From the NCBI GenBank assembly GCA_016213065.1, contig JACRBV010000055.1, positions 1-36,080 of the forward strand: a stretch of 36,080 nt of DNA, given 5' to 3'. The DNA is from Deltaproteobacteria bacterium (GTDB taxonomy: Bacteria > UBA10199 > SPLOWO2-01-44-7). The notes under the pieces were generated by a model, which saw only the letters and a list, made by a program, of their open reading frames with translations, was not told where the DNA came from and ran no database searches. Position 1 is the stretch's first letter. Each line of letters opens with the position of its first letter. Shown here in pieces: positions 1 through 36,080 of this stretch. A program made the translations under genes and the position numbers.

Positions 1-1719
1 CTTCACCCCTTTTTGTTTTCCAGACTGAGTCTGACCAAAACAGGTTGGGTGTGAACCCGGGTAATCGCCATTGTTGTTTTGTCGAAGTAAAGAGGTCAAC
101 GCGGTCCATTTTTGATAATCACCTTTACCATTACCTTTATAGAAGATGCCTCCGGTGGTTGCCGCAAACAAACGGGCAGAGGTAGAAACAGCAACCGCAT
201 TCACCGGGAAGGTCTTAATCACCTTGTCCATGAAATTGGGATTTAATGTAGCTGTTACTTTATCGATACCCTTGAGTGCCGTAAAGAAATCAACATCCAT
301 TGTCTGAGCCAGAACATCCGTATAGTGAATTATGCTGACTTTATCACATTTGTTCTCAGCGGTGTTACACTTGAATCCTCCCTTATCGAGACCAACATAA
401 ACATCATTTGGTTTTTTGGAATCGGCGGCCACAACACGGACAGCTTTGCCGCTTCCCACTTTTTTCAATTCCGCAACAGGAAGATTGACGGGCTTGGAGC
501 ACAGTGTTCGATCTCCACTTTGGAGAAGGGCTGTGTAGCTTCCCGCCTTGGCTGGAATAGAAGGATTTTCGAGATTGAGCATTACAACTTCTCCACTTCC
601 ATCAACAAGATGGACCATTGCTCCTTGTGGTGCCGTAATCGCCAATGCAACCTGTTCTCCCACAAATACGGGACCGGTTGCTTTTGCTGTCACCACAAAC
701 TGGGAACAATCAAAAGCAAACACATCAGGCGATACAACAACAGTGGTCTGAGTTGTTTTGTCTCCCACCTTGGCTGTAGCTGTGAAAGTTGTGGGTTGAG
801 TAATGGCACTCATCGGGACAAGGAAACTTCCCCTGCCATCCGCATCTACCGCTTGATCCACAGGCAATCCCGGAAGAGCTGGCACAGATGTCAACGTTAC
901 TTTCGCATCTTTTGCAGAAACCTGCCAATCCAACTCAACGCTCGGAACGCCCGGCGGTTTGGGATTGAATTGTGTAGCCGTCAGCGTAATTTTCGGCGCA
1001 CTGCCCACAATAATAGACAACGTTTTTTCCTGTTTATCTTCACCCAATTTGGCGCTCAACGTATAAACCGTGTCTTCAGAAGGAGTGACCGTTGCACAAC
1101 CAGAGACGGGCAAAGTTGTGGGAGCGGCATCGCCACCAGCTTCCATTGCTTTCGTAGATGGGGCCGTGCATTCTCCCAGAACCGGCTGTTCACCGGTTGA
1201 AGCAGTAAGACTTATTTCAGCCTCTGCGGGGAGAACAGACCAGTGCAACACCGTTTGCTTGCCCGGTTCCAAGACATAGCTGTCTTTGTCAGCATCCTTC
1301 TCTAGTTCGGCATAAAAACTTTCGATGGATAATGCGGATTTAACCGTGATCGTCACCGTCTTTTGTACTGGCGGAGCCTCTTTTTTCGTCGCTGACAAAG
1401 TAAAGGTTGTTGTCTCCTTCACGGTAACTTTTGTCGATGATTTCATGTCTTCGGCTTTTTCAGAGGTAAAGTGAAAACCGCTGACGGTATTACTGGAGGC
1501 GATGTCAATGGAATCGGCACCGGTGACTTCCCAAGTAAGTTTGGCTTCGCCGGCGCTGGTCATCGTCAACGGATCTGCCGCAAACGATTTGATGCCAAGT
1601 CCTTCCGCGGGAGATACCGATGGGTTTGGAGTATCCACCTTCGGTTTCATTTTCAACACGCCGTCACTGCAACCGAGCAGAGACAACACGACCACCATCA
1701 ACGCGATTTTATTTTTCAT
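1..1719 (-). CDS. Large lipoprotein with Ig-like domains and propeller-like C-terminus (3' end outside window)
   Basis: I read this frame directly: it is open from an ATG at 1719 to the window edge (573 codons, no stop). The N-terminus is a lipoprotein signal: basic MKNK, a hydrophobic stretch, then LLGC with Cys17 as the lipidation site. Residues ~40-340 are Thr/Ser/Val-rich beta-type sequence in which Ig/PKD-like segments seem to recur, with phrases such as TVTITV and TFTLSATK. From ~410 the sequence changes to short strands with repeated Gly and Ala-Ala-Thr-Thr-Gly-Gly-Ile-Phe, which resembles beta-propeller blades of the sortilin/VPS10 or BNR type. It is the last visible gene of a minus-strand operon, 55 bases after the 725-residue gene. 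The start has AAGGG close upstream. The family is not recognised. A surface or periplasmic binding role is inference. Confidence 0.8.
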   Translation of the reverse strand, partial: MKNKIALMVVVLSLLGCSDGVLKMKPKVDTPNPSVSPAEGLGIKSFAADPLTMTSAGEAKLTWEVTGADSIDIASSNTVSGFHFTSEKAEDMKSSTKVTVKETTTFTLSATKKEAPPVQKTVTITVKSALSIESFYAELEKDADKDSYVLEPGKQTVLHWSVLPAEAEISLTASTGEQPVLGECTAPSTKAMEAGGDAAPTTLPVSGCATVTPSEDTVYTLSAKLGEDKQEKTLSIIVGSAPKITLTATQFNPKPPGVPSVELDWQVSAKDAKVTLTSVPALPGLPVDQAVDADGRGSFLVPMSAITQPTTFTATAKVGDKTTQTTVVVSPDVFAFDCSQFVVTAKATGPVFVGEQVALAITAPQGAMVHLVDGSGEVVMLNLENPSIPAKAGSYTALLQSGDRTLCSKPVNLPVAELKKVGSGKAVRVVAADSKKPNDVYVGLDKGGFKCNTAENKCDKVSIIHYTDVLAQTMDVDFFTALKGIDKVTATLNPNFMDKVIKTFPVNAVAVSTSARLFAATTGGIFYKGNGKGDYQKWTALTSLLRQNNNGDYPGSHPTCFGQTQSGKQKGVK

Positions 1720-1774
1720 ATCCCTTACCCCTTATCCTTGTGCCATCCATAGACGGATGGCTTTGTTAAAAAAT

Positions 1775-3952
1775 TTAAAACTTCGCCGTAAAAGCGGCCC
1801 CGATAAAATCACGTGAAGTGCCCTCTCCTGTCAGCACATCAGAAGATATCATGTGGGTATAAACTGCTCCCAATGTAATCGGCGATATTTTGTAACCCAA
1901 TTCCAAACTATAAATCGTTTCATTGCGGCCAACCTCAGTGGTAAACTCGCCGTTTCCACCTCCCGAAGTGCCATCGTTCAACCCATTGGGACTTGTCTGC
2001 TGTGTCGTATCCCCCTGAAAAATTCTGGTAACACTTCCCTCAGAATAGAAACCTCGGGATAAATCCGCTCTTAACTTACCTGCAAAGATATTTTTAACAG
2101 GAGTAAAATCACCATCTTTGGGTTTGAGTCCAATACCTATCCATCGGAAGTCAGCATTCCATTTTGTCCACTGTTCCAATTTCAATTGCAGTATGGCTAC
2201 ACCGACAAAAACATGTGCCGCATCTTCCGGTTTTGCCGTAAATGCCGGACCATCATATTCGCCAGCAAGGATAAGGGTAGCACCTCTTAAAATCCCTTCG
2301 TCGGACTTATACAATGAAAATAGGATGCTTGGCTCCAAAACGGGATAAGGATTCAATGTCCAGTCACTCTTTAATTTAGCGGCAACTTCGGCCGATATGG
2401 TGGCAATTTTTTCACCGAGCTTTTTGTTCCTGAAGCTATTTACGCGCGCATCCACACGCCACGGATTGTCCTGATCATTTTTTCCGGGGACGAGTACAAA
2501 AGGATATTCTTCTTTTGCATCCTCTGCGGCTTTTTTAAGTTCTGCCGGTGTCGTACCCAACGCTTTGGCAATTTCTTTTTCTTTTTCTTCCAAAGCTTTG
2601 GCATAACCATCCAACCCTAAGGCTGTTTTGAGTTTTGCGGGATTGGTTGGCAATTTAATAGTGGAAACAGCGGCGTGATCATCATAATCTTTCGACAACT
2701 CAAATTTTTTGGTCAAACCGAGAGTACCTGCTTTTTCTAACAAGTCTCCAAACAGTTTTATTCTCTCGTCTATTCCTGCGTAATCAAGGGCCAGATTCTT
2801 ACTTGCTTCAAATTTCGCGAGATCAACTCCTTTTGAATTCAATTCTGTTTTGATTTCGGAGACGCTTTTGCCGGACCACAGGGCAATGAGATCAATCAAC
2901 GCGGAGGGTTGAAGCGCGAAAAAAGGGACAAATGCCTTGGCGTTTTCTTTTTTGGGTAAATTACTATCGGACAACAACGATTCAAACCGTTGGGCTGCTT
3001 TTGTGGTCAATCCATTCCAGTCACCAGAAAACTGATCCTCATCCGCATTTTCAAAAATGGCCCGCACCACATCAAGGTAAATTTGGGCCGCTTTATCGCC
3101 CCATCTTGCTTTGGCTTTCTCGGTTAATTCTTTGGCAAGAGAACTTGCAGAAACGAGGTCCATCGGGGGAACTTCCATATCATTCGAACCGTTTATCGGC
3201 AGTGTTAAAGAAAGGCCCACCCCTCCTTCTGTTTCCAATTTGCGTCCGCTTAAGCCCCTTTTGGTGGCAGAAATCACACTGTCTGGATCAAAGCCGGCGG
3301 CAGCTTTATGCTCAAGAGTTCCAACAACTCCCACGGCATAAGAGGGTCTGTTTACAAGAGAATAGGCACCTTCCGCATCCAAAATAAAGGTACCCTTCTT
3401 CATTTCTTCTGTCGCACCTTCCGAAGCCGCCTTATCCCAAGGGGCAGGGGTATGCATTTGCAGTTTTTTTAGTTTAAGCTCAAGCGGTGACTTTCCTGCT
3501 GGCGCTTCGGCTGGGGTAGCATCAGAAGGCGAAGCCGCTCCACGAATCAAATCGAAATAATGCCAAAGGTCATTGATATTGGCGCCCTTACCAAGAGTAG
3601 GAGGAGTTTGAAGAAAGAAATCTCCACCCGCTACGGCGTCTGTTAATTCGTGCAAATCCTGACCGCTCCAAATGGATTTATAATCAGCGGCAACTCGCAA
3701 ATCACCACCGAGCATATCTTCACAGGCATCTTGTTTGGCAGGCTGATATGAACCCGAATTGGCACCAACTGCGGCATCGATTGGGTTAGCAGGATCTCCA
3801 TAATATAAGTCACAGGCCACTTGAATTTGATGCACCACTTTGGGGGCAATCTCATCCACTTTTGCTTTCGGTAGGAGAAATTCATTTTCTGCCCGTTCTC
3901 TTATTTTTGCTTCATTAACTTTGGTAGTTCTTGTTTGTCCGCCGGATTGCAT
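1775..3952 (-). CDS. Orphan 725-residue protein ending in a beta-barrel-like strand, no signal peptide
   Basis: The start is well supported by AAAGGAG seven bases upstream of ATG 3952. No family is recognised. Residues 1-40 are charged and helical with no hydrophobic core, so no Sec signal is visible. The middle is mixed helical. From about residue 502 to the end the pattern changes to alternating strands rich in Gly and aromatics, with a Gly/Asn/Ser-rich loop near 650-670, and the chain ends in Phe (GAAFTAKF). A final amphipathic strand ending in Phe is the usual signature of outer-membrane beta-barrels, which conflicts with the missing signal peptide. It lies 12 bases after the 253-residue gene and 55 before the lipoprotein gene, so all three are probably co-transcribed from the sigma-28-like promoter at 4767-4792. 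Outer-membrane location is inference only. Confidence 0.75.
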   Translation of the reverse strand: MQSGGQTRTTKVNEAKIRERAENEFLLPKAKVDEIAPKVVHQIQVACDLYYGDPANPIDAAVGANSGSYQPAKQDACEDMLGGDLRVAADYKSIWSGQDLHELTDAVAGGDFFLQTPPTLGKGANINDLWHYFDLIRGAASPSDATPAEAPAGKSPLELKLKKLQMHTPAPWDKAASEGATEEMKKGTFILDAEGAYSLVNRPSYAVGVVGTLEHKAAAGFDPDSVISATKRGLSGRKLETEGGVGLSLTLPINGSNDMEVPPMDLVSASSLAKELTEKAKARWGDKAAQIYLDVVRAIFENADEDQFSGDWNGLTTKAAQRFESLLSDSNLPKKENAKAFVPFFALQPSALIDLIALWSGKSVSEIKTELNSKGVDLAKFEASKNLALDYAGIDERIKLFGDLLEKAGTLGLTKKFELSKDYDDHAAVSTIKLPTNPAKLKTALGLDGYAKALEEKEKEIAKALGTTPAELKKAAEDAKEEYPFVLVPGKNDQDNPWRVDARVNSFRNKKLGEKIATISAEVAAKLKSDWTLNPYPVLEPSILFSLYKSDEGILRGATLILAGEYDGPAFTAKPEDAAHVFVGVAILQLKLEQWTKWNADFRWIGIGLKPKDGDFTPVKNIFAGKLRADLSRGFYSEGSVTRIFQGDTTQQTSPNGLNDGTSGGGNGEFTTEVGRNETIYSLELGYKISPITLGAVYTHMISSDVLTGEGTSRDFIGAAFTAKF

Positions 3953-3964
3953 AATAAAACTCCT

Positions 3965-4726
3965 TTATTTATAAGGTATAACTTTTGGTCTTGCTTTTGG
4001 TTCTGGTTTATCCCTGCATATGCCGCCTTCTAATGTTTGAGTTGGTTTGCATTCAATTGGTTTCGGTTCGCAGACGACATCGTTGACACATCTGTCTTCA
4101 CCGGCACCCGCAACAGTAAGGCATCGATTGGAAACACATTCGGTGTGTTGCGGTGAGGGCTCTACTTTTTCTTCTCGTGCATGTGCTTTTTTACCTTTTC
4201 CTGCATCCTTGTTTGAAGCAGCTTTCGCATGTCCTGTTGGTGCCGCCGTTTTCGCCGCTTCTAAATCTGTTCTGCATTGAACCAATTCTCCTTCAATTTT
4301 GGCTTTATCAGCGATGCACCGATTCTTTTCACCCGAGAGTTGCAAGTAAGCAATATCATTTTGACAGTAGGTCGCGACACCAAGTCTGACATGGTCAATG
4401 ATGTCTCTGTCGCTCGACCAAAAAACATTGATCGCGGCCTGTCTTAAAGCGGCATCAACTTCTGCGCATTGATCACTTCGATAAATTCTTATTGCAACAA
4501 GTGGAGAGGAGAGTCGTGAAAGAGCCATATTGTATTCCGAAGCCCAGCACCACGCCCCGCAATCTGGCTTTCTCGCAAAATTCACGGCGGCTAAAATATA
4601 TTGATCGATGGTTGAATTTTTTACTGCGTTGGTCGTATCAGGCTTCAAATCAGCCACAGCTACATCCGCATTTTTTACATCTGAAAATTGAACTACTCTG
4701 ACTGGAACATCTCCGCCTGCCATCAT
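3965..4726 (-). CDS. Orphan 253-residue protein with Cys-rich C-terminal tail
   Basis: First gene of the three-gene operon. The start MMAGGD has AAAGGAG ending five bases upstream of the ATG. Residues 1-130 are mixed, with a Cys-x-x-x-Cys pair (CGAWC) near residue 56. Residues ~130-160 are helical with three cysteines. A Lys/Ala-rich linker follows, and the last ~65 residues carry eight cysteines in spaced pairs (ECVSNRC, RCVNDVVC, ECKP, GGICRD), like small disulfide-bonded extracellular modules. No signal peptide or membrane segment is visible, which is odd for a probable disulfide-rich protein. Possible explanations are a non-classical secretion route, assembly with the neighbouring barrel-like protein, or metal binding by the cysteines. 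I recognise no family. Confidence 0.75.
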   Translation of the reverse strand: MMAGGDVPVRVVQFSDVKNADVAVADLKPDTTNAVKNSTIDQYILAAVNFARKPDCGAWCWASEYNMALSRLSSPLVAIRIYRSDQCAEVDAALRQAAINVFWSSDRDIIDHVRLGVATYCQNDIAYLQLSGEKNRCIADKAKIEGELVQCRTDLEAAKTAAPTGHAKAASNKDAGKGKKAHAREEKVEPSPQHTECVSNRCLTVAGAGEDRCVNDVVCEPKPIECKPTQTLEGGICRDKPEPKARPKVIPYK

Positions 4727-4766
4727 AAGCTCTCCTTTATGTAGAACACGCTCTATTCATTACAGG

Positions 4767-4792
4767 TATCGTCACTCCTAAAAAAAAGTTGC
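4767..4792 (-). promoter_or_regulatory. Sigma-28-type promoter, site A
   Basis: Read on the minus strand: GCAACTTT, 11 bases, GACGATA. It differs by one base in the -10 from the four other copies in the window. A start about seven bases downstream (near 4759) would give a leader of ~33 nt containing the AAAGGAG of the 4726 gene. The E. coli FliA consensus is TAAAGTTT, 11 bases, GCCGATAA, so the layout is the same and the -35 is partly different. Confidence 0.7.
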
Positions 4793-4860
4793 GTACTTTT
4801 TTCACTTTTTTTGAAAATTTTTGAAGCCAAAAAAATACCAAACAATTCCAACCACTTACA

Positions 4861-4912
4861 AAGGTGTCCGACACCTACAGGGGGGGCCCCCCTTGTAAGT
4901 GTCGGACACTTA
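4861..4912. repeat. REP-like long palindrome
   Basis: Two arms of about 25 bases (4861-4886 and 4887-4911) pair with about three mismatches around a G-tract/C-tract centre. Each arm contains its own 15-base near-palindrome: AGGTGTCCGACACCT on the left and AAGTGTCGGACACTT on the right. Nested palindromes of this kind resemble REP/BIME elements mobilised by RAYT transposases. No transposase lies in the window. It sits just upstream of the first nucleotidyltransferase gene and could also act as a transcription barrier. Confidence 0.75.
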
Positions 4913-4965
4913 GAAGAAGGTTACGCCGTGACAAGCAAAAACAATTCTGATAATTTTTGGGCACT

Positions 4966-5298
4966 ATGCACTGTTTGTCATCATTGGAACAAAAAACATT
5001 GAGTGAATTCAAACAAAGGGTTTTGCAACGTTTTGGACCGCGCATAACAGAAATAAAAATTTTTGGTTCAACGGTCCGTGGAGAACGCCGTTTGTATTCC
5101 GACATTGATATTCTTATTCTCATTGAAAACCTGACAGCAGAGGAGAAGCGTTGGGTATGGGACGAAGCGACTCACATCAACATTGAAAAAGACACTATTT
5201 TGTCTCCACTGGTCATGACCCCGGAAGAATTTCAGAAACTGCGCGACAGAGAACGCCGCATTGCGCTGGATATTGATCGCGAAGGAGTGTCTCTATGA
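4966..5298 (+). CDS. MNT-type nucleotidyltransferase, antitoxin-like partner of downstream HEPN protein
   Basis: A minimal nucleotidyltransferase of 110 residues. The polymerase-beta-fold signature is complete: GS at residues 34-35, then a Gly, and Ser45-Asp46-x-Asp48 (SDIDIL), which supplies the metal-binding acids. Proteins of this size pair with HEPN proteins. In characterised MntA/HepT systems the MNT protein neutralises the HEPN RNase by transferring AMP groups to it. I chose ATG 4966. A TTG three codons upstream (4957) is the alternative, and neither has a convincing ribosome-binding site. The stop overlaps the next start in ATGA, which indicates translational coupling. The toxin-antitoxin role is inferred from the family and the pairing. 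Confidence 0.85.
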   Translation: MHCLSSLEQKTLSEFKQRVLQRFGPRITEIKIFGSTVRGERRLYSDIDILILIENLTAEEKRWVWDEATHINIEKDTILSPLVMTPEEFQKLRDRERRIALDIDREGVSL

Positions 5299-5714
5299 AT
5301 GAAAAAAATAAAAAGCTTAATATTCAGGATGAATGGGAAAGGGCATTGACGGTTATAAAAGAAGCGCGGGTTTTAGCGGGACAACATCTTCCGGAGGGCG
5401 CCACATCCAGAGCTTATTACGCCGCCTTCCATGCAACACAGGCAGTGCTTCTCACGGAGGGACTGCAACCCAAAACACATCAAGGCGCTCTTTATTTGTT
5501 TAATCATCATTTTGTTAAAAGGGGATTCATTGAACCGGAGCAGTCGCAAATTCTGGCACGCGCCGCCAAGTATCGTGAGGAAGCCGATTACCGCCACACC
5601 ATGATTTTTAGCGAGGGACTAGCCGAAGAAACAATTCGGGAGGTATCCAATTTTCTGAAACGAATGCATGTTTTCCTCAAACAGGCAGGTTATGATCTCC
5701 CCTCTCCGATATGA
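5295..5714 (+). CDS. HEPN-domain protein (UPF0332-like), partner of the upstream MNT protein
   Basis: 139 residues, all helical. Family signs are SRAYYAAFHA near residues 36-45 and the helix KYREEADYRH near 94-103. The latter gives an Arg-x6-His spacing like the Rx4-6H catalytic motif of HEPN ribonucleases. The start codon overlaps the stop of the nucleotidyltransferase gene by four bases and its own end overlaps the next gene by four, so four genes form one tightly coupled unit. The likely role is the RNase (toxin) or substrate-binding half of a MNT/HEPN pair. It belongs to a different HEPN subfamily from the second module downstream. Whether it is toxic cannot be seen from sequence. Confidence 0.82.
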   Translation: MNEKNKKLNIQDEWERALTVIKEARVLAGQHLPEGATSRAYYAAFHATQAVLLTEGLQPKTHQGALYLFNHHFVKRGFIEPEQSQILARAAKYREEADYRHTMIFSEGLAEETIREVSNFLKRMHVFLKQAGYDLPSPI

Positions 5715-6058
5715 TCCCCACGGTCCAAAAATACAAAAAAGTCATCCTAAATACCATTTTCCAGCATTTGACCCCCGAAGACTGCATTGTGTTTCTGTTT
5801 GGATCGCAGGCTACGGGGGAGGCGCTTGAAACTTCTGATATTGATATTGGCATTCTTTGTCGCGACAAAATTTCCGCGAAAGCTTTTGTAGAAGCCGAGG
5901 AAGTTCTCAACACCGATTTACCCACTCTAAGAAAAATTGATCTTGTCGATTTTTCATCTGTTGATAAGAAGGTGCGACAAGAAGCGTTGAAGGAGATTAA
6001 AATATGGCACGTCGGGAAAAATTGTCGCGCACTTTCGAAAAATTTGAAGCTGGTCTGA
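5711..6058 (+). CDS. Second MNT-type nucleotidyltransferase (HI0073-like)
   Basis: 115 residues with the full nucleotidyltransferase motif: GSQATG at residues 31-36 and Ser42-Asp43-x-Asp45 (SDIDIG). The C-terminal phrase around DLPTLRKIDLVDF and EIKIWHVGK fits the HI0073/MntA group. The start overlaps the end of the preceding HEPN gene by four bases. The 3' end overlaps the next gene by 55 bases, which is long for a coupled pair: the last ~18 residues are read in a second frame as the start of the HepT-like protein. It is probably the AMP-transferring antitoxin of the second module. Confidence 0.87.
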   Translation: MIPTVQKYKKVILNTIFQHLTPEDCIVFLFGSQATGEALETSDIDIGILCRDKISAKAFVEAEEVLNTDLPTLRKIDLVDFSSVDKKVRQEALKEIKIWHVGKNCRALSKNLKLV

Positions 6059-6417
6059 TCAAACTTAAAGAAGCAACCACAAGCGACTTCGAATCAAAAT
6101 TTGATAAAGACATTCTGGTTGAAATTGTCACAAAACGTTTTGAATATACTTTTGAAAGCATGTGGAAATGTCTCAAGGAAATTTTGCTGGCAGAGGGTAT
6201 TCAAACGGAATCTCCTTTAAGTTGTTTCAAGGAAGCTTTCAAACTGGGGTTGATCGACAAAAAACAGGAAGAGGTTTTTCCCTTCATGGTCAAAAAAAGA
6301 AACGAAATTGTGCACATTTATTCCGATGAAGATGCGTATGAAATTTATCTTTTAATCAAAAGCACTTTTCTTGAAGTCATTTCCAATCTGTTTGAAAAAA
6401 TTCGCGTCAAAATATAA
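6004..6417 (+). CDS. HepT-like / HI0074-family HEPN protein with RNEIVHIY motif
   Basis: 137 residues of the nucleotidyltransferase substrate-binding (HI0074) family. The catalytic HEPN motif is explicit in KKRNEIVHIY: Arg, four residues, His, x, Tyr. In characterised HepT toxins the Arg and His form the RNase site and the motif Tyr is the residue modified by MntA. SFESMWKCLKEIL-like and SPLSCFKEAF-like helices near residues 50-80 are typical of this family. The start MARREKL lies inside the preceding gene. Three bases separate its stop from hemE, so hemE may be partly transcribed with this module. Toxicity is inferred from the intact motif. Confidence 0.87.
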   Translation: MARREKLSRTFEKFEAGLIKLKEATTSDFESKFDKDILVEIVTKRFEYTFESMWKCLKEILLAEGIQTESPLSCFKEAFKLGLIDKKQEEVFPFMVKKRNEIVHIYSDEDAYEIYLLIKSTFLEVISNLFEKIRVKI

Positions 6418-6420
6418 TTT

Positions 6421-7458
6421 ATGAACAGTCTTCAACGTTTTTCGAACGCCTGCTTTTGCAAGAACAAGGATCGCCCGCCGGTTTGGTTGATGCGGCAGGC
6501 GGGGCGGTTTCTGCCGGAGTATCGCGCCTTGAGGGAAAAACATGATTTCATGACGCTTCTCAAAACGGACGAACTCATCACGGAAGTTTCCCTGCAACCG
6601 TGGCGGCGTCTTCACATGGATGCGGTGATTGTTTTCGCCGACATTCTTCTTCTTCCGAATGTGATGGGGATGGAATTGAATTTTCTGGAAGGTCAAGGAC
6701 CGAAGTTTTCAAAACTCATTGCCTCACAAAAAGATATTGATGCACTCAAACCGGTTGAACCGAAAAAAGATATTCCCTTTTTGCTGAGTGCTCTTCGCAA
6801 CATCAGAAAAGAAATTAAAGAAGACGCCGCACTTCTTGGTTTTGCCGGAAGTCCGTGGACGGTGGCTTCGTATATAATGGATGATTTCGAAAACATCGGC
6901 AAAAAAAATCCGGAATTGTTGAAAAATACTTTGTCGCGGTTAACCCACGAAACCATTGTTTATCTTTCCGCAAAAGTGGATGCGGGTGTGGATGCCATTC
7001 AGATTTTTGACAGTTGGGGGGGGGTTCTCTCTCCGGAAGATTACCGCGTCTGGTCTGCTCCTTATATAAAGGAGATTGTCACAGCTTTGAAAAAGCGCGG
7101 CGTGCCGATCATTCTTTACGTGAAGGAGAGCGGACCACATCTTCAGACCATGATTGAAACTGGATGCGATGTTATTTCGATCGGATGGGAAACCTCTTTG
7201 GAGGAGGCCAAGAAAAAAGCGTTGGGCAAAACCGCCATTCAGGGAAATTTCAATCCACACATCCTAATGCAAGCGACACCCGACGAAATCCGGCAACAAA
7301 CTCAAATCATGTTAAAGACCATGCAAGACTATCCCGGCTACATCGCCAACCTAGGCCACGGCATTTTGCCCAAAACACCGGTGGAAAATGTGGAAGCATT
7401 CATAAAAAGCTGTCAGCGATCAGCTGTCAGCTTTCAGCAGGAAAAGATAAAACGATGA
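6421..7458 (+). CDS. hemE: Uroporphyrinogen decarboxylase
   Basis: Decarboxylates the four acetate side chains of uroporphyrinogen III to give coproporphyrinogen III in heme synthesis (cytoplasm). The N-terminal signature RPPVWLMRQAGRFLPEYR (residues 18-35) is complete, including the substrate-binding Arg pair. Also present are the active-site Asp in FADILLLP, the segment DAIQIFDSWGG near 190 and the C-terminal phrase NLGHGILP. The total of 345 residues is normal. The last ~16 residues (from CQRSAVSF) are encoded by the left inverted repeat of the S23 element, so the native C-terminus was probably replaced when that element arrived. The stop overlaps the start of the four-helix-bundle gene. 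hemH lies just beyond. Confidence 0.96.
   Translation: MNSLQRFSNACFCKNKDRPPVWLMRQAGRFLPEYRALREKHDFMTLLKTDELITEVSLQPWRRLHMDAVIVFADILLLPNVMGMELNFLEGQGPKFSKLIASQKDIDALKPVEPKKDIPFLLSALRNIRKEIKEDAALLGFAGSPWTVASYIMDDFENIGKKNPELLKNTLSRLTHETIVYLSAKVDAGVDAIQIFDSWGGVLSPEDYRVWSAPYIKEIVTALKKRGVPIILYVKESGPHLQTMIETGCDVISIGWETSLEEAKKKALGKTAIQGNFNPHILMQATPDEIRQQTQIMLKTMQDYPGYIANLGHGILPKTPVENVEAFIKSCQRSAVSFQQEKIKR
7408..7425 (+). repeat. Left inverted repeat of the S23 element
   Basis: AGCTGTCAGCGATCAGCT, an exact inverted match of 7802-7819. It lies in a wider stretch (7405-7440) built from variants of the unit CAGCTGTCAGC / CAGCTTTCAGC. It also encodes the last residues of HemE. Confidence 0.85.
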
Positions 7459-7814
7459 AAGATTTTAGGGAATTAAAAATTTGGGAGAAGAGCCACAAAT
7501 TGTCCTTATGCATTTACAAAATTACCAAAGACTTTCCCAAGGAGGAACTTTATGGACTTACAAGTCAAATTAGACGCGCTTGTACATCCATTGCCACTAA
7601 TATAGCAGAGGGCTGTGGAAGAGATAGTGATGCTGAACTCCATCGATTTCTTGTTATCGCAATGGGATCGGCAAGCGAAGTTGAGTACCTGCTTTTATTG
7701 TCGAACGATCTGAACCTGATACATAGAAGCAACTATCTTCAACTAAACGAGGACATTATTGAAATTAAACGCATGCTTGGGTCTTTTATTCAAAAGCTGA
7801 AAGCTGATCGCTGA
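7455..7814 (+). CDS. Four-helix-bundle protein of the S23 / 23S rRNA intervening-sequence family
   Basis: 119 residues of the family named after open frames found in 23S rRNA intervening sequences. The diagnostic order is present: FRELKIWEKSHKLSL, then TKDFPKEELYGLTSQIRRA, then SIATNIAEGCGR with FLVIAMGSASEVEYLL. The fold is a four-helix bundle and no activity is established for the family. The start ATG 7455 overlaps the hemE stop (ATGA). The frame is open further upstream inside hemE but that is an artefact. The gene is bracketed by 18-base inverted repeats and its stop codon lies in the right one. It looks like a small mobile passenger placed between two heme genes. Confidence 0.9.
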   Translation: MKDFRELKIWEKSHKLSLCIYKITKDFPKEELYGLTSQIRRACTSIATNIAEGCGRDSDAELHRFLVIAMGSASEVEYLLLLSNDLNLIHRSNYLQLNEDIIEIKRMLGSFIQKLKADR

Positions 7815-7819
7815 CAGCT
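7802..7819 (-). repeat. Right inverted repeat of the S23 element
   Basis: AGCTGATCGCTGACAGCT, the exact reverse complement of 7408-7425. The similar repeat-like stretch spans 7791-7828. It ends three bases before hemH and contains the stop of the four-helix-bundle gene. Confidence 0.85.
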
Positions 7820-7830
7820 GATAGCTTCTT

Positions 7831-8820
7831 ATGATCGCTGTATTTTTATTGGATTTTGGGGGGCCTGAGACGTTGGCGGATGTTCGGCCTTTTCTGAAAA
7901 ATCTTTTTTCTGATAAATCTATTTTCCCGATTCCGGGCGGAAAAATTGGTCAGAAAATTTTTTCCACACTTGTTTCCCGATTGCGCTCCAAACGCCTGAC
8001 GGAACAATATCGAAAAATTGGCGGAGGGTCTCCGCTTCCGAAACAATCGCGTGCCCTTGCCGCCAGTCTGGAAGAGGGTTTTCAAAAAGCCAATCTGGAT
8101 ATCCGTGTTTTTGTTGGAATGCGCTACACAAATCCCGACATTGAAGAAATGCTCCGCCAAATTTATTTTTTGAAACCGGAAGGGATGGTCGTCATTCCAA
8201 TGTTCCCTCAATATTCCACCGCCACAACCCTTTCTGTTTTTGAAGCTTTTGACCGAGCTTATGAAAAATTAAAATGCGCCATCCCCTTCCAAAAAATTGA
8301 TTCATGGCACGATCAACCCGACTTCATCGCAGGTTGGTGTTACAGCATCAAAAAGGGACTCGACGCCTTTGATCCTTCGATCCGCTCTCAAGTCGCCATT
8401 CTTTTTACAGCACACGGACTGCCGGTTTCTTTCGTCACCGAACGAAAGGACCCCTATCCGGAACAAATAAAAGAATGCGCCAAAAAAATTATGACGTATC
8501 TTGGAGGAGAAAATCCCGCCTATCTTTCGTATCAAAGTAAAGTGGGACCTGTTGAATGGTTAAAACCCGCAACGATCGATTTTGTAAAAGAGCTGGCCTC
8601 CAGAAGTGTTCGACACTTACTTATCGTGCCCATCAGTTTTTTGACGGATCATTTCGAAACGCTCTATGAAATAAACCATCTCATTATTCCGGAAGCGTTG
8701 AAGGCGGGCATGAAACAGGTGGTTCTCTGTGAAGCCCTCTGTCATGGGCCTTACCTGCGCAAAACGTTGGAGGAGTTGGTTTTAAAACGGTGGAATCACT
8801 TCGGGCATTTGCTCGGCTAA
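7831..8820 (+). CDS. hemH: Ferrochelatase
   Basis: Inserts Fe(II) into protoporphyrin IX, the last step of classical heme synthesis. 329 residues. Family signs are LLDFGGPETLADVRPFL at the N-terminus, GGGSPL near 66, FTAHGLPVSFV near 190 with the metal-binding His, YLSYQSKVGPVEWLKP near 231 and PISFLTDHFETLYEI near 265 with the second conserved His and Glu. It follows hemE, separated by the S23 element. Together they indicate a protoporphyrin-dependent heme route, with the genes for the intervening oxidations not in view. The 3' end overlaps the convergent 760-residue gene by 39 bases. A 16-base stretch at 8604-8619 resembles the REP core but encodes normal family sequence. Confidence 0.95.
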   Translation: MIAVFLLDFGGPETLADVRPFLKNLFSDKSIFPIPGGKIGQKIFSTLVSRLRSKRLTEQYRKIGGGSPLPKQSRALAASLEEGFQKANLDIRVFVGMRYTNPDIEEMLRQIYFLKPEGMVVIPMFPQYSTATTLSVFEAFDRAYEKLKCAIPFQKIDSWHDQPDFIAGWCYSIKKGLDAFDPSIRSQVAILFTAHGLPVSFVTERKDPYPEQIKECAKKIMTYLGGENPAYLSYQSKVGPVEWLKPATIDFVKELASRSVRHLLIVPISFLTDHFETLYEINHLIIPEALKAGMKQVVLCEALCHGPYLRKTLEELVLKRWNHFGHLLG

Positions 8821-11064
8821 AAATTTCCAACGTTCGCTATCAAAATCGGCGGCACGCATCACTTTTGCCAATTCATCCAGAGACAAACTATCTCTCAAAC
8901 CTTCCATGGCATCCGGCGTTTCCAAGCAATGTCTAATAAAAATTTCTGGTATTTCCGCTTCCTCCAAAGCATCTTTCAAATAGAAACGCCAAATTTCCAT
9001 CGCCGCTTTTTCATTTAGACGAACCGTTTCTCTGGAGGCCCCCACCACAACGCCTATTGCTTTCAAAATTTTTCGACCCCGATACCTCAAAAGAAAAGCC
9101 TCTTTTTGTTCCTGACTGACCGACGGATTTCTTAAAAACAGATAGATAGAATGTCCCACAGCCAATGTAAGTTGTTCTTCCTGTTCAGGATCTAAAACGT
9201 TTTGCAAACCCGCTCTTTCCCAAACTGGTGTCATTCCGCTATCAGCTTCTTTTGCAGTTGGATTATAAGGGAGCAAATGGCGCCTTTTTAATTCCGCTTT
9301 CGCGGCCCTTTGGGGGTCTAGATAGGAAGCATGTCGAACGCCAATTATTCTGGCAGTTACGTGTGCTTTCAAAAGAGTATTATTCTGCTTGAGAAATTTT
9401 CTTTCAAAAAAGAAATAAAAATACTTTCTGATAAATAAAAATAAATTGTTGCGCTGAGGGTTCCATTTGGTTTTTTTGAGAAACAAGGGAAGAGCCGCCC
9501 GCATTAAAAAACGTGTTTCCTCGTAATCAAGTTCAATACCCCTTCGGTGCCAAAGTTGGATAACCTTCCCTGTCATTCCCCGAATCAGACCATCCAACAT
9601 ATCCACGAGCATTTCCGCCGGCGTGTCTGGAGGCAATCCACCTGCCTCCATGATTTCAAAATCGTTTTCTCCCATCTCCAAAACTTGCAATCCCAATTCT
9701 TCAATGAACCAAAATCTTTTTTCTTTATCCGTGGGAGAAATGAAAGTGAGTTCCCTTTCAAAATCGGTCATCTCTAAAGGCCTCAATCCCAAAAATCCGT
9801 CGCTGCGAACAGTCAAGGAACCGCTTTTGACCAAAGGAATTTCCCGCAGACGTTTACTTACAGAATTTTTCCCGTCTCCCTCCACCCGCGTAATTTCATA
9901 TCGTTCCTTTCCCCATTGTCTAATTCGAACAAGACCGTAGTGACGTTCTTTGTTCGCTCCTCCAGCAACAAAGGGAACAACATTGTTTAAAATATCACCA
10001 CTGCTCGGCATATATTGAAGATCAATCTCTTTTGGTCTTTTGCCGCCATTCCTTTTGGCGACCGCATCAAACCAGTCATCAATATCCGCAAGACGGAGTT
10101 CATCCAGATCGCCCAGTCGCAAACTTTTTAAACCCAAAAATCCGTCATTACGAATAAACAAGGCGCCGCTTTTTGCCGCTTCGGAATCGCGCAATGCCTG
10201 AACGGCTTTTTGTCCTCCATGACCAGCGGCTGTGAATACTTCGTATTTTCCTTCAGCCGTTCGTCGTAAATGTAGACGCGCATAATGACGATCTTTATTA
10301 TCTTCGCTGAGCAGAATGGGCTGGAAAGAATAAAAAACTCCTCCTTGAATTAAAAATTGAACGCAAATAGTTTCAGGCACACCCAAAACATCAAACCATT
10401 CTTTGATCTGAGCAGTCGTAATATTTTTGAAGTCATTAAACGTTTTGGGTTTCCAATATTCCCCCAAAACCCACCCACCCAAATGATAACGCAGAAAATG
10501 GCGGTCAACGATTTTGGAAAGAGTTTTTATAAGAGCAAGACGATCATTCCCACGTTCTGGAAATTTTCCATCTTTTATATACTGCTTGAAAAGGGCGCCA
10601 CTTGTGGGAACAGATGCCATTTCTCCATGCATATCTTCTAAAAATTTTCGAATAGTTTGCCAAACAATCCTTTCTCCATCCACTAAATTTCTGGGAGCGG
10701 CGGGAAAAACAGTTTGTGTTGCCCGCGCCAGCAAAGCGGCGGTTGGAGGAGTGCGACTAAATCGCGTTGCAGTGGGAGAAGCGGAACTCCCAGAACGTCT
10801 TATAATTTCTGCGTAAAGCGCTCGATGATTTTGGATCATCTCCATCATGCGTGTGCGCAATTGGTCGGTGGGAAGAGTTCCATGTTGATAGGCATCGGTA
10901 GCGGCCTTCCATTGTTCCAACAATGGAACCGCACCATCAGACACCACAATTCCCGAATCTCCCGCCGCTGGGACAAACTCCGCCAAAGCATTTGCCACCA
11001 TTTCTATTTGCATCGCAAGTGGCATGGTTTCAAAGCCGACAATTTGTACACTTGGTAACGCCAT
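8782..11064 (-). CDS. Orphan 760-residue protein: two tandem ~105-residue repeats and a sigma-70-like C-terminal half
   Basis: I place the start at ATG 11064, preceded by AGGTGGAG at six bases. A GTG four codons upstream (11076) is the alternative. In numbering from the GTG, residues ~218-325 and ~326-440 are tandem repeats: each has an IKEWFD/IDDWFD opening, a KDRHYARL/KERHYGLV strand and a closing SGALFIRNDGFLGL/SGSLTVRSDGFLGL. Residues ~515-570 (RAALPLF, KWNPQRNNLFLFIRKYF) recall sigma region 2 with its DPxRG...F..Y pattern. Residues ~655-697 recall sigma region 4: QKEAFLLRY, then a helix-turn-helix ending in GASRETVRLNEKAAMEIWRF. No catalytic motif or signal peptide is visible. It has its own sigma-28-type promoter. 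A regulatory, DNA- or RNA-polymerase-contacting role is inference. Confidence 0.78.
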   Translation of the reverse strand: MALPSVQIVGFETMPLAMQIEMVANALAEFVPAAGDSGIVVSDGAVPLLEQWKAATDAYQHGTLPTDQLRTRMMEMIQNHRALYAEIIRRSGSSASPTATRFSRTPPTAALLARATQTVFPAAPRNLVDGERIVWQTIRKFLEDMHGEMASVPTSGALFKQYIKDGKFPERGNDRLALIKTLSKIVDRHFLRYHLGGWVLGEYWKPKTFNDFKNITTAQIKEWFDVLGVPETICVQFLIQGGVFYSFQPILLSEDNKDRHYARLHLRRTAEGKYEVFTAAGHGGQKAVQALRDSEAAKSGALFIRNDGFLGLKSLRLGDLDELRLADIDDWFDAVAKRNGGKRPKEIDLQYMPSSGDILNNVVPFVAGGANKERHYGLVRIRQWGKERYEITRVEGDGKNSVSKRLREIPLVKSGSLTVRSDGFLGLRPLEMTDFERELTFISPTDKEKRFWFIEELGLQVLEMGENDFEIMEAGGLPPDTPAEMLVDMLDGLIRGMTGKVIQLWHRRGIELDYEETRFLMRAALPLFLKKTKWNPQRNNLFLFIRKYFYFFFERKFLKQNNTLLKAHVTARIIGVRHASYLDPQRAAKAELKRRHLLPYNPTAKEADSGMTPVWERAGLQNVLDPEQEEQLTLAVGHSIYLFLRNPSVSQEQKEAFLLRYRGRKILKAIGVVVGASRETVRLNEKAAMEIWRFYLKDALEEAEIPEIFIRHCLETPDAMEGLRDSLSLDELAKVMRAADFDSERWKFLAEQMPEVIPPF

Positions 11065-11081
11065 TTGGTTCTCCACCTATC

Positions 11082-11107
11082 TATCGGCAAATCCCAAAAA
11101 AAGTTGC
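11082..11107 (-). promoter_or_regulatory. Sigma-28-type promoter, site B
   Basis: Minus strand: GCAACTTT, 11 bases, GCCGATA. Full match to the window consensus, including seven consecutive T. The predicted start near 11074 leaves a leader of only ~10 nt that keeps GGAG but cuts the 5' half of the AGGTGGAG ribosome-binding site. The real start may therefore be a few bases closer to the -10, or translation may be almost leaderless. Confidence 0.78.
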
Positions 11108-11170
11108 TCCAAAAATCATTCCTTTAAATTTAATCCTTTTCAACAACGCATATCATTATATAGAAGCTCC

Positions 11171-12331
11171 ATGAACTACCAACTCACGAATGAGCAGGAC
11201 CTGCTTCGTAAAACTATTCGCGAATTTGCCGAAAGAGAAATCAAACCGAAAATCTTTGAACTCGATCAAAAAGAGGAATTTTCCTACGACATCACAAAAA
11301 AAATGGGGGAGTTGGGACTTTTTGGAATGACCTGCGATCCGAAATACGCGGGACAAGGTCTTGACTATCTCTCCTATATTATCGCGGTTGAAGAATTGGC
11401 GAGGGTTGATGCTTCACAAGCCGCCACCATCGCCGCGCATAATGGGTTGGGAGTGAACCCCATTTATAATTTTGGCTCGGAGTCGCAAAAACAAAAATAT
11501 CTTCCCGATCTTTGCAGTGGCAAAAAACTCTGGTCTTTTGGACTGACCGAACCCGATGCCGGAAGCGATGCGGGTAATTCCAAAACAAACGCGGAATTAA
11601 AAAACGGTCAATGGATTATCAACGGCTCCAAAATTTTTATCACGAATGGTGCCACGCGCATCACCGGCGGATGCACGGTGCAGGCAATCACCGGAAAAAC
11701 GAATGACGGTCATAAAGAAATTTCCTGCATCTTGGTGGAACAAAATACACCCGGATTTATCGCAAAAGAAATGCATCATAAAATGGTTTGGCGGGCTTCC
11801 AACACGGCGGAACTTTATTTCGATAATGTCAAAGTGCCGGAGGAAAACTTACTGGGGCGGCGGGGTGATGGATTCAAACAGATGCTGGCGACGCTCGATT
11901 TAGGCCGGCTGGGCATTGCCGCCATGGGGTTGGGTGGCGCGCAAGGGGCTTTTGAAGCGGCGCTAAAATATGCCAAAGAAAGAAAAACATTTGGAAAACC
12001 AATCTCCTCTTTTCAGACCAATGCTTTTAAGTTGGCCGATTGTGCCACCGAAATTGAAGCCGCACGCGCACTCCTCTACAAAGCTTGCTGGATGAAAGAT
12101 TCCGGAAAAGAATTCAAAACAATTTCCGCTCAGGCAAAACTTTATTGTTCCGAAGTCATGTATCGCGTAGTCAATCACGCGGTTCAACTTCACGGCGGCT
12201 ACGGTCTCATGGAAGAATATCCAGTCGCCCGATTCTATCGCGATCAAAAACTTTTGGAAATTGGTGAAGGAACCAGCGAAGTACAGCGAATTGTTATTTC
12301 ACGTGCCTTGGGGTGTTATCAGGATCTCTAA
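11171..12331 (+). CDS. Acyl-CoA dehydrogenase (short-chain / butyryl-CoA type)
   Basis: FAD-dependent alpha,beta-oxidation of an acyl-CoA thioester, normally passing electrons to electron-transfer flavoprotein. 386 residues, normal for the family. Visible are the N-terminal helical domain (LTNEQDLLRKTIREFAEREI), the central motif LTEPDAGSDAGNSKT near 130, ITNG near 160 and the C-terminal domain with RKTFGKPISSFQ and GGYGLMEEYPVARFYRD. The catalytic Glu is expected at ~366 in IGEGTSEVQR, the position used by short- and medium-chain enzymes. I start at ATG 11171 because family homology begins there, although the frame is open upstream. The ribosome-binding site is weak. Exact chain length preference cannot be read from sequence. 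The 3' end overlaps the convergent gene by 33 bases. Confidence 0.94.
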   Translation: MNYQLTNEQDLLRKTIREFAEREIKPKIFELDQKEEFSYDITKKMGELGLFGMTCDPKYAGQGLDYLSYIIAVEELARVDASQAATIAAHNGLGVNPIYNFGSESQKQKYLPDLCSGKKLWSFGLTEPDAGSDAGNSKTNAELKNGQWIINGSKIFITNGATRITGGCTVQAITGKTNDGHKEISCILVEQNTPGFIAKEMHHKMVWRASNTAELYFDNVKVPEENLLGRRGDGFKQMLATLDLGRLGIAAMGLGGAQGAFEAALKYAKERKTFGKPISSFQTNAFKLADCATEIEAARALLYKACWMKDSGKEFKTISAQAKLYCSEVMYRVVNHAVQLHGGYGLMEEYPVARFYRDQKLLEIGEGTSEVQRIVISRALGCYQDL

Positions 12332-12721
12332 CCCATCGTCACTTTTCGGTTTCAATTCGAAATTCAGTTTTCCTTCGGTCTGTGTCTGCAAAACTTGCAA
12401 AAGCAAATCATTCTCCCCAAAATAACGTCCGTGATATTCGACAAAACCACGCTCTGCGCGAACCATGACAAACTGTTCCACCCTTTTACTTTTCTTTAAC
12501 GCATTCAATGCACTCTGAAAAAGATTGTGCTGGGTGATATTTTTGAAAACAACAGTCAGAGGTTGAGTGGGCAGTGCGGGAAGATTGAGAGAAGGAGTCT
12601 GTGCGAAAGCGGGACTACAGACCATGGACCATGGACCATAGACTAAAAACAAAAAAAATAAAACTCGCGCCAAGTTTTTGGTCCATAGTCCATAGTCCAT
12701 GGTCCATGGTCCCTTTTTCAT
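12299..12721 (-). CDS. Small secreted protein whose signal peptide is built from heptamer repeats
   Basis: 140 residues. It starts with ATG overlapping the gpsA stop (ATGA). Residues 1-40 form a plausible Sec signal: a basic start, the hydrophobic core VLFFLFLVY and a cleavage site after AFA. The residues around the core, GPWTMDYGLWT and YGPWSMVCS, are translations of the CCATGGT/CCATAGT heptamers at 12680-12713 and 12621-12644. The mature part (QTPSLNLP onward, ~100 residues) is a compact alpha/beta sequence ending in LEILITPQG. It has a TVVFKNIT strand and VRAERGFVEYHGRY, reminiscent of small periplasmic ligand or assembly domains, but no family is recognised. It is coupled to gpsA, with no obvious functional link. 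Confidence 0.72.
   Translation of the reverse strand: MKKGPWTMDYGLWTKNLARVLFFLFLVYGPWSMVCSPAFAQTPSLNLPALPTQPLTVVFKNITQHNLFQSALNALKKSKRVEQFVMVRAERGFVEYHGRYFGENDLLLQVLQTQTEGKLNFELKPKSDDGLEILITPQGT
12621..12644 (-). repeat. Heptamer repeat, copy 1 (inside coding sequence)
   Basis: Tandem units of GACCATG / GACCATA, three copies. Inverted relative to 12680-12713, with which it could form a long hairpin across the hydrophobic core of the signal peptide. Confidence 0.8.
12680..12713 (+). repeat. Heptamer repeat, copy 2 (inside coding sequence)
   Basis: Four to five tandem units of TCCATAG / TCCATGG with an exact seven-base period. It encodes the start of the 140-residue secreted protein and lies a few bases from the end of gpsA. 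Further copies are at 21180-21212 and 23065-23096. Confidence 0.85.
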
Positions 12722-13731
12722 TTCAACAACCCTCCAAGTTCTTCATATAAGTCGATCGCTAACAGATCTTTGACGGCCTGTGAAGGCAATTTTCCCTCGT
12801 AAAGAATGCGGTAAATTTCAACACACACGGGATTGTTGATTTTATATTTTTGAATCAGATCGTAAACCACTTTGCTTGTCTTCACTCCTTCCGCAACATT
12901 TTTCATCTTTTTCATAATGTCCGGCAATTTTTCGCCGCAACCCAGCTTCAATCCCAGCGAACGATTGCGCGAAAGTTCTCCGGTACAAGTCAAAATCAAA
13001 TCCCCCATCCCGCTTAAACCCGCGAATGTCAGCGGATTGGCGCCCATCGCCTTTCCCAACTTTGTTATTTCATACAACCCCCGTGTAATCAGCGCCGCGC
13101 GTGTGTTGTAGCCGAGTCCCATCCCCTCGCAAATGCCACTCGCAATCGCGAGCACATTTTTTACCGCTCCTCCTACTTCCACACCAATCACGTCATGATT
13201 TAAATAAGTTAAAAACCATTCGCGTCGAAAAAGTTTTTGAATTTTTTTCATTACCTTTTGATCTTTGCCCGCAATCACCACGGTTGTGGGTTGATGGAGC
13301 AAAACTTCTTTGGCAAAACTGGGGCCGGATAACGCAACAAATAATCCTTCGGGCCGATCGGGGAAAAGTTCCCGAAAAACCTCCGAAAGTCTTTTGTCGG
13401 TATCAAACTCAAAACCCTTCGAGGCATTGACAATAATCGCCCCTTTTTTTACAAAAGGAGCCACTTTTCCCCAAACAGGACGGGTAAGGTGGGAGGGAAT
13501 TGCGTTGACAAGAATGTCCGATGTCTCAACGAGGGATTGCAAATCGGAGGAGGCTTTCAGGACCTCGGGCAAAGGGACTTCCGGAAAATAGAGGGCATTC
13601 CGGTGCTTTTGGTTAATACTTTCAACCACCTCCGGTTCAAACGCCCACAGGACCGCCTCCCCCTCCCCTTCGGATAACAAGGAGGCAAGAGCCGTCCCCC
13701 AACTGCCAGCACCCATCACGCCTATTTTCAT
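12718..13731 (-). CDS. gpsA: Glycerol-3-phosphate dehydrogenase [NAD(P)+]
   Basis: Reduces dihydroxyacetone phosphate to sn-glycerol 3-phosphate for phospholipid synthesis in the cytoplasm. 337 residues. The Rossmann motif GAGSWG sits at residues 7-12. NASKGFE, ALSGPSFAKEV, EVGGAVKNVLAIASGI (with the catalytic Lys), LSGMGDLILTCT and SRNRSLG follow in the normal order, and AEGVKT is present near the C-terminus. The start is supported by AAGGGGA six bases upstream. The stop overlaps the start of the small secreted protein by four bases. The gene is divergent from the PilZ gene, with a 157-base spacer containing an inverted repeat and a sigma-28-type promoter facing the other way. Confidence 0.96.
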   Translation of the reverse strand: MKIGVMGAGSWGTALASLLSEGEGEAVLWAFEPEVVESINQKHRNALYFPEVPLPEVLKASSDLQSLVETSDILVNAIPSHLTRPVWGKVAPFVKKGAIIVNASKGFEFDTDKRLSEVFRELFPDRPEGLFVALSGPSFAKEVLLHQPTTVVIAGKDQKVMKKIQKLFRREWFLTYLNHDVIGVEVGGAVKNVLAIASGICEGMGLGYNTRAALITRGLYEITKLGKAMGANPLTFAGLSGMGDLILTCTGELSRNRSLGLKLGCGEKLPDIMKKMKNVAEGVKTSKVVYDLIQKYKINNPVCVEIYRILYEGKLPSQAVKDLLAIDLYEELGGLLK

Positions 13732-13774
13732 AAAGTTCCCCTTTGGAGATCCTTCACCCCTTCGGGGTTCAGGA

Positions 13775-13811
13775 TTGCGTGTAGCTTAAAAAAAATTTGT
13801 GCTACACGCAA
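13775..13811. repeat. Inverted repeat overlapping the -35 of site C
   Basis: TTGCGTGTAGC (13775-13785) and GCTACACGCAA (13801-13811) are an exact 11-base inverted pair with a 15-base A/T-rich loop. The right arm covers the GCAA of the sigma-28-type -35 element. It could be a regulator binding site for the PilZ promoter or the terminal hairpin of a transcript reading in from upstream. Confidence 0.65.
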
Positions 13812-13833
13812 CTTTTTTTGCTGGCCGCCGATA
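13808..13833 (+). promoter_or_regulatory. Sigma-28-type promoter, site C
   Basis: GCAACTTT, 11 bases, GCCGATA on the plus strand. The predicted start is near 13841, giving a leader of ~48 nt to the PilZ start. A small hairpin (13834-13850, CCCTAT/ATAGGG) straddles that start. In E. coli the PilZ gene ycgR also belongs to the FliA regulon, which supports the assignment. Confidence 0.8.
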
Positions 13834-13888
13834 CCCTATTTGAGATAGGGATTTATCAACGGTTTGCAATGAACACAGGAGTTCAGGA

Positions 13889-14203
13889 ATGACACAAGAA
13901 AAACGCAAACATCGCCGATTTGAAATGGAACTTCCTGTTACACTCCGCACACACGGAAAACTTATTCCCGCCGCAACTCTCGATATCAGTCTCGGTGGCA
14001 TTTGTCTTCTCACCGATCTGCAACACGAAATAAAAAATGGCCCCGTTGAAGTGGTTGTCGATTTGAATTCCGACCTGCGTGATATTTCTTTAAAAGGAAA
14101 AGTCTTGCGTTCTCAAAACAGTATTGAAAAAAAAGTGGCCATTGAATTCAATTCTCCCTCTTCAGGTCTGAAAAGTTTGAAAACATTTCTCTCGCAAAAA
14201 TAA
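13889..14203 (+). CDS. PilZ domain protein (c-di-GMP receptor)
   Basis: 104 residues, a single PilZ domain. Both halves of the c-di-GMP binding signature are intact: RKHRR at 6-10 (RxxxR) and DISLGG at 32-37 (DxSxxG). Binding of the dinucleotide is therefore likely. Single-domain PilZ proteins relay c-di-GMP levels to motility, adhesion or polysaccharide machinery by protein contact. The start has CAGGAG upstream. The gene stands alone with its own sigma-28-type promoter and converges on the ferredoxin-NADP reductase gene nine bases away. No partner is encoded next to it. The shared promoter class suggests that its partners include products of the other four promoters. Confidence 0.92.
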   Translation: MTQEKRKHRRFEMELPVTLRTHGKLIPAATLDISLGGICLLTDLQHEIKNGPVEVVVDLNSDLRDISLKGKVLRSQNSIEKKVAIEFNSPSSGLKSLKTFLSQK

Positions 14204-14212
14204 ATAGTGTTT

Positions 14213-15142
14213 TTACCAATACGCTTCAAAATGAATGTTACCGCTTTGGGTGGGCGTGTGAATGGTGAAACCACGGGATTCCAGAATTTCGATAATGCCT
14301 TTGGGTGTAGGATTTACTTTCTTGCCATCGACCACTTCCGGCCTGCCAATCATTGACGGATTGCCGCACAAATAGACATGAGTGTTGGAGGAATTAAAAC
14401 CATAACCGGTTTTCTTTTCAAACAGTCCCTGTTCAATTAAATCCTGACAATAAAGTTTGGGTTCGTCTTTTTCCCGCGTGGCCAGATAAATTACTTTGTA
14501 GTTGGGATGCTCCTTGGCCAATTTTTCGTGGATGATGCGATACGCTTGATCAATGCGATAGCGGGTACAAACACAATTCACGATCGGCCCCTGAAACCCA
14601 CCGGACAACAATTGCCAAACCATGGCATTATGCGGCGCCTCACCGGTACCCGTGGAGAAAAAGAAATATTGGTTGCCCGCATACGGTTTTTTCAAATGGT
14701 AATGTCCCGTCACCTTGGGTCCAAGGGACAGGCGATCCCCCTTCTTCAGGGAAAAAAGTCGCGGGGTAAGACGCGGCGGTGTTGGTGTTTCGCCACCGAC
14801 CAACACAAGCGCCACATAAAATTCAAAGAAATCGCATTCCCCCTCTTTATATAATTTGCCATCGGGTTTTACCACGGCGTGCGATATGGAATAGGCGCGG
14901 CGGAGCAGTTTTTTTTCTTCGCCGGGTTTTAATATTTCCGGCGCATTTCCTTCAATGCACTTTTCCCAGAACCCCAACCCGATGGTGGTGTATTGCCCCG
15001 GCATATAAGGAGGTCTTTCCACATCCGGTTTGATCCGAAAAATCCATAACGCCGGCTGAACCGCAATAACATCGGTCACCGTTGCGTCATAAAATTTCTC
15101 GCGCAACTTCAATATCTCATTTTGGGGTAAATTAACTGTCAC
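14213..15142 (-). CDS. Ferredoxin/flavodoxin-NADP(+) reductase, FPR family
   Basis: FAD enzyme moving electrons between NADPH and ferredoxin or flavodoxin. 309 residues. The FAD-binding motif is RRAYSISH near residues 81-88, preceded by PGQYTTIGL. The NADP-binding region includes FSTGTGEAPHNAM near 165 and HVYLCGNPSMIG near 255. The C-terminus ends in EAYW, with the terminal aromatic residue that stacks on FAD in this family. It is longer than E. coli Fpr (248), with the extra length in a loop near 60-75 and in the C-terminal third. It is convergent with the PilZ gene and is followed upstream by the divergent transhydrogenase operon, which also manages NADPH. Confidence 0.9.
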   Translation of the reverse strand: MTVNLPQNEILKLREKFYDATVTDVIAVQPALWIFRIKPDVERPPYMPGQYTTIGLGFWEKCIEGNAPEILKPGEEKKLLRRAYSISHAVVKPDGKLYKEGECDFFEFYVALVLVGGETPTPPRLTPRLFSLKKGDRLSLGPKVTGHYHLKKPYAGNQYFFFSTGTGEAPHNAMVWQLLSGGFQGPIVNCVCTRYRIDQAYRIIHEKLAKEHPNYKVIYLATREKDEPKLYCQDLIEQGLFEKKTGYGFNSSNTHVYLCGNPSMIGRPEVVDGKKVNPTPKGIIEILESRGFTIHTPTQSGNIHFEAYW

Positions 15143-15232
15143 TGTTCGGCTACCCTAACACATGGCGAAATAAATTCACAAGTGTAATTTTATTTCTTAT
15201 TTTTTTACTGGATTCCTTTTCACTAAAACTAT

Positions 15233-16339
15233 ATGGAGGCGACGAATTTAAACAAATATATGATTCGAGTCGCCGTTCCCAAAGAAATTAGCCAAGGAGA
15301 AAAGCGGGTTGCCCTCGTTCCGGAGGTGGCCGGTCGTTTAGTCAAAGCCGGTTTTGAAATCCGCGTGGAATCATCCGCTGGTCTTGCCGCCCATTTCCCC
15401 GACGAACAATACACAAATGTCGGCGTTAAAATCATCAAAGACACTTCTGAACTTTATAACGGAGCGCAAATTATTTTGAAGGTACAATCTCCCAAAATGG
15501 AGGAGATCGATTTTTTCCCGGAAGGCGCCTTTTTGATTGGTTTGTTAACACCTCACCGCCTGAAAGAAGAACTGGAATTATTCAAACAGAAAAAAATCAC
15601 GGCGTTTGCACTTGAAAAACTGCCGCGCATCACTCGCGCACAATCAATGGACGTGCTTTCTTCGCAGGCTACGGTTGCGGGCTATAAAGCCGTGCTCATC
15701 GCGGCAAACATAAGCAATCGCTTTTTCCCAATGCTTACCACGGCGGCGGGCACCATTCGTCCGGCAAAAGTTTTGATTTTGGGTGCGGGCGTGGCCGGCT
15801 TGCAAGCTATTGCCACATCTAAGCGGTTGGGTGCCATCGTGGAAGCCTATGACGTCCGCAGGGCAGTCAAAGAACAAGTGCTTTCCCTTGGTGCAAAATT
15901 TTTGGAAATCCCGGTGGATGCAGAAGCACAGGGAGGTTATGCGCGCGAATTGACGGAAGAAGAAAAAAAGGCGGAAAGCACGATGCTCTCCAAACATGTG
16001 GCGGTGTCTGATGTAGTTATCACCACCGCCCAAGTGCCGGGCCGTCCCGCTCCGCGCTTGTTGACAAAAGAAATGGTCGCTCAAATGAAACCGGGTTCTG
16101 TGATCGTTGATATGGCGGCCGAATCGGGCGGAAATTGTGAGCTCACAAAAGCAGGAGAAGTCATCAATCAAAATGGAGTGCGAATTGAAGGTCCCGTCAA
16201 TCTGCCCAGCGCATTGTCCGTGCACGCCAGCGAAATGGTCGCCAAAAATATTTTTAACTTTCTGATGCTGTTGACCAAAGATGGAAAATCGCTGGAACCT
16301 GATTGGAGCGATGAAGTTATCGCCGGAGGAAAATTATAA
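15233..16339 (+). CDS. pntA: NAD(P) transhydrogenase alpha subunit, part 1 (soluble NAD-binding domain)
   Basis: Soluble dI domain of the proton-translocating transhydrogenase, which drives NADPH formation from NADH using the proton gradient. 368 residues. Visible: VAVPKEISQGEKRVALVPEV near 12, LLTPHR near 100, SMDVLSSQATVAGY near 138, the Rossmann motif LGAGVAGLQAIATSKRLGA near 180 and a D-V-R (AYDVRRAVKEQ) near 206. The start is uncertain. ATG 15233 has no ribosome-binding site, and ATG 15260 (MIRVAVPKE) fits the usual family N-terminus better. It is the first gene of a three-gene operon with a one-base overlap to the next. Confidence 0.93.
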   Translation: MEATNLNKYMIRVAVPKEISQGEKRVALVPEVAGRLVKAGFEIRVESSAGLAAHFPDEQYTNVGVKIIKDTSELYNGAQIILKVQSPKMEEIDFFPEGAFLIGLLTPHRLKEELELFKQKKITAFALEKLPRITRAQSMDVLSSQATVAGYKAVLIAANISNRFFPMLTTAAGTIRPAKVLILGAGVAGLQAIATSKRLGAIVEAYDVRRAVKEQVLSLGAKFLEIPVDAEAQGGYARELTEEEKKAESTMLSKHVAVSDVVITTAQVPGRPAPRLLTKEMVAQMKPGSVIVDMAAESGGNCELTKAGEVINQNGVRIEGPVNLPSALSVHASEMVAKNIFNFLMLLTKDGKSLEPDWSDEVIAGGKL

Positions 16340-16632
16340 TGGAAGGGATTTGGGCCGCACTTTATATTTTTGTTCTCGCCGCGTTCACCGGTTATGAAGT
16401 CATCGGTCGTGTGCCCGTAATTTTGCACACACCTTTGATGTCCGGATCCAACTTTATTCACGGTATTGTGCTGGTGGGAAGCATGGTGGTTTTGGGGCAT
16501 GCCGATTCTTTGCCGGAACAGATCATCGGTTTTATCGGTGTTTTGCTGGGAGCGGTCAATGCCGCCGGCGGATTCGCCGTAACGGAGCGCATGTTGCAGA
16601 TGTTCGAAAAAAACAAACGTCATAAGGAATAG
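16339..16632 (+). CDS. NAD(P) transhydrogenase alpha subunit, part 2 (membrane)
   Basis: 97 residues carrying the short membrane part of the alpha subunit, which in this lineage is a separate chain. Three hydrophobic segments are visible (about residues 5-20, 40-55 and 60-78), with the family phrases FTGYEVIGRVP and HTPLMSGSNFIHGIVLVG. Its ATG shares one base with the TAA of the first gene, with GGAGGA upstream. The gap to pntB is four bases. The three-chain split (dI / short membrane part / beta) is a known arrangement in many bacteria. Confidence 0.92.
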   Translation: MEGIWAALYIFVLAAFTGYEVIGRVPVILHTPLMSGSNFIHGIVLVGSMVVLGHADSLPEQIIGFIGVLLGAVNAAGGFAVTERMLQMFEKNKRHKE

Positions 16633-16636
16633 GTAA

Positions 16637-18004
16637 ATGGAACTGTTAATTCAAACAACTTACTTTCTGACTGCAATTCTTTTCATCGTGGGAATGAAAC
16701 GGATGAGTTCCCCCACCACCGCGCGAAGCGGCATCCGGTGGGCCGGCGTTGCCATGGCGCTTGCAACCATCGCCACCTTTTTCACTCCCAACATGCACAA
16801 CTTGCCGCTGATGATTTTCGCAATTCTTGCGGGCGGACTCGTGGCATGGATTGCCGCGAAAAAAGTGGCGATGACCGACATGCCCCAGATGATCGCCATT
16901 TATAATGGAATGGGTGGCGGCGCCGCCGGTGCTATTGGTGCCGTGGAACTTTTGCAAGGCAACGTACCGGACAAAGGTTTGCTCACACTCACCATCCTTG
17001 GCGGTTTGATCGGTTCGGTTGCTTTCAGCGGCAGTATGATTGCCTTCGCCAAACTTCAGCAATTGATGGGAGATCGTCCGTTCACGTTCCGCGGCCAACA
17101 ATGGATCAACATTGGAATTCTTTTGGTAACAGTTTTCTGTGCCATGCTTATTTTTTCCGGTCATGGATCGCCCGCTTTAATTTTCGCATTTTTTCTTCTT
17201 GCCCTGACTTTTGGCGTTACCACCACACTCCCGATCGGCGGCGGCGATATGCCCGTGGTGATTTCTCTTTACAACGCGCTAACAGGTCTTGCCGTCGCTT
17301 TTGAAGGTTTTGCTTTGCAAAACGCCTCCATGATTATCGCGGGTACCGTGGTTGGTGCCGCCGGTACACTTCTCACCAAAATGATGGCCAACGCCATGAA
17401 CCGGTCGATTGGAAATATTTTGTTCGGCGCTTTTGGACAAGAGCAAGCGACAGGCGAACAGGAAATCAAAGGAAATTTGAAACCCATGGAAGCGGACGAC
17501 GCGGCGGTCCTGATGGCGTACGCGGAAAAAGTGATCATTGTTCCCGGTTATGGAATGGCGGTGGCACAAGCGCAACACAAAGTAAAAGAGTTGATGGATA
17601 TTTTGGTGGAGCGCGGCATTCAGGTAAAGTTTGCGGTTCATCCCGTGGCGGGACGCATGCCGGGACACATGAACGTTTTGTTGGCGGAATCCAACGTACC
17701 TTACGAACGCCTGTTTGATTTGGAAGAGATCAATGCGGAATTTGCAACCACCGATGTCAGTCTCGTGATTGGTGCCAACGATGTTGTCAATCCCGCCGCC
17801 CGCAACAACAAGGCCAGCCCCATTTACGGGATGCCAATTTTAAATGTCGATCAGTCGAAAAATGTGCTGGTGATCAAACGCGGCAAAGGAAAAGGATTTG
17901 CCGGCATTGAAAACGAACTCTTCTACACCGACAACACCCGCATGGTCTACGGCGACGCCCAAAATATAGTCGCCAAAATAGTACAAGCCCTCAAAAAGTT
18001 GTGA
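16637..18004 (+). CDS. pntB: NAD(P) transhydrogenase beta subunit
   Basis: Membrane dII part plus NADP-binding dIII domain. 455 residues. The N-terminal ~260 residues form eight to nine membrane segments, with GMGGGAAGAIGAVELL and LPIGGGDMPVVISLYNALTG in the proton-channel region. The C-terminal domain shows VIIVPGYGMAVAQAQHKVKEL near 298, HPVAGRMPGHMNVLLAE near 336, VIGANDVVNPAA near 378 and KRGKGKGFAGIENELFY near 418, the NADP-binding elements. The operon is complete. It ends four bases before the stop of the convergent 529-residue gene, so no separate terminator fits between them. Confidence 0.96.
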   Translation: MELLIQTTYFLTAILFIVGMKRMSSPTTARSGIRWAGVAMALATIATFFTPNMHNLPLMIFAILAGGLVAWIAAKKVAMTDMPQMIAIYNGMGGGAAGAIGAVELLQGNVPDKGLLTLTILGGLIGSVAFSGSMIAFAKLQQLMGDRPFTFRGQQWINIGILLVTVFCAMLIFSGHGSPALIFAFFLLALTFGVTTTLPIGGGDMPVVISLYNALTGLAVAFEGFALQNASMIIAGTVVGAAGTLLTKMMANAMNRSIGNILFGAFGQEQATGEQEIKGNLKPMEADDAAVLMAYAEKVIIVPGYGMAVAQAQHKVKELMDILVERGIQVKFAVHPVAGRMPGHMNVLLAESNVPYERLFDLEEINAEFATTDVSLVIGANDVVNPAARNNKASPIYGMPILNVDQSKNVLVIKRGKGKGFAGIENELFYTDNTRMVYGDAQNIVAKIVQALKKL

Positions 18005-18008
18005 TGAT

Positions 18009-19598
18009 TTAAAAAGAAAGAGTGGACAATGAATGTAAATCTGCGTCTGCCTCTCCCGTCCTTGCTACAAGGACATCGGCATAAGGTGCACAATCTTGAT
18101 AATGCACACTGAGTTTAAAACCCGGAATGATTAAGTCTACTTGATAAGCCGCTCTGGAAACGGGTCTCGGCGGAATTCTTTCATATGCACTCGCCACGAT
18201 ATAATCGACCATTGACGTGACCCCTCTCTCTGCAACTCCAATAATAATTGTGTCATTCGTGGTGAAAAAAGCCTCACCGCCCACAGCCAAAGAATCCATC
18301 CCAAGTCTGATGGCATTTAATTTATCTTCGCCATGAAACGCCGGTCCCATGATATCTAGAAAGATATCTGCGCCACGCATTTTAGCGGGCAAAGTGCCAA
18401 TGGTAGTAACATCCCGAACAAGCTGTCCCGCATAGACTCCGTCGTCTGCGACAACGGGATAGAGAGAAACATTAAATATTTCCACAGCCCTTCCATAAAG
18501 TTTTTTGAGACCTCTGGCAGTACCACCGTCACCATCGCCAGCGATCACTATTTTTACCGGCCTTTGCGTCGCCGCATATTTGGCCTCTATTATTTTTCTA
18601 AGATTAAAACCAGTTCCATCTAGGTATTTCCCAATATTTTCATCAAGACTTCGGCCGGTTATGTAGCCCGTGCTAAATGTTCTCCTAAGCCTCAATCGCC
18701 GTTCCATTTGGATTGCTCGCACGGCATCCTCGTTTAGCTGATCATTTCTTACGAGCCAATCGAATGTTTTTCTGGGAATCGTAGCCCGCAAATTCTCGCC
18801 CTTGACCACGACATATCCCGCCTGCTCCACAACTTGGTATCCACGGGTAGCCAAATTTTTTGCCGCATTTGTTGCATCAACCGAAAGAGACGAAACCGCG
18901 ACCGCTGTTTCGCCACCTGATAAAAGTGCCGCGCCCTTTAGATTAACAATACCTTTCGGAACCAGAGGAAGCGACAGAGTAAGTATTACGCCTCCTTTGC
19001 ACATTCCCATCTCCGCCCTATCTTTTTCGGCTTGGTCATCTGCATCATAATAATCAACGGCATTTTTTGTAAAAAGCGTTCCACCAATCACAGGCACCGC
19101 AAGTAAAAGCCCTCCGAGAAGCATCGCGGCACCGATCGCAACCCATGTTCCCGGAAAAACTGCAATCAAGAGTGTACCCACCCCAACAGCGGCAAGACCG
19201 CCTGCGGCATATCGAAGCGTATTGGCATCGAAATCAAGCACTTCACCTACTCCCTGATAACAAGGTGAAGGGATTGAACTCAATGTCCCGGGTAATTGCG
19301 TTTGGAAATTATCGAATAGACGATTGTAGGTGGCAAAGGACGTTGTTCTTTGCATTTCCTCTCTAAACATCTTTGAAACGGTCCAACGAAGGTCCGGATA
19401 CAGTCGGCCCAATGAGGTCCTTGCATCAGGAGAAAGCCTTTCGTATACGGCACTGTCGAACTCTGCAAATTTCCCCGCCACGACAACCTCTTTTAAAATT
19501 TCCGAGGCCTCATCGCGCTCAACAACGTGCACCAAGCTCCGATTACGATTCGTAACTTCAATATAGCGTGCCGCCAATTGTTCAATTGAATTAGTCAA
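18009..19598 (-). CDS. Orphan 529-residue membrane protein with methyltransferase-like C-terminal domain
   Basis: The start is TTG 19598. It is the first possible start after an in-frame stop and has GAGGTG eight bases upstream. Residues 1-125 are helical with no recognised family. Residues ~130-175 are two adjacent membrane segments rich in Gly/Ala/Leu. Residues 346-445 look like a class I SAM-dependent methyltransferase: VKIVIAGDGDGGTARGL as motif I, FNVSLYPVV next, then ADIFLDIMG and LGMDSLAVGGEAFFTT as the post-I/motif III region. The Asp-rich motif I is atypical, so activity is uncertain. No signal peptide precedes the membrane pair. The gene has its own sigma-28-type promoter (site D) and sits alone. 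No substrate can be proposed. Confidence 0.78.
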   Translation of the reverse strand: MTNSIEQLAARYIEVTNRNRSLVHVVERDEASEILKEVVVAGKFAEFDSAVYERLSPDARTSLGRLYPDLRWTVSKMFREEMQRTTSFATYNRLFDNFQTQLPGTLSSIPSPCYQGVGEVLDFDANTLRYAAGGLAAVGVGTLLIAVFPGTWVAIGAAMLLGGLLLAVPVIGGTLFTKNAVDYYDADDQAEKDRAEMGMCKGGVILTLSLPLVPKGIVNLKGAALLSGGETAVAVSSLSVDATNAAKNLATRGYQVVEQAGYVVVKGENLRATIPRKTFDWLVRNDQLNEDAVRAIQMERRLRLRRTFSTGYITGRSLDENIGKYLDGTGFNLRKIIEAKYAATQRPVKIVIAGDGDGGTARGLKKLYGRAVEIFNVSLYPVVADDGVYAGQLVRDVTTIGTLPAKMRGADIFLDIMGPAFHGEDKLNAIRLGMDSLAVGGEAFFTTNDTIIIGVAERGVTSMVDYIVASAYERIPPRPVSRAAYQVDLIIPGFKLSVHYQDCAPYADVLVARTGEADADLHSLSTLSF

Positions 19599-19633
19599 TA
19601 GATATACACCTCAAAGTCCCCCTCTACATCTGT

Positions 19634-19659
19634 TATCGGCAATTTTCAAAAAAAGTTGC
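19634..19659 (-). promoter_or_regulatory. Sigma-28-type promoter, site D
   Basis: Minus strand: GCAACTTT, 11 bases, GCCGATAA. This is the best match of the five to the FliA -10, with the eighth base A. The predicted start near 19626 gives a ~28-nt leader containing the GAGGTG that selects the TTG start codon of the 529-residue gene. Confidence 0.8.
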
Positions 19660-19704
19660 TTGAAAAAATAATGGTGCGGTTTATATCTAATTTATGGGCA
19701 CCTT

Positions 19705-20379
19705 ATGCAAAAATTGAGCAAAGATGGAAGTACCCATGTTACTGACGAATTCTGGAACACCCTCACAGCCTCTATTGGCGCTGTTTTGGCCATGATGGGG
19801 CTTATTCTTTTGCTGACTTCTTCGGTGGCCCACAACAAACCGTGGCATACTTTAAGTTTTGCCGTGTACGGATTTGGCGCGGTGTCCCTTTTTACTTCAA
19901 GCGCCCTCCACCATGGCGTTAACGGTTCTGAAAAAACGAATCATCGCCTGCGCCAACTGGATTATTTTTCAATTTATCTGATGATCGCGGGGAGTTTAAC
20001 GCCGTTTTGTCTGGTGCTTCTGCGGAATTCTATGGGGTGGACCATTCTGGCGCTTGTCTGGTTTTTGGCCGTCATCGGTATTGTTCTGAAGGCCCTCTTT
20101 CCCCGAACGCCGAAATGGGCGACCACGCTTCTTTATTTATTGATGGGCTGGCTTGGGGTGCTTATTTTTTATCCCGTTTGCCGATTAATTAACTGGGAAG
20201 GCCTTGCTTTTCTGGGAGCCGGGGGAATTCTTTATACCGTCGGTTCGCTCATTTATCTTTTTGAAAAACCCAATCCCATTCCCGGCAAATTCGGATTCCA
20301 CGAAATATGGCATCTTTTAGTACTAACCAGCGCCACCAGCCATTTTTGTGCCATATTTTTCTACATTCTGCCGTATTAG
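19705..20379 (+). CDS. Hemolysin III family (PAQR-like) integral membrane protein
   Basis: 224 residues with seven hydrophobic segments. The family motifs are SSALHHGV near residues 70-77, LRQLDYFSIYLMIAGSLTPF near 92 and the C-terminal HEIWHLLVLTSATSHF, which supply the His/Asp residues of the presumed metal site in the PAQR/YqfA superfamily. The founding member was reported as a hemolysin, but the physiological role is unclear and hydrolase activity on lipids is suspected. The start ATG 19705 has no clear ribosome-binding site. It is divergent from the 529-residue gene. Its stop codon abuts the -35 of sigma-28-type site E, so the next gene is not simply read through from it. Confidence 0.92.
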   Translation: MQKLSKDGSTHVTDEFWNTLTASIGAVLAMMGLILLLTSSVAHNKPWHTLSFAVYGFGAVSLFTSSALHHGVNGSEKTNHRLRQLDYFSIYLMIAGSLTPFCLVLLRNSMGWTILALVWFLAVIGIVLKALFPRTPKWATTLLYLLMGWLGVLIFYPVCRLINWEGLAFLGAGGILYTVGSLIYLFEKPNPIPGKFGFHEIWHLLVLTSATSHFCAIFFYILPY

Positions 20380-20405
20380 CAACTTTTTGTCCTCTTCCGC
20401 CGATA
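20379..20405 (+). promoter_or_regulatory. Sigma-28-type promoter, site E (one base longer spacer)
   Basis: GCAACTTT, 12 bases, GCCGATAA. The T-run is interrupted (TTTTTGT) and the spacer is one base longer than in the other four. The first G is the last base of the hemolysin III stop codon. The predicted start near 20413 gives a ~59-nt leader to the M48 peptidase gene. Activity may be weaker because of the spacer. Confidence 0.6.
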
Positions 20406-20429
20406 ACAATAATGAAGACCTTCGACAAT

Positions 20430-20458
20430 TACCATATGGTACCTGTTACTATGTGGTA
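20430..20458. promoter_or_regulatory. Paired palindromic operator-like sites
   Basis: TACCATATGGTA (20430-20441) is a perfect 12-base palindrome. TACTATGTGGTA (20447-20458) matches it at ten of twelve positions, with start-to-start spacing of 17 bases. Both lie in the predicted leader between sigma-28-type site E and the GAGGGA ribosome-binding site of the M48 gene, where a bound repressor would block transcription or elongation. The regulator is unknown. Confidence 0.45.
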
Positions 20459-20471
20459 ATGAGGGAATAAA

Positions 20472-21164
20472 ATGGTTGATCGGATTGATCCTAAAATGAC
20501 TGGTTTGCCGCCCCTATGGATGAACCGGGTTGTGACGGGTAGCGGGCACATTGGGAATAGCGAAGAAATTCGGAAACTTATGGGGGAACCCATCCCCAAA
20601 CCCGCCGATCTGGCCCGGCTCAAACCTGAAATTGCCGCCATGTTTGCCGCGGGAGGGGTTTTGGACCGCATCACAAAAAAACTGGGTCTTCTTTCCAAAA
20701 AAAAACATAAAAAAATTATCGCGTCTCACAACACCATTGCCTGTGTCGACGACGAAAATATTCTTTATGTCGGTGTGGAGTTTCTGGAAAAATTTGGCGA
20801 AGACGAGTCTCTGCTCGCCGCGATTCTGGCCCACGAATGGGGTCACATGGTGAGCGATGTTCCCTTGGGAGCCGACTGGTCCCACCTAAGCTGGGAAGAA
20901 ATTTTTGAAATGCGCCGCGAAGAAGAAGCAAATGCCGACGGTTTTGCCGGACGCGCCCTTTTTTTGATGGGCTACGCACCCGAGAGCATGATGAATTTTT
21001 TAAAATTGTTGAATAAAAAAAGAAATCCGAAACTCCCCTCCCACAAATATCACAACACCGCCACGCGCGTGGCCATTCTCAAAGCTTCCTATGAAGCTCA
21101 GGAGAGAGCTTTCGAAGCCGCCGAAAAAATTTTCAAGGTAACAAAGTGGGTGGGACAGGGTTAA
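20472..21164 (+). CDS. M48-type zinc metallopeptidase without membrane segments
   Basis: 230 residues. The zinc motif is complete: His121-Glu122-Trp-Gly-His125 (HEWGH), with a third ligand probably Glu152 in EEANADGFAG (Glu-x3-Asp pattern of the M48 family). Unlike HtpX or BepA it shows neither transmembrane helices nor a signal peptide, so a cytoplasmic location is expected. The N-terminal 75 residues have no recognised domain. They contain PPLW and a Lys-rich segment near 68-80. The start has GAGGGA five bases upstream. It has a sigma-28-type promoter and palindromic sites upstream, and a heptamer repeat and ahpC downstream. Substrates are unknown. Confidence 0.88.
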   Translation: MVDRIDPKMTGLPPLWMNRVVTGSGHIGNSEEIRKLMGEPIPKPADLARLKPEIAAMFAAGGVLDRITKKLGLLSKKKHKKIIASHNTIACVDDENILYVGVEFLEKFGEDESLLAAILAHEWGHMVSDVPLGADWSHLSWEEIFEMRREEEANADGFAGRALFLMGYAPESMMNFLKLLNKKRNPKLPSHKYHNTATRVAILKASYEAQERAFEAAEKIFKVTKWVGQG

Positions 21165-21179
21165 TTTCTGATTGACTCC

Positions 21180-21212
21180 GGTCCTTAGTCCATGGTCCAT
21201 AGTCCCTTGTCC
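21180..21212 (+). repeat. Heptamer repeat, copy 3 (intergenic)
   Basis: Degenerate tandem units TCCTTAG, TCCATGG, TCCATAG, TCCCTTG with a seven-base period, between the M48 gene and the ribosome-binding site of ahpC. Confidence 0.8.
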
Positions 21213-21232
21213 AAAAAACCAAGGAGGCTTTC

Positions 21233-21814
21233 ATGACACTCGTTCAAAAAGAGGCACCCGACTTCACAGCCGAAGCGGTTGTTGGTGGCGATTTCAAAAT
21301 AATCAAATTATCGGATTACAAAGGCAAATGGATTTGCCTTTTCTTTTATCCGCTCGATTTCACTTTCGTCTGTCCGACGGAAATTACCGCTTTTTCAGAC
21401 CGGTATGAAGAATTCAAAAAATTGGGTTCCGAAGTACTTGGTTGTTCGGTCGACAGCAAATTCACACACCTTGCATGGACCAACACCCCGCGCAACAAGG
21501 GCGGCCTAGGCACCATCAACTTTCCTCTGCTTTCCGATGTGAAAAAAACAATCAGCGCAGACTATGGCGTGTTATTGGAAGCCGGTATCGCATTGAGAGG
21601 ACTTTTCCTCATCAACCCTGAAGGAAAAGTGGTGTATCAGGTCGTTCATGACCTCGGTGTGGGAAGAAGCATCGACGAAGTTTTGCGCGTGATTCAGGCT
21701 TTCCAACACAGCGCCAAAACGGGCGAAGTTTGCCCCATGGACTGGAAGCCCGGAAAACCCACAATGAAGCCGGACCCCAAAGGTTCGCAGGAATATTTCG
21801 CAACCAGAAAGTAG
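21233..21814 (+). CDS. Typical 2-Cys peroxiredoxin
   Basis: Reduces hydrogen peroxide and organic peroxides. 193 residues. The peroxidatic Cys47 lies in DFTFVCPTE and the resolving Cys167 in [11 protein letters not shown], so this is the AhpC/Prx1 type in which the two cysteines bridge between subunits. The extended C-terminus (to EYFATRK) contains the YF motif that makes such enzymes sensitive to over-oxidation; GGLG near residue 90 is the matching GGLG motif. AAGGAGG upstream is a strong ribosome-binding site. Neither AhpF nor a dedicated reductase is adjacent. The last codons and stop form one copy of a 16-base direct repeat. Confidence 0.95.
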
Positions 21815-21817
21815 CGG
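21802..21817 (+). repeat. 16-base direct repeat, copy 1
   Basis: AACCAGAAAGTAGCGG, exact match to 22721-22736. It covers the final codons and stop of the peroxiredoxin gene. Together with copy 2 it brackets the aldo/keto reductase gene. Confidence 0.8.
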
Positions 21818-21840
21818 CACCATTCTGGTCAAAGTAGATT

Positions 21841-22722
21841 ATGAAATATCGCAAACTCGGCAAAACTGGTCTTGATGTTTCCGTCATTGGCGTTGGTACT
21901 TGGCAGTTTGGCGGCGAATGGGGAAAGAATTTTACGCAGTTGGAAGTGGACCAGATTTTGGACCGGGCGTGGGATTTGGGAATAAATCTGATAGACACCG
22001 CTGAATGCTACGGCGACCATCTCTCCGAAATTTTAATCGGTAACGCCATCAAAAAAAACCGGAAAGACTGGATTATCGCAACCAAGTTTGGACATTCTTT
22101 CGGCGGATATCTTCAGCGCGAATCCCATTGGACTCCCAAAGAAGTTTTGAAACAGTTGGAAGATTCTCTCAAAGCTTTGCAAACCAACACCATTGATCTT
22201 TATCAATTTCATTCAGGAGATGATGAAGCTTTTCATCAGCAAGAGCTTTTTGAGATGCTACAAAAACAGATGAAGGCGGGAAAGATCCGCCACTTGGGCA
22301 ATTCCCTCAGCAACGATTTTCTTTCTCAGGTGAAGGATTCAACAAAATCTGGAATTGAAGTGGTGCAGGTGGTTTACAATCGACTGGATCGACAACCGGA
22401 GAGTGAAGTTTTTCCCTTTGTCAAGGAACAAAATCTGGGAGTGTTGGCGCGCGTGCCAATGGCCAGCGGTTTTTTGAGCGGAAAATACAAACCCAATTCA
22501 AAATTCAAAGACAATGATGTCCGTGCCCGATATAATAAGAATTATTTGAAAAATCGGCTCAAAGAAGTTGAGGAAATTAAAAAAAACGAAGTCCCCGCCG
22601 GCATTGACATGTCCCAATGGGCTCTGGCCTGGTGCCTAAAAAATCCCGCCGTCTCCGCTGTCATCCCGGGATGTAAAAACATAACCCAAATCGAATCCAA
22701 CGCCAAAGCGGCAGGCCTTTAA
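21841..22722 (+). CDS. Aldo/keto reductase
   Basis: NADPH-dependent oxidoreductase of the AKR superfamily, 293 residues, TIM-barrel. The catalytic tetrad is visible: Asp52 and Tyr57 in IDTAECYGD, Lys82 in ATKFGH and His124 in YQFHSGD. The N-terminal KYRKLGKTGLDVSVIGVGTWQFGG is typical of the YdhF/oxidoreductase-like group. The C-terminal GCKNITQIESNAKA supplies the cofactor end. Substrates for this group cannot be told from sequence. It lies 26 bases after the peroxiredoxin gene and is bracketed by an exact 16-base direct repeat, which suggests insertion or duplication at this site. Confidence 0.93.
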   Translation: MKYRKLGKTGLDVSVIGVGTWQFGGEWGKNFTQLEVDQILDRAWDLGINLIDTAECYGDHLSEILIGNAIKKNRKDWIIATKFGHSFGGYLQRESHWTPKEVLKQLEDSLKALQTNTIDLYQFHSGDDEAFHQQELFEMLQKQMKAGKIRHLGNSLSNDFLSQVKDSTKSGIEVVQVVYNRLDRQPESEVFPFVKEQNLGVLARVPMASGFLSGKYKPNSKFKDNDVRARYNKNYLKNRLKEVEEIKKNEVPAGIDMSQWALAWCLKNPAVSAVIPGCKNITQIESNAKAAGL

Positions 22723-22736
22723 CCAGAAAGTAGCGG
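22721..22736 (+). repeat. 16-base direct repeat, copy 2
   Basis: AACCAGAAAGTAGCGG, beginning in the stop codon of the aldo/keto reductase gene and ending four bases before the stop of the convergent cutA gene. Exact match to 21802-21817. Confidence 0.8.
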
Positions 22737-22739
22737 TAT

Positions 22740-23057
22740 TTATTTCGTGTTGGCGAGGAGCCAGCTTAGGTAATCGGGGAAGCCGTCGGTGATGGGGAGG
22801 ACGATTAGTTCCGGGACTTCGTAAGGGTGCAGTTCTTCGAGTGTGACCTTCAATTCCTCCAAACGATTTTGCTGGGTTTTGATAACCAAAAGAAGTTCTT
22901 CTTCTTCGCAAATTTCTTCCTTCCATTCATAAATCGAGGTGATTTTTGGAATGATGTTCACACAGGCGGCAATGTGCGTTTCAACCAACGCTTTCGCAAT
23001 TTTCTTTGCCTCTTTTTCGGAATCAATGGTTGATAAAGCAACAATCGCGTCGGTCAT
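22740..23057 (-). CDS. cutA: CutA1-type divalent-ion tolerance / signalling trimer protein
   Basis: 105 residues, the usual CutA length. Family sequence is continuous: VALSTIDSEKEAKKIAKALVE, AACVNIIPKITSIYEWKEEI (with the conserved I-Y-x-W), EEELLLVIKTQ and HPYEVPELIVLPI. CutA1 forms a stable ferredoxin-like trimer related to PII. It was linked to copper tolerance in E. coli but its function is still unsettled. I prefer ATG 23057 because the upstream ATG at 23072 lies in the heptamer repeat and adds five residues foreign to the family. It is the last gene of the minus-strand run, downstream of the cobalamin adenosyltransferase gene. Confidence 0.92.
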   Translation of the reverse strand: MTDAIVALSTIDSEKEAKKIAKALVETHIAACVNIIPKITSIYEWKEEICEEEELLLVIKTQQNRLEELKVTLEELHPYEVPELIVLPITDGFPDYLSWLLANTK

Positions 23058-23064
23058 AAATTTT

Positions 23065-23096
23065 GGGACCATGGACTATGGACCATGGACCATAAA
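23065..23096 (-). repeat. Heptamer repeat, copy 4 (intergenic, at cutA start)
   Basis: Four units GACCATG, GACTATG, GACCATG, GACCATA with a seven-base period, between the cobalamin adenosyltransferase stop and the cutA start. It offers an extra in-frame ATG to cutA. Confidence 0.85.
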
Positions 23097-23101
23097 ATTT
23101 T

Positions 23102-23641
23102 CTACACAAGTTCATACGGCACATTGTTCTTTTTCTGTTCATATCGCGCAAAAACAAAAAGTAAATCGGATAAACGATTCACGTAACGAAGTGCTTCGGT
23201 GTTGGTATAAATTTTTGCTTCCATCAATCCAACAATTTTTCTTTCCACTCTGCGTGTAATCGTGCGCGCAATATCGAGAGAAGCCGAGCACGGAGTTCCG
23301 CCGGGCAACACAAAAGAGTGGGGCAAATCCAGTTGCGGTTCAAATTCTTTAATCCACACTTCCAACTGCTCCACATCTTTTGTGTTGATCGGTGTCATTT
23401 TCCATCTGGAATCCAATTTTGTTGAGGCAAGTTCGGCACCAAGTCTAAAAAGATCAGTCTGAATTTGTTTGAGAGGAGACGCTAATTGCGCCATGGGTTT
23501 TAGAGACCGCACCCATCCCACAAAAGAAACCAGTTCATCCAATGCACCGTAAACTTTCACGCGGGGATCTGTTTTGGAAACACGCTCGCCAGAAAGAAGC
23601 CCCGTTGTTCCTTTGTCACCGGTTTTTGTTACAACGCTCAT
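23102..23641 (-). CDS. Cob(I)alamin adenosyltransferase, PduO/MMAB type
   Basis: Transfers the adenosyl group of ATP to cob(I)alamin to make coenzyme B12. 179 residues from ATG 23641; an in-frame GTG eight codons upstream is less likely. Diagnostic segments are TKTGDKGTTGLLSGERVSKTD (ATP-binding N-terminus), KVYGALDELVSFVGWVRS near 30, SFVLPGGT near 108, the Arg-rich helix ARTITRRVERKI near 123 and YVNRLSDLLFVFARY near 150. It implies that the cell uses adenosylcobalamin enzymes, none of which lie in the window. Upstream, towards the TPR lipoprotein gene, is a long hairpin repeat. Confidence 0.94.
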   Translation of the reverse strand: MSVVTKTGDKGTTGLLSGERVSKTDPRVKVYGALDELVSFVGWVRSLKPMAQLASPLKQIQTDLFRLGAELASTKLDSRWKMTPINTKDVEQLEVWIKEFEPQLDLPHSFVLPGGTPCSASLDIARTITRRVERKIVGLMEAKIYTNTEALRYVNRLSDLLFVFARYEQKKNNVPYELV

Positions 23642-23667
23642 AAGAAAATCCAAAAAATTACACACAT

Positions 23668-23737
23668 GTCATCCCCGCGAAGGCGGGGATCCAGTTTTAT
23701 TTCAATGTTTCTGGATTCCTGCCTTCGCAGGAATGAC
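23668..23737. repeat. Inverted-repeat element with nested hairpins
   Basis: GTCATCCCCGCGAAG... (23668-23694) and its imperfect reverse complement (23711-23737) form 27-base arms. Each arm also folds on itself (CCCCGC/GCGGGG and CCTGC/GCAGG). This matches a widespread family of small bacterial intergenic elements with ends CTGGATTCC and GGAATGAC. It separates the TPR lipoprotein gene from the cobalamin adenosyltransferase gene and may act as a terminator or attenuator. Confidence 0.8.
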
Positions 23738-23750
23738 AGAAAATGTTCAT

Positions 23751-24278
23751 TTAATAATAAACTCCCTCGGGTTGTTTTGGCGGAGTTGGTTCCGCCGTTT
23801 TTCCTTCTTTTGCATCTTTAATTGTCACGCGCAGTTCCTCAATCTTGGTTTTCCAATTCTCTTGCTCCGCCAAAAAATTTTCTGCTCGATCCAGAATACT
23901 CAGTGCATCATCGTAATTTCCGCGTTGATACAGCGATTGCGACAAATAAAAATAAGCGATACCGTTTTCATAATCTACATTGATCGCCTCTTGAAAAGTT
24001 TGCACCGCTTTATCGAACTCGCCTTTTTCCAAATAACTTTGCCCGATCTGCACAAGTCTTTGTGACGCTTCCCGTCTTGGACTCAATGTTTTTTCCGCTT
24101 CGGGAGAGGGACTTTCAGGAATTTTTTCAACGGTTTTTGGTTTGGACGGCGGCAATTTTTTTGCGGGTTCTTTGGCGCATCCGCTAAAAATTAAAACAGA
24201 CAAACAAAATATCAGTGAACACAAGGAACGGTTTCTTCGGTTCCCTTTATAAAATATTCGGTAAACGGTTTTGGACAT
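23751..24278 (-). CDS. TPR-repeat lipoprotein
   Basis: 175 residues from ATG 24278. The N-terminus is a lipoprotein signal: a basic GNRRNR region, the hydrophobic LCSLIFCLSVLIF, and lipobox FSGC with Cys34. A Pro/Lys/Glu-rich linker follows (~40-65). Two tetratricopeptide units come next: about residues 74-107 (LVQIGQSYLEKGEFDKAVQTFQEAI) and 108-141 (AYFYLSQSLYQRGNYDDALSILDRA), then a coiled-coil-like helix and a Pro-rich tail. The start overlaps the end of the PBP1 gene by 67 bases. A TTG near 24219 would remove the overlap but also the basic region. The position suggests a scaffold for the murein synthase, which is inference (compare the LpoA role in E. coli). Confidence 0.84.
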   Translation of the reverse strand: MSKTVYRIFYKGNRRNRSLCSLIFCLSVLIFSGCAKEPAKKLPPSKPKTVEKIPESPSPEAEKTLSPRREASQRLVQIGQSYLEKGEFDKAVQTFQEAINVDYENGIAYFYLSQSLYQRGNYDDALSILDRAENFLAEQENWKTKIEELRVTIKDAKEGKTAEPTPPKQPEGVYY

Positions 24279-26512
24279 TGCGGACCTGTCTTTACTTGAA
24301 CAATCTCTTTGGGGAAAGTGAAATCTTGCAGAGAATTTCCGACAACTTTCTTCATAAAGGCAACCCAAATGGGCAGACCTGCTTTGGCTCCGCTCATCTG
24401 AATCGGAGTGTTGTCGTCGAAACCAATCCAGACAAGTCCCAGAACCTGCGGCGTGAAACCCACAAACCACGCATCACGGTAATTGGAAGTGGTTCCGGTT
24501 TTTCCGGCGGCAATCCCCGTGAATCCAAGATTGCGCGCGCTAGCCGCCGTGCCTCTTTCAAAAACGCCCTTCATCAGACTGTCGACAAGAGCTACGGGAG
24601 CTTCGTTAAACACCCGTTTCATCTTCAAAGTTTTCTTTTCCAAAACATCTCCCTGCGTCGTCATGATATTAATGACCGCCGAAGGATCTGGTTTGACGCC
24701 CAAATTGGGGAAAATGGTGTAAGCCATCGCCATTTCCAGAGGACTCACCTCAAAACTTCCGAGCGCCAAAGACGGGACCGGATCGAGAGGACTTGTGATT
24801 CCCGCGTCGCGTGCCGTCTGCACCACTTTATCCAGACCAACATCCAAAGCCAACTTGGCTGTGGCAATGTTGTAGCTGTTTTCCAGCGCTGTACGAAGAG
24901 TCACATCCCCGTGTTGTTGATGATCGTAATTTTCCGGACTCCAAGGACCTTGCACCGTGTCAATCGTAAAATTTCTGTCTGGAATGAGTGTGATATTGGT
25001 GAATTTTTTTAAAGAGCGGTCGGGATCAAGCGCCGTCAAATAAACAAACGGTTTGAAGGTACTGCCGGGCTGGCGCATAGCCTGCGTGCATCGGTTAAAC
25101 TGACTGGTGTTGTAATTTTTTCCACCAACCATCGCTCGCACATAACCGTTTTGCGGCGACACAACGACAACACATCCTTGCAATCCCCCTTCATGATCTT
25201 TCGGAAGAAGCGCCGCGTTCTTTTTTTCCAAATCAGACAGACCTTGTGTCAGGGCTTCGTCTCCGGCAAGTTGCATCGTCATATCAAGAGTTGTAAAAAT
25301 TTTGAGTCCCTCTTTCTGCAAAATATCCTGAGGATATAAATCGGCGATTTGATTTTTTAAAAAATCAATGAAATAGGGAGCCACGATCGGTCTGACTTTG
25401 GGTTTGGGCGTCACAATCTCTTCGACAATTGCTTTTTTGTACGCTTCTTCCGTGATGATATCCGCCTCTCTCATTTTTTTGAGAATGAGATTGCGTCGGT
25501 CCTGTGCCCTCTCCTTGTTTCTCAACGGAGAATATTCGGAAGGATTGCGAATCATGCCTGCCAACATGGCCGATTCACTTAAGGTGAGTTGATGAATATC
25601 CTTGGCAAAATAATGTTTGGCCGCTTCGGCAACGCCGGTAACACTGGAAGGACCGCGTTGTCCCAAATAAATTTCATTGAGATATGCTTCAAGAATTTCA
25701 GCTTTGGTATGTTTTTTTTCAAGAATCAACGCCATCAGCGCTTCATCAATTTTGCGACGTATTGATTTTTTGGCGGTGAGGAAAAAATTTTTCACCAACT
25801 GTTGTGTAAGAGTTGATCCTCCCTGAGCCAGTTTGAAAGAGAGGAGATCCGCCGCGGCGGCCCGTATAATACCTACTGGATCAATGCCGTGATGTTTGAA
25901 AAACCGTTCATCTTCAATAGTGATAATCGCTTCCAAAAGATATTGGGGACATTCTTTTAAAGTGATGAGGGTTCGATCCTCCATTTTTTCGTCAAATAAA
26001 GTTGCAATCTCTTCGGGTTCAAGACGCACAAGCGGCAAATCTTCGTTTGATTCCAGATCAACCATCCGCTGAATGGCGCCCTGAAGCAGTTCAAGACGAA
26101 CCGGATAACCGGCGAATTTTTCCAGTGGATAGGCAAAGTCGTGGAGATAAATATCGATGTGATCCTTTGCGGTGACAAAATCTCCCGGGCCCTTGAGCGT
26201 TTGCGATACTTCGCGATAACCCAAACGTTCCAGCTTTCCGTTCAGATTTCGTTTTGTGATATCAACACCCGGATAAAGATATTCACTGTCGGCATAAACT
26301 CGGGAAGGAATATTCCATTTCTGCGCCACATTAAATTTTGTTTCGACTATTTTTTCGAGTTGCTGGATACGAATGAAAGCCGCCAGACTGATCAGAGCTA
26401 AAACAATCAGCATCCAAAAAAAATAGCGCACAAAACGGCGTTTCTTCTTTTTTTGTTTCTTCACGGGATGAAACCGTTTCCGCAAATCTTCTTTTTGTAA
26501 ACGTCTTGGCAT
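24212..26512 (-). CDS. Bifunctional penicillin-binding protein 1B-like (transglycosylase/transpeptidase)
   Basis: Class A PBP, 766 residues, which polymerises and cross-links peptidoglycan at the inner membrane. A basic N-terminus is followed by one membrane anchor (~28-46). Residues 65-120 resemble the UB2H domain of PBP1B (IPSRVYADSEYLYPG). The GT51 domain has catalytic Glu200 in IEDERFFKHHGID and GGSTLTQQLVKN near 231. The transpeptidase has Ser484-x-x-Lys487 (STFK), SYN at 546-548 and KTG at 671-673, all intact. FDDNTP near 698 closes the domain. It lies downstream of gshB across an A-rich heptamer repeat and overlaps the TPR lipoprotein gene. Assigned to the PBP1B rather than the PBP1A group because of the UB2H-like part. 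Confidence 0.95.
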   Translation of the reverse strand: MPRRLQKEDLRKRFHPVKKQKKKKRRFVRYFFWMLIVLALISLAAFIRIQQLEKIVETKFNVAQKWNIPSRVYADSEYLYPGVDITKRNLNGKLERLGYREVSQTLKGPGDFVTAKDHIDIYLHDFAYPLEKFAGYPVRLELLQGAIQRMVDLESNEDLPLVRLEPEEIATLFDEKMEDRTLITLKECPQYLLEAIITIEDERFFKHHGIDPVGIIRAAAADLLSFKLAQGGSTLTQQLVKNFFLTAKKSIRRKIDEALMALILEKKHTKAEILEAYLNEIYLGQRGPSSVTGVAEAAKHYFAKDIHQLTLSESAMLAGMIRNPSEYSPLRNKERAQDRRNLILKKMREADIITEEAYKKAIVEEIVTPKPKVRPIVAPYFIDFLKNQIADLYPQDILQKEGLKIFTTLDMTMQLAGDEALTQGLSDLEKKNAALLPKDHEGGLQGCVVVVSPQNGYVRAMVGGKNYNTSQFNRCTQAMRQPGSTFKPFVYLTALDPDRSLKKFTNITLIPDRNFTIDTVQGPWSPENYDHQQHGDVTLRTALENSYNIATAKLALDVGLDKVVQTARDAGITSPLDPVPSLALGSFEVSPLEMAMAYTIFPNLGVKPDPSAVINIMTTQGDVLEKKTLKMKRVFNEAPVALVDSLMKGVFERGTAASARNLGFTGIAAGKTGTTSNYRDAWFVGFTPQVLGLVWIGFDDNTPIQMSGAKAGLPIWVAFMKKVVGNSLQDFTFPKEIVQVKTGPQCPKPFTEYFIKGTEETVPCVH

Positions 26513-26514
26513 AA

Positions 26515-26588
26515 GAAAAAATCAAAAACCAAAAATCAAAAACACAAATCAAAAACCAAAAACACAAATCAAAAACCAAAAATAAAAG
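26515..26588 (-). repeat. A-rich heptamer-based tandem repeat
   Basis: Built from CAAAAAC and CAAAAAT units. It includes an exact 20-base tandem duplication (26541-26560 and 26561-26580). It fills the gap between gshB and the PBP1 gene, the likely place of the PBP1 leader. The same unit occurs inside gshB at 26999-27026. Confidence 0.8.
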
Positions 26589-26597
26589 TCACATAAT

Positions 26598-27551
26598 TTA
26601 AAGCCACCTCAATATATCATCTATAATCCTGCGTTCCAGATTTGTTCCATAAACCGCATTGCCTTGTTGTACACCAGCGGGACTCGTCACATTGATTTCT
26701 GTAAGATAGGGGCGGATGACATCGAGCCCCACAATATAAAGGCCCTCTTTTTTTGCCCAAGACCCAACTGTTTCCGCAATTTTTTTCTCGCGCATTTCCA
26801 ACGGAAAGGGAAGCAGTTGACCTCCCGCCGCGGTGTTGGCCAAAAAATTTCCGGGTTTGGGTTTGCGAATAAAATGTGTCAGAATTTTTCCGTTCCATAA
26901 AACAATTCTCTGATCTCCCACAGAAATTTGCGGCAGGAATTCTTGACACACCACCATAAAACGCCCATCCCCCGTCATCTCTTTCAGAATTTCCCCAAAT
27001 TTTTGATTTTTGATTTTTGATTTTTGAATTTTAATGACCCCGCGTCCGCTCCCGTCACTTAAAGGTTTAACGACGACTCCCTTTTTTTGTTTTTCTGCGA
27101 ACGTAACAATCTGATCGACATTGGAACTGACAAGCGTTTTGGGACTGAAAGAAAAAGAAAGCGCGGAGAGTTTTTCATTGAAACGCAAAATGGCGGAGGG
27201 TTTGTTGACCATCAACACCTCTCCTTCCACCTTCATCAAAAGATACAAATGATGAAGATAATACATATCAACCGGTGGATCTTTGCGCAGAAAAAGAACA
27301 TCGAATTTTTTAAGTGGAAGTTTTTTTTGACCAATCACAGAAAAGAAATCCGGAATTTTTCCTGTCAATTCAATTTCTATAAATGTTCCCCAAAGTTCAT
27401 TCTGCTTCATGAAAAGATCTTTTGGCTGACAAACCAGAAAATCATGACCCAATCTTTGAACCTCTTTCATATAACAAAGAGTATTGTCCATGAGCGGTTT
27501 GAAATTGGTGAGAGGATCGGCGATAAAACCGAAAAGTCGTTTTTTGGGCAT
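26598..27551 (-). CDS. gshB: Glutathione synthetase
   Basis: Joins gamma-glutamylcysteine and glycine with ATP. 317 residues, normal length. Family marks are FIADPLTNFKPLMDNT at the N-terminus, FLRKDPPVD near 87, NKPSAILRFNEKL near 116, the ATP-grasp lysine in VVKPLSDGSGRG near 160, GDQRI near 210, GNFLANTAAGG near 234, and LDVIRPYLTEINVTSPAG near 276. In the ATP-grasp domain a short stretch just after the Gly-rich loop (KIQKSKIKNQKF) is encoded by the A/T heptamer repeat yet keeps the frame and approximate length. No gshA lies in the window. Confidence 0.95.
   Translation of the reverse strand: MPKKRLFGFIADPLTNFKPLMDNTLCYMKEVQRLGHDFLVCQPKDLFMKQNELWGTFIEIELTGKIPDFFSVIGQKKLPLKKFDVLFLRKDPPVDMYYLHHLYLLMKVEGEVLMVNKPSAILRFNEKLSALSFSFSPKTLVSSNVDQIVTFAEKQKKGVVVKPLSDGSGRGVIKIQKSKIKNQKFGEILKEMTGDGRFMVVCQEFLPQISVGDQRIVLWNGKILTHFIRKPKPGNFLANTAAGGQLLPFPLEMREKKIAETVGSWAKKEGLYIVGLDVIRPYLTEINVTSPAGVQQGNAVYGTNLERRIIDDILRWL
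26999..27026 (+). repeat. Heptamer repeat inside gshB
   Basis: ATTTTTG four times with an exact seven-base period. On the coding strand it is CAAAAAT, the unit seen at 26515-26588. Because seven is not a multiple of three, each added or lost unit would break the gshB frame. Confidence 0.85.
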
Positions 27552-27567
27552 GTCACTAAGTAACGTT

Positions 27568-28404
27568 TTATTTTACGGTTTGCAAGATAGCGTTGCGGGC
27601 GGCCGCGGCAAAATCAACACCGTTGGAGGCAAAAATCACACTGCGGGAGAGATTGATCAACAATCCACCTCCGTCTGCATTCGTTCCGAACTTCACGGTG
27701 GTTTTCCAATCCCCCCCCTGCGCGCCAACGCCGGGCACCAAGAAAGGCAGATATGGCGCCGCTTTGCGGACAGACTGCAATTCTTCCGGACAGGTTGCCC
27801 CAACCACAAGTCCGCAATTATTATTTTTGTTCCATTGCCTTACCTGTTTTGCAACCTTCAGATAGAGCGGTTCGCCGTCTATTTTGATATCCTGAAATTC
27901 TTTCGCCCCCGGATTGGAAGTGCGGCACAAAATAAAACACCCCTTCTCCGCGTAATTCAAAAACGGTTGAAGCGATTCTCTCCCCATATACGGATGGAGT
28001 GTGATGGCATCGGCCTTGATTTCTTCAAAAGCGGCTTTGGCGTAGGCGTCGTTGGTGTTGCCGATGTCTCCGCGTTTGGCATCCAGCAAAATCAAAACGT
28101 GTGGCGCTGTTTCCAAAATAAAGGCGACGGTTTTTTGAAGCGCCTCCAAACCTTTCACCCCTTCTGATTCATAAAACGCAATGTTCGGTTTGTAAGCGGC
28201 GACTAAATCGGATGTTTCTTCAATAATTTTCTGATTGAAGGAAAGCTGTGTTTCCCCTTTGGGGAGTTTTGCAACATCGCTATCAAGCCCCACACAAAGA
28301 AGCCGGCGCTTCTTCCAATTCTGATCAAGAATTTCCTGAAAATAACGTTTAGACACGCCCGCCGAAATACAGGAGCTGAAACGCTTTGTCAATTTCTCCA
28401 CCAT
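27568..28404 (-). CDS. pyrF: Orotidine 5'-phosphate decarboxylase, type 2
   Basis: Last step of UMP synthesis. From ATG 28404 it has 278 residues, the usual length of the long (type 2) group. The catalytic motif is LDAKRGDIGNT, giving the Asp-x-Lys-x-x-Asp tetrad. LLCVGLDSDVAKLP, AAYKPNIAFYESEG, TLHPYMGRESLQPF and PGVGAQGGDW (phosphate-binding loop) appear in the right order. The frame remains open to a TTG at 28512, adding 36 residues (SEFEGSASKRGALLEKPS and flanks) foreign to the family. I treat that part as non-coding, repeat-like sequence, though the ATG 28404 also lacks a clear ribosome-binding site. It heads the minus-strand run ending at cutA. Confidence 0.92.
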   Translation of the reverse strand: MVEKLTKRFSSCISAGVSKRYFQEILDQNWKKRRLLCVGLDSDVAKLPKGETQLSFNQKIIEETSDLVAAYKPNIAFYESEGVKGLEALQKTVAFILETAPHVLILLDAKRGDIGNTNDAYAKAAFEEIKADAITLHPYMGRESLQPFLNYAEKGCFILCRTSNPGAKEFQDIKIDGEPLYLKVAKQVRQWNKNNNCGLVVGATCPEELQSVRKAAPYLPFLVPGVGAQGGDWKTTVKFGTNADGGGLLINLSRSVIFASNGVDFAAAARNAILQTVK

Positions 28405-28513
28405 ATTTTTGAAAATAATATTGACAAGCGTTGACGGTTTCTCTAGAAGGGCGCCTCGTTTGGAGGCACTCCCTTCAAATTCGCTAGCGGAAGTGGCCTG
28501 ATTAAGCGTCAAG

Positions 28514-28556
28514 GTCTGGCTTAGCCAGACCGCGAAGCAAACTCGCAGAGTTTGCG
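28514..28556. repeat. Two adjacent perfect hairpins
   Basis: GGTCTGGC-TTA-GCCAGACC (28514-28532) and GCAAACTC-GCA-GAGTTTGC (28538-28556), each an 8-base stem with a 3-base loop. They lie between the divergent pyrF and EF-hand-like genes. They could be the core of a small repeat element or leader structures. No long T-run follows either one, so a classical terminator is not indicated. Confidence 0.6.
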
Positions 28557-28643
28557 GAGTCTAAAAAGAGCCCCCGAATTATCTAGCTTTTAAAAACCAA
28601 AGATTGCGAAAGCAATGAGGTTGTTCGTCAAAGGAGAATTATC

Positions 28644-29099
28644 ATGGAAAACACAGCATTGAAGAAGTTTTCACCAGAAGTAGCCGCACAAAGAGGATTT
28701 AAAAATTGGGCCGACAGAGATGGTGACGGCCTCATTTCAGAAGGAGATACTTTTGAAATTCCTTTCAAAGGAAATGGTCAGCGAGCAGTTCGAATGCTTG
28801 GAATACGTTATGACCAGACTCACGGACATCTTTTGGGAGAAGTTTTAGCAGTCGATTCTACCCAGCATGGCACGAACTATGCGTTCGTCACGACAGAGGG
28901 TTGTATGGCCTATGCAGAATTTTCCAGCGATCGAAACAAACCGGGATTTGGTTATTTCACCAGCATGCTTTTCGGAGACCAAGCGCGAGCCAAATTGTCA
29001 GCACTTCGTCTTTTGCAAAAACCGGCCACAGCATCAACAGTGACACCGGAAACTCCTGCTACAGAGAAAATTGCTTTGGACGTCAAAGTCAACAGCTAA
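28644..29099 (+). CDS. Orphan 151-residue protein with one EF-hand-like loop
   Basis: The start is certain, with AAAGGAG eight bases upstream. Residues 24-35 read DRDGDGLISEGD: Asp at positions 1, 3, 5 and 12 and Ser at 9 of a canonical 12-residue calcium loop, as in EF-hands and dockerins. The flanking sequence (RGFKNWA before, TFEIPF after) is not a full helix-loop-helix, so it may be a dockerin-like or isolated calcium loop. The middle (60-115) is beta-type, and the C-terminal 30 residues are Thr/Pro-rich and probably disordered. No signal peptide is visible. No family is recognised. It stands alone, divergent from pyrF. Confidence 0.72.
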   Translation: MENTALKKFSPEVAAQRGFKNWADRDGDGLISEGDTFEIPFKGNGQRAVRMLGIRYDQTHGHLLGEVLAVDSTQHGTNYAFVTTEGCMAYAEFSSDRNKPGFGYFTSMLFGDQARAKLSALRLLQKPATASTVTPETPATEKIALDVKVNS

Positions 29100-29122
29100 A
29101 CTTGTTTTTTATTTTCGAATCA

Positions 29123-29875
29123 TCAAATGGTTTTTCCGCAAATAATGCCGCCGGTTGCCGTGATTCTTGTAGAGCCGCCAGCATTAGCCTTGATTGTGAT
29201 CGATGCAGGGTTGGCGGCAAGAAGATTCAAAATGGCCTGAGCGGTGGTTAGGGCATTATTATTTCCGTCCACTAAGGAAATATCGGCCAGTGTCAGCCCA
29301 AGAGAAGAAAGCGTTTTCCCGGCATCGGTGCCGGAGACCGTAAAACGAAGTCTCACGCGGCGTGTTGTAGTCCCGTCTGTGAAAGTCAGTTCCGCACGAT
29401 AGGTTCCCGCATCGTGGAAACCATAAGCCAGATTGGTGAAAGTGAAACCGCTGTTGCACATCATAACCGTACCGCGGGTGTTTTGAATAATACTCATCGT
29501 GGTATCTGCGAATAAAACGGTTGAATTGGTGGTGCTGAAGGCGTTCGCATCACTCGGGTCCCATGTGCCCTGCTTTCCGCAGATAAAGGGATTATCGGCG
29601 TCGGAAGTAAATGTCTTTTCCATGAAAATAAAAGACGTGGCCACAGAAAGGGCATTCTTAAAAGTCGTAGTAGTAACATCAACGGAGTTATTGCAGACAC
29701 CAACGGTGGGAAAATCCAGAGATGTCAGGGCAACACCGCTTGTACTTGTTGCACTGGTTCCGGTTGTGGTGCCGGCTGTGGGGTCTCCCGCAGAACCGCA
29801 GTGATTAAATAAAACCGTTACAAAGGCCCCGCTCAAAAGAGAAACCAAAACTACAGGTATCTTTTTTCCCTTCAT
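29123..29875 (-). CDS. Thr/Ser-rich exported protein, probable lipoprotein
   Basis: 250 residues. The N-terminus has a basic start and the hydrophobic run PVVLVSLLSGAFVTVLF ending in NHCGSAGD. The Cys at about residue 26 could be lipidated, but the preceding Phe-Asn-His is not a normal lipobox, so it may instead be a secreted protein. A Gly/Thr/Ser linker (TAGTTTGTSATSTSG) follows. The rest is beta-rich, with a Cys-x-x-Gly near 100 (ICGKQGTWDPSD), GTYRAELTFTDGTTTRRVRLRFTV like an Ig-type strand pair near 160-180, and an Ala/Thr-rich end. GGGGGT precedes the ATG. It lies 24 bases after the 38-residue lipoprotein gene, probably in one transcript. The family is unknown. Confidence 0.76.
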   Translation of the reverse strand: MKGKKIPVVLVSLLSGAFVTVLFNHCGSAGDPTAGTTTGTSATSTSGVALTSLDFPTVGVCNNSVDVTTTTFKNALSVATSFIFMEKTFTSDADNPFICGKQGTWDPSDANAFSTTNSTVLFADTTMSIIQNTRGTVMMCNSGFTFTNLAYGFHDAGTYRAELTFTDGTTTRRVRLRFTVSGTDAGKTLSSLGLTLADISLVDGNNNALTTAQAILNLLAANPASITIKANAGGSTRITATGGIICGKTI

Positions 29876-29899
29876 GTTACACCCCCATGGTTAAAATGA

Positions 29900-30016
29900 T
29901 TATTTGGATTCTCCGGCTTTTTGCGGCATTGTTTGTCCGCCCGCGAGAGAACACCCGCTCCAAAAAACGCCGGAAAAAACCAGAAACAAAGCAAACAACA
30001 AAAATGTTTTTCTCAC
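29900..30016 (-). CDS. Tiny lipoprotein, 38 residues
   Basis: A short gene read directly. GTG 30016 is preceded by GGGGGA, followed by a clean signal: MRKTF, then the hydrophobic LLFALFLVFSGVF, then the lipobox WSGC with Cys22. The mature part is only 17 residues (CSLAGGQTMPQKAGESK), ending at TAA. Size and layout resemble entericidin-like or other minimal lipoproteins, without clear sequence similarity. A sigma-70-like promoter lies 40-65 bases upstream. The role is unknown. Existence is supported by ribosome-binding site, basic region, lipobox and promoter together. Confidence 0.68.
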   Translation of the reverse strand: MRKTFLLFALFLVFSGVFWSGCSLAGGQTMPQKAGESK

Positions 30017-30053
30017 GAATCCCCCTTTGCAGATTGACTGAAACAATGGACGC

Positions 30054-30081
30054 AATATAGAGAATCGGGGGTTGGTTGCAA
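30054..30081 (-). promoter_or_regulatory. Sigma-70-like promoter of the two lipoprotein genes
   Basis: Minus strand: TTGCAA, 16 bases, TATATT. Four of six and five of six matches to the consensus boxes. A start near 30047 gives a ~31-nt leader to the 38-residue lipoprotein gene. Confidence 0.45.
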
Positions 30082-30105
30082 TGAGAAAATCCTTCCCCTA
30101 AAAAA

Positions 30106-32277
30106 ATGGATTTTTCAAATTTCATAAAACACTTTCGTTTTCAGATTCTGGCGGCCGGAACTATCGCAATCGCATTTGGCTTCTGGTTTTCCAAAGGACT
30201 CAACCTTGATCCCTCGCTCCACTCCCGTTTTCTGAGAGACAGTCCACAGATTGAAACATACCGAGATTTGCAAGAAAGTTTCGGCACGGAGCCGCTTTTG
30301 GCTCTTGTTTGGGAAACAGAAGAGCCTGTGCTCGGAGAAACCAAGCTACTTCGGCTACGACAACTCACGGATCAACTTGCTCAAACAGAGGGCATTCAAT
30401 CCGTCATCAGCCTTTCCAATCTGTCCCGCAATCAGCAGAAACCCGACACGGAAATATTGAAACAGTTGCCGCTCACAAAAAAACTTCTTCTCTCACCTGA
30501 TGGAAAAAGAACGGTCTTGGCCCTTATTCCCTCGGCCTCTGCAATTCTTCCCAGCAAAGGTTTGGCTCTTACAAAAAAAATTGAATCTGGCGTCAAAGAA
30601 TTTCTTCTGCCGACGGAACGCGCTTTTTTAACGGGGCCGCTGGCCATGCAATCCAAGGCGATTGAATTGTCCCGCAAAGATCTTTTTTTTTCCGTTTCGG
30701 CGATTACCCTTTTCGGAATTGTTTTGTTCGGTTTTATTTACAGATCGTGGCGCACGATTACAGCGGCTGTTTTGGCGGGGTTGTCCGGCGTTTCCTTCTC
30801 CTGCGGTCTTATGGCGATTTTGAATGTCTCTCTTTCCCAGTTTGCCTTGATGGCCGTTCCCATCCTCGCGGCGATTGGTTTTGAAAATGCGGTTTATTTC
30901 ATCGGACATTTCACCAACGAAAAAAACAGGGGTGCGGATGATACGGAAGCTCTGCGAAAAATGTTTCAGTCGTGCACCATCCCCTGTCTCTGGGCCGTCA
31001 TCACGACCATCGCCGGATTCGCAACGCTTCTATTTTCAGACCTCTCACAGATCCGCTCCATCGGACTGATTGTTGTCACCGGAATCCCATTCACCCTTAT
31101 TTCCTCTTTGACTATTCTTCCTGCTATCCTGATTGGCGTCAAAAAGCAGAAGATGGCGACACCGGGCCCTTTTCTTGTCGCAACCATTAAAAAAAATCCC
31201 ATCCTTCTGGCTTCTGTTTTGATCGTTGCAACACTTGTTCTGTCTTACGGCATTCGCTTTGTACATCTTCGTTTTGATTTTCCGCGGATATTCAAAACGG
31301 GAACGGCCCCGCAGATGGAGATCGCGGAGATGGACGAAAAACTTTTCGGCGCCGCCTCTTTTGAAATTCTTATGCAGACAACGGACGGCACGGATTTTTC
31401 TCATCCGGAAAAATTCAAACTGATTCAGGGTATGCAAATGGCCATGGGCCTCACAGCACCCGTTGCAACAACCCTGTCCCCGATTGACATCGGCATCAGC
31501 GCTTATGTTCTTACAAGCGGCATTCCCAAAAACGCCAAGGCGCTTTGGAATAACAGAAACCGTCTTCTCAGGGAAATACGGGCTTCTGACGATGGTCTCC
31601 TTCGTCAATGGCTATCCAAAGATCTTAAAAAAGTGCGAATCCACGTTCGCGTCCGCACCGACAAACAAGAGTATTACGATAAAATGATTCAGGCGCTGAA
31701 TTATATGAAAACAAGTTTTGCGGGCGTCGGCGTGGATGTTTCGTGGAGCGGTTTTGCCTTGCTATATAAAGAGATGGAAAAAAAGATGCTTGCCGAACTG
31801 ATTCGAAATTGCACAATGGCCTTCGTTACCGTCTGCCTTTTACTGATTGTCCTTTTTCGCTCTGTCAAATGGGGGCTCCTCGCCATGATCCCCAATGTCT
31901 TGCCCATTCTGATTACGATGGGAATCATGGGATGGACGGGGGCGGGTTTTTCGCTCGCCCTCATGATTCTTCCCGCCGTGGGGCTTGGGCTGATTGTCGA
32001 CGATACAATCCACATTCTGTGGGGGATGAAACAGGGCATGAAAGAGGGGATGACGCCCGCAGAGGCCGTAGAGAAAACTCTTTCCGGTGTAGGGCGCGCG
32101 TGCATGCTGAGCTCCGTTGTTTTGATCCTTGGCTTCGCTTCGCTCATCACATCCGGTTTTATTTCGAACATACAGCTTGCCCTGTGGATGCCCACTCTAC
32201 TTACCCTTGCCCTGTTGTTTGATCTGGTAGCATTGCCGCTGGGCGTTATTCTGTGGAACAAAAAACCACAGCGTTGA
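30106..32277 (+). CDS. RND superfamily / MMPL-type exporter
   Basis: 723 residues in the two-fold arrangement of the RND superfamily. One membrane helix (~15-33) is followed by an extracytoplasmic domain (~35-190), five to six helices (~195-345), a second cycle with helix ~365-385, another large loop (~390-585) and the final helices (~590-715). The conserved helix-4 region reads PILAAIGFENAVYFIGHF in the first half and LPAVGLGLIVDDTIHILWG in the second. The GLIVDDTIH pattern is typical of MMPL/hydrophobe-exporter relatives rather than of AcrB-type drug pumps. It is probably a proton-driven exporter of lipids or hydrophobic compounds. No membrane-fusion or outer-membrane partner is adjacent. 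The start has no clear ribosome-binding site. Confidence 0.9.
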   Translation: MDFSNFIKHFRFQILAAGTIAIAFGFWFSKGLNLDPSLHSRFLRDSPQIETYRDLQESFGTEPLLALVWETEEPVLGETKLLRLRQLTDQLAQTEGIQSVISLSNLSRNQQKPDTEILKQLPLTKKLLLSPDGKRTVLALIPSASAILPSKGLALTKKIESGVKEFLLPTERAFLTGPLAMQSKAIELSRKDLFFSVSAITLFGIVLFGFIYRSWRTITAAVLAGLSGVSFSCGLMAILNVSLSQFALMAVPILAAIGFENAVYFIGHFTNEKNRGADDTEALRKMFQSCTIPCLWAVITTIAGFATLLFSDLSQIRSIGLIVVTGIPFTLISSLTILPAILIGVKKQKMATPGPFLVATIKKNPILLASVLIVATLVLSYGIRFVHLRFDFPRIFKTGTAPQMEIAEMDEKLFGAASFEILMQTTDGTDFSHPEKFKLIQGMQMAMGLTAPVATTLSPIDIGISAYVLTSGIPKNAKALWNNRNRLLREIRASDDGLLRQWLSKDLKKVRIHVRVRTDKQEYYDKMIQALNYMKTSFAGVGVDVSWSGFALLYKEMEKKMLAELIRNCTMAFVTVCLLLIVLFRSVKWGLLAMIPNVLPILITMGIMGWTGAGFSLALMILPAVGLGLIVDDTIHILWGMKQGMKEGMTPAEAVEKTLSGVGRACMLSSVVLILGFASLITSGFISNIQLALWMPTLLTLALLFDLVALPLGVILWNKKPQR

Positions 32278-32329
32278 CTTTCAAACTTGTTTTTTCCCCC
32301 TCCGGATTGCATAGTCAAAAACGTAGTTT

Positions 32330-32419
32330 GGAGGGGTGTCCGAGTGGTTGATGGAACCAGTCTTGAAAACTGGCGAACCCTTACGGGTTCCGTGAGTTCG
32401 AATCTCACCCCCTCCGCCA
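32330..32419 (+). tRNA. tRNA-Ser, anticodon UGA
   Basis: 90 nt. The acceptor stem GGAGGGG (32330-32336) pairs with CCCCTCC (32409-32415), followed by discriminator G and an encoded CCA. The anticodon stem-loop reads CCAGT-CTTGAAA-ACTGG, so the anticodon is TGA. A long variable arm (GAACCC...GGGTTC) as in class II tRNAs identifies serine, and GTTCGAATC gives the T-loop. It reads UCA (and UCG/UCU by wobble) codons. Confidence 0.97.
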
Positions 32420-32494
32420 AAAATCAAAATCAATCAGTGCTGTATGGAAATCAATCATCTCTCTTTGATTAAATGATAATGACAACGGGGCGCC

Positions 32495-34108
32495 CTATCC
32501 ACACTCCTTTTCATAATTGAGAAGGCTTGCGTAAAAATGAATTTCGGGATTTTTTTCGGCGATGTAATCTTTTTCCCAATCGCTTTCAAAAAGCATCATC
32601 GGATAACCCCGAACATCATAAACAATGTGAAACTGATAATAGTCGTAAAAGCGATCCATCTCTTTTTTGCTTTCCGAATGATACCAGCGGGAAACACCAT
32701 ATTTCATCGGTGTAAAAACCGCATCGGCTCCATATTCATGCAAAAGTCTGAACTTCACCACTTCCAGTTGAAGTTGTCCCACCACCCCGATAATCGTCTC
32801 CGAATTGTGGCGGCGCCGGAAAACCTGCGAAGTTCCCTCTTCCGCCAACTGTTCAAGTCCTTTTTGAAGTTGTTTGCTCTTGATCGGATTTTTTAATTCC
32901 ACACGACTAAAAAGGTTGGGGGAAAACTGGGGAATGCCGGTGAAACGGAGTTCTTCGCCCATCGTAATCGCATCGCCAATCATCAAAGAACCCTTGTCAT
33001 GAATGCCGATGATGTCGCCGGCGTAGGCGCGATCAATATTTTTGCGTTCCTGCGACATGAATTGCATGGCGTTGTTGATTTTGAAAAATTTTTCCTGACG
33101 AACATGATAGACACTCATGCCCTGCACAAATTCTCCCGAACAAATGCGCACGAAAGCACACCTGTCACGATGTTTGGGATCCATATTCGCCTGAATTTTG
33201 AAAACGAGTCCGGTGAATGCAACCTCTTCGGGATGAATCGCTCTGCTGACGGTGGGACACGGTCTGGGACTTGGAGCATATTTTATGAACGAATCGAGAA
33301 GTTCCTGAACGCCGAAATTATTGACGGCGGAACCAAAAAAAACAGGACTTAAATTTCCCTGTAGAAATTTCTGTTCGTCAAAAATATGTCCCGCTCCGCA
33401 CAACAATTCCAGATCATCTTTGAGTTTCTCAATATATTCCGTACCAATTTTTTCCCGAAGCACGGGGTCTTCCAAATCGCTAAAAATTTCTTCGCGTACA
33501 CGTCTTGTTTTCTGGTTAGAATCAAAAAGACGGATTTTCTTTTTCACCAGATCATAAACACCCCTAAATTGTTTTCCATGGCCAATGGGCCATGTGACGG
33601 TGAAACAGGGAAGTTGCAACACCTGTTCCACCTCATTAACCAACTCAAAGGGACCATGTCCCTCCAAATCGAGTTTGTTCATGAAAGTGATGATCGGAAG
33701 ATTGCGATCTCGGCAAACCTGAAAAAGTTTTTTGGTCTGGGTTTCGATTCCTTTTGAGGAGTCGATCACCATCAAGGCGCTGTCCACGGCGGTTAGCACG
33801 CGATAGGTATCTTCGCTGAAATCCTGATGCCCCGGCGTGTCGAGCAAATTGAATTCGTGATTGTCATATTCAAATTGCATCACGGAAGATGCAACCGAAA
33901 TACCGCGCTGTTTCTCAATCTCCATCCAGTCAGACTTTGCGAAGTGTCTTGCCCGTTTTGCCTTTACCATCCCCGCCATATGAATCGCATTTCCAAACAG
34001 TAGAAGTTTTTCGGTGATGGTTGTTTTTCCCGCGTCGGGATGGGAAATAATCGCAAACGTTTTGCGACGCCTGATTTCTCGGATAGTTTCGGGACTGGAG
34101 AGATTCAT
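32495..34108 (-). CDS. prfC: Peptide chain release factor 3
   Basis: Translational GTPase that removes RF1/RF2 from the ribosome after peptide release. 537 residues, close to the 529 of E. coli RF3. G motifs are SHPDAGKTT (G1, ~22-30), QRGISVASSV (G2, ~68), DTPGHQDF (G3, ~92) and NKLD (G4, ~146). RF3-specific segments are DWMEIEKQRGIS, LFSRVELKNPIKSKQLQKGLEQLAEEGTSQVF and GQLQLEVVKFRL in the C-terminal half. It is convergent with the tRNA-Ser gene and stands alone. The upstream 111 bases show no clear feature beyond A/T-rich sequence. Confidence 0.96.
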   Translation of the reverse strand: MNLSSPETIREIRRRKTFAIISHPDAGKTTITEKLLLFGNAIHMAGMVKAKRARHFAKSDWMEIEKQRGISVASSVMQFEYDNHEFNLLDTPGHQDFSEDTYRVLTAVDSALMVIDSSKGIETQTKKLFQVCRDRNLPIITFMNKLDLEGHGPFELVNEVEQVLQLPCFTVTWPIGHGKQFRGVYDLVKKKIRLFDSNQKTRRVREEIFSDLEDPVLREKIGTEYIEKLKDDLELLCGAGHIFDEQKFLQGNLSPVFFGSAVNNFGVQELLDSFIKYAPSPRPCPTVSRAIHPEEVAFTGLVFKIQANMDPKHRDRCAFVRICSGEFVQGMSVYHVRQEKFFKINNAMQFMSQERKNIDRAYAGDIIGIHDKGSLMIGDAITMGEELRFTGIPQFSPNLFSRVELKNPIKSKQLQKGLEQLAEEGTSQVFRRRHNSETIIGVVGQLQLEVVKFRLLHEYGADAVFTPMKYGVSRWYHSESKKEMDRFYDYYQFHIVYDVRGYPMMLFESDWEKDYIAEKNPEIHFYASLLNYEKECG

Positions 34109-34219
34109 GTTTTTTTTAAGGACCCGTCACATAATGGACAACCGTTACAGAATCAAGATTTATCACTTCTAACAAAAATTGATGGACATAACTCCATAAA
34201 CAGCGTATAAATATGGAGT

Positions 34220-35392
34220 ATGTTCCAGAGAATAATTAAACCAATAAAATCAAATAGTTTCTTTCTTTTCGGAGCACGGGGAACTGGCAAATCGACCTTT
34301 TTGAAGAGCTTTTTTGAAGGCGAAAAGACGCTCTGGATTGATTTGTTAGACCCATTGCAAGAAGAGGAATATGCCAAAAATCCGGGATTATTTTTTTCCA
34401 CAGTAGAGGCACAAAAAAATCGGATCCGGTGGGTGGTCGTTGATGAAGTTCAAAAACTTCCCAAATTGCTCGATTCCGTGCATCGTCTGATTGAATCATC
34501 CCCTGTTTTGTTTGCCCTCACCGGTTCCAGCGCACGTAAACTCAAACGAGGTGCCGCCAATTTGCTTGCGGGAAGGGCTTTTCTCAATAATCTTTTTCCG
34601 TTGACGCATGTGGAAATGGGAGAAGCCTTCAGTCTGGAAAAGGCGCTCCATTTTGGAGCACTGCCAAAGGCGGCCAATCTCTCCCGGATACAAAACTCGA
34701 AAGAGGAGCCCAACGCTTTTTTAAAAACCTATGCCATAACTTATCTGAAAGAAGAAGTCTGGGCGGAACATGTCGTGCGAAAGCTTGATCCCTTTCGAAA
34801 ATTTTTGGAAATTGCGGCTCAATGCAACGGATCCATTCTCAATTATTCCAATATTGCACTCGATACCGGAGTTGATGTCAAAACAGTGCAGTCTTATTTC
34901 GAAATTCTGGAAGATACACTGGTGGGATCCCTGCTCCAGCCATATCATCGTTCCATCCGCAAGCAACAACGGCAAAATCCCAAATTCTATTTTTTTGACA
35001 CGGGTATCAAACGCGCCCTCGAGGGAACATTGGAGGTACCTCTGTTACCTCAAACCTACGCCTATGGAAGAGCCTTTGAACATTGGCTCATTATCGAAAT
35101 GATGCGTCTTAACGATTACAAGAAAACCGATTTCCGTTTTTATTATCTGCTCACAAAAGACGGAGCGGAAATTGATCTGATTGTGGAAAGACCGGGACTT
35201 CCCGATATTTTGATTGAAATCAAATCATCCAACAGGGTTGATGAACGGGATACACAAACGGTGGAAAAATTTTTGAGGGATTTTAACAGGGCCGAGGCTT
35301 ACTGTTTTTCAAACGACCCCACATCAAAAAAAATCGGTTCCGTTTTGGCGCTCCACTGGCAAAAAGGTTTGCAAGAAATAGGACTCGCTTAA
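34220..35392 (+). CDS. AAA-type ATPase with DUF4143 domain
   Basis: 390 residues of a widespread family with an N-terminal AAA core and a C-terminal DUF4143 domain. Walker A is FGARGTGKST (residues 17-26) and Walker B is IRWVVVDEVQK (~70-80). A sensor-like LTGSSARKLKRG (~100) is present, as is LAGRAFLNNLFPLTHVE, typical of these proteins. Residues ~200-390 are DUF4143, ending in GAEIDLIVE...ILIEIKSS, which looks like a PD-(D/E)xK nuclease-type core. The biological role of the family is not settled, and genes of this type are often scattered and horizontally acquired. The start ATG 34220 is the only good choice, although GGAG is too close. The gene stands alone. Confidence 0.9.
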   Translation: MFQRIIKPIKSNSFFLFGARGTGKSTFLKSFFEGEKTLWIDLLDPLQEEEYAKNPGLFFSTVEAQKNRIRWVVVDEVQKLPKLLDSVHRLIESSPVLFALTGSSARKLKRGAANLLAGRAFLNNLFPLTHVEMGEAFSLEKALHFGALPKAANLSRIQNSKEEPNAFLKTYAITYLKEEVWAEHVVRKLDPFRKFLEIAAQCNGSILNYSNIALDTGVDVKTVQSYFEILEDTLVGSLLQPYHRSIRKQQRQNPKFYFFDTGIKRALEGTLEVPLLPQTYAYGRAFEHWLIIEMMRLNDYKKTDFRFYYLLTKDGAEIDLIVERPGLPDILIEIKSSNRVDERDTQTVEKFLRDFNRAEAYCFSNDPTSKKIGSVLALHWQKGLQEIGLA

Positions 35393-35402
35393 AAAAACAA
35401 CT

Positions 35403-36080
35403 CTACTGCCGGGTCATTTTTTTGTAATGGATGCGGTGAACCTGATCTGCTTCGGCACCCAAACGGCGGTGCCGGTCTGCTTCATATTCGGCAAAATTTC
35501 CATCAAACCAAAACACCTGACTCTCTCCTTCAAAAGCCAGCATGTGGGTGGCCACGCGATCCAGAAACCAGCGATCGTGACTGATAATAACCGCGCACCC
35601 GCCAAAATTTTCAAGGGCCACTTCCAGCGCGCGGAGTGTGTTCACATCAAGATCGTTGGTCGGTTCGTCAAGCAAAAGAACGTTGCCGGCATCTTTCAAA
35701 GTCATTGCAAGATGCACCCGGTTTCTCTCACCGCCGGAAAGAACGGAAATTTGTTTTTGCTGATCGGTACCGGAAAAATTAAAACGGGAAACATACGCGC
35801 GCGAATTAATATCTCTTGTCCCAAGCCGGATTATTTCTCCCCCGCCTGAAATACATTCCCAGACGGTGCGCGTGTCATTCGGTGCAAAGCGGTTTTGATC
35901 AACATATCCAAGTTTCACGGTTTCTCCCACCTTGAAAGAACCGTTGTCCGGTTTTTCAAGTTGCATGATCATTTTAAACAGCGTCGTTTTGCCGGCGCCG
36001 TTAGGACCGATCACACCAACAATCCCGCCCTGCGGAAGGGAAAAACTCAAATTTTCAAAAAGAATTTTGTCGCCATAAGC
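35403..36080 (-). CDS. ettA: ABC-F ATPase, EttA-like (5' part outside window)
   Basis: Cytosolic ABC-F protein that binds the ribosomal E site and controls entry into elongation according to the ATP/ADP ratio. Only the last 225 residues are present, and the frame runs open to the window edge (AYGDKILFEN). The second ATPase domain has Walker A GPNGAGKTT, the signature LSGGERNRVHLA, Walker B VLLLDEPTNDLD and the His switch IISHDRWFLDR. The tail FDGNFAEYEADRHRRLGAEADQVHRIHYKKMTR is typical of EttA, which makes EttA more likely than Uup or YheS. The C-terminus is complete. It is convergent with the AAA/DUF4143 gene. Confidence 0.92.
   Translation of the reverse strand, partial: AYGDKILFENLSFSLPQGGIVGVIGPNGAGKTTLFKMIMQLEKPDNGSFKVGETVKLGYVDQNRFAPNDTRTVWECISGGGEIIRLGTRDINSRAYVSRFNFSGTDQQKQISVLSGGERNRVHLAMTLKDAGNVLLLDEPTNDLDVNTLRALEVALENFGGCAVIISHDRWFLDRVATHMLAFEGESQVFWFDGNFAEYEADRHRRLGAEADQVHRIHYKKMTRQ

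What the first reader, a model, noticed from the sequence alone, without database searches (positions are those of the whole stretch)
8782..11064. Giant divergent sigma-like protein with duplicated N-terminal domain, itself under a sigma-28-type promoter
The last third resembles sigma-70 regions 2 and 4 (KWNPQRNNLFLFIRKYF; then an HTH ending in GASRETVRLNEKAAMEIW), but the protein is 760 residues long and carries two ~105-residue repeats not known to me from sigma factors. If real, it would be a second-tier regulator in a sigma cascade or a decoy/anti-sigma derived from one.
Basis: partly seen in the sequence, partly recalled or inferred. Interest (0 to 1): 0.72.

Follow-up and report, generated by a model that had tools for sequence, protein, structure and literature searches.

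The report
Sigma-derived mosaic protein, type-III-linked regulon
This gene makes a large patchwork protein whose last third descends from bacterial sigma factors (the proteins that tell RNA polymerase where to start), and its promoter belongs to a set that appears to be read by a different sigma factor encoded inside a type III secretion cluster, so it may be either an unusual regulator or a sigma-like protein made for export.

Summary
The minus-strand ORF at 8782-11064 (760 aa) has a C-terminal core related to sigma70 regions 2 and 4: profile-profile P about 1e-8 over 208 columns against RpoD/RpoH, reversed controls 0.7-0.8. It carries two real tandem repeats (108 and 113 aa) and a near-consensus sigma28-type promoter. 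Relatives were found only in its own bacterial family, where the repeats number 2-4 and lie before or after the core.

The promoter, (G)CAACTTTTT-N9-GCCGATAA, recurs across the class (36 of 46 genomes) and precedes most of the related genes. The genome's only FliA/WhiG-type sigma gene lies inside a non-flagellar type III secretion cluster, and no flagellin was found in the family. Proteins with this promoter tend to have charge-poor, small-residue-rich N-termini, as this one does.

So it is a sigma70-derived mosaic protein in a type-III-linked regulon. Whether it acts at home as a divergent sigma or is exported is undecided; I lean slightly to export. The repeats match no known family; the closest folds are gelsolin/ADF-like, not significantly.

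The parts
8782..11064 (-). Coding sequence of the sigma-derived mosaic protein (760 aa, ATG at 11064, stop at 8782-8784)
   Evidence: syntenic orthologue L011:8192-11425 in G003
11081..11107 (-). Promoter GCAACTTTTTTTGGGATTTGCCGATAG: -35 element (G)CAACTTTTT, 9 nt, sigma28-type -10 GCCGATA(G)
   Evidence: PWM score 36.1, maximum of 2000 shuffled stretches 12.5
11071..11077 (-). Likely ribosome-binding site GGTGGAG
   Evidence: read from the sequence
10960..11064 (-). Charge-poor hydrophobic/Ala-rich N-terminal leader (residues 1-35, MALPSVQIVGFETMPLAMQIEMVANALAEFVPAAG)
   Evidence: composition of promoter-bearing proteins against the rest
10435..10710 (-). Helical, HTH-like domain (residues 119-210), shared with L011 and L013
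   Evidence: weak MerR-type match on the orthologue, E=0.03
10093..10416 (-). Repeat 1 (residues 217-324)
9754..10092 (-). Repeat 2 (residues 325-437)
9385..9609 (-). Stretch resembling sigma region 2 (about residues 486-560), with an invariant Tyr-Phe pair about where E. coli sigma70 has Trp433-Trp434
   Evidence: the residue correspondence is read by eye
8965..9147 (-). Stretch resembling sigma region 4 (about residues 640-700), helix-turn-helix
8785..8901 (-). Conserved C-terminal segment (about residues 722-760, SLDELAKVMRAADFDSERWKFL), found in most relatives

Best explanation
The gene encodes a lineage-specific mosaic protein: a charge-poor leader, a helical HTH-like domain, two copies of a new alpha/beta repeat, and a diverged sigma70-derived core (regions 2 and 4, closest to the RpoD/RpoH group) with its own C-terminal tail. 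It carries the promoter of a class-wide set whose probable reader is a FliA/WhiG-type sigma encoded inside a non-flagellar type III secretion cluster (shown: the promoter motif and the position of that sigma gene; inferred from the GCCGATAA -10: that this sigma reads it). I think it slightly more likely than the rivals that the protein is a substrate of that secretion system, its sigma-derived core acting on RNA polymerase or promoter DNA wherever it ends up (export and target are both inferred, not shown).
For: Sigma core. The promoter recurs class-wide with almost no reversed-control hits and precedes the window gene, L012, L013, L015, L060 and the first gene of the L014 operon, all above the shuffle maximum. 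The FliA/WhiG-type sigma shares a contig in the window's own genome with SctV above its curated cut-off, a YscJ-family and a YscD-type ring protein; in G003 the same cluster has SctN above cut-off plus SctJ, SctL and a SctG-like chaperone. Flagellin was found in 0 of 6 genomes of the family although the export gate is present in all 6. Promoter-bearing proteins have fewer charges in residues 2-26 (0.157 against 0.231, p=8.5e-5) and more A/G/S/T/P, with no charge difference at residues 61-85 (p=0.90). The protein diverges much faster than its syntenic neighbours (34% against 67-84% identity for the larger ones), and repeat number and domain order vary.
Against: There is no export evidence; N-terminal composition is only a statistical hint. 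Several proteins with the promoter look ordinary and cytoplasmic (PP2C-like, PilZ-like) or carry Sec/lipoprotein-like signals in other families. The closest orthologue, L011, lacks the promoter. A leader profile did not generalise beyond its seeds. DNA-binding folds are natural for a cytoplasmic regulator.
Confidence: 0.45

Rival explanations
1. A cytoplasmic second-tier sigma factor or regulator: made under the FliA-type sigma, it binds the cell's own RNA polymerase and directs a further set of genes, with the repeats and HTH-like domain sensing a signal or placing it on DNA.
For: Sigma2 and sigma4 regions both recognisable; the orthologue L011 keeps a recognition helix close to RpoD (VRERIRRIE); the genome has only two other sigma70-type factors.
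Against: No target promoter class was found; the recognition helix is poorly conserved between relatives and region 2.2 lacks the usual motif (by eye); charge-poor leader and fast divergence.
Confidence: 0.35
2. A sigma-derived protein that has lost transcription initiation and works as a decoy, anti-sigma or other binding protein for RNA polymerase or another sigma.
For: Very low similarity to sigma factors; degenerate recognition helix in L015; region 3 apparently reduced.
Against: Invariant positions span both region 2 and region 4 in all five relatives, including a Tyr-Phe pair in the segment that melts promoters in sigma70, which a decoy would not need.
Confidence: 0.15
3. A decaying or chance reading frame.
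For: Only that identity between relatives is low.
Against: Open frames of 618-1158 aa in four further genomes, a syntenic orthologue, a shared promoter, and dN/dS of 0.42-0.76 between repeat copies in L013.
Confidence: 0.02

Closest known systems
Group 1/2 sigma70 factors (RpoD, RpoH)
   Same: Regions 2 and 4 in the same order; hhalign P about 1e-8 over 208 columns; best fold matches
   Different: 16% identity over the sigma4 alignment; region 3 apparently reduced; extra repeats, HTH-like domain and leader; RNA polymerase binding unknown
FliA/WhiG (sigma28) regulons
   Same: -10 box GCCGATAA and a FliA/WhiG-type sigma in the genome
   Different: -35 is (G)CAACTTTTT, not TAAA; the sigma gene sits in a non-flagellar type III cluster; no flagellin found; the window protein itself is not FliA-like (no hhalign match)
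Campylobacter Fed proteins (sigma28-dependent for production and secretion; PMC5223770)
   Same: A sigma28-type sigma controls non-structural proteins coupled to a type III apparatus
   Different: Export is shown there and only inferred here; flagellar there, non-flagellar here; no sequence relation was tested
Gelsolin/villin/ADF-H fold (for the repeats)
   Same: About 110-residue tandem units with a four-stranded antiparallel sheet plus helices; 7 of the top 8 Foldseek hits belong to this fold group
   Different: E at least 0.027 and TM at most 0.43, not significant; no Pfam match
Non-flagellar type III system of Myxococcus xanthus (PMC10849154)
   Same: A non-flagellar type III system reported to act on bacterial prey
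   Different: No predation evidence here; no sigma-like substrate described in the passages read

Membership tests
Sigma70 family | Region 2 domain | tested here: met
   Aligned in register over 76 columns, P=0.001 alone against 0.47 for the reversed control; full-core fold matches are sigma chains. Weak when taken alone.
Sigma70 family | Region 4 helix-turn-helix | tested here: met
   hhalign P=8e-8; PDB RpoD sigma4 E=8e-4. The single protein stays below Pfam's cut-off (20.1 against 24.1 bits).
Sigma70 family | Conserved region 2.2 and recognition-helix residues | tested here: inconclusive
   Recognition helix close to RpoD in L011, eroded in L015; region 2.2 diverged; Tyr-Phe pair invariant (by eye)
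Sigma70 family | Binds core RNA polymerase and directs promoter-specific initiation | not testable with these tools
   Needs purified protein
FliA/WhiG-type regulon | Sigma28-type promoter upstream | tested here: met
   recognition by the FliA-type sigma itself is inferred
Type III secretion substrate | Charge-poor N-terminal signal | tested here: inconclusive
   Composition test p=8.5e-5 for the promoter-bearing set; leader profile did not generalise
Type III secretion substrate | Secreted by the apparatus | not testable with these tools
   Needs an export assay
Gelsolin/ADF-H repeats | Significant fold or sequence match | tested here: not met
   Foldseek E at least 0.027; no Pfam match

The most novel reading that the evidence does not exclude
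A sigma-factor-derived protein that is a substrate of a type III secretion system, sent out to act on the transcription of another cell, in a lineage that has repeatedly given DNA-binding or sigma-like mosaics (also L060, L013) the same promoter and the same kind of N-terminus.
Probability: 0.25. Interest if true: 0.9.

Novelty: new variant of a known kind. Interest (0 to 1): 0.62.

Why it matters
A sigma70 core has been recruited into a fast-evolving, repeat-bearing mosaic protein and placed under a sigma28-type promoter in bacteria whose FliA/WhiG-type sigma is tied to a non-flagellar type III system. If it is a working sigma, it is the second tier of a new cascade; if exported, it would be the first sigma-derived type III substrate I know of (own knowledge, not a literature survey). 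Either way the class-wide promoter lets the candidate members of this regulon be listed from sequence.

Tried and rejected
Phage or plasmid origin: no relatives in phage, plasmid or viral collections, and the neighbours are syntenic chromosomal genes. A FliA-like origin of the core: no profile match to the FliA group. Naming the organism through genome contigs: the first query found nothing, the second named only the relative G003. A leader HMM: recovered its seeds and little else. Viral fold search of the repeats: nothing significant. Repeats outside this family: none in 46 genomes. Hemagglutinin hits: chance. A search for papers on sigma-like type III effectors gave nothing on point.

Full report
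The observation. The ORF at 8782-11064 lies on the minus strand and encodes 760 aa from ATG 11064. Its last codons overlap the convergent ferrochelatase gene (7831-8820), and it is divergent from an acyl-CoA dehydrogenase gene.

Sigma relationship. Single-protein evidence is weak (Pfam Sigma70_r4 E=0.011), so I collected relatives. Among the 40 nearest genomes only members of the same family hit: G003 (two genes), G004, G005, and G001, whose gene has the HTH-like domain and repeats but no sigma core. One G003 gene (L011) is the syntenic orthologue: the main neighbours are 67-84% identical to those in the window, the protein itself about 34%. The alignment of the cores (A1) hits RpoD sigma4 in the PDB at E=8e-4, with a sub-threshold match to region 2.3 in register. 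hhalign against RpoD/RpoH sequences from these genomes gives P about 1e-8 over 208 columns, sigma4 alone 8e-8, sigma2 alone 0.001; reversed controls give 0.37-0.76 and there is no match to the FliA group. The AlphaFold model of the core (mean pLDDT 77, pTM 0.44) is all-helical, and its 19 best Foldseek PDB matches are chains from RNA polymerase initiation complexes or sigma-RNAP models; E-values are not below 0.05 and TM-scores are low, which fits domains placed differently but also means the fold search alone would not settle the matter. Region 2 is the weaker half of the case.

Repeats. Residues 217-324 and 325-437 align with score 164 against a shuffle maximum of 48. L011 and L013 have four copies each; C-terminal units in L012, L014 and L015 are weakly related (hhalign P=3e-4). 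No other genome among 46 has them. The model (pLDDT 82) shows helix, four antiparallel strands, helix and a short strand per unit. Seven of the eight best PDB matches are gelsolin, villin or ADF domains or complexes with them, but at E 0.027 or worse.

Promoter and regulon. A sigma28-like scan of the window revealed a recurring element, (G)CAACTTTTT-N9-GCCGATA. The genome has 13 exact copies against 1 for the reversed control, four of them in this window, and 36 of 46 genomes in the class have it with very few control hits. It scores above the maximum of 2000 shuffled stretches upstream of the window gene, L012, L013, L015, L060 and the first gene of the L014 operon, but not L011. The genome's sigma70-type factors are RpoD, one FliA/WhiG-type factor and this protein. 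The FliA/WhiG-type gene lies on a contig with SctV (790 bits, cut-off 692), a YscJ-family ring protein and an FHA/YscD-type ring protein; SctL- and SctN-like ORFs follow it (by eye, L172). The equivalent G003 cluster has SctN above its cut-off, SctJ at 5e-34, SctL and a SctG-like chaperone. Flagellin was found in none of the 6 family genomes and in 4 of 46 in the class, while the export gate is in 44 of 46. That this sigma reads this promoter is inferred from the -10 box.

The N-terminus. Among 722 predicted ORFs from G003 stretches and the window, the 37 with the promoter have fewer charges in residues 2-26 (0.157 against 0.231, p=8.5e-5) and more small residues (p=1e-5); residues 61-85 do not differ in charge. 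Starts were chosen by rule, so this is a statistical hint, not a signal prediction, and a leader profile did not generalise.

How it works. Shown: a sigma70-derived core, new repeats, a shared sigma28-type promoter, and a type III cluster carrying the likely sigma gene. Inferred: that the FliA-type sigma drives it, that it is exported, and that the core still touches RNA polymerase or promoter DNA. Precedents for sigma28-dependent secreted proteins (Campylobacter Feds, PMC5223770) and for a non-flagellar type III system acting on bacterial prey (PMC10849154) make the export reading reasonable, not proven. I give export 0.45, a home-acting sigma 0.35 and a decoy 0.15.

Taxonomy. The relative G003 is MAG Deltaproteobacteria bacterium RIFCSPHIGHO2_01_FULL_43_49. 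From memory I suspect the GTDB class UBA10199, but this was not verified.

Noticed in passing
window:13808-13834 (+), 19633-19659 (-), 20380-20406 (+): Three more copies of the same promoter, upstream of a PilZ-like ORF (13889), a 529-aa ORF (18009-19598) and a metallopeptidase-like ORF (20472). Four of the genome's 13 exact copies are in this 36 kb.
   Followed up: partly
L171:133-2295 and 18221-19060; L172: Non-flagellar type III secretion cluster with an embedded FliA/WhiG-type sigma gene, in a family where no flagellin was found.
   Followed up: partly
L060:463-1917: Another mosaic in G001: HTH-like segments followed by an ECF-like sigma2 region, with a charge-poor N-terminus and a weaker copy of the promoter (score 17.9).
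   Followed up: partly
L013:10583-14059: 1158-aa protein with the HTH-like domain and four closely similar repeats but no sigma core; the 500 residues before them match no family.
   Followed up: no
L012:13324-15114, 15587-16435, 6844-8259: Proteins with radical-SAM, class-I amidotransferase and TPR matches and charge-poor N-termini beside the sigma-like paralogue.
   Followed up: no
window:4957-6417: Two neighbouring nucleotidyltransferase/HEPN-like gene pairs (MNT/HepT toxin-antitoxin look).
   Followed up: no
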